Shown here: positions 1-61,481 of the stretch, one piece after another
Numbering within the stretch: position 1 is the first letter of the stretch
Layout of the letters: every line of letters begins with the position of its first letter
Assembly: GCA_025358295.1 (NCBI GenBank)
Contig: JANYJY010000073.1
Coordinates: forward strand, 1 to 61,481
Direction of reading: 5' to 3'
DNA from: Gammaproteobacteria bacterium
GTDB taxonomy: Bacteria; Pseudomonadota; Gammaproteobacteria; Steroidobacterales; Steroidobacteraceae
DNA length: 61,481 nt
The notes under the pieces: model-generated
Told to the model about the DNA's origin: nothing
The model's database searches: none
Seen by the model: the letters and a program-made list of their open reading frames with translations, nothing else
Translations under genes and position numbers: made by a program

Positions 1-1270
1 CGCATTCGAGCCGGCTTGCGTAGCGGGCAGCCTCCTCGGGATCGTTGCCCCACACCGAGCCGCCCAGGCCCACATCGAGTGAATTGGCGCGCTGAATGGC
101 CTCATCTACCGTGGCGTATTTCACAATGGGAATGACGGGACCGAATTGCTCTTCCTTGACGACGCGCATGTCATCTGACGCATTGGCGATAACCGTCAGC
201 GGATAAAAATATCCGGGCGCCTTCGGCCTCACGCCGCCCGTCACGATCGTTGCACCACTGGCGCGCGCATCATCGACGTACCCGGCGACCTTATCCAGCT
301 GCATCTTGTTCGACACAGGTCCGATGAGATTCTTTGGATCGAGTCCATTGCCGACCGGGATCTTGGCGACGTATTCGGAGAACTTCTTGACCACCTCGTC
401 ATACTGATCTTGGTGCACATACAGACGCTTCAGCGCGGCGCAGGTCTGCCCGGCATTGATGAAGCAGCCCCAGAACAGCTTTTCGAGCAGAGGCTCGATG
501 CGGGTGCCAGGCAGCACAATGCCGGCGTCATTGCCGCCGAGCTCCAGCGTAACGCGCTTCAAGTGCTGCGCAGCGCTGCCCATCACTTTCTTACCCGTGG
601 CGATGGATCCGGTAAATACGATTTTATCGACGCCCGGGTGATTGGTCAGATGATGGCCGATCTCGGCGGCACCGGTCACGATGTTGACAACGCCCGGCGG
701 CAGGACTTGATTCATGAGTTCCACCAGGCGCAGCGTTGAGAGCGGCGTGAAGGGCGAGGGCTTGACGACAACGGTGCAGCCCACGCGGAGCGCCGGCATG
801 ATGTGCCAGACCGCAATCATCATCGGCCAGTTCCACGGCGTAATCGAAGCGACGACGCCGACCGGCTTGCGGCGGATGACAATCTTCCCGCTCTTGTCGT
901 CCTGGATGGTCTCTTCGGGAAGGGAAAGGCCCGCCGTTACCCGGGTCCATGCCGCGCTGCCGCCGACTTCGAGATTCGCCCCCGGGCCGCTCTGCGTCTT
1001 GCCCTGCTCCCGAGTGATCAGCTCGGAAAGTTCCACATGGTGTTTTTCGATCAAGTCAGCGATCGCCAGCATTTTGGCCGAACGCTCCGCATCAGCGAGC
1101 GCCGCCCATGCCGCGAACGCGCCGCGCGCACAGGCGACCGCGTCATCCACCTGGGCGATGGTCGCCTCGGGACACGCCGCCAAGACGGATTCATCGGCGG
1201 GATTCAGCACATTGAAGGACTTCGCCGTCGTGACGGGCTTGCCGCCGATGGTCATGGTGTAGTTCGACAT
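1..1270 (-). CDS. Aldehyde dehydrogenase (C-terminus cut by window edge)
   Basis: NAD(P)-dependent aldehyde dehydrogenase that oxidises an aldehyde to its acid. About 423 residues are present; the C-terminal part lies outside the window. The ATG at 1270 is preceded by AGGAGA, located in the end of the upstream kinase gene. Visible family motifs are TPWNWP in the Rossmann domain, the glycine motif FTGSIATGKK, the general-base glutamate in TLELGGND and the catalytic cysteine, about residue 277, in NAGQTCAAL. It starts one base after the kinase stop, so it is the last visible gene of a six-gene operon. This supports a role in oxidising the aldehyde released by the kinase/phospholyase pair (inference). 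It resembles the second aldehyde dehydrogenase at 20.7 kb. Confidence 0.93.
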   Translation of the reverse strand, partial: MSNYTMTIGGKPVTTAKSFNVLNPADESVLAACPEATIAQVDDAVACARGAFAAWAALADAERSAKMLAIADLIEKHHVELSELITREQGKTQSGPGANLEVGGSAAWTRVTAGLSLPEETIQDDKSGKIVIRRKPVGVVASITPWNWPMMIAVWHIMPALRVGCTVVVKPSPFTPLSTLRLVELMNQVLPPGVVNIVTGAAEIGHHLTNHPGVDKIVFTGSIATGKKVMGSAAQHLKRVTLELGGNDAGIVLPGTRIEPLLEKLFWGCFINAGQTCAALKRLYVHQDQYDEVVKKFSEYVAKIPVGNGLDPKNLIGPVSNKMQLDKVAGYVDDARASGATIVTGGVRPKAPGYFYPLTVIANASDDMRVVKEEQFGPVIPIVKYATVDEAIQRANSLDVGLGGSVWGNDPEEAARYASRLEC

Positions 1271-1271
1271 A

Positions 1272-2306
1272 TCACGATTCTCCTGAAAAATGCTCTAAGT
1301 AGTCCTCAGCGACTGCGCAGGCGCGCTGCACCAGAAACGGACCCAGCTCGCGCGCCGTGTCGCTGCCCTGCCGCGTATGTACCCAGCCCAGATAGGTGGT
1401 GCCGCGTGCTGCCAGAAACAGCGGCAGCCTTGCCAGCGTTTCGTCGGACAGCCGGCGTTCACTGCGATAGCCACGGATCAGCGCATCACGGGCCGTGGGA
1501 TAAATGCTATCGCCGGAAATAAAGTAGAGCGACGTGGCGAGTTCGAATAGGTGCCAGCCGAAGCCGGCATCGTCGAAGTCGATCACTTGGACACGATGGC
1601 CGTCAATCAGCAGATTTTCCGGGACAAGGTCCCCGTGTATGAGCCCATAGCCGTCGGGCCCAGCGCCGTAGGCAGCCAGTTCCTGCGCAATCCGAGTGCG
1701 GGCTCGCAGCAAAAGGCTGCTCTGCTCCGGCGTGAGCGCAGCGAGCTCCCAAAACCGACCCCAGAACGGCGTTTCGCCCACCAATCCCTCCGCATCCCAG
1801 GCGTGACGCTGAAACCCGCTTGGGCGCTGCCAACCCGCGGCCTGATTGTGCATTCGAGCGGCGAGCGCGCCGATCGTATAATACTGCTTTGCAATGGCGG
1901 CGCCATCGCGGCCCACGCCATCTTCGACGGACCCTAACTGGCGTCCGTCGATCCATTCGAACACATCGATTTGCCGCGCATCGCCCGGCGTCTGAGTCGC
2001 TACGACTTCGAAGTTGCGGCCATGTCGCGAACGAATCACGCGCGGCACTTCGATACCGGCCGCCTGCAGAGCGCGCATCCAGACAAACTCCGAATCAAGC
2101 TCGGCGTCAGAATGGTAGCCACAGCGATGCACCCGCAACACGGCGCGACCGCCGCCGCTCAGATCGATTCTGAACACGGCATTTTCGCGCACCTTGATGG
2201 GTGCGAGATTCGACACCTCCAGATCCCAGTGGTGCAAGGCGCTGCGCGCGAGCGCCTGCATCTCGTCGAGGAAAGTTGCCGATTCGCATTTCAATTCCTC
2301 GTTCAC
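1272..2306 (-). CDS. APH/choline-kinase-fold amino-alcohol kinase
   Basis: 344-residue protein of the aminoglycoside phosphotransferase/choline kinase/hydroxylysine kinase superfamily, which transfers the ATP gamma-phosphate to a hydroxyl group. The Brenner-type motif HGDLVPEN lies at residues 224-231 and the metal-binding DFDD at 243-246. The start overlaps the stop of the upstream phospholyase gene in an ATGA, so the two are translationally coupled. Hydroxylysine kinase belongs to this family and works with a class III aminotransferase-like phospholyase. The pairing here therefore points to an amino-alcohol kinase rather than an antibiotic-resistance enzyme (inference). The substrate is not readable from the sequence. 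Confidence 0.85.
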   Translation of the reverse strand: MNEELKCESATFLDEMQALARSALHHWDLEVSNLAPIKVRENAVFRIDLSGGGRAVLRVHRCGYHSDAELDSEFVWMRALQAAGIEVPRVIRSRHGRNFEVVATQTPGDARQIDVFEWIDGRQLGSVEDGVGRDGAAIAKQYYTIGALAARMHNQAAGWQRPSGFQRHAWDAEGLVGETPFWGRFWELAALTPEQSSLLLRARTRIAQELAAYGAGPDGYGLIHGDLVPENLLIDGHRVQVIDFDDAGFGWHLFELATSLYFISGDSIYPTARDALIRGYRSERRLSDETLARLPLFLAARGTTYLGWVHTRQGSDTARELGPFLVQRACAVAEDYLEHFSGES

Positions 2307-3583
2307 AACGCCGCCAGCGCCTGGTTGAGCGTGTCGACGAGCAGGTCGGCATTTTGCTTCGAGAACGGCATCGGCGGCCGTATTTTAAGAATATTGTCGT
2401 GCATGCCGATACGGCTGATGAGCACGCCGCGATCGCGCATGAGATTGACGAGGCGCTTGGTTTGCGCCGTCGCGGGGGTCTTGGCGTGACGATCGAGGAC
2501 GAGTTCGACCGCGAAAAATAGGCCTGCCCCGCGCACGTCGCCGATGAGCGTATGCCGGTTCGCGAGTTCCTCGAGCCTCGCGAGGGTGTACTCACCGACA
2601 GTGACGGCATTTTGCAGCAGCTGCTCATCCTCGATCACGTCGAGAACCGCCATCCCGACGGCGGCCGACACCGGATTGCCACCGAAGGTGTTGAAGTACA
2701 TGTTGCGGCTGGTGAACGCGTTGACGAGTTCGCGGCGCGCCACCAAGCCGGCGAGCGGATGTCCATTGCCCATGGGTTTGCCCATGGTGACGATGTCGGG
2801 AACGACACCCAGTTTTTGGTGCCCCCACATGTGGCTGCCGAGACGGCCGAATCCAGCCTGCACCTCGTCGGCGATGAAGTACCCACCGGCGGCATGCACG
2901 TGGTCAAGCGTTTTTCCCATGAAGCCTGCCGGCAACGTCGGCAGACCTTCGCTGGAGAATGCCGTGCAAAACAGCAGACCGGCGAAACGCACGCCGCTCG
3001 CGGCGAACGAGTCGATCGCGCGTTTGACGTCATCCGCATAGACCAACGCAAGTTCCTCGTCGCTGCGCCCCGCTCGGTCGCGATAAGGGTCCATCACGGG
3101 CACCGAGCGCACGTGCGGGCCACGCTTGCTGGCGGGCGTGAACAGGGAGCTTATCTGCATCACGGCCGCCGTATTGCCATGATAGGCCCAGGCGGTCGAT
3201 ATGATTCCCTCGCCGCCGCTGCAATCGCGTGCGATGCGAAGCGCCAGCTCATTGGCCTCACTGCCGCTGCAAACGAACATGGCCATCGACAGCTGTGCAT
3301 CGAACAAACCCGTGAGCCGTTCGGCATAGGCCACTACATGTTCATCCAGGTAGCGCGTGTGGATATTGAGAGTGGCTGCCTGTCCGCTCAGCGCTGCCAC
3401 CACGCGTGGGTGACAATGACCCACGTGCGGTACGTTATTATAGGCGTCCAGATAACGACGCCCATCGGCGTCATACAGCCACACGCCCTCGCCGCGCACC
3501 AGGTGCAAGGGCTTATCGTAGAAAAGCGGCGAGTTGCGCCCTAGAACTCGATAACGCCGCTCGAGCAAAGATTCGGTATCCAC
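2303..3583 (-). CDS. Class III aminotransferase-fold PLP enzyme, probable amino-alcohol-phosphate phospholyase
   Basis: PLP-dependent fold-type I enzyme of 426 residues. The PLP lysine is Lys269 in TMGKPMGNGHPL, and the cofactor aspartate is in FIADEVQAGFGR. I chose the GTG at 3583, which has GGAG eight bases upstream, because the longer ORF runs deep into the SDR gene. Ethanolamine-phosphate and 5-phosphohydroxylysine phospholyases belong to this family and eliminate phosphate and ammonia to leave an aldehyde. Coupling to an APH-type kinase by a 4-base overlap favours that role over plain transamination. An ordinary omega-aminotransferase remains the alternative. Confidence 0.83.
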   Translation of the reverse strand: MDTESLLERRYRVLGRNSPLFYDKPLHLVRGEGVWLYDADGRRYLDAYNNVPHVGHCHPRVVAALSGQAATLNIHTRYLDEHVVAYAERLTGLFDAQLSMAMFVCSGSEANELALRIARDCSGGEGIISTAWAYHGNTAAVMQISSLFTPASKRGPHVRSVPVMDPYRDRAGRSDEELALVYADDVKRAIDSFAASGVRFAGLLFCTAFSSEGLPTLPAGFMGKTLDHVHAAGGYFIADEVQAGFGRLGSHMWGHQKLGVVPDIVTMGKPMGNGHPLAGLVARRELVNAFTSRNMYFNTFGGNPVSAAVGMAVLDVIEDEQLLQNAVTVGEYTLARLEELANRHTLIGDVRGAGLFFAVELVLDRHAKTPATAQTKRLVNLMRDRGVLISRIGMHDNILKIRPPMPFSKQNADLLVDTLNQALAAL

Positions 3584-3599
3584 CTGTGCAACTCCGGCG

Positions 3600-4394
3600 T
3601 CACTGACCTTGATAGAAGGACTCCAGGACCACCGGGCTCTCCGGCAAAGTAGAACCACCGTCGACGACGATGGTCTGTCCCGTGATGTACGACGCCGCGT
3701 CCGAGGCGAGAAACAACATGGTATTGGCGATGTCGACCGGATCCCCGAGCTTGCCGAGCGGGATTTGCTTAGCCATTTCCGCGAGCGCCTCCGGGCCGCC
3801 CAGCGCGTTCATCGCAGGCGTGAGTATGTAGCCGGGTTCGACACCGTTCACTGTGATGTTCTGCCGGGCATACTCGAGCGCCGCCGTACGGATCAAGCCG
3901 TTAAGGCCGCACTTCGATGCCGCATAGTGCGCGGTACCCGGCATGGCAACATTCGGTCCGGTGACGGACGAGGTAAACAAAAAGCGCCCGCCTCCTTGTT
4001 TGCGCAGGTGCGGGAGCGCCTCCTGGATAAACCAGAACCCGGCCTTGAGGTTTACCGACAGGGTGAGATCAAGGTCGGCATCCGACAGTTGCTCGATCGG
4101 CAGTACGGGATAGACGGCCGCGTTGTGCACCACGATGTCGAGCCGCCCGAATCGCTCCACCGTCTGCGCCACCACGCGCTTAACCTCGGCACGCCGGCCG
4201 ACATCGGTTTGGTTGAGCCAGGCGACGCCTCCAGACTTGACGATGGCGTCGGCGACTGACTGGCCATTCGCCTGGCTGCGTGTGGCGATGACCACCTTGG
4301 CGCCGGACTTTGCGAACACCCGCGCGATGCCTTCGCCGATGCCCTGGCCCGAACCGGTAACGATGGCAACTTTGTTCGATAAATCGACGATCAT
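3600..4394 (-). CDS. Short-chain dehydrogenase/reductase
   Basis: Classical SDR of 264 residues. It shows the cofactor motif TGSGQGIG (13-20), NAA (91-93), a catalytic serine in TSSVTG (142-143) and the YAASK motif (Tyr157, Lys161), followed by PGYILTP. The ATG at 4394 has AGGA at a suitable distance; the longer frame has no support. It lies between the permease and the phospholyase in the same operon, so it probably oxidises or reduces an alcohol or ketone in that pathway. The substrate is unknown. Confidence 0.9.
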   Translation of the reverse strand: MIVDLSNKVAIVTGSGQGIGEGIARVFAKSGAKVVIATRSQANGQSVADAIVKSGGVAWLNQTDVGRRAEVKRVVAQTVERFGRLDIVVHNAAVYPVLPIEQLSDADLDLTLSVNLKAGFWFIQEALPHLRKQGGGRFLFTSSVTGPNVAMPGTAHYAASKCGLNGLIRTAALEYARQNITVNGVEPGYILTPAMNALGGPEALAEMAKQIPLGKLGDPVDIANTMLFLASDAASYITGQTIVVDGGSTLPESPVVLESFYQGQ

Positions 4395-4404
4395 GAGTGA
4401 ATTC

Positions 4405-5754
4405 CTATGGGTTCTTGCGTAAACGCGCCGGGCCCAACCACACAAATTGCACGATCAACAGGACAATCGCCGCAATGGCGACTTGCAACGCGCGTGCCTC
4501 GAGTTGGTAACAGGACACCATGACTGAGAGCGACAATAATAACGCCACCGCGGCGATAGGCGAGCCTCCGAGCGCTCGATAAGTTCGCGCCAACCCGGGC
4601 TCCCGACGGCGCAGGCTTAAGAAAGCGGCAAGGATAAGCATGTGGGAGACGCTTATCAGGAATATGAACACCACCATGGCATCGTTCGGCGGGAATGCCG
4701 CCGTCGCCAGCGCGATGACACCGACCAGGTATACGGCGCTCGCCGGCGCCTGGCGGGAATTGACCGTGCCGAAGATGCGCGGCAGGAAGCCGGCCTGCGC
4801 GAGATGATAAAACTGCCGCGAACCTGCATAGGCCAGCGAAAAGAAGGTGCCGAGCAATGCAACCAATGCCCCGCCGGCAACCACACGCACCATCAACGTT
4901 GCTCCGGTCCTGCCCGGGTTGGTGCTGATTGCTGCAAACAGAGGATCGTCGACGGCGCCAAGCCGGTCGGCGCCGGTCGCACCGGTGGCGATCAGCAACA
5001 CGCAGATTCCTATGACGAAAGCGACACCGATGGCCAAGGCCAACGCCTTGGGCATGTTCCTTGCCATGTCGCGCATCTCAGCAGCCGCATGCGCGGACTG
5101 CTCGACGCCGAGAAATAGAAACAGCGCAAAGGGGATGCAGCGGGCGGCGCCGGCGTAGCCATGAGGCAGGAGACTGCGCGCGCCGTCCGGCGCGGCACTA
5201 AATAAATTCGACGTTTGAAATTCGGGCGCCATGAAACAGCAGAAGGCCACGAGGATGACCAAGGCGGCGACGCCGACGGCAACGGTCAATCCAACCGCCT
5301 CGCTCGCGCCGCGCAATTGCAGTCCCATGACGATGACCAGAAACGCAATCTTGATGGGCCAACCACCAAGCCCAAGCCACGCCGAGACGTAGGCCTCACT
5401 GAAGGAAATCGCAAGGCCCGCTCCCACCGCAAGTGCGATGGCGACCGACATGCCGGCGAGATACGCCGGTGTGGGTCCGAGGGTGCGGCGCACATAGCCG
5501 TCGAAGCCGCCTGCCTCGGGCAACGCGGCGGCCAATTCCGCCAGACTTTGAGTCAGACACAGAAACAGCACGGCCATCGCCAACGCGGCAATCAGCATGC
5601 CGCCCCAACCGCCAACGGCCAGTCCATAGTTCCAACCCGAGACATTGCCGGAGATAGCGATGGCAATCCCCAATGCAGCCACCTGCAGCCAGTGCAGCGA
5701 ACCTGCCTTGAGTGTCGCCGGCGCAGCCGAAATTTCGCCGGCGTGATCGCTCAC
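4405..5754 (-). CDS. APC-superfamily amine/amino acid permease
   Basis: Inner-membrane permease of 449 residues with about twelve hydrophobic segments. The first helix carries the unwound glycine-rich stretch GNVSGWNYGL, typical of amino acid-polyamine-organocation transporters and close in style to ethanolamine permeases. It starts with GTG, which overlaps the TAG stop of the TonB receptor by one base. As the second gene of the operon it probably carries into the cytoplasm the amine that the outer-membrane receptor admits to the periplasm. The exact substrate is inferred only from the neighbours. Confidence 0.88.
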   Translation of the reverse strand: MSDHAGEISAAPATLKAGSLHWLQVAALGIAIAISGNVSGWNYGLAVGGWGGMLIAALAMAVLFLCLTQSLAELAAALPEAGGFDGYVRRTLGPTPAYLAGMSVAIALAVGAGLAISFSEAYVSAWLGLGGWPIKIAFLVIVMGLQLRGASEAVGLTVAVGVAALVILVAFCCFMAPEFQTSNLFSAAPDGARSLLPHGYAGAARCIPFALFLFLGVEQSAHAAAEMRDMARNMPKALALAIGVAFVIGICVLLIATGATGADRLGAVDDPLFAAISTNPGRTGATLMVRVVAGGALVALLGTFFSLAYAGSRQFYHLAQAGFLPRIFGTVNSRQAPASAVYLVGVIALATAAFPPNDAMVVFIFLISVSHMLILAAFLSLRRREPGLARTYRALGGSPIAAVALLLSLSVMVSCYQLEARALQVAIAAIVLLIVQFVWLGPARLRKNP

Positions 5755-8036
5755 TACTTGCCCCAGTGGTACGCCACGCTGGCGCCGTATAGACGTGGCG
5801 TCCCATAGACCGACTGATTGATGCCAAGGAATCCTGAGAGATCGAGGTTATAAATCCGATACAGGGTGTTTAAGCAATTCTTACAATAGGCCGACACATC
5901 CCAGCGGCCGCTGGAATCGGTGTATCCGACCCGCGCATTGGTGAGCGTGTAGGACGGCTGCCGATCGACCGGGGCATTGATCAATTCCAAATACATTGCC
6001 TTATTCCACTTTGCATCGACTTCTGCCGACAACTTGCCGCCGAAGGCAGCCCACTCGTAGCGAGCGACCGCATTCACGCTCCAAGGCGGCGCCTGCGGCA
6101 ATTGCGCAGTCACGAGAATGCCCGCCGGCGTGGGCACATTCAGCGCCTGGGTGTCGAGGTAGGAGACGCCCAGTTGCACGTGCATGCCGTGGAACGGCAC
6201 CACCGCCAGTTCGAGCTCGCTGCCCTTCACCTTGGCGTCGATGTTTTCGACGATCTGCGTGGCGACGTCGAGGAAGAAGCCCTGATAATTCTTGTAATCG
6301 TAATAGAAGACATCGCCATTGAGCCGCGCCGCGCCATCCCAGAACGTCGATTTGAAGCCTGCCTCGTAGCTGGTCAATCGCTCCTCGTCATAGTTCATTT
6401 TCAACGTCGGGACGAAGCCATAGCCAGGATTCAAGTTGACATAGCCGGAACTGGGTGCCGACAAACCGCCGCCCTTGGCGCCTCGATTGACGCTGGCATA
6501 CAGCAAATTATCCTGGTCGATCTTGTAGTCGAGCTCCGCCTTTCCCATCGGCATTCGATAGGTTTTTTTCGCGTCTGGGTAACCGCTTGCGGTCGAATAG
6601 TTAAGACTGTAGGGGAAGCCTCCTGGGGGCGCGGTCGGATCCAGCGGCCCGCAGACATTACAGGTGTAATTGTATAAGTATTGTTTCTGGTCGATGGTAT
6701 AGCGCGCACCGACAATGCCCACCCAGTGATCGCTAAAGCTGTATTCGAGCTGGCCGAACACCGAGGGCGAACTGGTGCGCAAATTCAGATTCGCCAATCC
6801 ATTGCCATACGGGAACGGCACGGGAGGGATGTAGTCGGGCAGCGTCGTCTGCTCGAAATTCGTGGTCTTATAGTTGAGGTAGTAGGCACCGGCGATCCAA
6901 CGCAGGCTCTCGTATTTACCGTTGAGGCGGAATTCCTGCGAGAACTGCTGGTAGTGCGCCTCGGTATCGTAATTGAATATCGGGTTCGGCGAGACGTCCG
7001 AGTCCTCGCCGTAGCGCTTCTGCATCTTCAGATAGTCCGTCACCGATGCGAGCGAGAAGGCATCGAAATTCCAATTGACGCGAACATTCGCGCCCCACAC
7101 CGTGCGGTTGAACAACCCTCGGCGGTCCTCCGCCTGATTGAACGGACTGGAATTCGTGTTCACGTAGCCACCCAAATCCGGCGTGCCCGCAGGCGCAAAT
7201 ACGCCCCGGCCGGTTGCGTCGGGAAAAGAGGCCGCCCACGAATAATTACCGGAGGTCTCGTGATTATTGTTGAGGGCATGCAGCTTGATCAGAATTTCGC
7301 CGTTGTCGGTCGGCTTGATGCGCAATTGCAGCCGCAGCGCGTATTGATCTTGGTCATCGATCGCATGGCCGAGGCTGTTCGAGATATAGCCGTCATGGCG
7401 CGACACGTCAAAGGAGAGCCGCCCGGACACCTTGTCGGTCAACGGTCCGCTCACCGCCCCTTCCGATTCGAATGTGCCGAAATTGCCACCCGTCAGCTGT
7501 AGATAAGCTTCCGGCGTATCGGTCGGCAGCTTGCTCACATATTGAATCAGACCGCCCGTGGCATTTCGTCCGAACAAGGTGCCCTGGGGACCGCGCAGGA
7601 CTTCGACACGCTGCAGATCGAACAGGGAGCCGGCCAGCGCACCCGTCGAGCCGATATAGGCATCGTCCGCGTACACGGCGATGGGCGCTTCTTGGTGATC
7701 GCTGAAGTCGTTTTGGGATACGCCGCGCAGATTGTAGATGGTGACGGTCGCGCCATATTGGTTGTATTGCAAGCCGGGCACTTGGCCCGCGATATCGATG
7801 ACGTCCTTGAATCCGAGCTGCTCCAGCGCATGCGCGTCGAACGCGGTCACCGATGTTCCCACGTCCTGTAGGTTTTGCTCGCGCCTCTGGGCAGTGACTA
7901 CGATTTCGCCGAGCTTGTCCTCATCGCCCGACTCGGCCGCGAGGCCGGCCAGCCAAGGCCCCATAGTGAGGATCATTCCCGTGGCCGCATGCGCCACGCG
8001 AGTCCGAAGCGTCCGTCCCTTCATTTGACTTTGCAT
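5754..8036 (-). CDS. TonB-dependent outer-membrane receptor
   Basis: 760-residue outer-membrane transporter. A signal peptide occupies roughly the first 35 residues. A TonB-box-like GEIVVTAQRR follows, then the plug domain with VLRGPQGTLFGRNATGG near residue 150, and a long beta-barrel ending in an aromatic-rich strand. ATG at 8036 was taken; a second ATG four codons on (MKGRTL) is also possible. It heads the minus-strand operon, so it probably takes up the substrate of the kinase/phospholyase/dehydrogenase enzymes rather than iron (inference). Confidence 0.93.
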   Translation of the reverse strand: MQSQMKGRTLRTRVAHAATGMILTMGPWLAGLAAESGDEDKLGEIVVTAQRREQNLQDVGTSVTAFDAHALEQLGFKDVIDIAGQVPGLQYNQYGATVTIYNLRGVSQNDFSDHQEAPIAVYADDAYIGSTGALAGSLFDLQRVEVLRGPQGTLFGRNATGGLIQYVSKLPTDTPEAYLQLTGGNFGTFESEGAVSGPLTDKVSGRLSFDVSRHDGYISNSLGHAIDDQDQYALRLQLRIKPTDNGEILIKLHALNNNHETSGNYSWAASFPDATGRGVFAPAGTPDLGGYVNTNSSPFNQAEDRRGLFNRTVWGANVRVNWNFDAFSLASVTDYLKMQKRYGEDSDVSPNPIFNYDTEAHYQQFSQEFRLNGKYESLRWIAGAYYLNYKTTNFEQTTLPDYIPPVPFPYGNGLANLNLRTSSPSVFGQLEYSFSDHWVGIVGARYTIDQKQYLYNYTCNVCGPLDPTAPPGGFPYSLNYSTASGYPDAKKTYRMPMGKAELDYKIDQDNLLYASVNRGAKGGGLSAPSSGYVNLNPGYGFVPTLKMNYDEERLTSYEAGFKSTFWDGAARLNGDVFYYDYKNYQGFFLDVATQIVENIDAKVKGSELELAVVPFHGMHVQLGVSYLDTQALNVPTPAGILVTAQLPQAPPWSVNAVARYEWAAFGGKLSAEVDAKWNKAMYLELINAPVDRQPSYTLTNARVGYTDSSGRWDVSAYCKNCLNTLYRIYNLDLSGFLGINQSVYGTPRLYGASVAYHWGK

Positions 8037-8220
8037 CGTATCCCCTGCGTATCGAGTCGTGGTGATGGCGTTCCGGTCATACTAGTCCCTGGGACAACGG
8101 CAACGCGACCCAGGAAACGAAGGCACCGTACGGGATCGGAAAATAGTTCCAAGCCGAACGCTCGGTGTTAAGTTTTCCTGTAGGCTCGCGCGTCAACGAC
8201 CTCCCTTCGGCACGGCATAT
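8037..8220. promoter_or_regulatory. Divergent intergenic region between two catabolic operons
   Basis: This 184-base region separates the TonB-receptor operon (minus) from the CoA ligase-thiolase gene (plus), so it must hold both promoters. A short palindrome TCCCTGGGA is visible in it. I could not identify convincing -35/-10 pairs, and there is no clear Shine-Dalgarno sequence before the ATG at 8221. Confidence 0.45.
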
Positions 8221-11019
8221 ATGGCGGCGAACCCCAGCAGTCACTCGATCTCTGCAGTCTTCGAGAACACCGCGGCGATGTTCTCGGGGCGCGACTTCCT
8301 GCATATCCCCGCCGAGGCCTGCCGAGATTATGCCGACGGCCCGATCACCCTGACCTACAGCGAGGCTGCCACTCGCGTCGACGCGCTGGCGTCTCAACTA
8401 CGGGCCGCCGGCTACGGACCTGGCCACAGGGTGGCCCTCGCACTCGACAACAGGCCGGAGTTCTTTCTGTATTTCCTGGCTTTGGCCAGGGTGGAGGTCA
8501 GTGTCGTACCGCTCAATGCGGGCATGAGCGTCGCCGAATTGGCCTATGTGGTCGGCCACTCGGACGTGGTCCTGGTTGTGACGCATCAAGGCCATGCGGC
8601 TCACATCCTTGCTGCAGTGCCCTCCTCGACCTCCCTTCATGTCCTCAGCCCATCCGAAGCAGCGCTGCCGCGAGCGGCTGGATCGCGCATCGCGGAACCG
8701 GGCGAGGCGGCGCTCCTCTATACATCCGGAACGACCGGAACTCCTAAGGGCTGCATCCTTGCCCAGCAGTACTTTCTTGAAGTCGGCCGCCTGTATACCG
8801 AGCTCGGCGGCTACTGTCGTTTCGATCGCACTGCTGACCGGCTTGCCACGCCGCTTCCCGTCACGCACATGAATGCTCTCGCGGTGTCCTTCATGGCCAT
8901 GCTCATGACGGGAGGTTGCCTCATCCAGCTCGACCGCTTTCATCCATCGACTTGGTGGCGCTCGATTCGAGCCAGCCGGGCCACCGCGTTTCACTATCTC
9001 GGCGTCATGCCGGCAATGTTGTTGAACGCGCCCGCAGCGGCTGACGACAATGTGGCAGCGCAGGTGCGTTTCGCCTTCGGCGCAGGCGTGGATCCGCGTC
9101 ATCAGGCCGCATTCGAGGCGCGCTTCGGTGTGCCCTTGATCGAAGCCTGGGCCATGACGGAGACCGGCGCAGGCGCCTGGATAACGGCGAACCACGAGCC
9201 GCGTCATGTGGGGCAACGCTGCTTCGGTAAACCGCCGGCAGACTTGGCGTATCGCATCGTCGACGACGGCGGGAGCGATGTGGCCGCGGGAACCGCGGGA
9301 GAATTGCTGGTAAGGCGGTCGGGGGATGATCCTCGCCGGGGATTCTTTGCCGGCTACTACAAAGACGAGCTGGCGACGTCGCAGGCCTGGTCCGGCGGTT
9401 GGTTTCATACCGGCGATCTGGTGCGGGCGGGTGAAGACCAGTCCTTCTACTTCGTGGACCGCTCTAAGAATGTCATCCGTCGCAGCGGCGAGAACATTGC
9501 GGCCGTCGAAGTGGAAAGCGCGCTACAGACAGAGCCCTTGGTGCTGGCCTCAGCCGCTTGTCCCGTCGCGGATGATGTGCGCGGCGAGGAGGTGTTTGCA
9601 TTCGTCGTCTTGCGCCCGGGAATCTCTCCGTCTTTGGATACCGCCGTCCGGCTGCAGGCTCACTGCCTGCAGCAATTGGCCTACTACAAGGCACCCGCCT
9701 ACGTTGCATTCTGCACCGAGCTACCGCAAACCGCATCGCAAAAACTGGCGCGCGCGCAGATCAGATCGCTCGCCGCCGGCGCCATCCGTTCGGCGCAGGC
9801 TTTCGATCTGCGTTACTCGAAGAGACGCGCTGTTCGCGAGCCCGTGCGCAGCGCCATCAGGGACTACGACGATGTCGTGTTGGCCGCACCCGTCACAGTG
9901 CCTTATGCGCGCTACTCGGTACACAGCGCCCACTGGTTCGTCGCTCAAACGCTGGCGCAGCTCATCAAAGTGTCCGGCCTGCACAAAGTCGACATCGACG
10001 GACTGAGTGTGGGCAGCTTTACGCTGGCGCCGGACACCGCCATCGGGCTTACCCAACATCTGGGGGTGACGGTACGATGGCTCGACTATGTACCGCTCGG
10101 CGGCGCCTGCGGCATCGTCAGCATGCGTCACGCGCTGCGTGCGGTGCAGGCAGGTGATGCCGAGGTCGTTGCCTGCATCGGCGCCGACACCAATCACGTC
10201 GATTCTTTCCGGCAAAGTCTTGGCAATTTCAGCGTATTCGCGCGCGACGCCGTGTTCCCCTACGGATCCGGCGGTCCCAATGCCAGCTTCGCTTTTCTGA
10301 CCTCGCACTACATGCGCACTTACGGCGCCACCCGTGAGGATTTCGGCAAGCTCTGCCTGGCGCAGCGCGACAACGCACTCGGCTATCCATTCGCCATGTT
10401 CAAAAGGAAATTGACCCTGGAGGAATATCTCTCGGCACGGCTTATTGCGGATCCGATTCGGCTGTTCGATTGCGTGATGCCCTGCGCCGGCGCCGAGGGC
10501 TTCTTGGTCATGCGGCGCCAACGCGCCGTGGAGTTGGGGCTACCTTATGTGCGAGTGCGCTCCACCTGCGAGCGGCACAATGCCTATCCGGAAGATCCGA
10601 TCCAAAGCCGGGGCGGCTGGATTCTGGACCGAGAACATCTCTATGGTGCGGCAGGAGTCGAACCCGCCGATATCGACTTCGTCCAGACGTACGACGATTA
10701 TCCGGTGATGTCGGTCATTCAGCTCGAGGATCTCGGTTTCTGCGCCAAGGGCGAGGGACCGGATTTCATTCGCCGTCATTCCTTCACCACGGCGGGTTCT
10801 TTTCCCCTCAACACCAGCGGCGGCCAGCTCTCAGTCGGACAAGCAGGCTGTGCGGCTGGTTTTTTGGGACTGATCGAGTCCATAAGGCAGCTCACGGGGC
10901 GCAATTTGGCGCTTCCCGTTCCCGATGCGCGCTTCGGCATCGCCGTAGGCTTCGGCATGATCACCTACGACCGAGGATTGAGCTCGGGGGCCGCCATCCT
11001 CAGCCGGGCGGACGCATGA
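8221..11019 (+). CDS. Acyl-CoA ligase fused to a thiolase-like (Ltp/SCP-x type) domain
   Basis: 932-residue two-domain protein. Residues 1 to about 530 form an ANL-superfamily ligase: P-loop LLYTSGTTGTPKG (about 165-177), MTETGAG (about 311), hinge GWFHTGDL (about 394-401) and the C-terminal catalytic lysine region TASQKLAR (about 505). Residues from about 545 form a thiolase-fold domain of the lipid-transfer-protein type: a cysteine in GGACG (residue 630), the strand YDDYPVMSV and NTSGGQLSVGQAG (from residue 864), where classical thiolases have GHP. It should activate an acid to its CoA ester and carry out a C-C bond reaction on CoA esters. It overlaps the next gene in an ATGA; that gene supplies the DUF35 partner usual for this thiolase type. 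Confidence 0.9.
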   Translation: MAANPSSHSISAVFENTAAMFSGRDFLHIPAEACRDYADGPITLTYSEAATRVDALASQLRAAGYGPGHRVALALDNRPEFFLYFLALARVEVSVVPLNAGMSVAELAYVVGHSDVVLVVTHQGHAAHILAAVPSSTSLHVLSPSEAALPRAAGSRIAEPGEAALLYTSGTTGTPKGCILAQQYFLEVGRLYTELGGYCRFDRTADRLATPLPVTHMNALAVSFMAMLMTGGCLIQLDRFHPSTWWRSIRASRATAFHYLGVMPAMLLNAPAAADDNVAAQVRFAFGAGVDPRHQAAFEARFGVPLIEAWAMTETGAGAWITANHEPRHVGQRCFGKPPADLAYRIVDDGGSDVAAGTAGELLVRRSGDDPRRGFFAGYYKDELATSQAWSGGWFHTGDLVRAGEDQSFYFVDRSKNVIRRSGENIAAVEVESALQTEPLVLASAACPVADDVRGEEVFAFVVLRPGISPSLDTAVRLQAHCLQQLAYYKAPAYVAFCTELPQTASQKLARAQIRSLAAGAIRSAQAFDLRYSKRRAVREPVRSAIRDYDDVVLAAPVTVPYARYSVHSAHWFVAQTLAQLIKVSGLHKVDIDGLSVGSFTLAPDTAIGLTQHLGVTVRWLDYVPLGGACGIVSMRHALRAVQAGDAEVVACIGADTNHVDSFRQSLGNFSVFARDAVFPYGSGGPNASFAFLTSHYMRTYGATREDFGKLCLAQRDNALGYPFAMFKRKLTLEEYLSARLIADPIRLFDCVMPCAGAEGFLVMRRQRAVELGLPYVRVRSTCERHNAYPEDPIQSRGGWILDREHLYGAAGVEPADIDFVQTYDDYPVMSVIQLEDLGFCAKGEGPDFIRRHSFTTAGSFPLNTSGGQLSVGQAGCAAGFLGLIESIRQLTGRNLALPVPDARFGIAVGFGMITYDRGLSSGAAILSRADA

Positions 11020-12203
11020 TTCCGCCTTCGGCAAGATCACGCGCAGCACTTGGCTTAACGGCGTCGGCCGCGCTCGGCCGTTTCGAATTGCAGATCTGCA
11101 GTGCCTGTGCTGCCGTTCAATATCCCGCGCGTGAAACCTGCCATCGGTGTCTCTCCGGTTCGCTACACTGGCGTGAACAACCGGGCACGGGCGAGCTGAT
11201 CGCCGACACAATCGTGCGTCACAGCAACGACATGTATTTCCAGGAGCGCCTTCCCTGGCGACTCGGCTTGGTTAGACTGGATGCGGGGCCGACCGCCGTC
11301 GTGCATCTGCATGGAGGCTGTGCCCCTGCTCCCAGCCGCGTGCGCGTTGCCGCCAGGCTCGACAAATCCGGCCACGGTGTTCTTTTAGCCTTTCCCATTG
11401 ACGAGGTGCCGAACATGGCAGATGACCGCCAACTGCGTGAAATGACTTGCGATCCGCAGCGTCGAAGAGTGCTGGTGACCGACGGCAAAACGGCGGTGGG
11501 CCAAGCCGTGGTGCACGCCTTGATCGCTGCCGGCGCCGACCTTGTATGGGTAGGTTATGCCGAACCGTGGAAGGAATCTGCGGAGTTCGCAGCGCTTGGC
11601 GCATTGTCGCGGGCTGCGCTGCTGCCACTCGACCTGACCAACGCTCAATCAGTCAAGAAAGTCGCCGCTGAAATCGGTGGCGACGTGGACATCCTGATCA
11701 ATACCGCGGAAGTACATCGCGCCTGCGGGATTGCCTCACCGAGCGGAGATGAGGCCGCCCGTTCGGAAATGGATGTCAATTACTTCGGACTGCTGCGGCT
11801 CGCCCAAGAGTTCGCTCCGGCCATGCGGTATCGAGGCGCCGACGGCGAATCGAGCGCCACAGCCTGGGTCAACTTGCTGTCGGTGTATGCGCTCAGCAAC
11901 TTCCCCGCTCACGGGACCTACTCGGCTTCGAAGGCAGCTGCTTTGTCTCTGGCGCAATGTCTGCGGGCCGAGATGCGCAGCGCCGGTGTACGGGTGATCA
12001 ATATATTTCCTGGACCTATCGAGGACGAGTGGAATCAGATGTTGCCGCCGCCAAAAATGACTCCGGCCGCTTTGGCCAGAGCCGTGGTCAAAGCGCTCCA
12101 AGACGGCGTTGAGGACGTGTATCCGGGCGACGTCGCGCAGGAGTGGTTCACACGTTGGCGCGAGAACCCCAAGGTCCTCGAAAAGGAATTAAGCGCTGGA
12201 TGA
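11016..12203 (+). CDS. DUF35 zinc-ribbon/OB-fold domain fused to an SDR
   Basis: 395-residue fusion. The N-terminal part has a four-cysteine zinc ribbon (Cys28, Cys31, Cys42, Cys45) and an OB-fold, as in the DUF35 partners of thiolase-like enzymes (BbsA, ChsH2). From about residue 150 there is an SDR with the TYSASK active-site motif and a FPGP loop, but its glycine motif is TDGKTAVG, weaker than the canonical TGxxxGIG. The ATG overlaps the preceding stop by four bases; longer frames start inside the thiolase. The gene set thiolase + DUF35 + SDR matches the enzymes that finish beta-oxidation of benzylsuccinate, here in two fusions. The actual substrate is unknown. Confidence 0.87.
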   Translation: MIPPSARSRAALGLTASAALGRFELQICSACAAVQYPARETCHRCLSGSLHWREQPGTGELIADTIVRHSNDMYFQERLPWRLGLVRLDAGPTAVVHLHGGCAPAPSRVRVAARLDKSGHGVLLAFPIDEVPNMADDRQLREMTCDPQRRRVLVTDGKTAVGQAVVHALIAAGADLVWVGYAEPWKESAEFAALGALSRAALLPLDLTNAQSVKKVAAEIGGDVDILINTAEVHRACGIASPSGDEAARSEMDVNYFGLLRLAQEFAPAMRYRGADGESSATAWVNLLSVYALSNFPAHGTYSASKAAALSLAQCLRAEMRSAGVRVINIFPGPIEDEWNQMLPPPKMTPAALARAVVKALQDGVEDVYPGDVAQEWFTRWRENPKVLEKELSAG

Positions 12204-12216
12204 GAGCCCGCCGCCG

Positions 12217-13278
12217 TTACTGAATCTTTCCCTTCAATGTCGTCGACGGCGAAACGCCGATTTGCTCTTTGTAGTACTGCGCGTACCGGCCGAAATTAAC
12301 GATGCCGACATTCATCATCAAATTCGTCACCCCGGCGGTCTCGTCCGCCGCCAGAAGCGCCTGATGCAGCGCCTCGACGCGCGCCCGACGGATGTATTCC
12401 GCCGGCGTCACATTAAAAGCCTTGCGAAACCCGTTCTGCAAGGTTCGGGGCGTGACGCCGACCCGCGCGGCGATGTCCGTGATTGAAATGCCTTCGGCGA
12501 GGTGGTCGTGAACATAATCGCGGGCGCGGCCGACATGCCACGCAGTCGCGCGCTTCATCGGCTCCTCGATTGCTTCCGAGTGGTTGTGAGGCGCCGCGCT
12601 CAACATGATTTCCATCAAGGTGCGCGAATACTGTTTGCGCACCCCTTCGTTCGCCAGCGCCGCGGGCGCCGTGGCGGAGACATGGCAAATATGCGCAACG
12701 AGTTCGCACCAGGCGCGTGCGAAATCGCTGTCCATCGGAATCTCAAGATTGAACAGCAGCGCCTTGCGCGCTGGGCGCCGCAGTTTCGCCGCCAAAGTCT
12801 CCAGCAGCGCCTGGCGCGACACGCGCACGGTTAAATGTTGGCACTGCGCCGTCATGCGGATCTTGGTGTGTTCGGTCGGCTCGGTGATGACGATGGAACG
12901 GGGCGAGGTGATGGCGGTACGGTCGCCGGACCATAACTGACCCTCGCCCGCCAGGGTCCATTTCACCAGATAGGTGTCGCCGATACAGCCGGCGTCGATG
13001 TCCACATCGAAGCCGTAGCGCAGGTTCGTCAAGCCGCAGCCGCCCAGATCGAGCGACGACAAAAAGGCCACGCTCCGGCGCGGCGGCTCATTGACCTTGA
13101 GCCGGTGGGGGCAAATGGCGGCCCTTACCAGGCTGGTCGCCTCATCCAGAGTATCCGCCGTAAACATGCCGCGCGGATCGGGTATGGGTGACAGTTCCCT
13201 CCCCCGGGTTATCGCCTGTAACGTCACGATGAATCCTCTTAGAACATCCTTGGCCGGAGTGTATATCAACGGCCCCAT
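12217..13278 (-). CDS. AraC-family transcriptional regulator
   Basis: 353-residue regulator. The C-terminal 100 residues hold two helix-turn-helix motifs: ITDIAARVGVTPRTLQNGF, then the second around VGIVNFGRYAQYYKEQIGVSP. The N-terminal 200 residues resemble the AraC-binding-like ligand/dimerisation domain. It is transcribed away from the amine dehydrogenase operon (start 96 bases from aauB) and converges with the DUF35-SDR gene. This makes it the likely local activator of one or both catabolic operons (inference). Confidence 0.92.
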   Translation of the reverse strand: MGPLIYTPAKDVLRGFIVTLQAITRGRELSPIPDPRGMFTADTLDEATSLVRAAICPHRLKVNEPPRRSVAFLSSLDLGGCGLTNLRYGFDVDIDAGCIGDTYLVKWTLAGEGQLWSGDRTAITSPRSIVITEPTEHTKIRMTAQCQHLTVRVSRQALLETLAAKLRRPARKALLFNLEIPMDSDFARAWCELVAHICHVSATAPAALANEGVRKQYSRTLMEIMLSAAPHNHSEAIEEPMKRATAWHVGRARDYVHDHLAEGISITDIAARVGVTPRTLQNGFRKAFNVTPAEYIRRARVEALHQALLAADETAGVTNLMMNVGIVNFGRYAQYYKEQIGVSPSTTLKGKIQ

Positions 13279-13339
13279 TTGCCGCTTGGATCCGAGGCGC
13301 CGAGCCTTCGCGTTGCGGATAGCGAAGTCGTTTTTCCTA

Positions 13340-13352
13340 TGTCAGACTGGCA
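13340..13352. promoter_or_regulatory. Small inverted repeat upstream of aauB
   Basis: TGTCAGACTGGCA is an imperfect inverted repeat (6-base arms, one mismatch, 1-base centre) in the 96-base gap between the AraC-type regulator and aauB, about 22 bases before the aauB ATG. It could be an operator for the divergent regulator, but a chance occurrence cannot be excluded. Confidence 0.25.
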
Positions 13353-13374
13353 CGAAATAGAGTGAGAATCGACC

Positions 13375-14517
13375 ATGCGACTCCTAGTCAACGCTCTTTT
13401 GCTATGCACCTCGCTGGCCGGGTCTGCCTTTGCAGATCTGCCGTCGGATACCGAACACGGCTCTCAGGTGGCGACTCTGCAGGTTCCGCCCCCGAAACAC
13501 TGGGTATGGGTCAATGATTTTGTGTTTCCGCACATGGCTGACGGGATGGCCTATTTGATCGACGGGGATTCAGGCCGTTACCTGGGAACCCTCAGCACGG
13601 GCTACGGCTTTGCCCGCGTGGTTCTTCCCCGCGACGGCAAGCTCATCTATTCGCCGGAAACCTACTTCTCGCGTGGCACCCGCGGCAAGCGCACGGATGT
13701 CGTCACCGTCTACGATGCCGGCACTCTGAAGCCCTTGGGCGAAATTCCCATCCCGGCCAAGCGTTCGTCCAACATGCCGATGATGTCCAATTCCGTAATG
13801 ACGGACGACGAGCGCTTTCTGCTGATCTATAACTTCAATCCGGCACAGAGCGTCACCGTGGTCGACATCAAGACGCGCAAGTTCGTTCGGGAAATCGAAA
13901 CGCCCGGATGTGCATTGGTCTATCCAACGGGGCCGCGGTCGTTCTTTTCGGTGTGCGGCGACGGCTCCTTATTGCTTGCCGACGTCGACGACAGCGGCGC
14001 CGCGCACCAGAAGCGCACCAAGCCGGTGTTCGATATGTCTGCCGATCCGGTGACCGAGAAGGCCGTACGTATCGGTGACACTTGGTATTTCGTGTCGTTC
14101 GCCGGACGCATTTATCCGCTCAAGGCCGATGCGCATGAGGCAACCGTGGGAGCGAGTTGGTGGCTGACGTCCGACGCCGAGCGCAAAGCCGGTTGGCGGC
14201 CCGGCGGCATTCAGCAATTGGCCGTGAATGCGCAAAAATCGCGTCTGTACTCGATCATGCATCGCGGCGGAGTTGAGACGCACAAGGATCCGGGTAAAGA
14301 CGTTTGGGTCTACGATGTGTCGACTCATCAGCGAGTGCAGCAATTCAGCTTGAAAAATCTGGCTACGTCGATTCAATTATCGCCCGACGAGCAGCCTTTG
14401 ATGTACAGCATCTTCATCGACGGTACGGATCTCGACATCTATGACGCGGCCAGCGGCAAGCTGCTGCGATCGGTCGCTCATGTCGGCACGACGCCGACCA
14501 TCATGGTTACTCCCTAG
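13375..14517 (+). CDS. aauB: Aromatic amine dehydrogenase large (beta-propeller) subunit
   Basis: 380-residue periplasmic propeller subunit of a TTQ-dependent amine dehydrogenase. A Sec signal peptide ends near residue 20 (GSAFA). Segments such as TRGKRTDVVTVYDA, PRSFFSVCGDGSLL and the WxPGG turn match, from memory, the large subunit of Alcaligenes aromatic amine dehydrogenase. It is the first gene of a B-E-D-A operon. The enzyme deaminates a primary amine to aldehyde and ammonia in the periplasm; the large subunit scaffolds the catalytic small subunit. Confidence 0.92.
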   Translation: MRLLVNALLLCTSLAGSAFADLPSDTEHGSQVATLQVPPPKHWVWVNDFVFPHMADGMAYLIDGDSGRYLGTLSTGYGFARVVLPRDGKLIYSPETYFSRGTRGKRTDVVTVYDAGTLKPLGEIPIPAKRSSNMPMMSNSVMTDDERFLLIYNFNPAQSVTVVDIKTRKFVREIETPGCALVYPTGPRSFFSVCGDGSLLLADVDDSGAAHQKRTKPVFDMSADPVTEKAVRIGDTWYFVSFAGRIYPLKADAHEATVGASWWLTSDAERKAGWRPGGIQQLAVNAQKSRLYSIMHRGGVETHKDPGKDVWVYDVSTHQRVQQFSLKNLATSIQLSPDEQPLMYSIFIDGTDLDIYDAASGKLLRSVAHVGTTPTIMVTP

Positions 14518-14527
14518 AAGCGCTACC

Positions 14528-15070
14528 GTGCTCGACCCCGCCATCGGATACTTGATCATTGCCGGCAGCGCGCTTTTATTCGTGAGTGCGGCCGCACATA
14601 AATTACGCGACCTGGCGCGGTTCACCGAAATATTCGCGGCGTACAATGTGTTGCCCGATGCGCTGTCGCGGCGACTGGCATGGAGTATTCCCTGTGTGGA
14701 GCTGGGCGTCGGCGCTGCCCTGCTGTGGCCGGCGGGCCGCAACACGGCGGTTCCCGCAGCGATGGCCGTACTGATTGCTTACGCGGCAGGCATCGGCATC
14801 AATCTACTGCGCGGCCGGGTCGATCTGGATTGCGGCTGCGGTGCTGCCCGCGATCGACGGGGCATTGCCGCTTGGATGGTATGGCGTAACCTGATGCTCG
14901 CTGCCGCCCTTGGCCTCGCGCTCTTGCCCTGGTCGACCCGCTCATTGAAATTGACCGATGTGCTGACGCTCGTCGGGGGGCTGTTGGTCGGGGTCATTTT
15001 GTACGCCTCACTGGACCGCCTGCTGGGTGACGTTGCCCGCAAGGGTCTGCTGCTGAGGAGCACGTCGTGA
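14528..15070 (+). CDS. mauE: MauE-type membrane protein for amine dehydrogenase maturation
   Basis: 180-residue integral membrane protein with about four to five hydrophobic helices, a DoxX-like fold and a DLDCGCG segment. MauE is required with MauD for processing and disulfide formation of the small subunit. I chose the GTG at 14528, ten bases after the aauB stop; a longer frame would overlap aauB by 77 bases. It overlaps mauD in a GTGA. Confidence 0.88.
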   Translation: MLDPAIGYLIIAGSALLFVSAAAHKLRDLARFTEIFAAYNVLPDALSRRLAWSIPCVELGVGAALLWPAGRNTAVPAAMAVLIAYAAGIGINLLRGRVDLDCGCGAARDRRGIAAWMVWRNLMLAAALGLALLPWSTRSLKLTDVLTLVGGLLVGVILYASLDRLLGDVARKGLLLRSTS

Positions 15071-15675
15071 CGGCGCTGGCCATTTCCAATGTCGTGCTTT
15101 GGTTGGTGGTCATCGCCTTGTCCGTCGCATTGTTGGCCGTCATCCGTCAGCTGGGCGTGTTGCATGAGCGCATTGCGCCGGTCGGCGCACTGATGCTGGC
15201 CAAGGGACTTAAAGTGGGCGAACTCGCCCCGACGATTGCCGCTGAGGATCTGGACGGCCGTGCCATCACGGTGGGAGCCGTGCGCAGCGACGGGCGCGCC
15301 ACCTTGGTCGTATTCGTGTCACCGACCTGCCCCGTATGCAAGACCTTGCTACCGGCCTTGAAATCGAGCCTGGCAGCGGAGCGAGACTGGCTCGACATCA
15401 TTCTCGCCAGCGACGGCGAGGCCGGCAGTCAGCGGGATTTCGTGACTGCGCAGCGTTTGAATGCCTTCCCCTACATTGTTTCCGCGCCGCTGGGCATTTC
15501 GTACCAGGTGAGCAGGCTGCCGTTTGCGGTGCTGATCGATGCGGAAGGCGTGCTAAGAGCACGCGGAATCGTGAACTCTCGGGAACACCTGGAAAGTCTA
15601 TTCGAGGCCAAACGCTTGGGTTTCGCATCGATTCAGGATTATTTTGAAGCGGCGATGCAGAATCAGGCGGCTTGA
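15067..15675 (+). CDS. mauD: MauD-type thioredoxin-fold disulfide protein
   Basis: 202-residue protein with one N-terminal membrane anchor (about residues 5-25) and a periplasmic thioredoxin-like domain carrying the redox motif CPVC (about residues 89-92). MauD helps form or isomerise the disulfides of the small subunit, which here has many cysteines. The GTG start overlaps the mauE stop by four bases, so the two are coupled. Confidence 0.9.
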   Translation: MTALAISNVVLWLVVIALSVALLAVIRQLGVLHERIAPVGALMLAKGLKVGELAPTIAAEDLDGRAITVGAVRSDGRATLVVFVSPTCPVCKTLLPALKSSLAAERDWLDIILASDGEAGSQRDFVTAQRLNAFPYIVSAPLGISYQVSRLPFAVLIDAEGVLRARGIVNSREHLESLFEAKRLGFASIQDYFEAAMQNQAA

Positions 15676-15702
15676 GCATTCGCGGGCTCAGCGAGGATTA
15701 CT

Positions 15703-16227
15703 ATGAAATGGTTGGATGCATTCTCGGAAAAATCAGCCCGCACGCTGGCGCGGCGCACGTCGCGGCGCAGCGTACTGGCGGGCCTCGGATCACTGATCTT
15801 GGGCGCAACGACGGTGCCGTTGCTGCCGGTCGCGCGCGGTGCCGACACTAAACCTGCGGGCGGTGCGCCGAAGGCGGATCCGGGCGATCCTAATTCGTGC
15901 GATTACTGGCGGCACTGTGCCATCGATGGTTTCTTGTGCGGCTGTTGCGGTGGCTCGCAGTCAACCTGCCCGCCGGGCACCGATATGTCTCCGGTCACCT
16001 GGATCGGCACCTGCCACAATCCCAGCGACGGCAAGGACTATGTGATCTCCTATAACGATTGCTGCGGCAAAAGCTCCTGTGGGCGCTGCTTCTGTAACCG
16101 TAACGAAGGCGATACGGCGCTGTTTCAACCCGGTCAATCCAACGACTACAACTGGTGCTCCGGAAATGCAAAGGCGAATATTCCCTATCATTGTTCGACG
16201 GCGCGCATCGTAGGCACTGCCAAGTAG
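15703..16227 (+). CDS. aauA: Aromatic amine dehydrogenase small subunit (TTQ)
   Basis: 174-residue catalytic subunit. It has a long twin-arginine-type leader (RRTSRRSVLAG) and a mature part with over a dozen cysteines. The two tryptophans that form tryptophan tryptophylquinone are Trp100 (VTWIGTC) and Trp151 (YNWC), 51 residues apart exactly as in known enzymes (57 and 108 in methylamine dehydrogenase). The core CDYWRHCAIDGFLC and WIGTCHNPSDGKDY read much closer to aromatic amine dehydrogenase than to methylamine dehydrogenase (compared from memory). A GAGGA ribosome binding site precedes the ATG. TTQ formation normally needs further factors; no mauG is visible nearby. Confidence 0.95.
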   Translation: MKWLDAFSEKSARTLARRTSRRSVLAGLGSLILGATTVPLLPVARGADTKPAGGAPKADPGDPNSCDYWRHCAIDGFLCGCCGGSQSTCPPGTDMSPVTWIGTCHNPSDGKDYVISYNDCCGKSSCGRCFCNRNEGDTALFQPGQSNDYNWCSGNAKANIPYHCSTARIVGTAK

Positions 16228-16233
16228 TCGCCC

Positions 16234-16659
16234 GTGCGAATCCTATTCCGGGTCACCGCCACGATGCTTGCCTTGGCGGGGGCAAGCGCTGCCTGGGGCT
16301 ATGAGCCGGCGGTTAATTACCAGATTCGCTGCATGGGGTGTCATCTTGCCGACGGCTCCGGAACACCCGGGCGAATCCCGTCGGTGCGACGCTCGCTGGT
16401 GCTTTTTTCAGCGGTCCCGGAGGGACGAGACTACGTCGTCCGGGTGCCGGGCGTCGCGCAATCGCCGCTCTCCGATGCAGACACCGCCGCCTTGCTCAAT
16501 TGGATGGCAAGGAATCTCAGTGACGTCAAGGTTCCGGCGAACTACGTCGACTACTCGGAAGCAGAAGTTCACGGCTTGCGCGATCGTCCCTTGGCACAGG
16601 TCAAGGCCATTCGCGCGCGCTTGTGGAAGTCAGTCGGCGGCGCGGCGCCAACGCCTTAG
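16234..16659 (+). CDS. Small c-type cytochrome, probable electron acceptor of the amine dehydrogenase
   Basis: 141-residue secreted protein with a GTG start six bases after aauA. A signal peptide ends around residue 22 and a single haem-binding motif CMGCH follows shortly after. A methionine ligand is not obvious; Met170 does not exist in so short a chain, and WMARN is the best candidate. Its place directly after the small subunit matches my memory of the Alcaligenes aau cluster, where a monohaem cytochrome gene follows aauA. It probably accepts electrons from TTQ in place of amicyanin or azurin (inference). Confidence 0.82.
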   Translation: MRILFRVTATMLALAGASAAWGYEPAVNYQIRCMGCHLADGSGTPGRIPSVRRSLVLFSAVPEGRDYVVRVPGVAQSPLSDADTAALLNWMARNLSDVKVPANYVDYSEAEVHGLRDRPLAQVKAIRARLWKSVGGAAPTP

Positions 16660-16692
16660 CACGAATGGGGCTGATCGCAGGCTCGCTCCGTC

Positions 16693-18327
16693 ATGAGATT
16701 CTCCCCTAGGTTTCCCAACAAAGTTCCGGTGGTGATCGCCGGCGGCGGGCCGGTGGGCATGTCGCTCGCGGCGCTGTTGGCCCACTATGACGTTCCCTGC
16801 CTGGTGTTGGAGGCCGATCCATCCTGGTGCGAGGGCAGCAGGGCGATTTGCCTGTCGCGACGTTCACAGGAAATTCTCGGCTGGGTTGGCGCGGATCGGG
16901 CGCTGACCGCCAAAGGATTGTCCTGGGTTGGCGGCCGCAGTTATTTTCGCGATACCGAGGTGCTGCATTTCCAGATGCCCTCTGAGCCCACGCAACGCTT
17001 CGCGCCCATGATCAATATCCAACAGTACTACGTAGAACAGTATGCGCATGAGGCGGCCTTGCGTGCAGGTGGAGTCGATATGCGCTGGTCGGCACGCGTC
17101 GATGCGGTGCGGGCGTGCGCTTCCGCCGTGGACATAGAAGTCCAAACAGCGGATGGACAACTACACAGTATTCAGGCCGAGTGGCTCATCGCCTGCGACG
17201 GCGGCCGCAGCACGGTGCGCGAGCAATTGGGCTTGCAGCTCGAGGGCATGCAATACGAGGGCCGCTACGTCATCGTTGATATCGAGCAGGACACACGCCG
17301 CGAGGTGGAGCGCCTAGCTTGGTTCGATCCGCCCTCCAATCCGGGTTCCACCATCCTCATGCATCGTCAGCCCGACAATATCTGGCGCATCGACTATCAA
17401 GTCTCCGATCAAGAAGATCCGGCTGAGGCCGTCAAGCCAGAGAACGTACTGCCCCGCATACAAGCGCACCTCGACATGATAGGGGAGACGGCGCCGTGGA
17501 AACCCTTGTGGATATCGATCTACAACGCCAAATGCCTGACCCTGCCGAGCTATAGAAGAGGCCGCGTCCTGTTTGCCGGCGACGCGGCGCATCTGGTGCC
17601 GATATTCGGCGTGCGGGGGCTCAACTCCGGGCTGGACGACGCCGGCAATCTGGCTTGGAAACTTGCCATGGTACACAAGCGTCAAGCCGATGAGGCCCTG
17701 CTGGACAGCTATTCCCATGAGCGCGTTCTCGCGGCGCGTGAAAACATCGCCTATGGCGCCAAGAGCACCGAATTTATGGCGCCGCCGCATCACGGATTTG
17801 CGCTGATGCGCGAAGCGGCGCTGCGCGTCGCCATGGTGTCGCCCGGAATTCGTTCGCTCATCAATCCGAGGCAGACTTCTCCGGTCGAATACGTGGACTC
17901 GTCGCTCAATGCACCCGAGGGCGGAACTGAATTCGGCGGCGACGCGCGTGCCGGCATGCCGGCCCCGGAAGCGAAACTCAGCACCCATCGAGGCGCAGGA
18001 CACCTGACGCAGTACTTTGGCCACAGCTTCGTGGCCCTGTACTTCTCCGACGACGCGACTTTGCCGCAGTATTTACTGACGCTCGCGAACACGGGGCCGC
18101 CGGGCGTCGCGGCACTACGGCTTGTGCGGATCGCAACCCGCGGAGCTGCCGGCGAGGCTACCGTCATTGATGATGTCGGTCAGGCCTGGCAGCGCTATGA
18201 CGCGACGCACGGCAGCCTGTATTTGATCCGGCCGGACGGTTACGTCATGGGCCGATGGCGCAATGCTGAATCGAACCCTGCCCATCTCCGTGACGCGCTC
18301 AGCCACGCTCGAGGACTCAAGCCATGA
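16693..18327 (+). CDS. FAD-dependent aromatic monooxygenase (PheA/MhpA type)
   Basis: 544-residue group A flavin monooxygenase. It has the FAD dinucleotide motif GGGPVGM near the N-terminus, the DG motif CDGGRSTVR and the second FAD motif GRVLFAGDAAHLVPIFGVRGLNSG, followed by a degraded thioredoxin-like C-terminal domain. Such enzymes hydroxylate phenols or hydroxyphenyl acids with NAD(P)H and O2. It lies 33 bases after the cytochrome gene and overlaps a 59-residue ORF, so it is probably co-transcribed with the amine dehydrogenase. That suggests a hydroxyaromatic intermediate. Confidence 0.9.
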   Translation: MRFSPRFPNKVPVVIAGGGPVGMSLAALLAHYDVPCLVLEADPSWCEGSRAICLSRRSQEILGWVGADRALTAKGLSWVGGRSYFRDTEVLHFQMPSEPTQRFAPMINIQQYYVEQYAHEAALRAGGVDMRWSARVDAVRACASAVDIEVQTADGQLHSIQAEWLIACDGGRSTVREQLGLQLEGMQYEGRYVIVDIEQDTRREVERLAWFDPPSNPGSTILMHRQPDNIWRIDYQVSDQEDPAEAVKPENVLPRIQAHLDMIGETAPWKPLWISIYNAKCLTLPSYRRGRVLFAGDAAHLVPIFGVRGLNSGLDDAGNLAWKLAMVHKRQADEALLDSYSHERVLAARENIAYGAKSTEFMAPPHHGFALMREAALRVAMVSPGIRSLINPRQTSPVEYVDSSLNAPEGGTEFGGDARAGMPAPEAKLSTHRGAGHLTQYFGHSFVALYFSDDATLPQYLLTLANTGPPGVAALRLVRIATRGAAGEATVIDDVGQAWQRYDATHGSLYLIRPDGYVMGRWRNAESNPAHLRDALSHARGLKP

Positions 18328-18503
18328 ACAGCGCACAGATTGAACTAACCTATACCGCACTGGCCGAATGTATCGCTCGAGTCGGACGGCCCAAGACATC
18401 GCTTTTGCTCGCGACCTTAGCGCTGGAATTGCTGAGTCAACAACCCGATGCCGAGGCAGCGCTTGCTCATATTCTGCAGGCCGAGCATCTAAGCTCGCTT
18501 TGA
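18324..18503 (+). CDS. 59-residue protein coupled to the monooxygenase (DUF2783-like)
   Basis: The ATG overlaps the monooxygenase stop in an ATGA. The 59-residue product is a leucine- and alanine-rich, probably all-helical soluble protein with no signal peptide. Small proteins annotated DUF2783 commonly sit directly downstream of flavin monooxygenases of this kind, and the size and helical make-up fit. I assign the family tentatively. The coupling suggests a partner or stabiliser of the monooxygenase. Confidence 0.62.
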   Translation: MNSAQIELTYTALAECIARVGRPKTSLLLATLALELLSQQPDAEAALAHILQAEHLSSL

Positions 18504-18630
18504 ATCATTCGCAGTGCCGCGCTCCTCCTCGTCGGAAAATCCTTACACTTGATCGGTCTACTTCAGAACTGGTCAATGCGCGCTTGTGGAGGCAAAGTTT
18601 CCCAGCCGTACAAAACAAGGATGACACATC

Positions 18631-18711
18631 ATGGGACGCGGAATTTTGCTTTGGATGCTCGGAGTTCCTCTTCCGATCATTCTCCTTTTAGCAATGTGCT
18701 CGCACAATTAA
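18631..18711 (+). CDS. Small single-span membrane peptide (26 residues)
   Basis: MGRGILLWMLGVPLPIILLL followed by six residues: one transmembrane helix with a Gly/Pro kink. AAGGA lies upstream of the ATG. Short peptides that begin MGRGILLW are, as I recall, found as tiny conserved hypotheticals in other proteobacteria, which favours a real gene. It sits 12 bases before the next membrane protein gene and may be co-transcribed with it. Function is unknown. Confidence 0.55.
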   Translation: MGRGILLWMLGVPLPIILLLAMCSHN

Positions 18712-18723
18712 GCGGAGTCTGAT

Positions 18724-19605
18724 ATGGAACCAGTACTCGAAACCCGCGGGGCAACTGCGCTCGCGCAGGCAATACCGACGCTCGGCCAATCGGCCGTCTC
18801 TTGGCCGGCTATTTTTGCCGGCGCCGCTGTGGCAGTAGCGGCCTCGGTAATACTGCTCGCGTTGGGCACGGGGTTGGGATTTGCATCCATATCACCGTGG
18901 TCGGGCCATGGGGTTTCCGCCACAACATTTGCGATCACGTCGGCCATCTGGCTCATTGTGATGCAATGGGTTTCATCCGGCGTCGGCGGTTACGTTACCG
19001 GCAGATTGCGCGTTAAGTGGGTGGGAACCCATACGCACGAGGTGTTCTTCAGGGACACCGCCCATGGTTTCATCACCTGGTCGGTGGCAACAATATTGGC
19101 GGCCACGGCGATGGGGCTTTCTGCATATTCAGCGATGAACGTAGCCGCACACGTCGTTGCGGGCACTCCCCCGGCGGCGGCTCTGCCCACGGCGCCCGCT
19201 ACTGCCATGGCGTTCAGTACTTACGACATCGACAAATTATTTCGTTCGCCGAGCGGCGCTGCACCGCCCAACGACGCCAAACTCGACGCTGACGCCAAAC
19301 TGGAAGCGAGCCGTATTTTCGCAAATGCCGCGGCGTCTGGCGCGCTACCGCAAGCGGATAGAAGTTACTTGGGAGAATTGGCGAGCGCGCGGGCCGGAAT
19401 TTCGCAGGCAGACGCACTGCAGCGCGTTGACGAGGTTACCGCGAGCGTCATGGCTGAGGAAATGAAACTCAAGATGCAAGCCGATGCCGCGGCCAAAGCG
19501 GCCTCCGCTACTGCGATCTTTACCGCATTATCGCTGCTGGTTGGCGCATTCATTGCAAGCGTCGCAGCGGCATTGGGCGGCCGGCTTCGAGACGAACACA
19601 TCTGA
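18724..19605 (+). CDS. Conserved multi-span membrane protein of unknown function
   Basis: 293 residues. Hydrophobic segments lie at about 28-52, 66-87, 110-132 and 262-288, with a charged, alanine-rich helical loop between about 175 and 260. Small-residue patterns (AGAAVAVAASV, GVGGYVTG) suggest tight helix packing. Similar proteins are loosely labelled PhnA-like in databases, a label with no functional support that I would not adopt. It follows the 26-residue membrane peptide by 12 bases. Confidence 0.75.
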   Translation: MEPVLETRGATALAQAIPTLGQSAVSWPAIFAGAAVAVAASVILLALGTGLGFASISPWSGHGVSATTFAITSAIWLIVMQWVSSGVGGYVTGRLRVKWVGTHTHEVFFRDTAHGFITWSVATILAATAMGLSAYSAMNVAAHVVAGTPPAAALPTAPATAMAFSTYDIDKLFRSPSGAAPPNDAKLDADAKLEASRIFANAAASGALPQADRSYLGELASARAGISQADALQRVDEVTASVMAEEMKLKMQADAAAKAASATAIFTALSLLVGAFIASVAAALGGRLRDEHI

Positions 19606-19626
19606 GCATCTCGAATTAAAGCCGAG

Positions 19627-20133
19627 TCACTGTCCTGCCAGCCGGATGAGGTCGGACGATTGCACCAACACATTCACGGCAGCATTTAATCCCGCGCCGT
19701 CCTCGGCCTCGAATCGTCCGGGTTGAGGACTGTCCAGATCGAGAACGCCGATGAGTTGGCCCTGTTGCATCACTGGCACGACAATCTCCGAACGGGACGC
19801 AGCATCGCAGGCAATGTGTCCCGGGAATGCATGTACGTCTTGAACGATGATGGTTTCGCGGCGCTCGGCTGCGGTGCCACAAACCCCCTTGCCCAGCGCG
19901 ATGCGCACACAGGCGACCTTGCCTTGGAAGGGGCCAAGCACGAGCTCGCGGCCTCGCAGAAAATAAAATCCAACCCAATTCAAATCGGGCAGCCCTGCGT
20001 AGAGCAGAGCGGACAAATTAGCGGTGTTGGCCAGACCGTCGCGTTCACCGGCAAATAGACCCAGCAACTGTTCTTGGATTTCGCGGTAGGCCACCGCCTT
20101 GGGCAGCGCTGCCGTGGATTTAAACACGTGCAT
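19627..20133 (-). CDS. msrC: Free methionine-(R)-sulfoxide reductase (GAF fold)
   Basis: 168-residue cytosolic GAF-domain enzyme that reduces free Met-R-sulfoxide. The family signature LPDLNWVGFYF and the three conserved cysteines (Cys75, Cys85 in GKGVCG, Cys109 in IACD) are present, as is the closing LDLDSP motif. Its start directly follows the stop of the GNAT gene, so the two form an operon. MsrA and MsrB lie 16 kb away. Confidence 0.92.
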   Translation of the reverse strand: MHVFKSTAALPKAVAYREIQEQLLGLFAGERDGLANTANLSALLYAGLPDLNWVGFYFLRGRELVLGPFQGKVACVRIALGKGVCGTAAERRETIIVQDVHAFPGHIACDAASRSEIVVPVMQQGQLIGVLDLDSPQPGRFEAEDGAGLNAAVNVLVQSSDLIRLAGQ

Positions 20134-20592
20134 CTAGGTGGCTCCCGACCCCGGTAAAGCCGAGTAGAGATATTGAATGAACCCCGGTTTTATGGCCAGG
20201 CGGTCGTACAGCCGGCGCGCAACCTGATTGGTTTCCTGGGTCAGCCAATAAGGGCTATTCGCCCCCGCCTTTTTGGCGGCGTCCGCTACGGCCTCTATCA
20301 ACAAGCGACCGCAGCCGGTGCCGCGTATGCCTGAATCCACATAGAGATCCTCAAGATAGCAGGCGGGTGCCGTCGACCACGTGTCCTCGTGATAGAGGAA
20401 ATGCACTATGCCGATTAGGTGACCGGATGAATCGTGGGCGCCAAGGCCATGCACCCGGCCATTGTGAAGGCGTTCCCAGAGGGCCTCCGTCACGGCCGGG
20501 CCCAGCTCGACCTGGTAGAAGCGCTGGTACTCGGACCACAGTTCAGCCCAACGGGCGCGTTCACTGGGTAGCAGGGGTGCGATGTAAATCAT
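20134..20592 (-). CDS. GNAT-family N-acetyltransferase
   Basis: 152-residue acetyltransferase. The acetyl-CoA-binding strand and loop read YLEDLYVDSGIRGTGCGRLLI, with the RGTGCG pyrophosphate-binding turn; the C-terminal part has the usual NxxARRLYDRL helix. It abuts the methionine sulfoxide reductase gene without a gap. Substrate unknown. Confidence 0.9.
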   Translation of the reverse strand: MIYIAPLLPSERARWAELWSEYQRFYQVELGPAVTEALWERLHNGRVHGLGAHDSSGHLIGIVHFLYHEDTWSTAPACYLEDLYVDSGIRGTGCGRLLIEAVADAAKKAGANSPYWLTQETNQVARRLYDRLAIKPGFIQYLYSALPGSGAT

Positions 20593-20694
20593 CGTGTACT
20601 CCGGGACGTATTCGCAGGCTCGAAAAATGGCCGTTTCGCGCGCATACTGTGTAATGATCTCCCATTTAATGCAATGTTCACAAAGGTGTCCTTT

Positions 20695-20742
20695 ATGAGC
20701 GCAAATCCTAAAACGTTATCCGGCTCGACTCCTGATTTTTAA
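20695..20742 (+). other. Apparent original start of the next gene, closed by an in-frame TAA
   Basis: AAAGGTG, a good ribosome binding site, is followed by ATG and 15 codons (MSANPKTLSGSTPDF) and then TAA. The same frame continues without interruption into the aldehyde dehydrogenase (LLINGQLVAG). The piece therefore looks like the true N-terminus, cut off by a nonsense codon, or else a short leader peptide. Confidence 0.6.
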
Positions 20743-22131
20743 TTGTTGATCAACGGACAATTGGTAGCCGGTGCGGCAACTCTGGACGTGATTAATCCGG
20801 CGACCGGCAAACTCTTGACGAGATGCGCGCGCGCCGATAAGGCGCAATTGGACGCAGCGGTGCTCGCCGCAAAGAACGCCTTCCCAGCTTGGTCGACGAC
20901 GCCCATCGAAATGCGCCGCCAGATTTTGCTGAAGGTCGCCGCGGCATTCGAAGCGCGCAGCGGCGAATTCGCCAGATTGCTGACGGAAGAACAGGGCAAG
21001 CCGCTAGCGCACGCCGCGTACGAGATAGGCGGAGCGGTTGCGATGATTCGCGCATTCGCCGCCATGGATTTACCGGCGAAGGTCCTGCGCGAAAACGCCG
21101 TCGAGCGCATCGTTCAGCTGCACGTGCCGCTCGGCGTAGTCGCGGCGATTACTCCGTGGAACTTCCCGCTGATATTGCTCATGATAAAAGTGGCGCCGGC
21201 GCTGCTGGCCGGAAACACCATCGTGGCCAAGCCCGCGCCGACAACCCCGCTGACCACCTTGTTGTTCGGCGAGATGTGCGCAGCCCTGCTGCCGCCCGGC
21301 GTGCTCAATGTCATTGTCGATCAAAACGATTTGGGCGGTTATCTAACCCAGCACCCCGATGTCGCGAAGGTCGCCTTCACGGGCTCGACTGCCACAGGCA
21401 AGAAAGTCATGGCGAGCGTTGCGGGGACGATCAAGCGCTTGACGCTGGAGCTCGGCGGCAACGACGCGGCAATCGTTCTGGACGATGTGGATGTGAAAGA
21501 AGTGGCAGCGAAGGTTTTTCACGGAGCCATGGTCAACTCCGGCCAGGTGTGCCTCGCCATCAAGCGCGTCTATGTACCCGATTCGATGTACGACGCGATG
21601 TGCGAAGAATTGGCAAAATTGGCCGATGCCCACGTGGTCGGCGACGGACTCGACGCCGCGACCCAAATGGGTCCCCTGCAAAACAAAACGCAATTCGAGA
21701 AAGTCAAAGAATTTCTGGAAGACGCGCGCCTGCATGGCAAGGTTATCGCGGGCGGCAAGGCGCTGCAACGCGACGGTTACTTCATTCCGCCGACCATTGT
21801 GCGCGACATTCCGGACAGTGCGCGCCTCGTCATGGAGGAGCAGTTCGGCCCCATATTACCCGTGCTCAAATATTCCAACATCGACGATGCCATAGCGCGC
21901 GCCAACAGCACCGAATACGGCTTGGGCGGCACGGTGTGGGGCAAGAACTCAAAACGCGCCTTCGATGTCGCCCAGCGCATTGCGTCCGGCACTGTATGGG
22001 TCAACAAGCATCTCGAACTGCCGCCCGACATTCCTTTCGGCGGCGCCAAGCAATCCGGCTTCGACACCGAGATGGGTCAGGAAGGACTGGAGGAATTCAC
22101 TCAGTCCAGGGTCATCAATATAGCTAAATAG
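20743..22131 (+). CDS. Aldehyde dehydrogenase, start disturbed by a stop codon
   Basis: 462-residue aldehyde dehydrogenase with the full set of motifs: TPWNFP, FTGSTATGKK, Glu236 in LELGGND and Cys270 in NSGQVC. The only start inside the open frame is TTG (20743 or 20746), directly after an in-frame TAA and without a ribosome binding site of its own. A better start with ribosome binding site lies 48 bases upstream, before the TAA. The enzyme is either a mutated gene, expressed by re-initiation at TTG, or the victim of a base error. It is similar to the aldehyde dehydrogenase at the left edge and may serve the same aryl-aldehyde step. Confidence 0.88.
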   Translation: MLINGQLVAGAATLDVINPATGKLLTRCARADKAQLDAAVLAAKNAFPAWSTTPIEMRRQILLKVAAAFEARSGEFARLLTEEQGKPLAHAAYEIGGAVAMIRAFAAMDLPAKVLRENAVERIVQLHVPLGVVAAITPWNFPLILLMIKVAPALLAGNTIVAKPAPTTPLTTLLFGEMCAALLPPGVLNVIVDQNDLGGYLTQHPDVAKVAFTGSTATGKKVMASVAGTIKRLTLELGGNDAAIVLDDVDVKEVAAKVFHGAMVNSGQVCLAIKRVYVPDSMYDAMCEELAKLADAHVVGDGLDAATQMGPLQNKTQFEKVKEFLEDARLHGKVIAGGKALQRDGYFIPPTIVRDIPDSARLVMEEQFGPILPVLKYSNIDDAIARANSTEYGLGGTVWGKNSKRAFDVAQRIASGTVWVNKHLELPPDIPFGGAKQSGFDTEMGQEGLEEFTQSRVINIAK

Positions 22132-22143
22132 ATCCGCGCTCGG

Positions 22144-24843
22144 TCAGGGAGCCCCCACCTCGACGGCCGTCGCATGGAACGGCTTGGACGTCGGGTTAGG
22201 TTCGGGCGGTCCGAACAATCCATTGAGCTGGCCCTCGAGAACATAGGCGCTCGTTCCCACCGACGCCACCGATACCGGACCGTCGTGAAACCCCTCTTTC
22301 AAAGTCGTCAGAGCTCCCTTACCGCCATTGATCACGAGCCGGGTGAGACGGCCGCTGCCGCCGCTCTCCACGAGCAGCACGCTGTTCTTGCCGAAGCTGC
22401 GCATGCCGTCGGGTTCCTGAATCGGCCGATCGAGGGCCACCTCGGAAATGGCGCCGGCTTTTCCGTCCGCGTTGACGGGAATGACGAAAATCTTCCCTGT
22501 CACGAGCGTATTGACGGCTACGCCATCCGCGATGACCGAAATTCCATCGAGAACCCCGCCCTTCGGTCCGAACACCCCACCTCCGGCCCATACCTTCAGC
22601 CGATCAGCTCCGTGTTTGAGGCGCACGATTTGCATATTTTCAGTGTCGGTGATGTAGGCCGTGCCATCGGCGCCCACGGCAATGTCGTTGCAGAATGCGC
22701 CGGCGGTCGGCAGCGGATATTGCGCTTTGGCTTGGCCAGTTTGCAGATCGAAGGACCGCAACACCGACGGCGTCTGGCGCGCTGGGTGCGGCCCGGGGAT
22801 ATTGGAAAAACAGGCCCATAGCGTGTTCGACTTGTCGTCGGCAAGAACACCGTATATCCCCAGCGTGGTGTCGTTGTCAGCTCGTATCCAAGGCTCGGCC
22901 ACGGCGGCACCCGGCTTCACCGCAAAGATCTGACGAGTGGCAATGCTGCCGATGAGTAGCCGGCCATCCGCGGTCGAGGTAATGCTCTCCGGATATATTT
23001 TCTCACCGGGAATCGCGATCTCGGCGGGGACCGGCGATTGCATCGTGGTCGCCGGCACCGGGGGTTGGCTCAAGGCCCAGACGTAGGCAGCCACCGCCGA
23101 CACCTGCTGGACCGTCAGTTGCGTGCCGCCCATGGGAGGCATGGCCGAGCGATAATTACGCGGCTGCATGACGCCCACCCGAATGGTAGCGGCAATTCCC
23201 GCATCGCTGCCGTCGCTCCAAAACCACTGGTTGCGGGTCAGATCGGGGCCAAGGGGCGAGCCCGTGCCGTTTGCCCCATGGCAGCCGGTACAGGTCGCAC
23301 CGCCGATCTGTCCGTGGAAAATCTTGTCGCCCAAAACCACTACGTCGCGCGTGGCGCCATCCGGAATCGCCAAACTGTCGGCATCCCGAGCGGCCCCGGA
23401 CTGCGTGCCTTCCGATGGATTTGAGTTTACGACGAGATCGCCTGCCGGCGCCGAGGCGCTGGGACAGGGAACAATGCGGCCGACCCTTGCTGCGCCGCCG
23501 CCGCGATAGACGATGCGATAAATTCTTCCCCGTACATCGTCGGAGACATACAGCGAACCATCGGGTCCCACGGCAATGCCGGTGGGTCGATGCGCCGCCT
23601 TATCGGGAGAGGCGAAGGCACCGGCAAATCCGTCCGCGAAAATCTCACATTTCCCAGCCGCCTTGTCGCCCCCCAGTGATTGATAGACCACGTTGTAGCC
23701 GCGCTGCGGATAGGGTGCCCGGTTCCATGAACCATGAAACGCAATGAATACGCCGCGGCGATATCTGGCCGGAAATTGTGTCTTGTCGTAGAAGGCCATG
23801 CCGTCCGGCGCCCAGTGCGCGGGAAAATGCGCGGCGGGCGCCAGCTTCTCGGCACAGACGCCTGCGCGCTTGCCATCGCCGCCGTATTCCGGCGCAAGTA
23901 CCAGCCTGTTCAGGCCTGGATCGAAGTAACACTCGGGCCAGCCGTAGTCGCCGCCCTGAACCAGATGCAGCACTACTTCCGCCGGAAGAGTGGCCTCCTG
24001 TTCCAATGCATACACTGAAGGCCAATTCGAGTGCAGTTGATCGCGGCCATGCTGAGTCACGAACATCCGTCCCGCCGGATCGATCGCGAAGCCTTCGCCA
24101 TTGCGTATCCCAGTCGCGAATCGTCCGGCTGGAGAAAATTTTTGTTCCGTCGTGTTGGCGTCGTACCGCCAGATGCCGCCGCGGGTGAGGAGCTCCGTGC
24201 AGGGATTCGCGCCGGGGGACTCGAGAGTGCGGTTTTTCGGTTGGCACGAATTGGTGGCGCTGCCAATGTCGATGTAAATCCGACCCGCGGCATCGATGGT
24301 GAATGGATGCATCGGGTGGTCGCCGTCCAGGGGCAGGTCTGAGACCACGGTCTGCGGCGGATCGAGCGGCAGTATCGATCCCGGCGTCAGTGCGTAGCGC
24401 ACTATTTTGTCGTTGATCTCGGCGTACAGCCCGCCGTGATAGAGACCTATGCCGCTGCCGCCTTTACCGCCGCTTTGCACCGTCTCGCCGAATCGCTGAT
24501 TGACGTCCGCCTTGCCGTTGCCGGTGGTGTCTTGCAATGCGACCAAAAATCCACCGTCGTGGGGCGTGTCGTTGCCGAAATAAACGCCCGACCAAGTGTT
24601 GACGTAGACCACTCCGCCCGAGGAGACAGCCAGGTGACGCGCATGACCGATGTCATCCGCAAAGATCGTGGCGCAAAAGCCGGGCGGGAGCGTCAATCCA
24701 CTGTCATCGCCCGGACATGCTGCGGAAACCGTCGATGCCGTCGCATTCGTCGATCCCAGCGAGATCGAACAGACTGCGATGGCAACCCAAGCGGCAGCCG
24801 AGTCCAAAAATCCAAGCTTTTTGTACGAATGAAACAAGTGCAT
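22144..24843 (-). CDS. Secreted sorbosone-dehydrogenase-like propeller / cytochrome c / propeller protein
   Basis: 899-residue exported protein. After a signal peptide (about 1-36), residues 40-455 form a PQQ-dependent glucose/sorbosone dehydrogenase-like beta-propeller (LPPGFCATIFADD, AHFPAHWAPDGMAFYD, PTGIAVGPDGSLYVSDD). A cytochrome c domain follows at about 510-600 with CTGCH and a probable Met ligand in AMPPMGG. The C-terminal 300 residues form a second NHL/SMP-30-like propeller. This suggests a periplasmic sugar or alcohol oxidase passing electrons to its own haem. It converges with the aldehyde dehydrogenase; the gap is 12 bases. Confidence 0.85.
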   Translation of the reverse strand: MHLFHSYKKLGFLDSAAAWVAIAVCSISLGSTNATASTVSAACPGDDSGLTLPPGFCATIFADDIGHARHLAVSSGGVVYVNTWSGVYFGNDTPHDGGFLVALQDTTGNGKADVNQRFGETVQSGGKGGSGIGLYHGGLYAEINDKIVRYALTPGSILPLDPPQTVVSDLPLDGDHPMHPFTIDAAGRIYIDIGSATNSCQPKNRTLESPGANPCTELLTRGGIWRYDANTTEQKFSPAGRFATGIRNGEGFAIDPAGRMFVTQHGRDQLHSNWPSVYALEQEATLPAEVVLHLVQGGDYGWPECYFDPGLNRLVLAPEYGGDGKRAGVCAEKLAPAAHFPAHWAPDGMAFYDKTQFPARYRRGVFIAFHGSWNRAPYPQRGYNVVYQSLGGDKAAGKCEIFADGFAGAFASPDKAAHRPTGIAVGPDGSLYVSDDVRGRIYRIVYRGGGAARVGRIVPCPSASAPAGDLVVNSNPSEGTQSGAARDADSLAIPDGATRDVVVLGDKIFHGQIGGATCTGCHGANGTGSPLGPDLTRNQWFWSDGSDAGIAATIRVGVMQPRNYRSAMPPMGGTQLTVQQVSAVAAYVWALSQPPVPATTMQSPVPAEIAIPGEKIYPESITSTADGRLLIGSIATRQIFAVKPGAAVAEPWIRADNDTTLGIYGVLADDKSNTLWACFSNIPGPHPARQTPSVLRSFDLQTGQAKAQYPLPTAGAFCNDIAVGADGTAYITDTENMQIVRLKHGADRLKVWAGGGVFGPKGGVLDGISVIADGVAVNTLVTGKIFVIPVNADGKAGAISEVALDRPIQEPDGMRSFGKNSVLLVESGGSGRLTRLVINGGKGALTTLKEGFHDGPVSVASVGTSAYVLEGQLNGLFGPPEPNPTSKPFHATAVEVGAP

Positions 24844-24937
24844 ATGACTCCCGCCAGAATCCCGAGCGATGACTGCTTAGCGCCCCTAGTGCTCAACGAA
24901 TGGGGTGCGACCGAGGTTACCATAGCGCCATGGCAGG

Positions 24938-25423
24938 CTAGTCCCTGACCGTGTGCTGCATTTTGCGAGCGCGATCCATCAGGCCGGAAGCGACGCGCTT
25001 TACGCCGGAGACATTGGACCACAGGCTTGCCTGAGGCAGAAAATCGATCTTCTCGCCCAGTCTCGTGGGCTCACGCAGGCGAACCGAGATCCGGTGGATG
25101 CCGCTGCCGGTGATGACCTCGGCGGCGGTAATGTTGGCGAAATGAATGTTCTCTTCCACCCTCCCCCGCCGCACCTTCAAATGATTCTCGCAATCCAGTA
25201 CCTCGTCCGCGAGCCGGTAAATTTTCGTCGCCCATAGAAAATAAAAGAAGCAGACACAAAGAGCGCCTGCCACGAGCACAGGGGTGGTTGAATCCTGCCG
25301 CAGGCTGCCGTCGGCCGCCGCGGGGGCCAACACCACTGCGAGCAACGCCACGCCGGTCAACCATATCCCGCGCTTGAACAGATTGGTGTTCTTGAACGAG
25401 ATGACTTGCACAACTCCCGGCAT
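24938..25423 (-). CDS. Two-helix membrane protein with PH-like cytosolic domain
   Basis: 161 residues from the ATG at 25423 (a longer frame would run into the upstream gene). Two hydrophobic helices at about 16-36 and 48-66 are followed by a strand-rich, PH-like domain (IYRLADEVLDCENHLKVRRG onward). It lies 13 bases after the 110-residue gene and belongs to the ParA operon. Function unknown. Confidence 0.7.
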   Translation of the reverse strand: MPGVVQVISFKNTNLFKRGIWLTGVALLAVVLAPAAADGSLRQDSTTPVLVAGALCVCFFYFLWATKIYRLADEVLDCENHLKVRRGRVEENIHFANITAAEVITGSGIHRISVRLREPTRLGEKIDFLPQASLWSNVSGVKRVASGLMDRARKMQHTVRD

Positions 25424-25436
25424 ATCGATCCGTACG

Positions 25437-25769
25437 CTAGTCTGCCAACTCAGCCGTGGGGCCAAGGGATTCGGCAACGACCGCCGTGAATTCCGCCTCG
25501 GGCAGTGCAGGCCTGCCCTCACACGCGGCGGCAATCATCTCCGCCTGATCAATCGTGATATCCATGACAGTGAAGCAGGTGACGCCATGTCCGTCGCTGA
25601 CGACAAAGCGCGCAGTCCAGGCATCGTCGTCGTAGGCTCGCGAAGACAAAGGCTCTCGCTTCTGCAGAAGCTTTCCAAGTTCCGCGCCGTTCGGTATTGG
25701 CTCTAGGAACGCAGCCATGCCGGCCGCATCGTCGAGCTGCGCGCTCGAGCAGGAAATTTTTGTGCTCAT
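25437..25769 (-). CDS. Hypothetical 110-residue protein of the ParA operon
   Basis: Acidic soluble protein without signal peptide or recognisable motif; I do not recognise the family. Its ATG overlaps the ParA stop by four bases, so it is translationally coupled to ParA and could be its partner in place of a ParB. Confidence 0.7.
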   Translation of the reverse strand: MSTKISCSSAQLDDAAGMAAFLEPIPNGAELGKLLQKREPLSSRAYDDDAWTARFVVSDGHGVTCFTVMDITIDQAEMIAAACEGRPALPEAEFTAVVAESLGPTAELAD

Positions 25770-26668
25770 GGCTTGACCATGGGGGTGTACGCAATTGAAG
25801 TCGTCAGGCCGTTGCCGGGCTCGCTGCGGATCGGTTGAAATGGCATGTATGGTGGTGCGACCGGCGACACCTCGGGCGCCGCATCGCGCGAAGGGACAAC
25901 GCGCTTGGATGAACCCCGGCCCATTCGAGCGTCGATTTCATGCCACAAAGCGGAATACACCTGGCCAACCGCGCTGCCGGGCGAATAGGCCGGCAGCGGT
26001 GCGCGCCGCAGACTCATTCTTTCGATCTCGCTGGAATACGGCACTTCGGTCGCAAGAATCTCCGGGAAACTCTCGCGGGTACTCGCGATGATGTCTTGAT
26101 GCAACGACTTGCGCCTATCCACCATGGAGAAGAACGGCAGCAGCGTCAGATCCGCCCAGCCGTTCGCAGCAATGAAGTCCCGCAATTGATCCAACATGCG
26201 CACCGACAGCGGCGTGGGCAGCAGGGGCACAACGACGGCATCGGCAGCTCTCAAAACATTCTCCGAGAGCAGCGAAATGCCGGGCGGACAATCGAGGAAC
26301 AACGTGGAGTACAACTCTCGGAGCGAGCGGCTCATTTTCAAGAGACGCTCGGTCGGACGCTTGCGCTCGCTCAGGTGCACATCGAAATTGCGGTATGAAA
26401 AATCCGACGGGATGACATCCAGCTTGTCGTAACCGCTCGGCACCAGCAGCTCAGGTAGCTCGCGCTTTCCATGCACCAGTTTCTTGGCCGAGGCGTGTTC
26501 GCTAGCCTCACAGCGCAGGATGTAAGTTGCCGCCCCCTGCGGATCCAGGTCCCACAACAGGGTAGTCTTCCCTGCAGCCGCGCATAGAAATGCCAGATTC
26601 ACGGCAGTCGTCGTCTTGCCTACGCCTCCCTTGATATTCGTAACGGCCATGATTTTCATGTCATGCAT
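25766..26668 (-). CDS. Orphan ParA-family ATPase
   Basis: 300-residue deviant-Walker ATPase: the P-loop KGGVGKTT has the extra signature lysine; Walker A' is DLDPQGAATY and Walker B LFLDCPPG. The C-terminal 50 residues are a proline-rich extension. No parB, replication gene or chemotaxis/polar-protein gene is adjacent. A role in positioning a protein complex is more likely than chromosome segregation. Alternative start at 26659 (MKIMAVTN). Confidence 0.9.
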   Translation of the reverse strand: MHDMKIMAVTNIKGGVGKTTTAVNLAFLCAAAGKTTLLWDLDPQGAATYILRCEASEHASAKKLVHGKRELPELLVPSGYDKLDVIPSDFSYRNFDVHLSERKRPTERLLKMSRSLRELYSTLFLDCPPGISLLSENVLRAADAVVVPLLPTPLSVRMLDQLRDFIAANGWADLTLLPFFSMVDRRKSLHQDIIASTRESFPEILATEVPYSSEIERMSLRRAPLPAYSPGSAVGQVYSALWHEIDARMGRGSSKRVVPSRDAAPEVSPVAPPYMPFQPIRSEPGNGLTTSIAYTPMVKP

Positions 26669-26727
26669 TGTACCGGCGGCGGGGCTCCGATCCTAAGCTC
26701 TGGTCGCACCTAAACGCCAGTACCACC

Positions 26728-27393
26728 CTAATTCTCTTTCAGCCCTTGATCGGCTGTTTGCAACCATTCATCACGGTCGGCCGACGGCTGCAGCGCTAGG
26801 GCCGTCTCGCGCGCCTGCGCATAGGTCTGTTTGGCGCCGCTCCGATCTCCCGTTTTGGCCAAGGCCTCTGCCAGCGCCAGCAGGTTCGGTGCGTAGTGAG
26901 GGCGCAGGGCGACGGCGCGACGCGCGGCCGCCAGACCAGCCTCGGTATCGCCCGGCCCTAAGGGCCAGCCAGGCGCCCGAATCAGTACCAGCGCCCGCAC
27001 ACGCTGCGGTCCCGCTTCGTCATAGTTAGGATCCGCCGCGTCGGCGCGCGCCAGCGCTTCAATCATGCCGTTCAACAACTCGCCCGCGCGCAGAGGGTTC
27101 CAACGTGCCTGAAGTCCCAGCGCGATCGCACGGCCATAATGACAAGCGGCAGCCTGAGGCTCAAGCGCCAGACAAGCATCCGCATTGCGGCCGGCATCGG
27201 CGGCGAGCTCGCCGCGGGTCTTCGAATCGCGCTCAACGTCACTGCGTTTTGAGTCGGCCGCAATGGCAGCTGCCAGTTCGACCACCGAAGATGACCCCGC
27301 ACCCGGTACGGCCAGTGGCGGCGCCGGCGGCGCGCGCGTCGCACACGCGCCCAGGAGAAGCATCGGTAGGAACCCCCAGTAGCGCCTGATCAC
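26728..27393 (-). CDS. Lipoprotein with TPR-like repeats
   Basis: 221 residues beginning with a lipoprotein signal peptide and lipobox LLGAC. Alanine-rich helical pairs follow, with TPR-type spacing (ACHYGRAIALG; ALRPHYAPNLLALAEALAKTGD). The GTG start overlaps the stop of the PhnD-like gene by four bases, so the two are co-translated envelope proteins. Confidence 0.8.
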   Translation of the reverse strand: MIRRYWGFLPMLLLGACATRAPPAPPLAVPGAGSSSVVELAAAIAADSKRSDVERDSKTRGELAADAGRNADACLALEPQAAACHYGRAIALGLQARWNPLRAGELLNGMIEALARADAADPNYDEAGPQRVRALVLIRAPGWPLGPGDTEAGLAAARRAVALRPHYAPNLLALAEALAKTGDRSGAKQTYAQARETALALQPSADRDEWLQTADQGLKEN

Positions 27394-28163
27394 GGTGCCG
27401 TCGAGCGAGAAGGTAGCTTCGGCCGTACGAATCCGCGCAGACGCAGGGGCGCCAAGGAATCGGCGGAGCCCGGGGCACGACCCATTTTAAGCAGCCCAGC
27501 CTGAAGCGCGCGTGCGCGATCCGCGCTCAAGCGAGAGCCGACCACGGCAATGATGGCCACCGGCAGTTCCGGAGACTGCGTCACCGCCTTCAGTTCGGCG
27601 GCGAAGGGCAAGGTCGGCAGCGCGGCGGCCTGAGTTTGGTCGAGCAATACCGCCACTGATTCGCCGTTGGCGGCCCGCCTGAGGGCGCTCAAAATTTGCC
27701 CCGTAGACTCGATTTTGACGTTGGGTGGCAATGCCCATGCCTGTAGAGCGCTGCGGCGCACGAAGTCCGGAGCGTAGCCTGCAATGCTCAGAATCGTGTA
27801 TCCCGCCAGCGACCCAGGTCCGGTAACACGGCCCGCCTTGGCGACCAGTGTCCAATGTTGTTCTGGACCTACATCCGTCACGTCCGCCTGGACCAAAGGC
27901 GTCAAATGCAGCTGAGCGGCATGCTCCACATAAAATGGATAGGGCACGAAGGCAAGGGCCGCATCTGTTTGACCGAGCTTTTCGAGGCCGCCTTCTTCGG
28001 TCGGGTCGTAGACGGCCGTCAGAGCTCCGGCGGGCCAGCCGGACACCGCGCCGGCGGCGCTCGCAAATTGGTCCACGAGCGGCTGCGCGTCGCCGCTACC
28101 GCCGGGGTATCCCGGAGCACAAAACACCAGAGTCGCAAGCGATGCCGCTAACAAGGTACTCAT
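27390..28163 (-). CDS. PhnD-like periplasmic substrate-binding protein
   Basis: 257-residue protein with an N-terminal signal peptide and the overall look of phosphate/phosphonate ABC transporter binding proteins (LAFVPYPFYVEH, SLAGYTILSIAGYAPDFVRR). No ABC permease or ATPase accompanies it. Instead it is coupled to a TPR lipoprotein and faces an MMPL transporter across 62 bases. It may therefore be a sensor or accessory protein rather than part of an importer. Confidence 0.72.
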   Translation of the reverse strand: MSTLLAASLATLVFCAPGYPGGSGDAQPLVDQFASAAGAVSGWPAGALTAVYDPTEEGGLEKLGQTDAALAFVPYPFYVEHAAQLHLTPLVQADVTDVGPEQHWTLVAKAGRVTGPGSLAGYTILSIAGYAPDFVRRSALQAWALPPNVKIESTGQILSALRRAANGESVAVLLDQTQAAALPTLPFAAELKAVTQSPELPVAIIAVVGSRLSADRARALQAGLLKMGRAPGSADSLAPLRLRGFVRPKLPSRSTAP

Positions 28164-28225
28164 ATGTTTAGGCTATCATGCCCCAGCGTTGCGGGCTTCC
28201 CCGGTCGACAGGAACGAGTTCATCG

Positions 28226-30526
28226 ATGAGTGTCCCCGCTTCACCGAAAGTCATACAATTCTTCATCCGCGTGCTGCAGGCGCGCGGCTGGATTGCCGGC
28301 GTTTTTTTGGCGCTGACGGCGGCGAGCATCTACGGCGCCCTGCGGGTGCCCAATGATCCGGCCATCGAACGCCTCATGGTGCCCGGAGATCCGGTCGCGC
28401 TGGCCACCTTGGAATTCGACCGCCTGTTTCCCGAGGGGCAGCAGGCGCTTGTCATGCTCGAAGCGACGGACCCCCTGAGTCTGACGTCGCTGCGTTCAGC
28501 CGACAAGCTCGAACATGCACTCGCCAACATTCCGCAAGTCGAGGCACACAGCTTCCTCGATCTCTATCGCCGTGCAAGTCCGACGGGGGAAATCAGCGCC
28601 GAGGAAGCCCAGAATCTGCGCCAATTCGCCAACGGCACGCCGCTGTTTCGCCGCGCAGGCTTGCTCGGTGAGCATTACTTTGGCTTGGCGCTCGAGCTGC
28701 GCGTGAATTCGCCGGCCGAGCGTGATCGCGCATTAGCCGCCATCGACGCGCTCGCGCTGCCTCTGGAGAAAGCAGGCGCACCGTTCACCCAGGTGCGGCG
28801 CGTGGGATCTCCCTGGCTCGACGCCTGGCTGGAACGGCAGACCGGCTCCGCCACGGCTCGATTCATGCCCCTGTTCGGTCTGTTCCTAATGACCCTGGTG
28901 TTCATTATTTATCGTTCCTGGCGCGCCTTGGCAGCCATCATTTTCACGCTGGGATCTCTTGTTGCGATTGCGATGGGCATGGCGGACGTTTTTGGTTGGT
29001 CCCACACCGTCATATCCACACTCGTTCCGCTGACTGTCATGGTCACGACCACCGCTACGCTGGTGTACATCCACTCGCGCTTCATCGAGCCGGACGACTC
29101 GACCAACCCCCTCGAGCATCATGCGCGTGCCATTGCGAATAAATTCCTGCCCTGCACCGCCTCGATGTTCGCGACCGCGGTCGGCTTCGCCGCCCTCGCC
29201 ATTTCGGATATTCGCCCCGTGCGTGAAATGGGACTGTGGACCGCCTGCGGGCTCGTGGTAGCTTGGATCGGCTGCTTCACGCTGTTTCCGGCGCTGCAGT
29301 CGCTGCTGCGCACCCCGCGGCGTGCCGAAAATTCACCTGCCGGCAAATGGTTTCCCCAATTCGTCGATGTGCTGGTGCCGGCGAGCCGCCGCTTCCGCTG
29401 GCCCTTGGTCAGCGGCGCCCTCCTTCTGATGCTATGCGGCGCCGCCGCCCTATTCGGAATTCCCGGTGCGGTGGCGCCTCTCGCTCTGGAAATGGACGTG
29501 TTGACCTACGTGAACCCGGGCGAGCGCGTCGCCCAGGACACTCGCTACTTCGAACAATCGAACGCCCTCGATGTGGTCGAACTCTGGCTGCAGACGCCGC
29601 CGGGACATGCATTGGATCCGGATTTTTTGCGAGCGCTGGAAGAATTGACTCACCGACTCGAAAGCGACGCCCGCATTACTGCCGTCGATGGCCCGACGTC
29701 GGTACTGCGATGGGCCCGTTATGTCGAATCCGGTTCCGATCAACTGCCGTCCTCTGCGGCGGCATGGCCGAAGCTCGCCGCCGATCTCGAACAAATCATG
29801 CTGACTGAACCGGGCGCGCGTCAGTACGTCGATATCAAGGATCTCGCCAATGTGCGGGTCAGCATCCGCGGCCGCGCGAAGTTATTCGGTCGCGTGGGTG
29901 CAATGCGCGCATTCGTCGAACAGCAATGGGCCGCGGCGCAAACCGCCGAGCCGGCGCTGCGATCGTCGCGTGGCAGAGTGGTCGGCAAGGGAGTCCTGGG
30001 CGCTGCGATCACCCAGCGACTCCTGCCGACGCTGACCGAAAGCTTCGCCCTCACGGCGAGCGTCATCTTTACGGCATTCCTGCTGATATTTCGCAGCCCG
30101 TCTGCCCGGCTGATGACCATGATCCCATCCCTGTTCGCCATTCTCTGCGTATTTCTCGTCATGCGCCTGGTGGCTATTCCGCTCAATATCGCCACCATCC
30201 TCATCGGCTCGACCGTATTGGGCGCCACCGAGAACGACCAGATTCATTTCTTCTACCACTTTCAGGAAGGCCATTCGACCGGCACCATGAGCGGCGCACT
30301 GCGACATGCGATGCTGGTGGCGGGGCGCCCGATTTTGTTCGCCACATTGATCAACGCCAGCGGCTTTCTGGCACTCGCGATGTCGGATCTGCCACCGATG
30401 CGCGAATTCGGCATCGTCTCCGCGTCGGCCTTTATCCTTGCCTTGTTTGCCGACTTCACGGCGCTGCCGGGCGCCCTGTGGATTCTGCAAAAGAATGACC
30501 GCGTGAGCACTTCGCCCGCCTCCTAG
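28226..30526 (+). CDS. MMPL/RND-superfamily transporter
   Basis: 766-residue membrane protein from the ATG at 28226, preceded by AGGAACGAG. The layout is that of a short RND permease: one helix (about 20-40), a periplasmic domain (about 50-220), five helices to about 400, a second periplasmic domain, and five more helices from about 590. The sterol-sensing-like helices have GATENDQIHFFYHF in place of the usual acidic pair. Relatives export lipids or hopanoids. Its divergence from the PhnD-like gene suggests a shared promoter region. Confidence 0.88.
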   Translation: MSVPASPKVIQFFIRVLQARGWIAGVFLALTAASIYGALRVPNDPAIERLMVPGDPVALATLEFDRLFPEGQQALVMLEATDPLSLTSLRSADKLEHALANIPQVEAHSFLDLYRRASPTGEISAEEAQNLRQFANGTPLFRRAGLLGEHYFGLALELRVNSPAERDRALAAIDALALPLEKAGAPFTQVRRVGSPWLDAWLERQTGSATARFMPLFGLFLMTLVFIIYRSWRALAAIIFTLGSLVAIAMGMADVFGWSHTVISTLVPLTVMVTTTATLVYIHSRFIEPDDSTNPLEHHARAIANKFLPCTASMFATAVGFAALAISDIRPVREMGLWTACGLVVAWIGCFTLFPALQSLLRTPRRAENSPAGKWFPQFVDVLVPASRRFRWPLVSGALLLMLCGAAALFGIPGAVAPLALEMDVLTYVNPGERVAQDTRYFEQSNALDVVELWLQTPPGHALDPDFLRALEELTHRLESDARITAVDGPTSVLRWARYVESGSDQLPSSAAAWPKLAADLEQIMLTEPGARQYVDIKDLANVRVSIRGRAKLFGRVGAMRAFVEQQWAAAQTAEPALRSSRGRVVGKGVLGAAITQRLLPTLTESFALTASVIFTAFLLIFRSPSARLMTMIPSLFAILCVFLVMRLVAIPLNIATILIGSTVLGATENDQIHFFYHFQEGHSTGTMSGALRHAMLVAGRPILFATLINASGFLALAMSDLPPMREFGIVSASAFILALFADFTALPGALWILQKNDRVSTSPAS

Positions 30527-30564
30527 CCTGCGCTGCCCCCTATTGGCGTCCTGTTTCCCCTCCT

Positions 30565-30580
30565 GGATCGATCTCGATCC
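30565..30580. repeat. Perfect 7-base inverted repeat
   Basis: GGATCGATCTCGATCC: two 7-base arms with a 2-base centre, between the transporter stop and the dioxygenase start. It may be an operator; it lacks the T-tract of an intrinsic terminator. Confidence 0.4.
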
Positions 30581-30612
30581 CATGGGCCCGAATTGACGTG
30601 CATTGTTCGTTA

Positions 30613-30628
30613 TTGTACGATCGTTCAA
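30613..30628. promoter_or_regulatory. Palindromic operator-like site (TetR type)
   Basis: TTGTACGATCGTTCAA is a 16-base palindrome with one mismatched pair, centred on ACGATCGT, 30 bases before the dioxygenase ATG. Sites built on this core are typical of TetR-family repressors. No tetR gene is adjacent, so a distant regulator is implied. Confidence 0.5.
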
Positions 30629-30657
30629 GTACTAGACTCGCCGTACGGATACACCGG

Positions 30658-31839
30658 ATGAATCAGCCCGAATTCCAGCAGATCGATCATGGCCAGGTGT
30701 TATTGGCCTCGGCCCAATTCATCGGCGGTCAGGTTGCCCTGAGCTGGCGGCATGCGGCCGAAAGCGCTCAATTCTCACCCTTCTGGCTGCGCGATCACTG
30801 CCACGCCAAGCACAGCCTGAACGCGGATACCCTGCAGCGCGAGGTCGATACCTTTTCGATTCCGCTCGACATCGCGCCGGCGAAAATCGACATCAAGGAC
30901 GGCGGCCGCTGCCTCTCCATCGTTTGGAAGAATGACGATCGCCCGAGCACCTACCCGGCGGAATTTTTGTGGAGCATGGTGCGCGAGGAAGGTCGGGGAC
31001 GTTCGCCGCAACGCACATTGTGGGATCGCGACACCATGGGGGAAAATTTCCCGAGCGCCACTCAAGCAGAGATGATGGGCTCGGATGCCGGTCTGCTGCG
31101 TTGGCTCTCCCTGGTCGAGGAATACGGCTTCGCGATGGTAACCGAAGTGGAAGCCACTCTGGCGGGTGTCGAGGCGATTGCGAAGCGCGTAGGTTATGTG
31201 CGTGAAACCATTTTCGGCGGCATGTGGCAGTTCTCCGCCAACATGGCCTTTAAGGACACGGCCTATACGTCGGCGGCAATTGGTCCGCATACCGACGGCA
31301 CCTACAGCAATGATTCACCCGGCTTTCAAATGTTCTCGTGCCTGGCGTTGGATGGTTCAGGCGGCGACAGCACCCTCGTCGATGGCTTCAAAGTGGCCGA
31401 GACCATCCGCAGCAGCGACCCGAAGGCGTTTGAGATATTGAGCGAGGTCAAGGTGCCCGCGCACTACTTGGGCGACGGCGTTCATTTGCAGGCCGAGCAC
31501 CCCATCATCGGGCTGGATCGCCACGGCGAATTGGTGCAGATCGCCTATAACAATTACGATCGTCGGCCCTTCCGCCTCCCGTCAGCCCGCATGACCGAGT
31601 TTTACCGAGCGTTGACGCTGTTCAATCGTTTGATCAATGATCCCACGTACGAGATCTCGATGCGCCTCCTGCCGGGCACTGCGATATTCTTTGACAACTG
31701 GCGCACCATGCATGGCCGTCACTCATTCAAGGGTCATCGGCACATGTGCGGCGCCTATCTCAATACCGAGGATTTCCGAAGCAAGCTGCGCGTGCTGCGT
31801 GCCTCGGCGGCCGCGGGAGCCGTCACCGGCGCCGCTTGA
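30658..31839 (+). CDS. Gamma-butyrobetaine/trimethyllysine hydroxylase-like dioxygenase
   Basis: 393-residue Fe(II)/2-oxoglutarate oxygenase. An N-terminal DUF971-like zinc-knuckle domain (LSWRHAAES, FWLRDHCHAKHS) precedes a TauD-fold catalytic domain with the metal ligands His211 and Asp213 in HTDGTYSND and a distal His in RTMHGRHSF. The distal arginine region HRHMCGAYLN is also typical. Family members hydroxylate gamma-butyrobetaine or trimethyllysine; here the substrate is open. Start: ATG at 30658 (a longer frame would include the operator). Confidence 0.88.
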   Translation: MNQPEFQQIDHGQVLLASAQFIGGQVALSWRHAAESAQFSPFWLRDHCHAKHSLNADTLQREVDTFSIPLDIAPAKIDIKDGGRCLSIVWKNDDRPSTYPAEFLWSMVREEGRGRSPQRTLWDRDTMGENFPSATQAEMMGSDAGLLRWLSLVEEYGFAMVTEVEATLAGVEAIAKRVGYVRETIFGGMWQFSANMAFKDTAYTSAAIGPHTDGTYSNDSPGFQMFSCLALDGSGGDSTLVDGFKVAETIRSSDPKAFEILSEVKVPAHYLGDGVHLQAEHPIIGLDRHGELVQIAYNNYDRRPFRLPSARMTEFYRALTLFNRLINDPTYEISMRLLPGTAIFFDNWRTMHGRHSFKGHRHMCGAYLNTEDFRSKLRVLRASAAAGAVTGAA

Positions 31840-31870
31840 AGCGCGTGCCAAGAGGCCTCGAATAGCGACC

Positions 31871-32146
31871 ATGTGCCGAAACATCAAGACCTTGTTCAAT
31901 TTCGAGCCCCCGGCCACCGAAGAGGAGATCCGGGCGTCATCCCTGCAATTCGTGCGAAAACTCAGCGGATTCACCAGTCCTTCCAAGGCCAACGATGCAG
32001 CTTTCCATAAGGCGGTCGAGGATGTGGCGGCCGCCGCGCGCAATTTGATTGAATCGCTGGTGACGACCGCGGATCCGCGCGATAGAGAAATCGAAGCGGC
32101 ACGCGCGAAGGCGAAATCCGCCGCACGTTTCACCCTACGCATATGA
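31871..32146 (+). CDS. DUF2277 family protein
   Basis: 91 residues. The conserved beginning MCRNIKTLFNFEPPATEEEI and the central LQFVRKLSGF identify the small DUF2277 family, of unknown function. It lies 31 bases after the dioxygenase and is probably in the same transcript. Confidence 0.85.
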   Translation: MCRNIKTLFNFEPPATEEEIRASSLQFVRKLSGFTSPSKANDAAFHKAVEDVAAAARNLIESLVTTADPRDREIEAARAKAKSAARFTLRI

Positions 32147-32269
32147 CAAATCCGCGCTGCAACACCCGCGTCCCGCTGCCCCACGGCGACTTACAGCCTG
32201 CCGGTTGATCTTGTGTTTTGATGGCTCAGCTCCAATGATAGTGGGGTTGGACGAATTCAGGAGAAGGCA

Positions 32270-32536
32270 ATGGCAACGGGTTGGGCAGGCGATGGTGCGG
32301 TTCAGGATCAGATTGACGCAACCGTCAAGGACGCGATCAGCCGCGTTCAAAAGCAGCTTCCTCAGGGACCGAGCCTCACCCATTGTTCGGAATGCGGAGG
32401 CGAGATTCCCGAGGCCCGGCGCGTTGCCGTGCCCGGCGTTCGTCTATGCCTGACCTGTCAGGACGCTCGCGATCAAGACTCAGCGCGGTTCAGCGGATAC
32501 AACCGCCGCGGCAGCAAGGACAGCCAACTTCGCTGA
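32270..32536 (+). CDS. DksA/TraR-type zinc-finger protein
   Basis: 88-residue protein with a C4 zinc finger (Cys39, Cys42, Cys60, Cys63) in the DksA/TraR C-terminal pattern. The short helical N-terminus lacks a full DksA coiled coil. Small relatives (YbiI, TraR) bind RNA polymerase or remain uncharacterised. Confidence 0.85.
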   Translation: MATGWAGDGAVQDQIDATVKDAISRVQKQLPQGPSLTHCSECGGEIPEARRVAVPGVRLCLTCQDARDQDSARFSGYNRRGSKDSQLR

Positions 32537-32537
32537 C

Positions 32538-33935
32538 TCAACGCGTGCGGTGGTTCCTGATCGGAATGCGGGCGAGCGGATGCGCTTCGGTATTGAAGAC
32601 TACGCCGTCGAAATTTAAGGTCGTCGGCGGCGCGAATAAGAGATAGAAATACTTGAATGTTTCAGCGAATACGAAGCTCTGCATGGCATTCGCCTGCCGC
32701 TTGGTAACGACGCTTTCGAGCGCTGCATAGCCACCGTCGGTACGACAGTATTTCACGAAATCACGGAACAACGTTCGGCCCATTGAACGATAACTAGGAT
32801 TCCCGGATAGCCTATATAAATAATAGGTCGACTCCACTATCTCGGGGCGCAGTGCGTACCTCGGATCCTTGATCGCCATGCTGCGGTAGTCGATCAGCTC
32901 AGGCTCGATACCGTTCAACGTCCACATTTTGAAGGACGAATCCTGAAGACGCTTAGCCGGATCCAATTGATGGGCAAAAGCCAGGACAGCCGGAAAGAAC
33001 GCATCCAGTGCGCCGTACTCCGTGCTGGTACGTTTGCCGGTGTTCATGTCCGCATGGCCGTACCATAGTTCGCCGTTGGCATCGTCCGCCAAGTATCGAT
33101 TGATGGCCACGAGACTGTTGTTCCACATATCGAGACAATCCCGGTCGCCAAATAGCTTCCAGCACTTCCATAGATATTCGTAGTACGAGTCGATGCCGCC
33201 GCTGATGTGCGAGTCCACGCTCAGCCAACGGCCGGTCTCCACATCAAGCGAGTCGCCGACCAAGCCGATGGCGGAACGACGGCGGTAGGTCTCCACCAGC
33301 GCGCGTTTTGCCGTATTGAAATAGACCGGCTGTCCAGTCAGCTTGCTCAAGGTCCCGAACTCCAGCAGCAGCGTGCCGGTCTCGGCGGGATTCGTTTGGG
33401 CACCCCGCACCTTGCCCGTGCGAAGATTCACGTACTCGTAGGGCAAGCCCGTGGGTGAGTGAAAAGCCGGCAGCAATCGATTACCCAAATCCTGCGCCAG
33501 CGCCAGCAAGCGGTCATCGCCGCTGAGTTGATAGCCGGACAATAGTCCACCCAATAGTCGGATGGTGATTTCGAAATTCTTGACGTAGATGTCCTTGTCG
33601 AAGGACAGCGTCGCGTCGATCAGTTGACGAGCCTGATCGGCCTCAACCGGCAGCTTCATCAGAATAAGCGTGTCCAACGCATCGACGGGAGTCATGAGCA
33701 TGGACCCGCCATACCAGTCGCGCGGTGTCTTGGTCAGCGGCTGCAGCTCATCGTGACCCCAGGCATAACGCTCATAATTTTGCCAGGCGTGCAGAAACTC
33801 CTGCCTGACTTGCTCCGCCAGGACTTGCGCTTGCTGATCGTCCATCTCGTCGAGCGCGGTGCGTGCGAGCACGCCATTCGCCCCGGCTAAGAACCAGAGG
33901 ACGAATAGGCATAGCACCGAGCCTGCGCGGCGCAC
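32538..33935 (-). CDS. GH47 alpha-1,2-mannosidase-like glycoside hydrolase
   Basis: 465-residue exported protein from the GTG at 33935, which gives a clean signal peptide (GSVLCLFVLWFLAGANGVLA); GTG 33959 is the alternative. Class I mannosidase landmarks run the whole length: WYGGSMLMTPVDALDTL, ITIRLLGGLLSGYQLSGD, LLPAFHSPTGLPYEYVNL, ETGTLLLEFGTLSKLTG, GGIDSYYEYLWKCWKLF, LRPEIVESTYYLYRLSG, and the C-terminal calcium-binding NTEAHPL. GH47 enzymes trim alpha-1,2-mannose with inversion. The family is common in eukaryotic secretory pathways and rarer in bacteria. It ends 1 base after the DksA-like gene on the opposite strand. Confidence 0.92.
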   Translation of the reverse strand: MRRAGSVLCLFVLWFLAGANGVLARTALDEMDDQQAQVLAEQVRQEFLHAWQNYERYAWGHDELQPLTKTPRDWYGGSMLMTPVDALDTLILMKLPVEADQARQLIDATLSFDKDIYVKNFEITIRLLGGLLSGYQLSGDDRLLALAQDLGNRLLPAFHSPTGLPYEYVNLRTGKVRGAQTNPAETGTLLLEFGTLSKLTGQPVYFNTAKRALVETYRRRSAIGLVGDSLDVETGRWLSVDSHISGGIDSYYEYLWKCWKLFGDRDCLDMWNNSLVAINRYLADDANGELWYGHADMNTGKRTSTEYGALDAFFPAVLAFAHQLDPAKRLQDSSFKMWTLNGIEPELIDYRSMAIKDPRYALRPEIVESTYYLYRLSGNPSYRSMGRTLFRDFVKYCRTDGGYAALESVVTKRQANAMQSFVFAETFKYFYLLFAPPTTLNFDGVVFNTEAHPLARIPIRNHRTR

Positions 33936-33939
33936 AGCG

Positions 33940-34581
33940 TCAGCGTGGCTTCGGTGCACGCATGCGCTGCACGCCGACAGGCAGGCTGTCGATGGCTTGC
34001 ATCCGGTCGTCGTCGAAAGGCCGCGGATCATGCACATAGTCGAGCAGCATCCCGAATGAGTCATGGCCCCAAAACAGTTCTTTGCCGATCAGAAATGTGG
34101 GCACACCGAAAACACCCTGCGCGATGGCCCACTGCGTGTTGTCGCGCAGCCTTTGTTTCACCGTCGGGTCATTGAGCGCGCCCGGGCCGCTGACGCCCAA
34201 CTCGAGGGCAAGGCGCTCGATGACCTGCGTGTCAGCCACGTCCAGCCCATCCCGGAACACGGCGTCGAAGACGGTCTCGACCGCTCGACGGCTGCAACCT
34301 GCGGCGATGATGAGCCGATCTGCCGCAAGTGGATTGAACGGATGGGTCGGAGGCATTTGCATGTTGATGCCGAGCTTGCGACCTCGCCACAGGGCGAACC
34401 GATACGTAAAGCGTCGTTTGGTGGGCATCTCGGCGGGCCCGAGTTGTCCATGGTGATCGAGTATCGCGGCGAGCAACACCGGCACGAACTCGACCTCGGC
34501 CTGCGGCGGCAACTGCGCCAGCTGTTTCAGGCTGAGGTAGGCGAATGGCGAAATGACATCGAATATCCAGGATATTTTCAT
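33940..34581 (-). CDS. DsbA-fold 2-hydroxychromene-2-carboxylate isomerase-like protein
   Basis: 213-residue kappa-class GST/DsbA-fold protein. The active-site serine lies in DVISPFAYLS, and the GVFGVPTFLIGKELFWGHD segment is the thioredoxin cis-proline and C-terminal signature. Family members isomerise naphthalene breakdown intermediates with glutathione, but many homologues outside such operons have unknown substrates. It lies upstream of, and a few bases from, the mannosidase gene, on the same strand. Confidence 0.88.
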   Translation of the reverse strand: MKISWIFDVISPFAYLSLKQLAQLPPQAEVEFVPVLLAAILDHHGQLGPAEMPTKRRFTYRFALWRGRKLGINMQMPPTHPFNPLAADRLIIAAGCSRRAVETVFDAVFRDGLDVADTQVIERLALELGVSGPGALNDPTVKQRLRDNTQWAIAQGVFGVPTFLIGKELFWGHDSFGMLLDYVHDPRPFDDDRMQAIDSLPVGVQRMRAPKPR

Positions 34582-34645
34582 CTGAGTTCCAAGGCGATTT
34601 GCTTAGGCCGCTGCGCCGGCTCCGCAATGCGTGTACAAAGAATCC

Positions 34646-36070
34646 ATGAATGACGCCGTCGATTCTACCCGTGCCGCCGCTTCTGCACGCATTGAAGATT
34701 CACCGGCGGCGACCGAGCATCAAACGCCGATCCTGATCGCCACCATACTGGCATCGAGCCTGGCTTTCGTCGATGGATCGGTTGTCAATGTCGCGCTGCC
34801 GGCCATCGCTCAGGGCCTGAGCGCCGATGCCGGCAAGCTGCAATGGGTGGTCAACTCCTATCTTCTGCCGTTAAGCGCCCTGCTGCTGCTGGGCGGCGCG
34901 GCCGGCGATCACTTCGGTCGCCGGCGACTGTTGCTTGCCGGCACCGCCTTGTTCGCCCTCGCCTCGCTCGGTTGCGCACTCGCACCCGATCTTCCCACTC
35001 TAATTGCCAGCCGCCTCCTGCAGGGCGTCGGCTCCGCCATGCTCATGCCGAACAGTCTCGCCATTCTCGGACAGTCCTTTGTCGGTGAATCCAAGGGACG
35101 GGCGATCGGCATATGGGCGGCGAGCGGTGCGGCACTGGGCGCGATTGGGCCTGTAATTGGGGGCTGGCTCATTGACCTGGGGAGTTGGCGGGCCATCTTC
35201 TTTCTCAATCTGCCGCTGGCGGCGGCGGCCATCGTCCTAGCCTGGCGCTTTGTGCCGCGCGACCGTGACACTCGCGACAATCCTTTGGATATGGTCGGGG
35301 GATTACTGGCCACGGCGGGACTCGGCGCATTGACCTGGGGCCTCACCATCGGCGCAGGCCGCAACGGATGGACCGCCAGCGCGGTGGCTGCCGTGATTTT
35401 GTCGGTCGCGCTGCTGCTGGGGTTTCTACGATGGGAAAAGCGCTGCGGTGAGGCAGCCATGATGCCGCTCGGCCTATTCGTCTCACCAAGTTTCGTCGGT
35501 CTGACGCTGTTTACATTCTTGCTCTATGGCGCTTTGGGCGAATTGCTGGTGCTCGTACCGTATATGTTGATCAAGGGAGCCGGTTATTCCGCCGTGGCCG
35601 CCGGCGCGGCGCTATTGCCGCTGCCGCTTGTTCTTGGCGTCGCATCACCGGCGGCGGGTGCCCTGGCCGGACGAATTGGGCCGCGGTTGCCCCTCACCGT
35701 CGGCCCCCTGGTCGTCGCCGCCGGATTCCTGTTCTCGGTCAGGATCGACGCGACCGCGAACTACTGGACCGAAGTGATGCCAATGATATTTGTGATTGCG
35801 CTGGGGATGAGCGCCGCGGTGGCTCCCCTGACCACCGCCGTACTGACCTCGGTCGGCGCGCGCCATATCGGTTCTGCGTCGGGCCTGAACAGTGCGGTGG
35901 CGCGCAGCGGCGGGCTCCTCGCCACAGCTTTGCTCGGGTCGGTTCTGGCGGCAGCCGGCACGCAGCTCACCGCGGCGTTTCACACCGCAATGATCCTGGG
36001 AGCCGTGGCCTGCGCCGCCGCTTCGCTCTGCGCTTTCGCGCTGCTTGCGCGGAAATCCGCCCTAAAATAG
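34646..36070 (+). CDS. MFS drug/proton antiporter, DHA2 type
   Basis: 474-residue inner-membrane transporter with about 14 hydrophobic helices. MFS motif A is GDHFGRRRLL and motif C-like GxxxGPxxGGWL reads GAIGPVIGGWL. The ATG at 34646 was preferred over GTG 34631. It is divergent from the isomerase gene. Substrate unknown. Confidence 0.9.
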   Translation: MNDAVDSTRAAASARIEDSPAATEHQTPILIATILASSLAFVDGSVVNVALPAIAQGLSADAGKLQWVVNSYLLPLSALLLLGGAAGDHFGRRRLLLAGTALFALASLGCALAPDLPTLIASRLLQGVGSAMLMPNSLAILGQSFVGESKGRAIGIWAASGAALGAIGPVIGGWLIDLGSWRAIFFLNLPLAAAAIVLAWRFVPRDRDTRDNPLDMVGGLLATAGLGALTWGLTIGAGRNGWTASAVAAVILSVALLLGFLRWEKRCGEAAMMPLGLFVSPSFVGLTLFTFLLYGALGELLVLVPYMLIKGAGYSAVAAGAALLPLPLVLGVASPAAGALAGRIGPRLPLTVGPLVVAAGFLFSVRIDATANYWTEVMPMIFVIALGMSAAVAPLTTAVLTSVGARHIGSASGLNSAVARSGGLLATALLGSVLAAAGTQLTAAFHTAMILGAVACAAASLCAFALLARKSALK

Positions 36071-36162
36071 TCGCTGTTTGGCGCCTCTGCGAGCCTTGAA
36101 TCTGCGGCGGTGTATCATCATATCCCCTCTACGTTTCGATCCGACCCACAAGGAGTAGCGAG

Positions 36163-36690
36163 ATGACTTCATCAACCGAGCGCGCGGTCCTCGCCGGCGG
36201 CTGTTTTTGGGGGGTGCAGGATTTGCTGCGCCGTTATCCTGGCATCATTTCCACTAGAGTCGGCTATTCGGGCGGCGACGTGCCGAACGCCACGTACCGC
36301 AATCACGGCACGCACGCCGAGGCGATCGAAATCATGTTCGATCCCAGGAAAATCAGCTTTAGGAGCATTCTGGAATTCTTCTTCCAGATCCACGATCCGA
36401 CCACGCTGAACCGTCAGGGCAACGACAAGGGACTGAGCTATCGCTCGGCCATCTTCTATACCAGCCCCGAACAGGATCGCATTGCCGAGGAGACTATTGC
36501 CGACGTCGAGGCTTCAGGACTCTGGCCCGGCAAAGTGGTGACCGAAGTGGCGCCCGTGGGCCCCTTCTGGGAAGCCGAACCTGAACACCAGGATTACCTG
36601 GAACGCTATCCCGACGGCTATACCTGTCACTTCATTCGGCCCAACTGGAAACTCCCGGCCAGGAAACTGAGCGGGACCGGCGGCACTTAG
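36163..36690 (+). CDS. msrA: Peptide methionine (S)-sulfoxide reductase
   Basis: 175 residues with the catalytic GGCFWG motif (Cys14) near the N-terminus and the usual [12 protein letters not shown] segment. A strong AAGGAG lies before the ATG. It repairs Met-S-sulfoxide in proteins; msrB follows after 11 bases. Confidence 0.96.
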
Positions 36691-36701
36691 GATTCGTAGC
36701 T

Positions 36702-37163
36702 ATGACCACTTACGACATGAATCCGCCCACCACGGCCCAACGCACCGAGATAAGTGCGGGGCTGACCGATGATGAGCGCCGTGTACTGCTGCAGCATGGT
36801 ACCGAGGCAGCATTCTGCGGCGTATTCCTCGACAATAAGAAGGTCGGCATTTACACCTGCCGCTTCTGCGGCTTGCCGCTGTTTCGATCGAGCGCCAAGT
36901 TTGATTCCGGCACGGGCTGGCCGAGCTTCTTTGCGCCCTACGATGAAACACACATCAAGCGAATCCGCGATACCACTTATGGAATGGTCCGGGTGGAAGA
37001 AGTGTGCGCGCGCTGTGGCAGCCATTTAGGCCACGTGTTCCCCGACGGCCCTCCCCCGACCGGCGAGCGACATTGTTTGAATTCGGTGTCGCTGTCATTT
37101 GTGGAGAACGGCAAGCCACTTCCCGACGTGCTGAAGCGAGGCGAGAACTCGGCGACCGCATGA
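36702..37163 (+). CDS. msrB: Peptide methionine (R)-sulfoxide reductase
   Basis: 153 residues. The zinc cysteines are Cys53, Cys56, Cys102 and Cys105; the catalytic Cys125 is in RHCLNS; the GTGWPSF motif is intact. It works with MsrA on the other sulfoxide stereoisomer. No signal peptide, so cytosolic. Confidence 0.96.
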   Translation: MTTYDMNPPTTAQRTEISAGLTDDERRVLLQHGTEAAFCGVFLDNKKVGIYTCRFCGLPLFRSSAKFDSGTGWPSFFAPYDETHIKRIRDTTYGMVRVEEVCARCGSHLGHVFPDGPPPTGERHCLNSVSLSFVENGKPLPDVLKRGENSATA

Positions 37164-37496
37164 GGAACGTTGTAGGTCTCGTTTATATCCCTTCCATTCA
37201 CGTAGGCTTGAGTCGACTCGCATGGTTCGCCGTGCCGCGCGGCGTCACGTACTTGCCGCAGAAGCGGCGCTTTCGACGCGCTGCACAGGGCATACCCGCA
37301 GGCTTTTTGCCGTTTGAACGTAAGGGAAAGTCCCTATGGGGGCCCCCGCCCGGCACAACGGGGTGTTGGGCTACGTAAATTCGCTGACGCGTCTGCAGTG
37401 GTATCTCACGTATGCTGGGCAGCACGCGAATATCGTACCGTCTGTTGGGCGCATTATTTGTGACCGCTGCCGCTTACTCAGCAAGCCGGAGGAGTC
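37164..37496. other. 333-base intergenic region before the CHAD gene
   Basis: No convincing gene. A 72-codon frame starting in the msrB stop is unlike any protein I know and contains two GC palindromes, so I treat it as non-coding. The end holds a strong ribosome binding site (GGAGGAG) for the next gene. Confidence 0.6.
37323..37347. promoter_or_regulatory. Twin palindromes, candidate regulator site
   Basis: AGGGA-AAG-TCCCT (5-base arms, 3-base centre) is followed two bases later by the perfect palindrome GGGGGCCCCC. They lie about 150 bases before the CHAD gene start. A response-regulator or other operator is possible; an RNA hairpin is the alternative. Confidence 0.4.
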
Positions 37497-38321
37497 ATGA
37501 TCGACCGACTCGAGCCCCCTGTCCTCACTACGACGTTGGGCCAACTGCAGATTTCTCTCAGTCGCTCGGTCAACCTGCTCACGCGCACCGCGGCGCCACC
37601 CGCCGTTCATGAAGCCCGCATCGCGATCCGTCGGTTGCGAATCGCCTTGCACTGCCTGAAAGCTCAGCTCATTCCCAGCCTCGGGAAACGCTATAAGTCG
37701 GCGCTTCGTCAGCTTGCCCAGGATCTTGAAGCGGTCAGAGAGGCGGACGCTCGAGTCCTCGCAGTCAATACGCTCATCGAGCGCTACAACACTGTCGATC
37801 GTAAAGAGGCTCGAGAAGTGCTCGCCGTCGTCCACCGCGAGCGAACCCTTTCCCGACGACTGCTGCGCCGGTCAATACAATCCATAGCCTGGAGAGAACG
37901 CGTGGCGGAGCTTGCGCGCTATGCGGAGCACGGCTTCACCGTCGATACCTCGAAAGACGCCATTCTCACCATTCGCAGCAATTTTACGCGCCGCCGTCAG
38001 TATTTTCGGCGGACTCTGCGCGATATCCCCCACAAGCCCCGCCGACTGCACCGTTTAAGACTACGAGTCAAAGATCTTCGGTATCTGACCGAAGATTTCC
38101 TGCAATCACCGACATCTGCGCACGTGATGCGGCTCAAACGTCTGCGACAGCTGCAGAACCGTCTCGGCGAATTTCATGACAACTGGCGCCTGAAGAAATG
38201 GCTGCGCGCCCACTTTCGCGGGCAGCCCATCGCGAATGCTTGGGCCGCCCTGATCAACAGACGCCAAACGCGCTTGCTCCGTCAGGTTCGCCGCCTAGCC
38301 AGGAAGTACCGCATTAAGTAG
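37497..38321 (+). CDS. CHAD-domain protein
   Basis: 274-residue, very arginine-rich helical protein with the CHAD signature VHEARIAIRRLRIAL near residue 40 and its repeat LHRLRLRVKDLRYLTE. CHAD domains bind inorganic polyphosphate. No CYTH (triphosphatase) domain or polyphosphate kinase gene is adjacent. GGAGGAG precedes the ATG. Confidence 0.9.
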   Translation: MIDRLEPPVLTTTLGQLQISLSRSVNLLTRTAAPPAVHEARIAIRRLRIALHCLKAQLIPSLGKRYKSALRQLAQDLEAVREADARVLAVNTLIERYNTVDRKEAREVLAVVHRERTLSRRLLRRSIQSIAWRERVAELARYAEHGFTVDTSKDAILTIRSNFTRRRQYFRRTLRDIPHKPRRLHRLRLRVKDLRYLTEDFLQSPTSAHVMRLKRLRQLQNRLGEFHDNWRLKKWLRAHFRGQPIANAWAALINRRQTRLLRQVRRLARKYRIK

Positions 38322-38362
38322 ATGTCCTGGTGGTACAGGACTACTCACCGGTGCAGATCGCT

Positions 38363-39766
38363 CTATCGAATGAGATGCCACTCCGTCTGACGCCCGGCAA
38401 GGTAGCGCACGCTCTTGCCGTCGAACAGCGCGCCCTGCTCCAACATGATCTGCATACGCTGGCCGCCCCACTCCGGCAGCGACACTGCGACATTGCCCTC
38501 AATCGCGTAGACAGTATCCCGATGCAGCGGCCAATCACCCGTTTGCGGTGTCGGGCCTTGGTTGTCCCACATGCCGATCGTCGGTCCCAGGGAATGCCCA
38601 AAAAAGCCCAGCGGGTGGCTGTAGGTGCTGCAGGCAAGACCCGCAGCGGCGCAACCCTTGATCGTCACTGCAAGAATCTCGTTGCCGGAACGCCCTTCCT
38701 GGAACGATCCGGTCAAGATGTCCTGCCATCGATTGCCGCTTGCCAGGGCGGTCTTTAGTCCCTTGGGCACGTCCTCTTCATCGGCCTTGAGAACGTAGCC
38801 CATTTCCTGAGTGTCGGTACATAGCTTCAGGTAGCAGAACCCCACGTCGGTGTGCAAAACGTCGCCCGCTTCGATCCGTCCCTCGTCGCCACAGTGCCCG
38901 CCCGCGCCACCGACCGGGCAAGGCTCGCCCGCCCGCTGACGATCCACCGTCGGCATAAACCACGGGCGCAATCCGAGCGACTCGAAGCGCTCGCGGATGT
39001 ACCAGGCGACATCATCGGTGGTCGTCACACCGGGCGTGATCACGCGGCCGCTGAACGCCTCAGCGATGACACCGCGGGCAATGCTATCGATGTGCGGATA
39101 CAAGGCCTGCTCGGCCGGTATGCGGGTCTCTATCCAACGCACGACCAGCGCTTCGGCAGACACGAGACGATCGGCATATCCCGGAGGCAATACCGCTACC
39201 AGCCGTTCGTGCAGCGCGTGAGTCAAGCCGTCCGCTGCCGGCCAAGTGCGGGAGACATCGATGCCGATCCGATTCGGATTGCGGTTCACGATCAGCTCAC
39301 CCAACGCTTTCCACTGCGAGTCGAGATCGCCGCCCGACCACGCCGACTTGTAGGGTCCACCGAGGGGATATCGATTAACGGCCAGCCGCTCCACGGTGCC
39401 GTTCGCCGCGCGGCTGAACACCAGCATGGTTGTGCGCCGGGCGGCAAAGCTCGGCTGTGGCACGAGGGTGAAATACACCGGGTCTTCGGCATACTCGCGA
39501 TTCAAGACCACCCACATGTCCAAGCCCGCCTCGGTCATCAGCGCCGGCAGCAGATGCCCCAAGCGCTCCGTCAGAATGCGGTTCTCAGGCTCTACGCGCT
39601 CATGCGGCGGCAGTACGGTGTACGCTACCGCGCTGATGATTTGCCGCCCCTGCGCGGGCTCCGGCGACGCCGCAATCGCAGAAGACGCAAGCAGCAGAGC
39701 TCCAAGCGCCGCGCCACCGCGCTGGAATACCAGGCGCACCTCGCTCGCAAGCAGGCAAATCATCAT
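38363..39766 (-). CDS. Exported M24-family metallopeptidase (Xaa-Pro aminopeptidase-like)
   Basis: 467 residues from the ATG at 39766, with GGAG eight bases upstream and a signal peptide ending near ASSAIAAS. The five metal ligands of the pita-bread fold are visible: two Asp in HTDVGFCYLKLCTD, His in GHSLGP, Glu in YAIEGN and Glu in MLEQG. Probably a periplasmic aminopeptidase or creatinase-fold hydrolase. A longer frame extends over the upstream intergenic region and is unlikely. Confidence 0.87.
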   Translation of the reverse strand: MMICLLASEVRLVFQRGGAALGALLLASSAIAASPEPAQGRQIISAVAYTVLPPHERVEPENRILTERLGHLLPALMTEAGLDMWVVLNREYAEDPVYFTLVPQPSFAARRTTMLVFSRAANGTVERLAVNRYPLGGPYKSAWSGGDLDSQWKALGELIVNRNPNRIGIDVSRTWPAADGLTHALHERLVAVLPPGYADRLVSAEALVVRWIETRIPAEQALYPHIDSIARGVIAEAFSGRVITPGVTTTDDVAWYIRERFESLGLRPWFMPTVDRQRAGEPCPVGGAGGHCGDEGRIEAGDVLHTDVGFCYLKLCTDTQEMGYVLKADEEDVPKGLKTALASGNRWQDILTGSFQEGRSGNEILAVTIKGCAAAGLACSTYSHPLGFFGHSLGPTIGMWDNQGPTPQTGDWPLHRDTVYAIEGNVAVSLPEWGGQRMQIMLEQGALFDGKSVRYLAGRQTEWHLIR

Positions 39767-39874
39767 ATTCGAACTCCGTCGGTATCGCAGGTCGCGGCTA
39801 CCAAGAATAAAGCATCTCTTGCAGCTACGGGAAGTCGCCGGCGCGAACAAAACCATCCAGTTCTCACCGAACTC

Positions 39875-39905
39875 ATACAGTGTTTGATTTTGCTCACTAC
39901 TGTAT
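39875..39905. promoter_or_regulatory. Inverted repeat in the promoter region of the nuclease/helicase operon
   Basis: ATACAGT and ACTGTAT are separated by 17 bases, about 100 bases before the nuclease start. The halves resemble LexA half-sites (TACTGTAT), but the arrangement is inverted relative to a LexA box. It is a candidate operator for the repair operon or for the divergent peptidase. Confidence 0.35.
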
Positions 39906-40002
39906 ACGACCGCCCACCAAGTGCACCCAGCACAAAGGCTCGCGGCACAAATAAATCTGCGTGTACTATGGAGCGACGTTCGAGCAAACCCCAAGCGCCC
40001 TC

Positions 40003-41664
40003 ATGAGTGTTCCAACTCCGCTGCTGCCTCATCGCCCCGCGGCGCTGCTTTACTATCTAAATCACTTTCAGACCGCACTCACTTGGCTGCGTGAACGCTA
40101 CGGGGACTTGTTATCGCCCGAGGAAAGCGAATTCATAGCCGAGTTTTCTCGCCTGCCGCGCGTATCGCAGGCCTTGTTAGTGCGCCTCATCATGCGCCGC
40201 GGCCAGCGATTTCGGGCCTCGAAAATTCGGTATACGGAAATCGGGCCCATCGACCCCGCCTTTGCAGCGCTGATCGAGTTGGGCTGGGTGGATCCCCGTC
40301 CATTGCTCACGTTGGATGAATTAGCGGCGTTGATTACCCGTGCCGAAATGACCGATCTCTTCAACCAGCTACCGGCCAGCCTGTCGAAATCTCAGGCGAT
40401 CGAACAATTGCGCGAAACGTACACCGAATCGCGTTCCTTCGAGGAATGGCGCGGCAATGTCAGTGAGCGCGTGTACTCAGTGACCATCGCCCCACTCTGC
40501 ACACACCTGCGATTATTGTTCTTCGGCAATTTCCGTCAAGAGTGGTCGGAGTTCGTGCTTGCGGACCTAGGTATCTTCAAGTACGAAACGGTTCCTTTCT
40601 CCGGGAATTCCAGGGCCTTCAGTACGCGGCAGGACATCGAGGTCTTCTATGCCCTGTACGAGTGTCGCCGGCGCCTGCACGATGAGGAGCCTCTGCAGCA
40701 GGTACTCGCGCAGTTGCCAAGGGCATCGCTGCAACACGAGTGGCTGGAAGGCCGTCGGGCCAAATTGCTATTCCAGATCGCGCGGCAACATGAACGCAAC
40801 GGCGAGTGGGAAGAGGCTCTGAGACTGTATTTGGATTGCCGTCATCCCGGTGCCCGCCTGCGAGCCATTCGCACCATGGAAAACGCCGACAGACACCGTG
40901 ACGCATTCGCGCTTGCGAAGCAGGCACAAACAAATCCGGAAAGCAGCGCCGAGCAACAAAAGCTGCAGCGCATTGCCCGACGTCTTGAACGAAAGGTAGG
41001 TCTGCCGGCGAGCAATCGCAAGGCCATGGTGCGCCCGGAACGAGTCGACCTAATAGTGCCGCCGCCGTCTGCGGGAGAATCCGTCGAGCAATTGGCGCTC
41101 AATCATTTGGCTGAAGCCCATGCGCCCGTCTACTACGTCGAAAGCGGGCTGATCAATTCTCTGTTCGGATTGCTGTGCTGGGAAGCGATTTTTGCGCCCT
41201 TGAGCGGCGCCTTCTTCCATCCGTTTCAGTTCGGACCCATGGATTTATTCAGCCCGACGTTTCGAGCGCGGCGAGCGCAAGCGTTTCAGGAATGTCTCGA
41301 CGCCCTGGAAGCGAACCACTACGCAGCGCGCATCCAAGACACCTTCCATCGCAAGCAGGGCATACAGTCCCCCTTTGTCGCTTGGAGCCTATTGAATGAG
41401 AAGCTGCTGGAACACGCCCTGACTTGCATTCCGGCCATACACCTGCGCGGCTATTTCGAGCGTCTGCTGGAGAATTTGGCGGACAATCGCAGCGGACTGC
41501 CAGACCTGGTGCAATTCTGGCCGAAAGATAAGCGCTATCGAATGATCGAGGTCAAAGGGCCGGGCGATCGCCTGCAGGACAATCAGCTGCGTTGGATTGA
41601 TTTTTGTTCGGAGCAGCAAATCTCGATCGTCGTCTGCCACGTCCGCTGGGCGGAAACGTTGTGA
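40003..41664 (+). CDS. VRR-NUC (FAN1-like) nuclease
   Basis: 553 residues from the ATG at 40003. The N-terminal 350 residues are helical and FAN1-like. The C-terminal VRR-NUC nuclease domain has the metal-binding GLPDLVQFW and MIEVKGPGD, followed by DNQLRWIDF. FAN1-type enzymes cut branched DNA and act in interstrand crosslink repair. Its stop overlaps the helicase GTG by four bases, so the two products probably work together. Confidence 0.9.
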   Translation: MSVPTPLLPHRPAALLYYLNHFQTALTWLRERYGDLLSPEESEFIAEFSRLPRVSQALLVRLIMRRGQRFRASKIRYTEIGPIDPAFAALIELGWVDPRPLLTLDELAALITRAEMTDLFNQLPASLSKSQAIEQLRETYTESRSFEEWRGNVSERVYSVTIAPLCTHLRLLFFGNFRQEWSEFVLADLGIFKYETVPFSGNSRAFSTRQDIEVFYALYECRRRLHDEEPLQQVLAQLPRASLQHEWLEGRRAKLLFQIARQHERNGEWEEALRLYLDCRHPGARLRAIRTMENADRHRDAFALAKQAQTNPESSAEQQKLQRIARRLERKVGLPASNRKAMVRPERVDLIVPPPSAGESVEQLALNHLAEAHAPVYYVESGLINSLFGLLCWEAIFAPLSGAFFHPFQFGPMDLFSPTFRARRAQAFQECLDALEANHYAARIQDTFHRKQGIQSPFVAWSLLNEKLLEHALTCIPAIHLRGYFERLLENLADNRSGLPDLVQFWPKDKRYRMIEVKGPGDRLQDNQLRWIDFCSEQQISIVVCHVRWAETL

Positions 41665-43907
41665 GTTTTCCAGTGTCGGTGAAAGCGCTCTGTAACTTCA
41701 CGGCCAAGCGTGGTGATCTCGACCGGCGTTTCACGCCCGGGCCGAGCGCTCAGGAAGGGGTCTGGGGACATGCACAAGCCGCCGCGCGTCGGTGCGCATC
41801 ATATGAAACCGAAGTAGCGTTGAATACGACGGAATCCACGCTCATTGTTCGAGGCCGAGCCGACGGCTTCGATAAGGCTGCCGGGCGCGTCGATGAATTT
41901 AAAACATTTCGCGGTGACTTTGCGCGTATGAAGGGCAATCAACGCGCGCTGCATTGGGCACAGCTGAAAACCTATGGCGCCCTGCTCTGCCGGCGGGACG
42001 AACTAACCCACCTCGATTTGGCACTCGTGTACTTCGACGTCGATAGTCAGGAGGAGACCCTCCTGAAGGAGCGCATCCAGGCCGCCGCATTGGAATCCGA
42101 GTTTGTTGCGGCCTGTACACAATTCTCTTCCTGGGCCGCCTCCGAGACTTCTCGCAAGGCCGCCCGCAACGCGGACTTGCTGGCTCTGCAATTCCCCCAT
42201 GCGTCTTTTCACGCGGGCCAGAGGCTGCTAGCGGAAGCGGTCTATAAGGCGGCTGCCCGTGGGGACTGCGTGTTGGCGCAGGCATCCACCGGAATCGGTA
42301 AGACCGTTGGCACTCTTTTCCCCATGCTCAAAGCCTTGGGCGCGGGCAAGCTCGACAAGATATTTTATCTGTCTGCCAAAACTACGGGCCGTCATGCGGC
42401 GGTTGAAGCGACGCAGCTGTTCAAAGCCTCAAAGCCTGACTTGAACCTGCGGGTGCTTGAGCTCGTGGCGCGAGAGAAGGCCTGTGTGTATCCGGAGCGC
42501 TCCTGTCATGGAGAGTCCTGTCCACTCGCCAAGGGTTTTTATGATCGACTGCCCGCTGCGCGCACCGCCGCGGTCGCGGTGAGGCAGCTGGACCACAGTG
42601 CGATTCGCAGCGTCGCCGCCGCGCACCAAGTCTGTCCTTACTATCTGAGCCAAGAATTGGTGCTGTGGGCCGATGTGGTTATCGGCGATTACAATTATTA
42701 TTTCGACACGGGCGGACTGCTCTTCGGCCTTGCCACCGAAAACGAATGGCGCGTGGGCCTTCTGGTCGACGAGGCGCACAACCTGATCGAACGCGCACGC
42801 ACCATGTATACCGTGACCCTCGAGTTCACCGACCTGCAGGCTGCCGCGAAGCAGGCTCCCGCGCCGATCAAACGAGCACTTAACCAGCTCGCCAGTCGTT
42901 GGACGGACCTCTGCGATATGCAAACCGACGACTACTGCGTGCTCGATAAGCTACCCACGGGGTTCTTGACCGCACTAATGCAGGCGGTCACTCGTCTAAG
43001 TGAGTTTGCCGGCGATCAAATCGAGGTGTTGGGCAAGGAACTTGAACGCTTCTATTTTGACGCGGTGCGTTTCAGCCGGCTCGCGGATGAGTTTGCCGGA
43101 CACTCCATCTTCGACATCGCAGGGTCGACGCTGTGCATTCGTAACGTTATTCCGGCACCCTTTCTGAAAAATCGCTTCGCAGCGGCACATGCGTCCATTT
43201 TATTTTCCGGCACTTTGAACCCACCGGGCTTCCACCGGGACTTGCTCGGACTGCCCGAGGACGCGATCTTCTTGGACGTGCCCGCCCCATTCAACGCCGA
43301 ACAACTTGCTGTTCGCATCGTCGGCGACATATCAACCCGTTGGAATCAGCGCGCCGCATCACTCGCGCCCATTGCGACACTGGTGGCGACACAATACACC
43401 GCGCAGCCAGGGAACTATTTGGTTTTCTTGAGCAGCTTTGATTATCTACAGGACCTTCTCACCGAATTCTCGCGCATCTACTCGCTGATCCCTACTTGGA
43501 GGCAGCATCGAGCCATGAGTGAAACAGAGCGAGCCGATTTTGTCTCCAGATTCGCACCGGGCGGGTCCGGTATCGGCTTCGCGGTCTTGGGAGGCGCGTT
43601 TGCGGAAGGGATCGATCTGTCCGGCGATCGCTTGATTGGTGCATTCATCGCAACCCTCGGGCTGCCCCAGGTCAATGCCGTCAATGAGGCGCTCGCAAAT
43701 TGCCTGCAGAAGAGTTTCGGCGTGGGCCACGAGTACACCTATCTATATCCGGGCTTGCAGAAGGTGACCCAGGCGGCGGGGCGCGTCATTCGATCAACGT
43801 CTGACCGCGGCACGCTTTATCTGATCGATGAACGCTATACGCGCTCTAGCGTCACTAGGCTCCTGCCAAGTTGGTGGAGGCCGCAAGCGTGGCAGACCAG
43901 CAATTGA
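41661..43907 (+). CDS. DinG/Rad3-type helicase with N-terminal PD-(D/E)XK nuclease-like domain
   Basis: 748-residue protein. The first 170 residues contain a RecB/Cas4-like nuclease core: GRADGF, VDEFKT and the QLKTY motif. The superfamily 2 helicase follows: Walker A ASTGIGKT, a four-cysteine Fe-S cluster motif around CVYPERSCHGESC and CPYYLS, DEAH in LVDEAHNL, and motif VI in QAAGRVIRS. It is coupled to the VRR-NUC nuclease, which gives an operon with two different nuclease folds and a helicase, most likely for DNA crosslink or flap repair. Confidence 0.92.
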   Translation: MSFPVSVKALCNFTAKRGDLDRRFTPGPSAQEGVWGHAQAAARRCASYETEVALNTTESTLIVRGRADGFDKAAGRVDEFKTFRGDFARMKGNQRALHWAQLKTYGALLCRRDELTHLDLALVYFDVDSQEETLLKERIQAAALESEFVAACTQFSSWAASETSRKAARNADLLALQFPHASFHAGQRLLAEAVYKAAARGDCVLAQASTGIGKTVGTLFPMLKALGAGKLDKIFYLSAKTTGRHAAVEATQLFKASKPDLNLRVLELVAREKACVYPERSCHGESCPLAKGFYDRLPAARTAAVAVRQLDHSAIRSVAAAHQVCPYYLSQELVLWADVVIGDYNYYFDTGGLLFGLATENEWRVGLLVDEAHNLIERARTMYTVTLEFTDLQAAAKQAPAPIKRALNQLASRWTDLCDMQTDDYCVLDKLPTGFLTALMQAVTRLSEFAGDQIEVLGKELERFYFDAVRFSRLADEFAGHSIFDIAGSTLCIRNVIPAPFLKNRFAAAHASILFSGTLNPPGFHRDLLGLPEDAIFLDVPAPFNAEQLAVRIVGDISTRWNQRAASLAPIATLVATQYTAQPGNYLVFLSSFDYLQDLLTEFSRIYSLIPTWRQHRAMSETERADFVSRFAPGGSGIGFAVLGGAFAEGIDLSGDRLIGAFIATLGLPQVNAVNEALANCLQKSFGVGHEYTYLYPGLQKVTQAAGRVIRSTSDRGTLYLIDERYTRSSVTRLLPSWWRPQAWQTSN

Positions 43908-43987
43908 CCCAGCTACTCGACGGAATTCTCCCAACCAATCTTCTGCGCACCGCTTCTATTTCTTATACGGTATGGTCCAGTGCGTAG
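43889..43987 (+). CDS. Short coding-like remnant after the helicase
   Basis: A GTG inside the helicase end opens a 32-codon frame (MADQQLTQLLDGILPTNLLR, then 12 residues) that reads like the beginning of a real protein and stops just before the island. It could be a gene truncated by the insertion or a chance ORF. Confidence 0.25.
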   Translation: MADQQLTQLLDGILPTNLLRTASISYTVWSSA

Positions 43988-44001
43988 AGCAATGCCAGAA
44001 T

Positions 44002-44712
44002 TTATAAAACGAAAGCCTCAAATGGTCGTTCGAAATTCGCAGGCATCTGCGCGGATAGGATGGGAATCCTTCGCAACGGGCTCAATTGGGAATCAAAGCA
44101 CTGCAGGGCGCGAGCTTTAGCCCGTTGCGCCGCAGTTCCCAATCGGAACAATCCCCAGCTCAGCGCCTGAACCGACGAAGGATTTGTGTGGTGCCATGTC
44201 CAAATGGGGTAACGTGCTATCGGAACACCGTTCCTTCGGGCTATCTCCAGGGTAACCTGACTCGTGGCCTCGTGATCGGGATGTCCGTCATGCTCGAAGG
44301 GAGCGATAAGCGTAACGGGCTCACGAACTAGTTCTTCGAGCACCAGCCGCAACCGATTCTGGTGGTCTCGAACCTTGCCATTCGGGACGCCCAAACTCCT
44401 TACCTCAATGTGCAAGAGCGACAATCTGCGAAGCGCGGCGCGCAGTTCAGCGCGCCGTATCAAACGCCGGTCAGCACGACTCACGTCGGTAGCTTCTCCA
44501 TCAGTGACGCTGACCACGGTAACGGCATGGCCCGCGCGTGCCCAGGAATGCACCAGCCCGCCAGCCCCGAGGACGTCGTCTTTCGGATGGGGAGCCACCA
44601 CAACCAAGGGCCCCGCTTGCGGGGCCCAGTCGCCCGAGTGACGAAGCAATGAGCGGCATTCTCGTTCGAACGTACCATCGTCGGCTGCATCATAAGCCTT
44701 TGCCTGGTTCAC
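44002..44712 (-). CDS. LmbE/PIG-L deacetylase family protein with altered metal-site motif
   Basis: 236 residues with the GlcNAc-PI de-N-acetylase fold: APHPKDDVLGAGG at residues 40-52 and the second zinc motif in HDGHPDHEA. The usual first motif is AHPDDE, where the first Asp is the catalytic base; here that position is Lys44, so the normal deacetylase mechanism may be lost. It is the last gene of the minus-strand island. Confidence 0.83.
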   Translation of the reverse strand: MNQAKAYDAADDGTFERECRSLLRHSGDWAPQAGPLVVVAPHPKDDVLGAGGLVHSWARAGHAVTVVSVTDGEATDVSRADRRLIRRAELRAALRRLSLLHIEVRSLGVPNGKVRDHQNRLRLVLEELVREPVTLIAPFEHDGHPDHEATSQVTLEIARRNGVPIARYPIWTWHHTNPSSVQALSWGLFRLGTAAQRAKARALQCFDSQLSPLRRIPILSAQMPANFERPFEAFVL

Positions 44713-44938
44713 AAACCCTCCCCGCCTCAGGGCGCGTTATTCGGTTGCCGCGGCACACATGAACTTTGCGGCGCTATTGATTGCAGACGAATTATCCTCG
44801 TGAAATACGCCGCGCCTGTAGGGCAAAGCTCCATGGATGGTGTGAGATTTGTTTACATCTGCGTTGCCACTCGCCCCCTCGGCGATACTTAACGGCATCC
44901 ACACGCCCAGCAACTCACGCGGCCGAGTGGCCGGGCGC

Positions 44939-46522
44939 TCAGTTTGCTCCGCCCAGCGACGGATCGTAGCTCGCCAGAATGTGCGCGAGACGGTCAAAGT
45001 CGACGGGTTTGATAACGTGCGCATCAAATCCCACCGCACTCGCGTGCCTGATGTCATCCGATTGTCCGTACCCAGTGAGTGCGACAATCTGCGTTGCTGG
45101 GAGCAGCGGACGAAGTTGTGCAGCGACCTCATAGCCACTCATATCCGGTAGGCCCACGTCGAGAAGTATTACTTCGGGCGGTGACGCGGTCGCACGCGCT
45201 ATCGCGTCACGCGCTGTGTACACAACCTCAATCGAATGGCCATCAAGGCTGAGAAACTCGGCCAGCGTGTCAGCGGCGTCTTGGTTATCATCGACAACCA
45301 GTATTCGTTTACCCGATGTCTTTGTAGTTTTTTGGGGCTCGGCCAGCTGGGTGGGGGGTTCAATTAGTGGTAACGAAACTTCAAAGGTTGATCCTCGATG
45401 CGGACCGGCACTCGAGGCGGTAATTCTCCCGCTATGCATCTCCACGAGCCGCTTAACGACCGATAGACCAATGCCCAAGCCCCCCTGGGAGCGATCGAGG
45501 GCTCGCTCTCCTTGCACGAACAAATCGAAAAGGCGTGGGAGCAGGTCGGGCGAAATGCCGATCCCGTTATCGGTCACCGCAATCACGACCTCTGCGCCTA
45601 CACGACGCGTCGAGAGGCTGATCTGGCCCTCACGATCGGTGTATTTGGACGCGTTGGTCAAGACATTTGCAAGGCTCTGCACAAGACGCGCATGATCTCC
45701 CAAGACGTAAAACGGCTCGGCAGCTTCCTGCAAAAAAAGCATTTGCTGCTTCTCGCGAATCAGCGGTTCAACGCTTTCCCGGCCTTGCTGGAGAATTGCC
45801 GCTACCGCGATCGGGGCGCGGCGCAACTCGATTCGCCCTTCGGTTATGCGCGAGACATCGAGTAAGTCATCAACCAAGCGCGACAATTGGGCGATCTGGC
45901 GCTTCATTAGCTTAATCACCTTCAGAGAGTCCGCATCGACGATTTTTCTTGCGAGAACCTCGCTCGCATTGCGAAGCGGAGCCAAGGGATTTCTCAGCTC
46001 GTGGGCAAGCATGGCCAGAAACTCGTCCTTGCGTCGATTCGCGTCTTGCAGCGCATCTGAGGCTTGCTTTAGGGCTACCTCCGAAGCTCGAAGATCCTCG
46101 AACTGAGCGCGCATTTGATACTGACGCTGGCGCGCGCGAAGCGCTGCTTTAATAGAGCTGATCAACGTTCGCGATGGGGTGGGACGATCCAATGCTGTTA
46201 CATTGCGAAGCGCGGTCATCACCTCCCCGGTGATGGTCGATTGACGACCTGCGCGGGATAAGAGAACGGAGGGGAGGTCTGACCAAGCGGGCTGCTGTTG
46301 AAGTTCCGCCAGAAATTCTTGGATGGCGGGGTCGTGGAATGCCTCATCCGTCAGCAGGACAACACCCGCCTTCTCGCAAACATGGCTAGCGAGTTCGATC
46401 GCGTTCTTGCAAACCGTGCATGATAATTCTTCCCGCGCCAGCAGACTCTCTATCACTTGCGCATCTCGCCGAGTAGCGGCAAGAAGCAAGACCCGACACT
46501 CGTCTATTTGGGCGGTTGACAT
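44939..46522 (-). CDS. Hybrid histidine kinase with N-terminal receiver-like domain
   Basis: 527 residues: a degenerate receiver-like domain (about 8-125), a coiled coil (to about 160), HisKA with the phospho-accepting His in AHELRNPL (about residue 175), HATPase with DNGIGISPDLLPRLFDLF, and a C-terminal receiver with the phospho-Asp in LLDVGLPDMSG (about 455). No transmembrane segment. It starts 22 bases after the KaiC-like gene and probably receives input from it. Confidence 0.93.
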   Translation of the reverse strand: MSTAQIDECRVLLLAATRRDAQVIESLLAREELSCTVCKNAIELASHVCEKAGVVLLTDEAFHDPAIQEFLAELQQQPAWSDLPSVLLSRAGRQSTITGEVMTALRNVTALDRPTPSRTLISSIKAALRARQRQYQMRAQFEDLRASEVALKQASDALQDANRRKDEFLAMLAHELRNPLAPLRNASEVLARKIVDADSLKVIKLMKRQIAQLSRLVDDLLDVSRITEGRIELRRAPIAVAAILQQGRESVEPLIREKQQMLFLQEAAEPFYVLGDHARLVQSLANVLTNASKYTDREGQISLSTRRVGAEVVIAVTDNGIGISPDLLPRLFDLFVQGERALDRSQGGLGIGLSVVKRLVEMHSGRITASSAGPHRGSTFEVSLPLIEPPTQLAEPQKTTKTSGKRILVVDDNQDAADTLAEFLSLDGHSIEVVYTARDAIARATASPPEVILLDVGLPDMSGYEVAAQLRPLLPATQIVALTGYGQSDDIRHASAVGFDAHVIKPVDFDRLAHILASYDPSLGGAN

Positions 46523-46544
46523 AGTATTAGCCTGGTTGACTGCC

Positions 46545-48005
46545 CTACCCGGCCTCTCGCTCTGCAGGCACGCCCGTGAGAATTCCTCGAAGCGACATCA
46601 AGGGGTCGCTCAAATGAATCCCCGCGCGATCGAAACTAAGTTCCCGAATCGATCTCTCATGACCTCCGGTTCTTTTCTTTAGAACTGAGATCGCCTTTTT
46701 TACTTCTCCGGCATGTTCAAAATAACGCAGCATCACGACGGAGTCGGCAAGGTAACTCGCGTCTACTGGAGAACTCATATAGGCTCCCATGATGCCGCTC
46801 TGTGCAACGACGAGAAACGTGGCAACTCCGCGCAAGTTGAGGTAGGACAACAGTTCATGCAGCTGCGCTGTGAGGAAATGGTTCTGCGGCATGGAATTTA
46901 GGTAGCCGTTGAGACTGTCAATAATCACCACGCGCGCACCGCGTAATACGCTACGTCGAACCAAGTCAACAAATTCACCCGGTGAAATCGCCGCCGGATC
47001 TATTTTATGAATTGCAATCTCACCTGCTCCCAGGCCCTCGTTTATAAGAGTTCCAATGCCCGCGGAGCGCGTCAGCATGGCGGCTTTGGTCTCATCAAAC
47101 AAGAATGCTGCCGCGTGATCGCCTCTCCGGGTGGCTGCGACGGCGTATTGAACGGCAATGGTGGATTTTCCGCATCCGGGAGGCCCTACGAGTAGCGTGC
47201 TCGTCCCTCGTTCGACGCCGCCCCCGAACAATGCATCTAGGGCCGCCACTCCGCTAGCGATCGATTCGCGCGGGTAGGCAACCTGATGATCGGCGGAAAC
47301 GAGTCGAGGGAACACGGTTATCCCGCCTTGACGGATGACGAAATCATGGCGCCCGCTCATAAAATCGCTGCCCCGGAACTTCAGCACCTCGACTTCCCGT
47401 CGCAACTGGCCGTAAGACGGAGAGCTCGAATTGAGGGCGATGACCCCGTGAGCAATGCTATGCAATTGCAGATCGGGACCTTCGGCGGTGCGATCGTCCA
47501 GCAACAAAACAGTACATTGGCGGCCCACGAAGAACTGTTTCAGCGCTAATATTTGGCGACGATAGCGAAGCGAGCTCTGTGCGAGCAAGCGCAGCTCTGA
47601 TAGAGAATCAAGTACCATGCGCATTGGCTCATCGCGTTTCACAGCGTCGATAATCCCGCGCGTTGTTTCACCGAGATCAATCTCGGACGGCGGCAACATC
47701 GTTAGCTGCTCCTCACCTTCCAGCTCAGTTTCACTCGCAATTAGCTCAACGACCTCGATCCCGGCCAAGTTCCAGCCGTGCGACTTGGCGCCCGCTTCGA
47801 GCTCCTGTCTCGTTTCCGAGAGTGTGACGTATAGACATTTTTCGCCCGAACGAACGCCGTGTAGTAGAAATTGCAGCGCCAGCGTAGTTTTTCCGGCTCC
47901 GGGGTTACCGTCGATGAGATAGAGCCGCTCGGAAATTAGGCCCCCATGGAGAATCTCGTCTAGCCCCGGAATGCCGATTGCCGCTCGCTGCCGATTTTTA
48001 TGCAT
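46545..48005 (-). CDS. Two-domain KaiC-like ATPase
   Basis: 486 residues with two RecA-like KaiC domains: Walker A GNPGAGKTT (about residues 34-42) and GPPGCGKST (about 277-285), each preceded by the typical LDxxLxGG motif (GLDEILHGG; ALDALFGGG). No kaiA or kaiB is present. Outside cyanobacteria such proteins commonly neighbour histidine kinases and act in stress signalling. It is the first gene of the KaiC-kinase operon. Confidence 0.93.
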   Translation of the reverse strand: MHKNRQRAAIGIPGLDEILHGGLISERLYLIDGNPGAGKTTLALQFLLHGVRSGEKCLYVTLSETRQELEAGAKSHGWNLAGIEVVELIASETELEGEEQLTMLPPSEIDLGETTRGIIDAVKRDEPMRMVLDSLSELRLLAQSSLRYRRQILALKQFFVGRQCTVLLLDDRTAEGPDLQLHSIAHGVIALNSSSPSYGQLRREVEVLKFRGSDFMSGRHDFVIRQGGITVFPRLVSADHQVAYPRESIASGVAALDALFGGGVERGTSTLLVGPPGCGKSTIAVQYAVAATRRGDHAAAFLFDETKAAMLTRSAGIGTLINEGLGAGEIAIHKIDPAAISPGEFVDLVRRSVLRGARVVIIDSLNGYLNSMPQNHFLTAQLHELLSYLNLRGVATFLVVAQSGIMGAYMSSPVDASYLADSVVMLRYFEHAGEVKKAISVLKKRTGGHERSIRELSFDRAGIHLSDPLMSLRGILTGVPAEREAG

Positions 48006-48162
48006 GTTAGTCGCCGCCTAGGTATCACTTACACGTCAATTCTATCCTGCGTAGAAATCGAGCCACGCGCCTTAGCCGCCTTCGCGACAATAGGATTTCG
48101 CCAATGGGGCGTTCGATCGAACTTTACGGTGTTCGGGGCATGCACCAGCGCCTACCACCTCA

Positions 48163-48687
48163 CTAGGATACCTTCACGCGCGCTTTCGCCGCCAGATAAT
48201 GCCGGTTCATAACCACCCTATCCTCGTCAGAGAAGTGCTTCTTTGCATCGCCCCAAACATTATTTTCTTCTTCGCGGATGTGATGTTCGACAAGTTCCTT
48301 GAGAACCTTGCTCGCTGCCTTATGTTCCGAGGACGTCACATTGGATATCGCACCCAAGTGCTGCAACGTCCTCGCCGCACACTCGTGTTCAAGATAACCC
48401 TCGTGACCGTCAACTTGAGCGTCCTTATCTCCTAGTGCAATGATGGCGGCGTAAAGAATTTTTTCCTCCGCCTTGGTGTGGGGAACCAGCGCCAACTTAA
48501 TTTTTTTCACAAGGGCCCTGCGTTGCACGGCCGTTTGCGCCTCTTGAAGATCGTGCAGCAGGTCTTTGACTTCGTCGTGCTCCATCTTCAACGTGTGCAG
48601 AAGGTCCCGTTCTGTGGCATCTGGCTCAGATCCTGCTACCTTCATAAGAACCTTGCCGGCGTCTTTAATCACTGACTTGATACGCAT
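48163..48687 (-). CDS. Hemerythrin-like HHE-domain protein
   Basis: 174 residues, four-helix bundle with the diiron ligand pattern: H in MEHDEVKDLL, HTKAEE, HEGYLEHE and HHIREEE. Such proteins bind O2 or NO or handle iron. It lies 157 bases upstream of the KaiC-like gene on the same strand; its own operon status is unclear. Confidence 0.88.
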   Translation of the reverse strand: MRIKSVIKDAGKVLMKVAGSEPDATERDLLHTLKMEHDEVKDLLHDLQEAQTAVQRRALVKKIKLALVPHTKAEEKILYAAIIALGDKDAQVDGHEGYLEHECAARTLQHLGAISNVTSSEHKAASKVLKELVEHHIREEENNVWGDAKKHFSDEDRVVMNRHYLAAKARVKVS

Positions 48688-49166
48688 CGTTCACCCTCCT
48701 TCTTCAGGATAGCCGCCAATTGGGTGGCCGTGTAAATTCCACTCATACTGTCCCTGATTTGAAAGCCCGTCGTTGTAGGCCAAATCCACAAGCTGATGTG
48801 GGTCAACGGCTACAACAATCTCTCCTATGCCAGACCCACCGCATCGCACGATCGGGTTTGGGTTGGTCGCACTAACTCATGATGCCGTCGATACTCCGGC
48901 CCGTAGAATACGAACTGGGACAGACGGGGAAGTGCGTCTTCCAAATAATCCTCATGGATGTTTCCGGTAGCGCATCCGTGCGAGCCTCGGCAGTGGAAAG
49001 GAGTCGGCACGACCGGGGCGCAAAATGTATCTTCGCCGATCGCTTATACGATGTTGCGCGCCCAATTCCATTGGGGCTCATTCGGTCTACGACAAAAATC
49101 ATCCGCAACCGCAAGTCTCAATGCGGTACTTGGACGTGGTAAGCCTTGCCGCGATCCGGACCCTAG
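48688..49166. other. 479-base stretch without a supported gene
   Basis: An 87-codon plus-strand frame (48879-49142) and short minus-strand frames show no known motif, and none has a convincing ribosome binding site. It lies at the presumed right border of the island and may hold degraded sequence. Confidence 0.5.
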
Positions 49167-50369
49167 TCAGCGAACGGCGATCGGCAGTGACACGAACCCC
49201 CGAAACCGGGCGCGCGCGCCGCGAATCGCAGTGCCGGCCGGCCGATAGTCGGGAAAGCGCTCCAGGAATTTTGTTATCGCGACTCTTGCCTCGAGCCGCG
49301 CCAAATTCAGGCCAATGCATTGGTGCGCGCCGGACGCAAACGCCAAGTGCCGGTTAGGATCGCGCGCCAGGTCCAGCCGATCGGGATGCTCAAATTTCGC
49401 CGGGTCGCGGTTGGCCGCGCCGATGCACAGATTCAGCAAGGTGCCGGCCGGGAGGTCATGCTCGCCGATCCGCGTATCCACTATGGCTCGCCGATTGCCC
49501 AACTGGTTCGAACTCTCGAAACGTAGGAACTCCTCGATGGCGCTCTTGATGAGTTGCGGGCTCTCGATCAGGGGTCTGCGCTGGCCGGGCCATTCGATCA
49601 GCAACTGCAGTCCATTGCCGATGAGATTGGTCGTCGTCTCATGCCCGGCATTTAACAGGAAAATGCAGTTCTGCAACAATTCAGGTTCGGTGAGCTGCGA
49701 CCCATCGCGGTCTCCGGCGAGCAGGCGCGTCAGCACATCGTTCGACGCTTCGCCTGGATTGCGCCGCCGCTCGGCGATGAGGTGTTTCAGGTAGGCGCGA
49801 AAGTCGCGCACGGCTTGATTACCCTTGTCGAGCACTGCGGCACTGGGCGCAGGCTCCAGTGCACCCAGGATCGCCAATGACCAACCGCGCAGCGGCTCAC
49901 GCTCTTCACGCGGAATGCCAAGAAGATTCCCGATGATCTCGACCGGAATGGCGGCAGCAAAATCCGCAATCAGGTCGGCATTGCCCTTCGACTCGATACC
50001 ATCCAACAGGCGATCGACGATGGCGTGCAGGCCCTGCTCCAAGTGAGCAATGGCCCGTGCCGTCAGTGCACCGGCCATGATCTTGCGAACCCGGGTATGC
50101 AAGGGGGGGTCATTGAACACCAAACTGGTGGTGTGATGCTCGTACAAGGGCGAATCGCCGAACTTTGGCTTAAACTCGACTCTCTTGTCGGAACTGAATG
50201 TAACCGTATCCCGATAAACCTGCTCAAGGTCAGCGTAACGCGTCAAGAAGAGCGATCCATCCGGCAAACGATGGACCGGCGATTTGGAACGCAGGGCCGA
50301 ATAGGTCGGATACGGGTCATCGTAAAATGACTGCGGCAGCGCGCGCAGATCGAAGTCTTCGATAGTCAT
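49167..50369 (-). CDS. Cytochrome P450
   Basis: 400 residues from the ATG at 50369 (start uncertain; the frame is open further upstream). It has the I-helix oxygen-binding motif AGHETT, ExxR in the K-helix (EFLR) and the haem loop FASGAHQCIG with the axial cysteine. Soluble bacterial class I type; no ferredoxin gene is adjacent. Substrate unknown. Confidence 0.95.
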   Translation of the reverse strand: MTIEDFDLRALPQSFYDDPYPTYSALRSKSPVHRLPDGSLFLTRYADLEQVYRDTVTFSSDKRVEFKPKFGDSPLYEHHTTSLVFNDPPLHTRVRKIMAGALTARAIAHLEQGLHAIVDRLLDGIESKGNADLIADFAAAIPVEIIGNLLGIPREEREPLRGWSLAILGALEPAPSAAVLDKGNQAVRDFRAYLKHLIAERRRNPGEASNDVLTRLLAGDRDGSQLTEPELLQNCIFLLNAGHETTTNLIGNGLQLLIEWPGQRRPLIESPQLIKSAIEEFLRFESSNQLGNRRAIVDTRIGEHDLPAGTLLNLCIGAANRDPAKFEHPDRLDLARDPNRHLAFASGAHQCIGLNLARLEARVAITKFLERFPDYRPAGTAIRGARARFRGFVSLPIAVR

Positions 50370-50525
50370 GGTGTTGGTCAGAATGATACACCCCTCACTG
50401 TTCACGGGCGGACTGCGGCCCCTTCCGCGCCCATCCAATGGCATCGTAGCGCTCGGCAATTCGACCACCGTACCCTACGACTGGGCGTTGCAGGCGAACC
50501 GCCCCGCGCTCATCGCTGAGGCCGC

Positions 50526-52871
50526 GTGATTACCGAACGCGGCTTCATTCTGCAGGCCAGCTATCGCGTCGTTTCCGCGCAAAACGGCCGGCGCGTTCCC
50601 GTCATTCATCTCTACGGCCGGCTGGAACAGGGCGGCAGTTTTCTGTTGCGCGACGATCGTCAATCCCCGCATTTCTACATCCGTCAGGCCGACAATGAAC
50701 GTGCACGGGGCTTGCGCGCACCCGAACCCACGCTCATTGACAGACGGACTTTCGACGGAGCTCCGGTATCGTGCCTGGACATGGAGACGCCGAGCGATGT
50801 ACCGCCGCTGCGGGATCGATTGCACGATGCCGGCATTGAGACATTCGAAGCGGATGTGCGCTTTGCCTCCAGCTATCTGATCGAACTCGGCATCAAGGGG
50901 GGCTGCGAAATCGAGGGTGAGGCGCAGGCCGGTCAAGGCGGACTTACCTGGATTTTTCAAAATCCCGCGCTACGGCCGGCCGATGTGACGATCGAGCCGC
51001 GTATTCTGTCCTTTGACATCGAAACCGATGCCAAAGCCGAGCGCTTGCTGGCGATTTCCCTGTTCGCGCCCGGCGTCGATGAAGTGCTGATCGTCGACGG
51101 CAGCAATCGACCCATGCCAGAGCGGGCCACCTGCTGTGTCAATGAGTTCGATGCTCTGGAGGCTTTCTGCGCCCGGATCGAAGCCTTCGACCCGGATGTG
51201 GTCACCGGCTGGAACATCATCGACTTTGACTTAAGCGTACTGCAGAAGATTGCCGCGCGCGTACGTCATCCTCTGCGTCTCGGCCGCGAGCCGGGCAGCC
51301 TGCGCATTCGCAAGGCGCAGGGCTATTTCGGCAGCGGCCAGGCCAGTATCCCCGGGCGCGTGGTCTTGGATGGCATCGATCTGCTGCGCGGTGCATTCAT
51401 TAAGATGGACGACTACTCCCTCGATGCGGTGGCACGCGAAGTGCTCGGTGAAGGCAAGGCCCTCACGGGCGATTCGCACAATCGAATGGCGGAAATCATC
51501 CACAACTACCGGCGCGATCTGAGCGCATTTGCGCTGTACGCGCGCACCGACTCCCGCCTCGCCTACCAAATCGTCGAGAAACTCAACTTGGTGAGGCTCT
51601 CGTTCGCCCGCAGCCAGCTGACGGGCCTTACCCCCGACCGGGTGGCCGCCAGCATCGCCTCCTTCGATTTTCTGTATCTCTCGGAACTGCACAAAATCCA
51701 CGTTGTCGCGCCCAGCGTGCATGACAATGATTCCCGTGTGCACGTGACGCAGCAAGGCGGCCATGTACTCGAGCCCCTCACGGGCTTGCACAGCAATGTC
51801 TGGGTTTTCGATTTCAAAAGTCTGTACCCCAGCCTCATTCGCACCTTCAACATCGATCCGTTGAGTTATGTAGGAAATCCGCCCGCGAATGCGGATTTGA
51901 TCCGCACCCCAGGCGGCGCCTTCCGCCGCGAGCCCGCCATCCTGCCGCATATGCTGGATGAGTTATTTCCGCGGCGTGAGGTGGCCAAGGCCAGGCGCGA
52001 CGATGTCGCGGCGCATGCCCTCAAGATTCTGATGAATTCGTTTTACGGTGTGCTCGGCACGCCGGCATGCCGCTTCTTCAACCCGGCGCTAGCCAACTCT
52101 ATTACAGGCATGGGCAAGGAAATGCTGCTGTGGTCGAAGCGCTGGTTCGAGTCGGCTGGGTTTAAGGTTCTCTACGGAGACACGGATAGTTTATTTGTAC
52201 ACTCCGGCAGGATGGATCCCGAGTCCGCACTGGAAGAGGCACAGCGGCTTGTCGTCAATTTAAATCGTGAACTCACCCGACATATACAATCCCACTGGCG
52301 GGTCGACAGTCGGCTTGAGCTGGAATTCGAGAAACTGTATCGACGATTATTTCTGCCCCATGCGCGGCACAGCACCCGAGGCGCGAGCAAGCGCTACGCG
52401 GGCCTGGTTCACGACGCTGCCGACCGAGTCGAGTTTGTCGGCATGGAAGTGGTACGCCGCGACTGGACCGCGCTCGCAAAGCGCGTGCAGCGCGAACTGT
52501 ACCAACGCCTTTTCACGGATCAGCCCGTGGACGCCTACCTTGCTCATATCGTGAAGCAGGTGCGCGGCGGTTCTTTGGATACGGAACTGATTTACGACAA
52601 GAATCTACGCAAAAACACCGACGAATACCAGGCGACCACTCCGCCGCATGTCGCCGCTGCGCGCAAATCGATCCAGCCGCTAGGTCGATCCATTCGATAC
52701 GTGATCACCACCGCCGGCGCCGAACCGCTCGACAACCTCAAGCATCCTCTCGATCGCGAACACTACATTGCCAAGCAGGTGCGACCCGTCGCAGAGCCCG
52801 TGCTTGAAACCCTAGGGTTGGAGTTCGATAAAGTCATCGGCGACACGCGTCAATTCGACCTGTATTCGTGA
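50526..52871 (+). CDS. polB: DNA polymerase II (family B)
   Basis: 781 residues from a GTG with GAGG upstream. The 3'-5' exonuclease motif LSFDIET is followed by the polymerase motifs DFKSLYPSLIRTF (A), LMNSFYGVLG (B) and YGDTDSLFV (C, catalytic Asp pair). Repair/SOS polymerase typical of Gammaproteobacteria. No LexA box was seen in the 156-base gap to the P450. Confidence 0.96.
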   Translation: MITERGFILQASYRVVSAQNGRRVPVIHLYGRLEQGGSFLLRDDRQSPHFYIRQADNERARGLRAPEPTLIDRRTFDGAPVSCLDMETPSDVPPLRDRLHDAGIETFEADVRFASSYLIELGIKGGCEIEGEAQAGQGGLTWIFQNPALRPADVTIEPRILSFDIETDAKAERLLAISLFAPGVDEVLIVDGSNRPMPERATCCVNEFDALEAFCARIEAFDPDVVTGWNIIDFDLSVLQKIAARVRHPLRLGREPGSLRIRKAQGYFGSGQASIPGRVVLDGIDLLRGAFIKMDDYSLDAVAREVLGEGKALTGDSHNRMAEIIHNYRRDLSAFALYARTDSRLAYQIVEKLNLVRLSFARSQLTGLTPDRVAASIASFDFLYLSELHKIHVVAPSVHDNDSRVHVTQQGGHVLEPLTGLHSNVWVFDFKSLYPSLIRTFNIDPLSYVGNPPANADLIRTPGGAFRREPAILPHMLDELFPRREVAKARRDDVAAHALKILMNSFYGVLGTPACRFFNPALANSITGMGKEMLLWSKRWFESAGFKVLYGDTDSLFVHSGRMDPESALEEAQRLVVNLNRELTRHIQSHWRVDSRLELEFEKLYRRLFLPHARHSTRGASKRYAGLVHDAADRVEFVGMEVVRRDWTALAKRVQRELYQRLFTDQPVDAYLAHIVKQVRGGSLDTELIYDKNLRKNTDEYQATTPPHVAAARKSIQPLGRSIRYVITTAGAEPLDNLKHPLDREHYIAKQVRPVAEPVLETLGLEFDKVIGDTRQFDLYS

Positions 52872-53019
52872 TGACTTAGCGAAGCCATGAGCAGGCGACC
52901 CTCGCACCGGGCCTTCATTTGACATATATCTCCATAGTTGACGCCACTGGTTCAAGCTCCGTGGCAGCGGCAATTGCTCCGCGTGCTAGTCTCAGCGACA
53001 CGCGTAAGAGGAGCCTTTC

Positions 53020-54981
53020 ATGGAATTCACTCGACAGTCTTGGCTTGGCGTCACCCTGTTCGCATGCCTCACGTTGGGGCTGGCGGGAAGCGCTAACGCG
53101 CTGCCGACGTCAATCGAGGTTGGCAATCTCACTCTCACGCTGTGCAATACCATTTACACCGGATATTGCGGCACCATCAAGCGCGCGATTGATCCCAGCG
53201 GCGTGGTGGCCGGGACAATTACCATCGGATTCGAATACTATCCGCGCTCAGATAACACTCAGTCGCGGCTGGGCACCCTCCTGCCGCAAGAAGGCGGGCC
53301 CGGGTATTCATCCACCGGCTCACGCGACTTTTATTTGAGTTTGTTCGACGCGCTACGCGATCGCCGCGACGTACTCATTGTCGACAAGCGCGGCACCGGC
53401 CTGTCCGGCGCAATCGACTGCCTGGACATGCAAACGGGGTCTACGGATCTCGACGCCGTCGCCGCCTGCGCCAAGCAGCTGGGCGGCAGCGCTTGGTTCT
53501 ATCGAACCGATTTTGCCGTGGCCGACATCGTCGCCGTGATGGACGCGTTAAATATCGATGATGTCGATTTCTACGGTGACAGCTACGGAACTTTCGTCGG
53601 ACAGATTTTCGCGGGTCTTTATCCTGGACGGCTGCGCAGCATCATTCTCGACAGCGCCTATCCCGTACGAGCACCCGATCCCTGGTTTGCCACGGATTGG
53701 GCTGCCGCCTGGTCGGGCATCGATTTAAGCTGCGACCGCTCGCCGAGCTGCAATTCGCTCGGCGGGACCGCGACGGCACGAATGCGCAAAATCGTGAATG
53801 CCATCCGCGCGAACCCCATCACGGGAGACGCCCCCGACGGCAACGGGGATTTGCAGGCGACGACTCTCGATACCAGCGCACTCATCTATCTCATCGACTC
53901 CGCCGGTTTTGGCCCGCCAATCTATCGAGACCTGGATGCAGCGGCCCGAGCATGGTTGAATTCCGCCGATCCCCTACCCTTGTTGCGGTTGGTGTCCGAG
54001 ATCAACACGGCTCGCGTCGATGCGGCAGCCGTTTACAGCTATGGACTGTACGAAGCTGTGACCTGCACGGACTATGGTCTTTTGTATGACTTGAACGATC
54101 CCCGAGCGACACGTAACCGCCAATATGCGGGCGCGCTTCAGGACGCGCGTACCAATCGTCCGAATCTATTCGCGCCCTTCACGGTGGACGAAGGTATCGC
54201 GTCCCAGGTCTATATCACTCCGCTTGATTCCTGCCTGCCATGGCCAGCCCCACCCAAGAATTTGGCGCCGGGAGATCCCGGAGCGCCATTGCCCGCGAAC
54301 GTCCGATTTCCGACCGTCCCGACTCTGGTGCTTTCGGGCGACCTCGATGCCATTACCTCGGTCATCGACGCCAACGAGACCACCCAACAATTTCCGAACG
54401 CGGTTCATGTGGTGGTGCCCAATCTGGGGCACGTCGTGGCAGAAAGCGACTGGATCGGCTGCACCGTCGGCATCATCGGCCGCTTCGTCAACAACCTCGC
54501 CCCGGGGAATACCAATTGTGTCCGAAAAGTTCGCCCGGTGCGCACCGTACCCAAATTCGCGTTCTACGCCTGCGATCTTGCTCCCCTCACCGCGCGGGCC
54601 GGCAACAAGGCATCCGCTCCTCAACGGCGGATCGCTGCAGCCGGCCTCGAGGCGGTCGGCGACATCATCGCCCGTTATTATGTGAGTAATAATTATGTTG
54701 GCAGCGGCTTGCGCGGCGGCCAATTTAGCTACAACGCCACCGCCGTAGGCTATGCCTTCCATCTCAAGTCTGTGCGATTCACACAAGATGTCGCCGTGTC
54801 CGGCACCGTGTCCTGGGACCAAACGAGCAACCTCGTTACGGCACAGGTAACCTTGAAAAGAGACAGTGCGGCCGTGGGCAACTTGACGATTAGCTGGAAC
54901 GAGGCGGATATCAACGCCATTGCATCGGTCAGCGGAACGGTGGAAGGAGAGTTGTTGCGCGCGGCACGCATTGCTCCCTGA
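53020..54981 (+). CDS. Secreted S33-family alpha/beta hydrolase (tripeptidyl aminopeptidase-like)
   Basis: 653 residues. A signal peptide ends near SANA (about residue 27). The nucleophile elbow is GDSYGTF (serine about 189), the acid is in LSGDLDAIT and the probable His in PNLGHVVAES, with a TAP-like C-terminal lobe. The last 130 residues form an extra strand-rich domain not needed for the hydrolase fold. Confidence 0.88.
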   Translation: MEFTRQSWLGVTLFACLTLGLAGSANALPTSIEVGNLTLTLCNTIYTGYCGTIKRAIDPSGVVAGTITIGFEYYPRSDNTQSRLGTLLPQEGGPGYSSTGSRDFYLSLFDALRDRRDVLIVDKRGTGLSGAIDCLDMQTGSTDLDAVAACAKQLGGSAWFYRTDFAVADIVAVMDALNIDDVDFYGDSYGTFVGQIFAGLYPGRLRSIILDSAYPVRAPDPWFATDWAAAWSGIDLSCDRSPSCNSLGGTATARMRKIVNAIRANPITGDAPDGNGDLQATTLDTSALIYLIDSAGFGPPIYRDLDAAARAWLNSADPLPLLRLVSEINTARVDAAAVYSYGLYEAVTCTDYGLLYDLNDPRATRNRQYAGALQDARTNRPNLFAPFTVDEGIASQVYITPLDSCLPWPAPPKNLAPGDPGAPLPANVRFPTVPTLVLSGDLDAITSVIDANETTQQFPNAVHVVVPNLGHVVAESDWIGCTVGIIGRFVNNLAPGNTNCVRKVRPVRTVPKFAFYACDLAPLTARAGNKASAPQRRIAAAGLEAVGDIIARYYVSNNYVGSGLRGGQFSYNATAVGYAFHLKSVRFTQDVAVSGTVSWDQTSNLVTAQVTLKRDSAAVGNLTISWNEADINAIASVSGTVEGELLRAARIAP

Positions 54982-55127
54982 AGCGTTGATGCGACCGGGA
55001 TGACGCGACCCTTGAGGGCGGTTGCAAACCGACGCGGAACATAGACGCCACTGCCACTTTGAATGCGTAGGCTCAGCCACCCTTCAGCGAGTGAACGCGG
55101 AGTTTGCCACGCGCACGCGGCAGGGAT

Positions 55128-55442
55128 TCAGTCTTCCCGATCCGGGAATCGCTCGCGCGAGCTCGGTTCCTTGGATGAAACCCGACCCGGCCTCGGGGAA
55201 TCCGGCTGTACGTCGGTCTCGATGTCCGCGACGAGGCGGCGAATCAGATCAAGAGCTTGGTTGATTCTCTCGATGGGGATGGCCATGCGGGCCACCAGGC
55301 CGGCATCTCTCTCCTTGGCATAAGCCAGCGCCTTCATGTTCAGAAATCGCAGATCCGCCTCTATTCTCATCAGCTGATTGGCGACGACGCCGAGCGGTAA
55401 CACGATGGCCAGCTCCGGATTCGCGGGGGACGACTCGGTCAT
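55128..55442 (-). CDS. Hypothetical 104-residue helical protein
   Basis: ATG at 55442 with AGAGGTG upstream. The middle is amphipathic helix (VANQLMRIEADLRFLNMKAL), the C-terminus charged and proline-rich. No recognised family. It lies downstream of the transglutaminase operon on the same strand. Confidence 0.6.
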   Translation of the reverse strand: MTESSPANPELAIVLPLGVVANQLMRIEADLRFLNMKALAYAKERDAGLVARMAIPIERINQALDLIRRLVADIETDVQPDSPRPGRVSSKEPSSRERFPDRED

Positions 55443-55604
55443 TCGCAACACCTCTCGCCGGCAACGACGGGACTGCCTTGGGCCCGGGTTCCGCTACTAC
55501 CAGTAGCGCGGGTACGGCATTTTGCGCACGAATCGGTTGTACAGCAACGCCATTAACAAAAGCCTCTGTTCGGTGCGATCAGGCAGGCAATTCGAGTGCG
55601 ACGA

Positions 55605-56489
55605 TCATGGCGCCAGCGGCTGCACTCGTACATCGACTTTAAGCTTGTGCCGGCCGCCGCCGACGATCATGCCGCGCAGCGGCGACACGTCGCCAAAGTC
55701 CCGGCCCCAGGCAAGGGTCACGTGATCCGCACCGACCAGGCAATCGTTGGTGGGATCGAAGTCCAGCCACCCCAGCGGAGGACAGTACACCGACACCCAG
55801 GCATGCGAAGCATCTCCCCCTATCGCCGCCAGGCCGTCCTTGCGGATGTTCCTCACATAGCCACTCACATAGCGGGCCGCCAGCCCCGACGATCGCAGGC
55901 AGCCGATCATGAAATGGGTGAAATCCTGACACACCCCGCGACGGCTCTTGAGTACATCCATGGTCGAGGTTCGATTGACCGTCGATCCAGGTTCGTACCT
56001 GAACTCACGATGAATCTTGCGCATGAGATCCTCCGAGGCGGCGGCTAACGAGCGGCCCCGCGGGAAACAATCCTCTGCGTAGTCTTCGAACGCCCGCTTC
56101 AGCAGCACATGACTCGATCGCATCCGAAACCGGCATGCATCGAGGTCGGCGACCGTCATGGGTGCCGCGTGATAGCTCAAACGGCCGCGAACGCTATCCC
56201 AGGGTTCAGTGGATTCCAGCGAGACCCCCAGGCGGGGAATAATCTCGACTTGCATCTCCGCCGTAACGGTCAGGCGGTCATGCGAACGATCGTATTCGAG
56301 CCGGGTGATCGGGTTGCCGAAGGCGTCGACATCCTCGCGTGCCGAGCTGGGCTTCGGATCAAGGAGCAGCGAATGCCCGAGACAGCGTTGGTACGCCGAC
56401 TCACGCGGCGTCAAGTGCAACAGGTGGTGCGAATGCGCGACCACACCGCCGTATTCATACTCCGTCGAATGGCGCACAGCGTAGCGCAT
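55605..56489 (-). CDS. Transglutaminase-like cysteine protease, small form
   Basis: 294 residues: an N-terminal beta domain (bacterial transglutaminase-like) and the catalytic core with Cys in RRGVCQDFTHF, His in SHAWVSVY and Asp in DFDPTND. It overlaps the ATP-grasp stop by one base and is the third gene of the conserved ATP-grasp/transglutaminase operon, in which it is thought to process or form an amide bond. Confidence 0.92.
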   Translation of the reverse strand: MRYAVRHSTEYEYGGVVAHSHHLLHLTPRESAYQRCLGHSLLLDPKPSSAREDVDAFGNPITRLEYDRSHDRLTVTAEMQVEIIPRLGVSLESTEPWDSVRGRLSYHAAPMTVADLDACRFRMRSSHVLLKRAFEDYAEDCFPRGRSLAAASEDLMRKIHREFRYEPGSTVNRTSTMDVLKSRRGVCQDFTHFMIGCLRSSGLAARYVSGYVRNIRKDGLAAIGGDASHAWVSVYCPPLGWLDFDPTNDCLVGADHVTLAWGRDFGDVSPLRGMIVGGGRHKLKVDVRVQPLAP

Positions 56490-58846
56490 TACGCCGACAC
56501 AGCGCGCAAGTCATAATCGATATGCGAAAAATGCTGGGAAGTGAGTTGATCGGACAACTGGGCCGCAGCCGACATCAGCGCCTCGAGGCATTGCGACATC
56601 GCATGCCGCGACTCCTGCTGCGAATCTAACTTGCCGCCGAGATGCTCGAACTTCAGCTCCATCAAGCCTGTTACCGCCTCGTACAAGGTCTCCTGCGGCT
56701 TGGAGCCTAAGGACTCGGCCACTTCGATCAGCAGGCTGTTGATCGCGCGCCATTGGAACGCGAGCGCGCGCGGATTCTTGTCGTCATAAACCAGAAGATC
56801 GATGGTGTTGTCCCAAACAGGCGGAGCTCGATAACGGGTGCGATACGTGATCGCGCTGTCGCCGATCTCGAGTATCCATTCGAGTTCCTGGCGAAGCGGC
56901 GTCCCGGCGCCGGTCAGGCGTCGAGACAATAGTTCCGCGAGAAATTGCAGCCGCTCCAAACGCCGGCCGATCATCATGAAGCGCCAGCCGTCATCCTGGG
57001 TCATGTCATCGAGCGCGAAGCCGGCCAGCGCCGCCAACGACAGCAACAGGCTGTCCAGAGTTTCCCTCACGTCGTTATGCGATGCCTCAGCACGGTGAAA
57101 GTCGCGTTGCAATACCGTCAGCGCGCGCCAATTCTCCCCGGACAAGCTGCCCCGTACCCGAGCGGCGCAATCGCCCAGCCGCGCGATGTCGCTGCTCAAG
57201 GTAACGTTCTTTGCAGAGTCGAATACGCCGACGGCACCGAATTGCTTGCCCATCTGCATGGCATGTGCGCGAAACGGAAGATTGCGCCTTAAACCCAGGG
57301 TGGCACGCAGTAAGCGCGTCTTGTATTCGCAGCGCTCCGTATAGCGGCCCATCCAAAATAGATTCTCGACCAAGGTCGACGGCAGATCGTGATGCTCGTT
57401 GGGGGCGCGATCGACACGGACAATGGGTGCCGTCGCTTCATCCGACGCCTCCTCGGATTCGCATAGCACCCACACATCCTTACTGCCGCCGCCGCGCTGC
57501 ATGGAGACGATTTCCGCATGGGCGTTGGATGCGAAACGCGCCAGCCCACCCGGCATGACACGATAGCCATCGGGCGTGGCGATGGCATAAACGCGGATGC
57601 CCAGTGCACGGGCGGAAAATTCGCCGGCACTTTTCGTGTACCACACCGGAGCCTGGGAAAAGGCCAGATGCTCCTGGGCCACGAAGGCGTGCGGGCGCGA
57701 CTGCATGCGGGCGATGAGCGCAGCGCGCTCCGCAGAGTTCAGCTCGCTGCCGAACACGGCGCCGAGCTTTTGATTCGGGAAAGTCGATTTGATCACCAAA
57801 TTGGACAGATTGGCCTTGACCGAATCGAAGGCAGGCGGCTCGCCGCACCACCAGCTCGCCACCGATGGCAGGCTGAGCGTCTCGCCGATCATCTGCTGCG
57901 CAACCGCCGGCAGAAAGCCCAGCCACGCCGGCGATTCCAGCACGCCGCTGCCCAGTGCATTGGCGAGGAATACCCTCCCCTTGCGGATTGCAGCAAGCAA
58001 CCCGGGCACACCGAGCGCCGAATCGACCCGCAATTCCACCGGGTCGCAAAAGTCATCGTCCAGCCGGCGCAGGATGGTGTGTACGCGCTTCAGGCCTGAC
58101 AGAGTCTTCAAGAACACACTCTCGTCGCGCACGGTCAGATCATGTCCTTCGACCAGGGGAAAGCCTAGCTGGCGCGCGAGATAGGCGTGCTCGAAATACG
58201 TTTCATTGAACGAGCCCGGCGTGAGCACCACGGCCAAGGGTTCTTCTTCCCCTCCGCGCAGCAACTCGTCCCTAAAGGCGGCAAAGAAGGCGCCGAGCGG
58301 ACGCACCTCCATGGACTGCGCCAAGTGCGGAAACGCACGGCGTACGATTTGGCGATTCTCCAATGCGTAGCCAGGACCCGACGGCGCCTGGGTGCGGTCG
58401 GCGAGCACCCACCAGCGACCATCAGCCGCGCGCGCCAAATCGACGGCATAAATGGACAGCCATCGATCCCCGGGGGGCCGGATATTCGTGCATGGCCAGA
58501 GAAAATTGGGGTGGCCATAAGGGATTTCTGCCGGCAGCGCTCCTCGAGAGAGAAGTTCCTGCCGGCCGTACAGATCAGCCAATACCGCATTCAATAGTCG
58601 TGCGCGCTGTGCGACGCCCGCTTCGATGGTCTTCCACTCCGGCGCCGAGACAAGATAGGGAAGAGGATCGAGTATCCAGGGCCGGTCACGCCCTTGCCGA
58701 TCGGCGTAGACATTGTAGGTAATGCCGTTCTCGACGATCATCCGCCGCGTGAATTCGGCGGCGCGCCGCGCGGCGCGCGCATCGTCTTCGAATAGGCCTT
58801 CGATCAAGGGCTGCCAATGGCGTCGGACCTGGCCTTCGCCGTCCAA
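56489..58846 (-). CDS. Circularly permuted ATP-grasp type 2 protein fused to an alpha-E domain
   Basis: 785 residues from TTG. Residues 1 to about 470 form the circularly permuted ATP-grasp (GYALENRQIV, LTPGSFNETYFEHAYLAR, VFLANALGSGVLES, FVAQEHLAFSQAPVW); from about 490 comes the helical alpha-E domain (ENLFWMGRYTERCE). In many genomes these are separate genes. ATP-grasp enzymes ligate carboxylates to amines, so peptide synthesis is predicted. TTG at 58846 is the only standard start in the frame, but conserved residues (YDELLDGEG) already begin upstream of it, so the true start is probably non-canonical. Confidence 0.88.
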   Translation of the reverse strand: MDGEGQVRRHWQPLIEGLFEDDARAARRAAEFTRRMIVENGITYNVYADRQGRDRPWILDPLPYLVSAPEWKTIEAGVAQRARLLNAVLADLYGRQELLSRGALPAEIPYGHPNFLWPCTNIRPPGDRWLSIYAVDLARAADGRWWVLADRTQAPSGPGYALENRQIVRRAFPHLAQSMEVRPLGAFFAAFRDELLRGGEEEPLAVVLTPGSFNETYFEHAYLARQLGFPLVEGHDLTVRDESVFLKTLSGLKRVHTILRRLDDDFCDPVELRVDSALGVPGLLAAIRKGRVFLANALGSGVLESPAWLGFLPAVAQQMIGETLSLPSVASWWCGEPPAFDSVKANLSNLVIKSTFPNQKLGAVFGSELNSAERAALIARMQSRPHAFVAQEHLAFSQAPVWYTKSAGEFSARALGIRVYAIATPDGYRVMPGGLARFASNAHAEIVSMQRGGGSKDVWVLCESEEASDEATAPIVRVDRAPNEHHDLPSTLVENLFWMGRYTERCEYKTRLLRATLGLRRNLPFRAHAMQMGKQFGAVGVFDSAKNVTLSSDIARLGDCAARVRGSLSGENWRALTVLQRDFHRAEASHNDVRETLDSLLLSLAALAGFALDDMTQDDGWRFMMIGRRLERLQFLAELLSRRLTGAGTPLRQELEWILEIGDSAITYRTRYRAPPVWDNTIDLLVYDDKNPRALAFQWRAINSLLIEVAESLGSKPQETLYEAVTGLMELKFEHLGGKLDSQQESRHAMSQCLEALMSAAAQLSDQLTSQHFSHIDYDLRAVSA

Positions 58847-58898
58847 AAGCTCATCGTAGCGATGCGGGTCGCTGCGATAACTGTCAAGTCGCGGATCT

Positions 58899-61481
58899 TT
58901 ATCGATGATTGCGCAGATCCAACGTGAAGGGAAATTCTTCGCTCACCGCGGCCGGCTCGACATTCATACGCCCCGGCGTATGACCAATCCTGAAAAATCG
59001 CGCCAATCGCCTGCTCTCTGCCTCGAATGCGTTCACGGGATGGGTCTCATGACTGCGCCCGCCAGGATGCACCACATGATACTGAAAGCCACCGATGGAA
59101 CGCTTCATCCACGTATCGACTATATCGAACGTCAGGGGTGCATGAATGCCGATCGTGGGATGTAGAGCCGACCATGGGCGCCAGGCACGGTAGCGGACGC
59201 CGGCGACGAATTCTCCCTCGCAGCCTGTCGTCCGCATCGGTACCGCGCGGCCGTTGCAGGTAATCACATAGCGATCCGGGGCGAGACCGCCGGCCTTCAC
59301 CTCGACGCGCTCCAGAGACGAATCGACATACCGCGCCGTGCCGCCCGGTGCTCCTTCCTCACCCATGACATGCCAGGGCTCAAGCGCCTGACGCAGTTCG
59401 ATCAGGGCGCCTTGTACAGCGAGGTCGCCGAGCTTGGGAAAGCGAAATTCCATGTGTGGCGCAAACCAGTCGAGTTGCATGGCGAAGCCGGCCAGCTTTT
59501 GCTCCGCGATGACATTGGAGAAATCGTCCCGAACAAAATGCGGCAGCAGGAAGCGGTCATGCAGCTGGGTTCCCCAGCGCGTCAAGCGCCGGGGCGCATA
59601 CGGCTCGCGCCAGAAACGCGCCACCAATGATCGCAGCAGGAGCTGCTGAACCAGGCTCATGCGCGAGTGAGGCGGCATTTCAAATGCACGCATCTCGAGC
59701 AGCCCAAGCCGTCCGCTCGAGGCATCGGGGGAATACAGCTTGTCGATGCAGAATTCCGCGCGGTGGGTATTGCCGGTCATATCGATCAAGAGATTTCTGA
59801 GCAGCCGATCCACCAGCCAGGGAGCAACCTCGGCGCCGACCTTCGGGAATTGCTTGAATGCTATTTCCAACTCGTACACGGAATCATTGCGCGCTTCATC
59901 GACGCGCGGCGCCTGCGAGGTCGGACCGATAAATAATCCTGAGAACAGATACGACAGCGAAGGGTGGTTGTGCCAATAGGAGATCAGACTTCGCAACAGA
60001 TCGGGTCGCCGCAGAAACGGAGAATCCTTCGGGGTGGCGCCGCCCATCACCACATGATTGCCGCCGCCGGTTCCCACATGCCGGCCATCGACCATGAATT
60101 TTTCTGAACGCAGCCTGCATTCATGCGCCGTGTCGTAGAGAAAATGGGTGCGCTCGGCCAGCTCTTTCCAGCTCGCGCTCGGTTGCACATTCACCTCGAT
60201 CACGCCGGGATCCGGGGTGACCTTGAAGTTGAGCACCCGTGGATCCTGCGGCGGCTCGTACCCTTCCATGACCAAGGGTTGGCCCAATGCTTTCGCACTC
60301 GCCTCCACCGCCGCTACCATCTCCAGATAATCCTCGAGTCGCTCCGTGGGCGGCATGAACACATACAGCACACCGTCGCGCGCCTCAGCGCACAACGAGG
60401 TTCGAACGACGGCCAGCTCGACCGGCTCGGGCACAGAGACGGGGGTGGGCATGGACGAATTGCCGCCCTTACCACCCATGCGTTCCCGCCTTCGCAAAAG
60501 ATCTCCATGCAGCGCCAGCGCAGCGAAGTCCTGGTTGGGATCGGGCGCATGCACATGCGGGAAATCGATGGGCTTTACCGCCGGCAGTGAATCCAGCGGC
60601 AACCGATAGCCGATGGGCGAATCGCCCGGTATCAAGTAGCAGTGCTCACGGCGCAGGGGCCAAGCACTGCTGCGCCAATGGGCATCGTCGATCCCGCGGG
60701 CGATGGGCAGGACGTAGCCCGCAGGAGTGCCTAATTGCCCGTCGAAGATTCGCGCCAGACGCTGACGCTCAAGTGGGTCGGTGAGTGCCGAATTCAAGGG
60801 ATCGACATTGCTGGGAAGCTTGCCCTCGCGCAGCAAATAGTAATGCACGTCCTCATAGGCCGGGAATACGGACTGCGCAAAGGTCCCTAAGCGATCGGCG
60901 ACCGCGCGCAACAGCAGCGACGCATTCGCCGAGGCGTTCGGATATCGGTGTGACTGGTCGGCAATGAGAGACTCGTCGCTCCAAATCGGCTCGCCATCCT
61001 TGCGCCAGAAACAATTCAGGGACCAACGCGGCAACTGCTCGCCGGGATACCATTTGCCCTGGCCGAAGTGCGCCAGTCCCAGGGGCGCATAGCGCTGCTT
61101 GAGTTTGCGGAACAACTGAGTGGCGATTTTTCGTTTGCCTTCTCCGAGCGCCTCGGTATTCCATTCCGGTGCGAGCGCATCCGCGCTCGAGACAAAGGTG
61201 GGTTCGCCGCCCATGGTGAGACGCACATCACTCGTTTGCAAATCGGAATCGACGGCCTCGCCGAGCGCCTGCAGTTCCCCCCATTGCTCCTCACTGTAGG
61301 GCTTGGTGACGCGCGGCGATTCATAAATTCGCCGTACCGACATTTCATGATGGAAGGTGGTTTGACACGGACCGAGGAGGCCGGAAATAGGCGCGGCGCC
61401 GGATGCGTCGGGAGTGCAAGCCAGCGGAATATGTCCTTCTCCGGCGAGCAGGCCGGAGGTCGGATCGAGTCCAACCCAGCC
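58899..61481 (-). CDS. Transglutaminase/DUF2126 protein (N-terminus beyond window)
   Basis: 860 residues are visible; the frame is open to the window edge. The visible start (GWVGLDPTSG near the edge) is the end of the transglutaminase catalytic domain. The rest is the DUF2126 region (TMGGEPTFVS, FGQGKWYPGEQLPRW, GNHVVMGGATPKDSPFLRRPDLLRS as separate landmarks, ending RIGHTPGRM). Full-length members have about 1100 residues. An ATG at 61343 is internal. It precedes the ATP-grasp gene by a short gap. Confidence 0.92.
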   Translation of the reverse strand, partial: GWVGLDPTSGLLAGEGHIPLACTPDASGAAPISGLLGPCQTTFHHEMSVRRIYESPRVTKPYSEEQWGELQALGEAVDSDLQTSDVRLTMGGEPTFVSSADALAPEWNTEALGEGKRKIATQLFRKLKQRYAPLGLAHFGQGKWYPGEQLPRWSLNCFWRKDGEPIWSDESLIADQSHRYPNASANASLLLRAVADRLGTFAQSVFPAYEDVHYYLLREGKLPSNVDPLNSALTDPLERQRLARIFDGQLGTPAGYVLPIARGIDDAHWRSSAWPLRREHCYLIPGDSPIGYRLPLDSLPAVKPIDFPHVHAPDPNQDFAALALHGDLLRRRERMGGKGGNSSMPTPVSVPEPVELAVVRTSLCAEARDGVLYVFMPPTERLEDYLEMVAAVEASAKALGQPLVMEGYEPPQDPRVLNFKVTPDPGVIEVNVQPSASWKELAERTHFLYDTAHECRLRSEKFMVDGRHVGTGGGNHVVMGGATPKDSPFLRRPDLLRSLISYWHNHPSLSYLFSGLFIGPTSQAPRVDEARNDSVYELEIAFKQFPKVGAEVAPWLVDRLLRNLLIDMTGNTHRAEFCIDKLYSPDASSGRLGLLEMRAFEMPPHSRMSLVQQLLLRSLVARFWREPYAPRRLTRWGTQLHDRFLLPHFVRDDFSNVIAEQKLAGFAMQLDWFAPHMEFRFPKLGDLAVQGALIELRQALEPWHVMGEEGAPGGTARYVDSSLERVEVKAGGLAPDRYVITCNGRAVPMRTTGCEGEFVAGVRYRAWRPWSALHPTIGIHAPLTFDIVDTWMKRSIGGFQYHVVHPGGRSHETHPVNAFEAESRRLARFFRIGHTPGRMNVEPAAVSEEFPFTLDLRNHR

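Follow-up and report, generated by a model that had tools for sequence, protein, structure and literature searches.

The window, meaning the whole 61,481-nucleotide stretch of DNA analysed here, contains two overlapping genes that are iadF fused to iadG (iadF::iadG) and iadH of a locus for the breakdown of the plant hormone auxin (indole-3-acetic acid, IAA). The genes belong to the known iad pathway and not to a new one; degradation of IAA by this pathway has already been published (PMC9613470, PMC10374108, PMC12633357). We consider it quite probable that the fused iadF::iadG and iadH together carry out a step in which IadG, with the DUF35 domain of IadH, performs a retro-aldol cleavage, and in which the SDR half has a mainly structural role. 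The identity and synteny of the genes, their active-site residues and the predicted folds are established here.

The first gene (8221-11019, + strand) is a single open reading frame of 932 amino acids with no internal stop, and joins an AMP-binding ligase to a thiolase-fold protein. Pfam places AMP-binding at residues 36-367 (6.1e-61), AMP-binding_C at 430-508 (1.4e-13) and Thiolase_C_1 at 808-916 (5.3e-29). The second gene, 11016-12203 (+ strand), encodes a 395 amino acid protein with zf-ChsH2 (18-50), OB_ChsH2_C (52-110) and adh_short (151-340), i.e. DUF35 followed by SDR. Its listed reading frame opens with a TTG at 10470, but homology to relatives begins only at the ATG at 11016, and therefore the start is set there; the two genes then overlap by four bases, the ATGA at 11016-11019. 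The reading frames and Pfam domains thus agree with the original prediction of two overlapping genes, one carrying ligase and thiolase fold and the other DUF35 and SDR. The IadF half has the YTSGTTG motif, as well as a Lys in PQTASQK that is present in all 30 IadF rows, the window included, and that sits at the A10-type place of the ligase. The features are as follows.

2-1270, - strand: aldehyde dehydrogenase, truncated at the contig end, with its C-terminus on contig C54 (contig overlap)
1272-5754, - strand: phosphotransferase-type kinase, class-III aminotransferase-type lyase, SDR and amino-acid permease, between the two iad arms (Pfam; order the same in locus L099)
8221-9840, + strand: IadF half, AMP-forming acyl-CoA ligase, residues 1-540 of the fusion (Pfam and alignment of relatives)
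9835-9861, + strand: fusion junction (reading frames and comparison with relatives)
9844-11019, + strand: IadG half with thiolase fold, predicted to be a DUF35-dependent retro-aldolase, with YDDY, GQAG and a Gly at the thiolase Cys column (Pfam, alignment and model)
10690-10701, + strand: YDDY motif, residues 283-286 numbered from 9844 (aligned with Sal YDCY and Ltp2 YDHF)
11016-11441, + strand: DUF35 half of IadH, zinc ribbon with Cys28, 31, 42 and 45, and OB fold (Pfam, fold and alignment)
11442-12203, + strand: SDR half of IadH, fold retained, TGxxxGxG lost (TDGKTAVG), Tyr302 present (alignment and fold)
12220-13278, - strand: AraC-family regulator, with 50% identity over 321 residues to a gene within the iad locus L124 (Pfam and alignment)

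Other parts of the pathway are found in the same genome. IadD, IadE and IadJ are on contig C54, and the start of the window overlaps this contig exactly over 141 bases. IadD matches the solved Variovorax IadD (7yls/8h2t) at 1.4e-180, compared with 2.2e-41 for the best biphenyl dioxygenase, and is identical at all nine IAA-pocket residues named in PMC10374108. IadI is on contig C21; its best matches are isatin hydrolases (6.6e-101), and it is about 60% identical to IadI of iad loci. The IadJ on C54 is 63% identical to IadJ of locus L101; the SDR at 3603-4391 of the window reaches only 32.5% and was rejected as IadJ. A carnitine/butyrobetaine role was also dropped, because the neighbours proved to be a Rieske oxygenase and an isatin hydrolase.

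In annotated relatives the gene order is IadC-D-E-F-G-H-I-J, parts of which recur across the loci compared (genes in these loci were called with a codon-usage caller). The IadF, IadG and IadH genes are the same as those of the Variovorax paradoxus CL014/CL14 iad locus, and they are adjacent and in order here. In Variovorax sp. N23 (L024), Rieske alpha and beta, ligase, IadG, DUF35-SDR, cyclase and SDR genes form one row. Unlike Variovorax, the genome studied here has IadF and IadG fused, IadI on a separate contig, and two divergent arms that flank a kinase/lyase/permease/TonB block. This block (kinase, lyase, permease and TonB receptor), together with an amine dehydrogenase cluster behind, lies outside the Variovorax nine-gene set and might suggest that the locus degrades an aryl-acetic acid other than IAA. 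However, the best match and pocket residues of IadD and the isatin-hydrolase-like IadI speak against this, and we regard it as highly improbable.

The original prediction took both fusions to be unusual. This holds for the ligase-thiolase fusion, which among the genomes examined was found in this one only and is absent from all 26 relatives that have both genes adjacent, but IadH usually has the DUF35-SDR form: both halves occur in 43 of the 80 loci retained. Of 231 plasmid records, 35 also match DUF35-SDR over 80% or more of its length. Two other candidate ligase-thiolase fusions were rejected: in the 937 amino acid open frame of G1165 the extra frame does not run in phase with the ligase, and the 755-codon frame with one TGA in G369 is too short. 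Among the matches listed from open-licence literature, none describes a ligase-thiolase fusion or an aldolase for the iad pathway.

The occurrence of the fusion in a single genome raises the question of whether it arose from an error in sequencing or assembly, or whether two chains are made by way of an internal start. The 141-base contig overlap suggests a short-read assembly, and one wrong base could still mask a stop codon. An in-frame GTG at 9844 is a possible separate start that would make the N-terminus of the thiolase-fold chain roughly as long as is usual, and in locus L121 the ligase and thiolase-fold genes are in one frame, separated by a single TGA. On the other hand, stop codons are missing from all forward frames between 9700 and 10000, and a one-base indel would make the ligase run on for 58 or 108 codons before a stop, unlike the relatives compared. 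An error or a two-chain product is thus judged unlikely, and we infer one chain in the living cell.

The residues of IadG are not those of a thiolase. Where a thiolase has its nucleophilic Cys there is Gly, and where it has the His of GHP there is Gln (GQA), both in 48 of 48 rows; the residues were checked in this 48-row alignment, and a further alignment of 40 rows was made. The motif YDDY is likewise invariant (48/48), at the place where Sal has YDCY and Ltp2 YDHF. IadG therefore shares with Sal and Ltp2 the Tyr of YDxx and the absence of the thiolase Cys. The second catalytic residue of these enzymes (Cys304 of Sal, Tyr344 of Ltp2) is absent, and Asp and Gln are found there. It is possible that IadG acts like Sal and Ltp2 as a third variant, and it is filed under neither. 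No experimental precedent for an Asp that substitutes for the catalytic Cys or His was found in the literature searched. A fold search with the IadG model returns the Sal aldolase 9myr first (E 1.9e-31, TM 0.85) and the thiolase 7yvy second, ahead of Ltp2. The low-confidence loop of the model, 127-143, is at approximately the position of a partly disordered loop in Sal (PMC12329534). Taken together, the data suggest that the step labelled as thiolase is that of an aldolase. The adjacent DUF35 gene keeps all four zinc Cys, and homology to 9myr and 6ok1 makes it plausible that IadG forms a complex with the IadH DUF35.

The SDR half of IadH is probably not a dehydrogenase, as judged from its residues. 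The first Gly of TGxxxGxG (position 156) is absent from all 55 IadH rows (Variovorax sp. YR216, L063, which has an SDR fragment only, was left out of the IadH counts), and the full motif is found in 0 of 49, compared with 16 of 17 for the control IadJ, which also has YxxxK in 16 of 17. The catalytic Tyr302 is lost in 36 of 55 rows, with Phe in most relatives, and the site shows at least 15 changes on a quick tree. Ser289 is present in 53 of 55 rows and Lys306 in 47 of 55; the window IadH keeps Tyr302 and has a complete N-S-Y-K tetrad. It should be pointed out that 5u4s, the closest SDR of known structure, is in complex with NADP although it has Leu at the Tyr place; it keeps TGxxxGxG. Loss of Tyr alone is therefore no proof of inactivity. 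The thiolase half without thiolase catalytic residues and the SDR half without its usual cofactor motif are features on which the original prediction was silent.

In the published reading, IadF activates the acid, IadG is a ketothiolase and IadH a working alcohol dehydrogenase; the IadFGH step is termed reductive, with acetyl removal leading to dioxindole (PMC12633357, sections 5, 6 and 11). It is favoured by the metabolite data that this 2025 preprint gives for knock-out and expression strains, among them the accumulation of C8H7NO2, the dioxindole formula, without IadI, and Ser and Lys of the SDR are largely kept. Among the papers located, the C-C cleavage of the iad pathway rests on annotation, as PMC12633357 states in its section 5; in the main text of that preprint 'DUF35', and 'thiolase' at the start of a word, are both absent. 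The Gly and GQA of IadG and the missing first Gly of the IadH cofactor motif argue against this reading, other enzymes could reduce isatin that an aldolase had made, and because deletion of iadH removes DUF35 as well as SDR, it cannot separate the roles of the two halves. We find the published reading distinctly improbable. An alternative that combines the two is that IadG acts as a retro-aldolase to which the SDR half is coupled as an active isatin reductase; this would convert isatin to dioxindole by way of an unusual cofactor site. The dioxindole formula in the absence of IadI is consistent with it, as is the Tyr-less NADP complex 5u4s, and the DUF35-SDR fusion would couple the product to the reductase. 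Against it, 5u4s retains the motif that has lost its first Gly in all IadH rows, and the Ruegeria pomeroyi form (L128), on a long branch where the alignment is less sure, has lost Ser, Tyr and Lys, yet its IadG has YDDY. This alternative appears somewhat unlikely. Several observations count against the mainly structural SDR and the aldolase proposed here: the dioxindole formula without IadI and the reductive step assigned in the preprint, the retention of Ser289 and Lys306, Tyr302 in the window, 5u4s, the rank of 7yvy in the fold search, and the missing precedent, in the literature searched, for the Asp.

For the retro-aldol proposal, the substrate, reaction, complex and channelling that we infer are as follows. 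IadCDE and IadJ would convert IAA to dioxindole-3-acetic acid; this conversion, its intermediates and the requirement for iadF, iadG and iadH are published for Variovorax. The IadF half would add CoA to give dioxindole-3-acetyl-CoA, which the IadG half, bound to the IadH DUF35, would cleave to isatin and acetyl-CoA. The Tyr of YDDY may take the proton from the tertiary 3-OH, whereupon the C-C bond breaks to yield isatin, and an acid, for which the Asp of YDDY is a candidate, would protonate the acetyl-CoA enolate. Isatin would pass to the isatin hydrolase IadI, and the SDR half of IadH would be mainly structural. The fusion would tether ligase to aldolase, and the CoA ester may be handed on. 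Thiolysis is not available, because dioxindole-3-acetate has no oxidisable beta-carbon. Acid activation, the DUF35/thiolase-like pair and the option of an aldolase had been foreseen correctly; the proposed order of ligase, dehydrogenase and thiolase is not supported, as a tertiary beta-hydroxy acid is expected as the substrate and oxidation cannot turn it into a 3-keto ester, and as the SDR lacks the usual cofactor motif.

Three known systems resemble the pair. Ltp2-ChsH2(DUF35), 6ok1, is a DUF35-bound thiolase-fold retro-aldolase, as proposed for IadG, and, again as proposed here, its substrate is a CoA ester bearing a tertiary alcohol. It differs in having YDHF and Tyr344, and its DUF35 belongs to a hydratase subunit. 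The Sal-Shy(DUF35) bile acid aldolase, 9myr (PMC12329534), is the top fold and sequence match of IadG; the two share the Tyr base, Gln at the place of Ltp2 Tyr344, Gly at the thiolase Cys place, and a DUF35 partner that is joined to a further enzyme domain. Unlike Sal, IadG has YDDY in place of YDCY, its partner carries an SDR instead of a MaoC hydratase, IadH keeps four zinc Cys where Shy has Cys3His1, and the predicted substrate is an oxindole and not a steroid. BbsAB of toluene degradation also combines a thiolase fold with a zinc-finger subunit, but BbsB has Cys, HDAF and GHP, is described as a thiolase, and is not part of one fused chain. Inactive pseudoenzyme SDR subunits are reported for the BbsCD dehydrogenase, according to the title of reference 26 in PMC10818641.

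The residues of IadG point to an enzyme class other than the annotated one. In its fullest form, which we put forward tentatively and at a little short of an even chance, the proposal is that a third type of DUF35-dependent retro-aldolase, with YDDY, removes the auxin side chain, that its partner DUF35 is fused to a pseudo-dehydrogenase, and that the ketothiolase and alcohol dehydrogenase labels are both wrong; with the ligase covalently tied to the aldolase here, two polypeptides would make up a ligase-aldolase machine that could process the CoA ester without having to release it. If true, the chemical inconsistency of thiolysis of a tertiary alcohol disappears, the need for iadH is explained despite its dead-looking dehydrogenase half, and a small, recently described aldolase class would have a new active-site solution.

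The genes belong to the iad locus for degradation of indole-3-acetic acid (IAA), an already known pathway; the genes of this locus run from iadC to iadJ, and the fusion of ligase to thiolase is seen in the window's genome alone. The features in the window are as follows.

8221–11019: ligase–thiolase gene (iadF::iadG), 932 residues, with AMP-binding, AMP-binding_C and Thiolase_C_1 domains
11016 (ATG start): DUF35–SDR gene (iadH), 395 residues, with zf-ChsH2, OB_ChsH2_C and SDR domains
1272–3658, minus strand: APH-family kinase and class-III aminotransferase-type lyase
13375–16656, behind an AraC gene: methylamine/aromatic-amine-dehydrogenase-type cluster (heavy chain, MauE, MauD-like protein, light chain)
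16693–18324, downstream of that cluster: FAD aromatic-ring hydroxylase, PRK08132 subfamily (above cut-off)

Open reading frames and domains bear out the two fused architectures, with the start of the second gene corrected to 11016, where an ATGA overlap joins it to the first. Both the YTSGTTG adenylation motif and the A10-type Lys are retained in the IadF half (30/30 rows).

In the annotated relatives Roseibium aggregatum and Ruegeria pomeroyi DSS-3, the genes for the ligase, thiolase-like protein and DUF35–SDR protein sit between those for a PDR/VanB reductase and the Rieske alpha and beta subunits on one side and those for a cyclase and an SDR on the other. The same Pfam families recur across the compared loci: 48 have the cyclase, 22 have Rieske alpha and 20 the last SDR, and many of these loci end at contig edges. 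The cyclase of one locus (L022) best matches isatin hydrolases (1.6e-111). Roles of the iad genes are taken from a preprint (PMC12633357) and from PMC9613470 and PMC10374108. IadD, IadE, IadI and IadJ lie on other contigs of the window's genome. The end of contig C54 encodes IadD and IadE (86% and 78% to genome G021) and IadJ (63% to locus L101), adjoining the C-terminal part that the aldehyde dehydrogenase at the start of the window lacks. Positions 1–141 overlap the end of C54 exactly over 141 bases, and this is an assembler break within the aldehyde dehydrogenase gene. IadI is on a further contig, C21. For IadD the best match is the solved protein of that name from Variovorax, and all nine IAA-pocket residues listed in PMC10374108 are identical, with equal numbering and a gap-free alignment there.

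Both fusions were originally predicted to be unusual, which holds for the ligase–thiolase protein but not for the DUF35–SDR protein. When genome contigs were scanned with the latter, both halves matched in one frame at 43 loci (L019–L061, one of which, L053, ends at a contig edge) among the best 80 of 110; at the remaining 37, the SDR half matched with at most a short stretch ahead of it. In plasmids, at least 80% of the protein is covered in 35 of 231 records. DUF35–SDR is thus the common form. The ligase–thiolase fusion is found in none of 26 relatives with adjacent genes, and two further relatives have the genes apart. At L054 the ligase frame continues, but out of the thiolase frame. At L121 (7352–10219) the two genes share a frame with a TGA between them, a natural near-fusion. 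Counting the window's genome, IadG matches at 1e-120 in 34 of 396 genomes of the order, and at 1e-100 in 4 of 369 of the class and 8 of 398 of the phylum. The open frame at the match has 977 codons in the window versus 390–493 in other genomes of the order, except G369 (755 codons, with a TGA inside the match). The sole other long frame in the class and phylum sets (937 codons, G1165) was checked and holds no fusion. A junction query matches 19 of 217 family genomes and is covered in full without a stop only in the window; the match in G069 spans residues 2–180 with one TGA. Two points speak for a real fusion: positions 9700–10000 have no stop codon in any forward frame, and a one-base indel there would extend the ligase by 58 or 108 codons. 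The fused frame could still come from a base error that masks a stop, and translation could start internally at GTG 9844.

IadG has a thiolase fold but not the catalytic residues of a thiolase. In 48 of 48 rows (one record is present twice) the thiolase Cys column is Gly, GHP is GQA and HDAF is YDDY; these columns are again invariant in a 40-row alignment with Roseibium and Ruegeria added. Cys 89 of the window's protein lies two columns from the thiolase Cys and is Ser in 30 of the 48 rows. In Sal, a characterised DUF35-bound bile acid aldolase, the motif reads YDCY, Gln stands where the aldolase Ltp2 has Tyr344, and Gly occupies the Cys position (PMC12329534). By phmmer, Sal is the closest solved relative (2.9e-44), ahead of Ltp2 (6e-39) and a thiolase (2.8e-35). 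The AlphaFold2 model (pLDDT 86.1) also matches Sal first (E 1.9e-31, TM 0.85), then a Pyrococcus thiolase, and Ltp2 third. The expected substrate, dioxindole-3-acetyl-CoA, is a tertiary beta-hydroxy ester, for which retro-aldol cleavage is open and thiolysis closed; together with residues and fold, this leads us to read IadG as a retro-aldolase, which would yield isatin and acetyl-CoA. The Asp of YDDY may be the acid, a guess from position.

IadH keeps all four zinc Cys in each row spanning them (52 or 53 of 55), and its model has an SDR fold (pLDDT 88.5). TGxxxGxG is matched in 0 of 49 rows: the first Gly is Asp in 54 of 55 rows and Asn in one, the second is kept in 2 and the third in 52. The Tyr site holds Phe in 33 rows, keeps Tyr in 19 and has another residue in 3, with at least 15 changes on a quick tree in which two long branches meet. 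Asn255 (51/55), Ser289 (53/55) and Lys306 (47/55) are largely conserved. As a control, 16 of 17 IadJ rows from these loci retain TGxxxGxG, and 16 of 17 retain YxxxK. In Variovorax sp. N23 (L024), IadH shows TD and Phe at these sites, and in Ruegeria pomeroyi (L128, 8938–10173) it lacks all three SDR-site residues Ser, Tyr and Lys. From these sequences, a structural role for the SDR half is the more likely. The main rival is an isatin reductase whose cofactor site is unusual, which is supported by the report in PMC12633357 that a dioxindole formula builds up in Variovorax without IadI. An active SDR is also favoured by 5u4s, the nearest solved SDR, described as an NADP complex despite Leu at the Tyr place; 5u4s, unlike IadH, retains TGxxxGxG. 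Variovorax sp. YR216 (L063, 8001–8546) has a lone SDR fragment of IadH, and a search of 16.5 kb at this locus with other iad proteins gave no match. L021, titled a Klebsiella pneumoniae MAG, may be mislabelled: in the IadH tree its iad locus is close to L020, which comes from a betaproteobacterial MAG.

The amine dehydrogenase cluster, whose light chain is followed by a small protein containing a single CxxCH motif, could convert tryptamine to indole-3-acetaldehyde and thus feed the iad pathway. In the window, L099 and L124, the kinase and lyase are linked, with an aldehyde dehydrogenase, to iad genes; they perhaps turn a hydroxy-amine into an aldehyde by phosphorylation and elimination. Among the literature matches listed, none addresses the labels of IadG and IadH, and with these two labels the enzyme class has probably been misassigned twice in the iad pathway.
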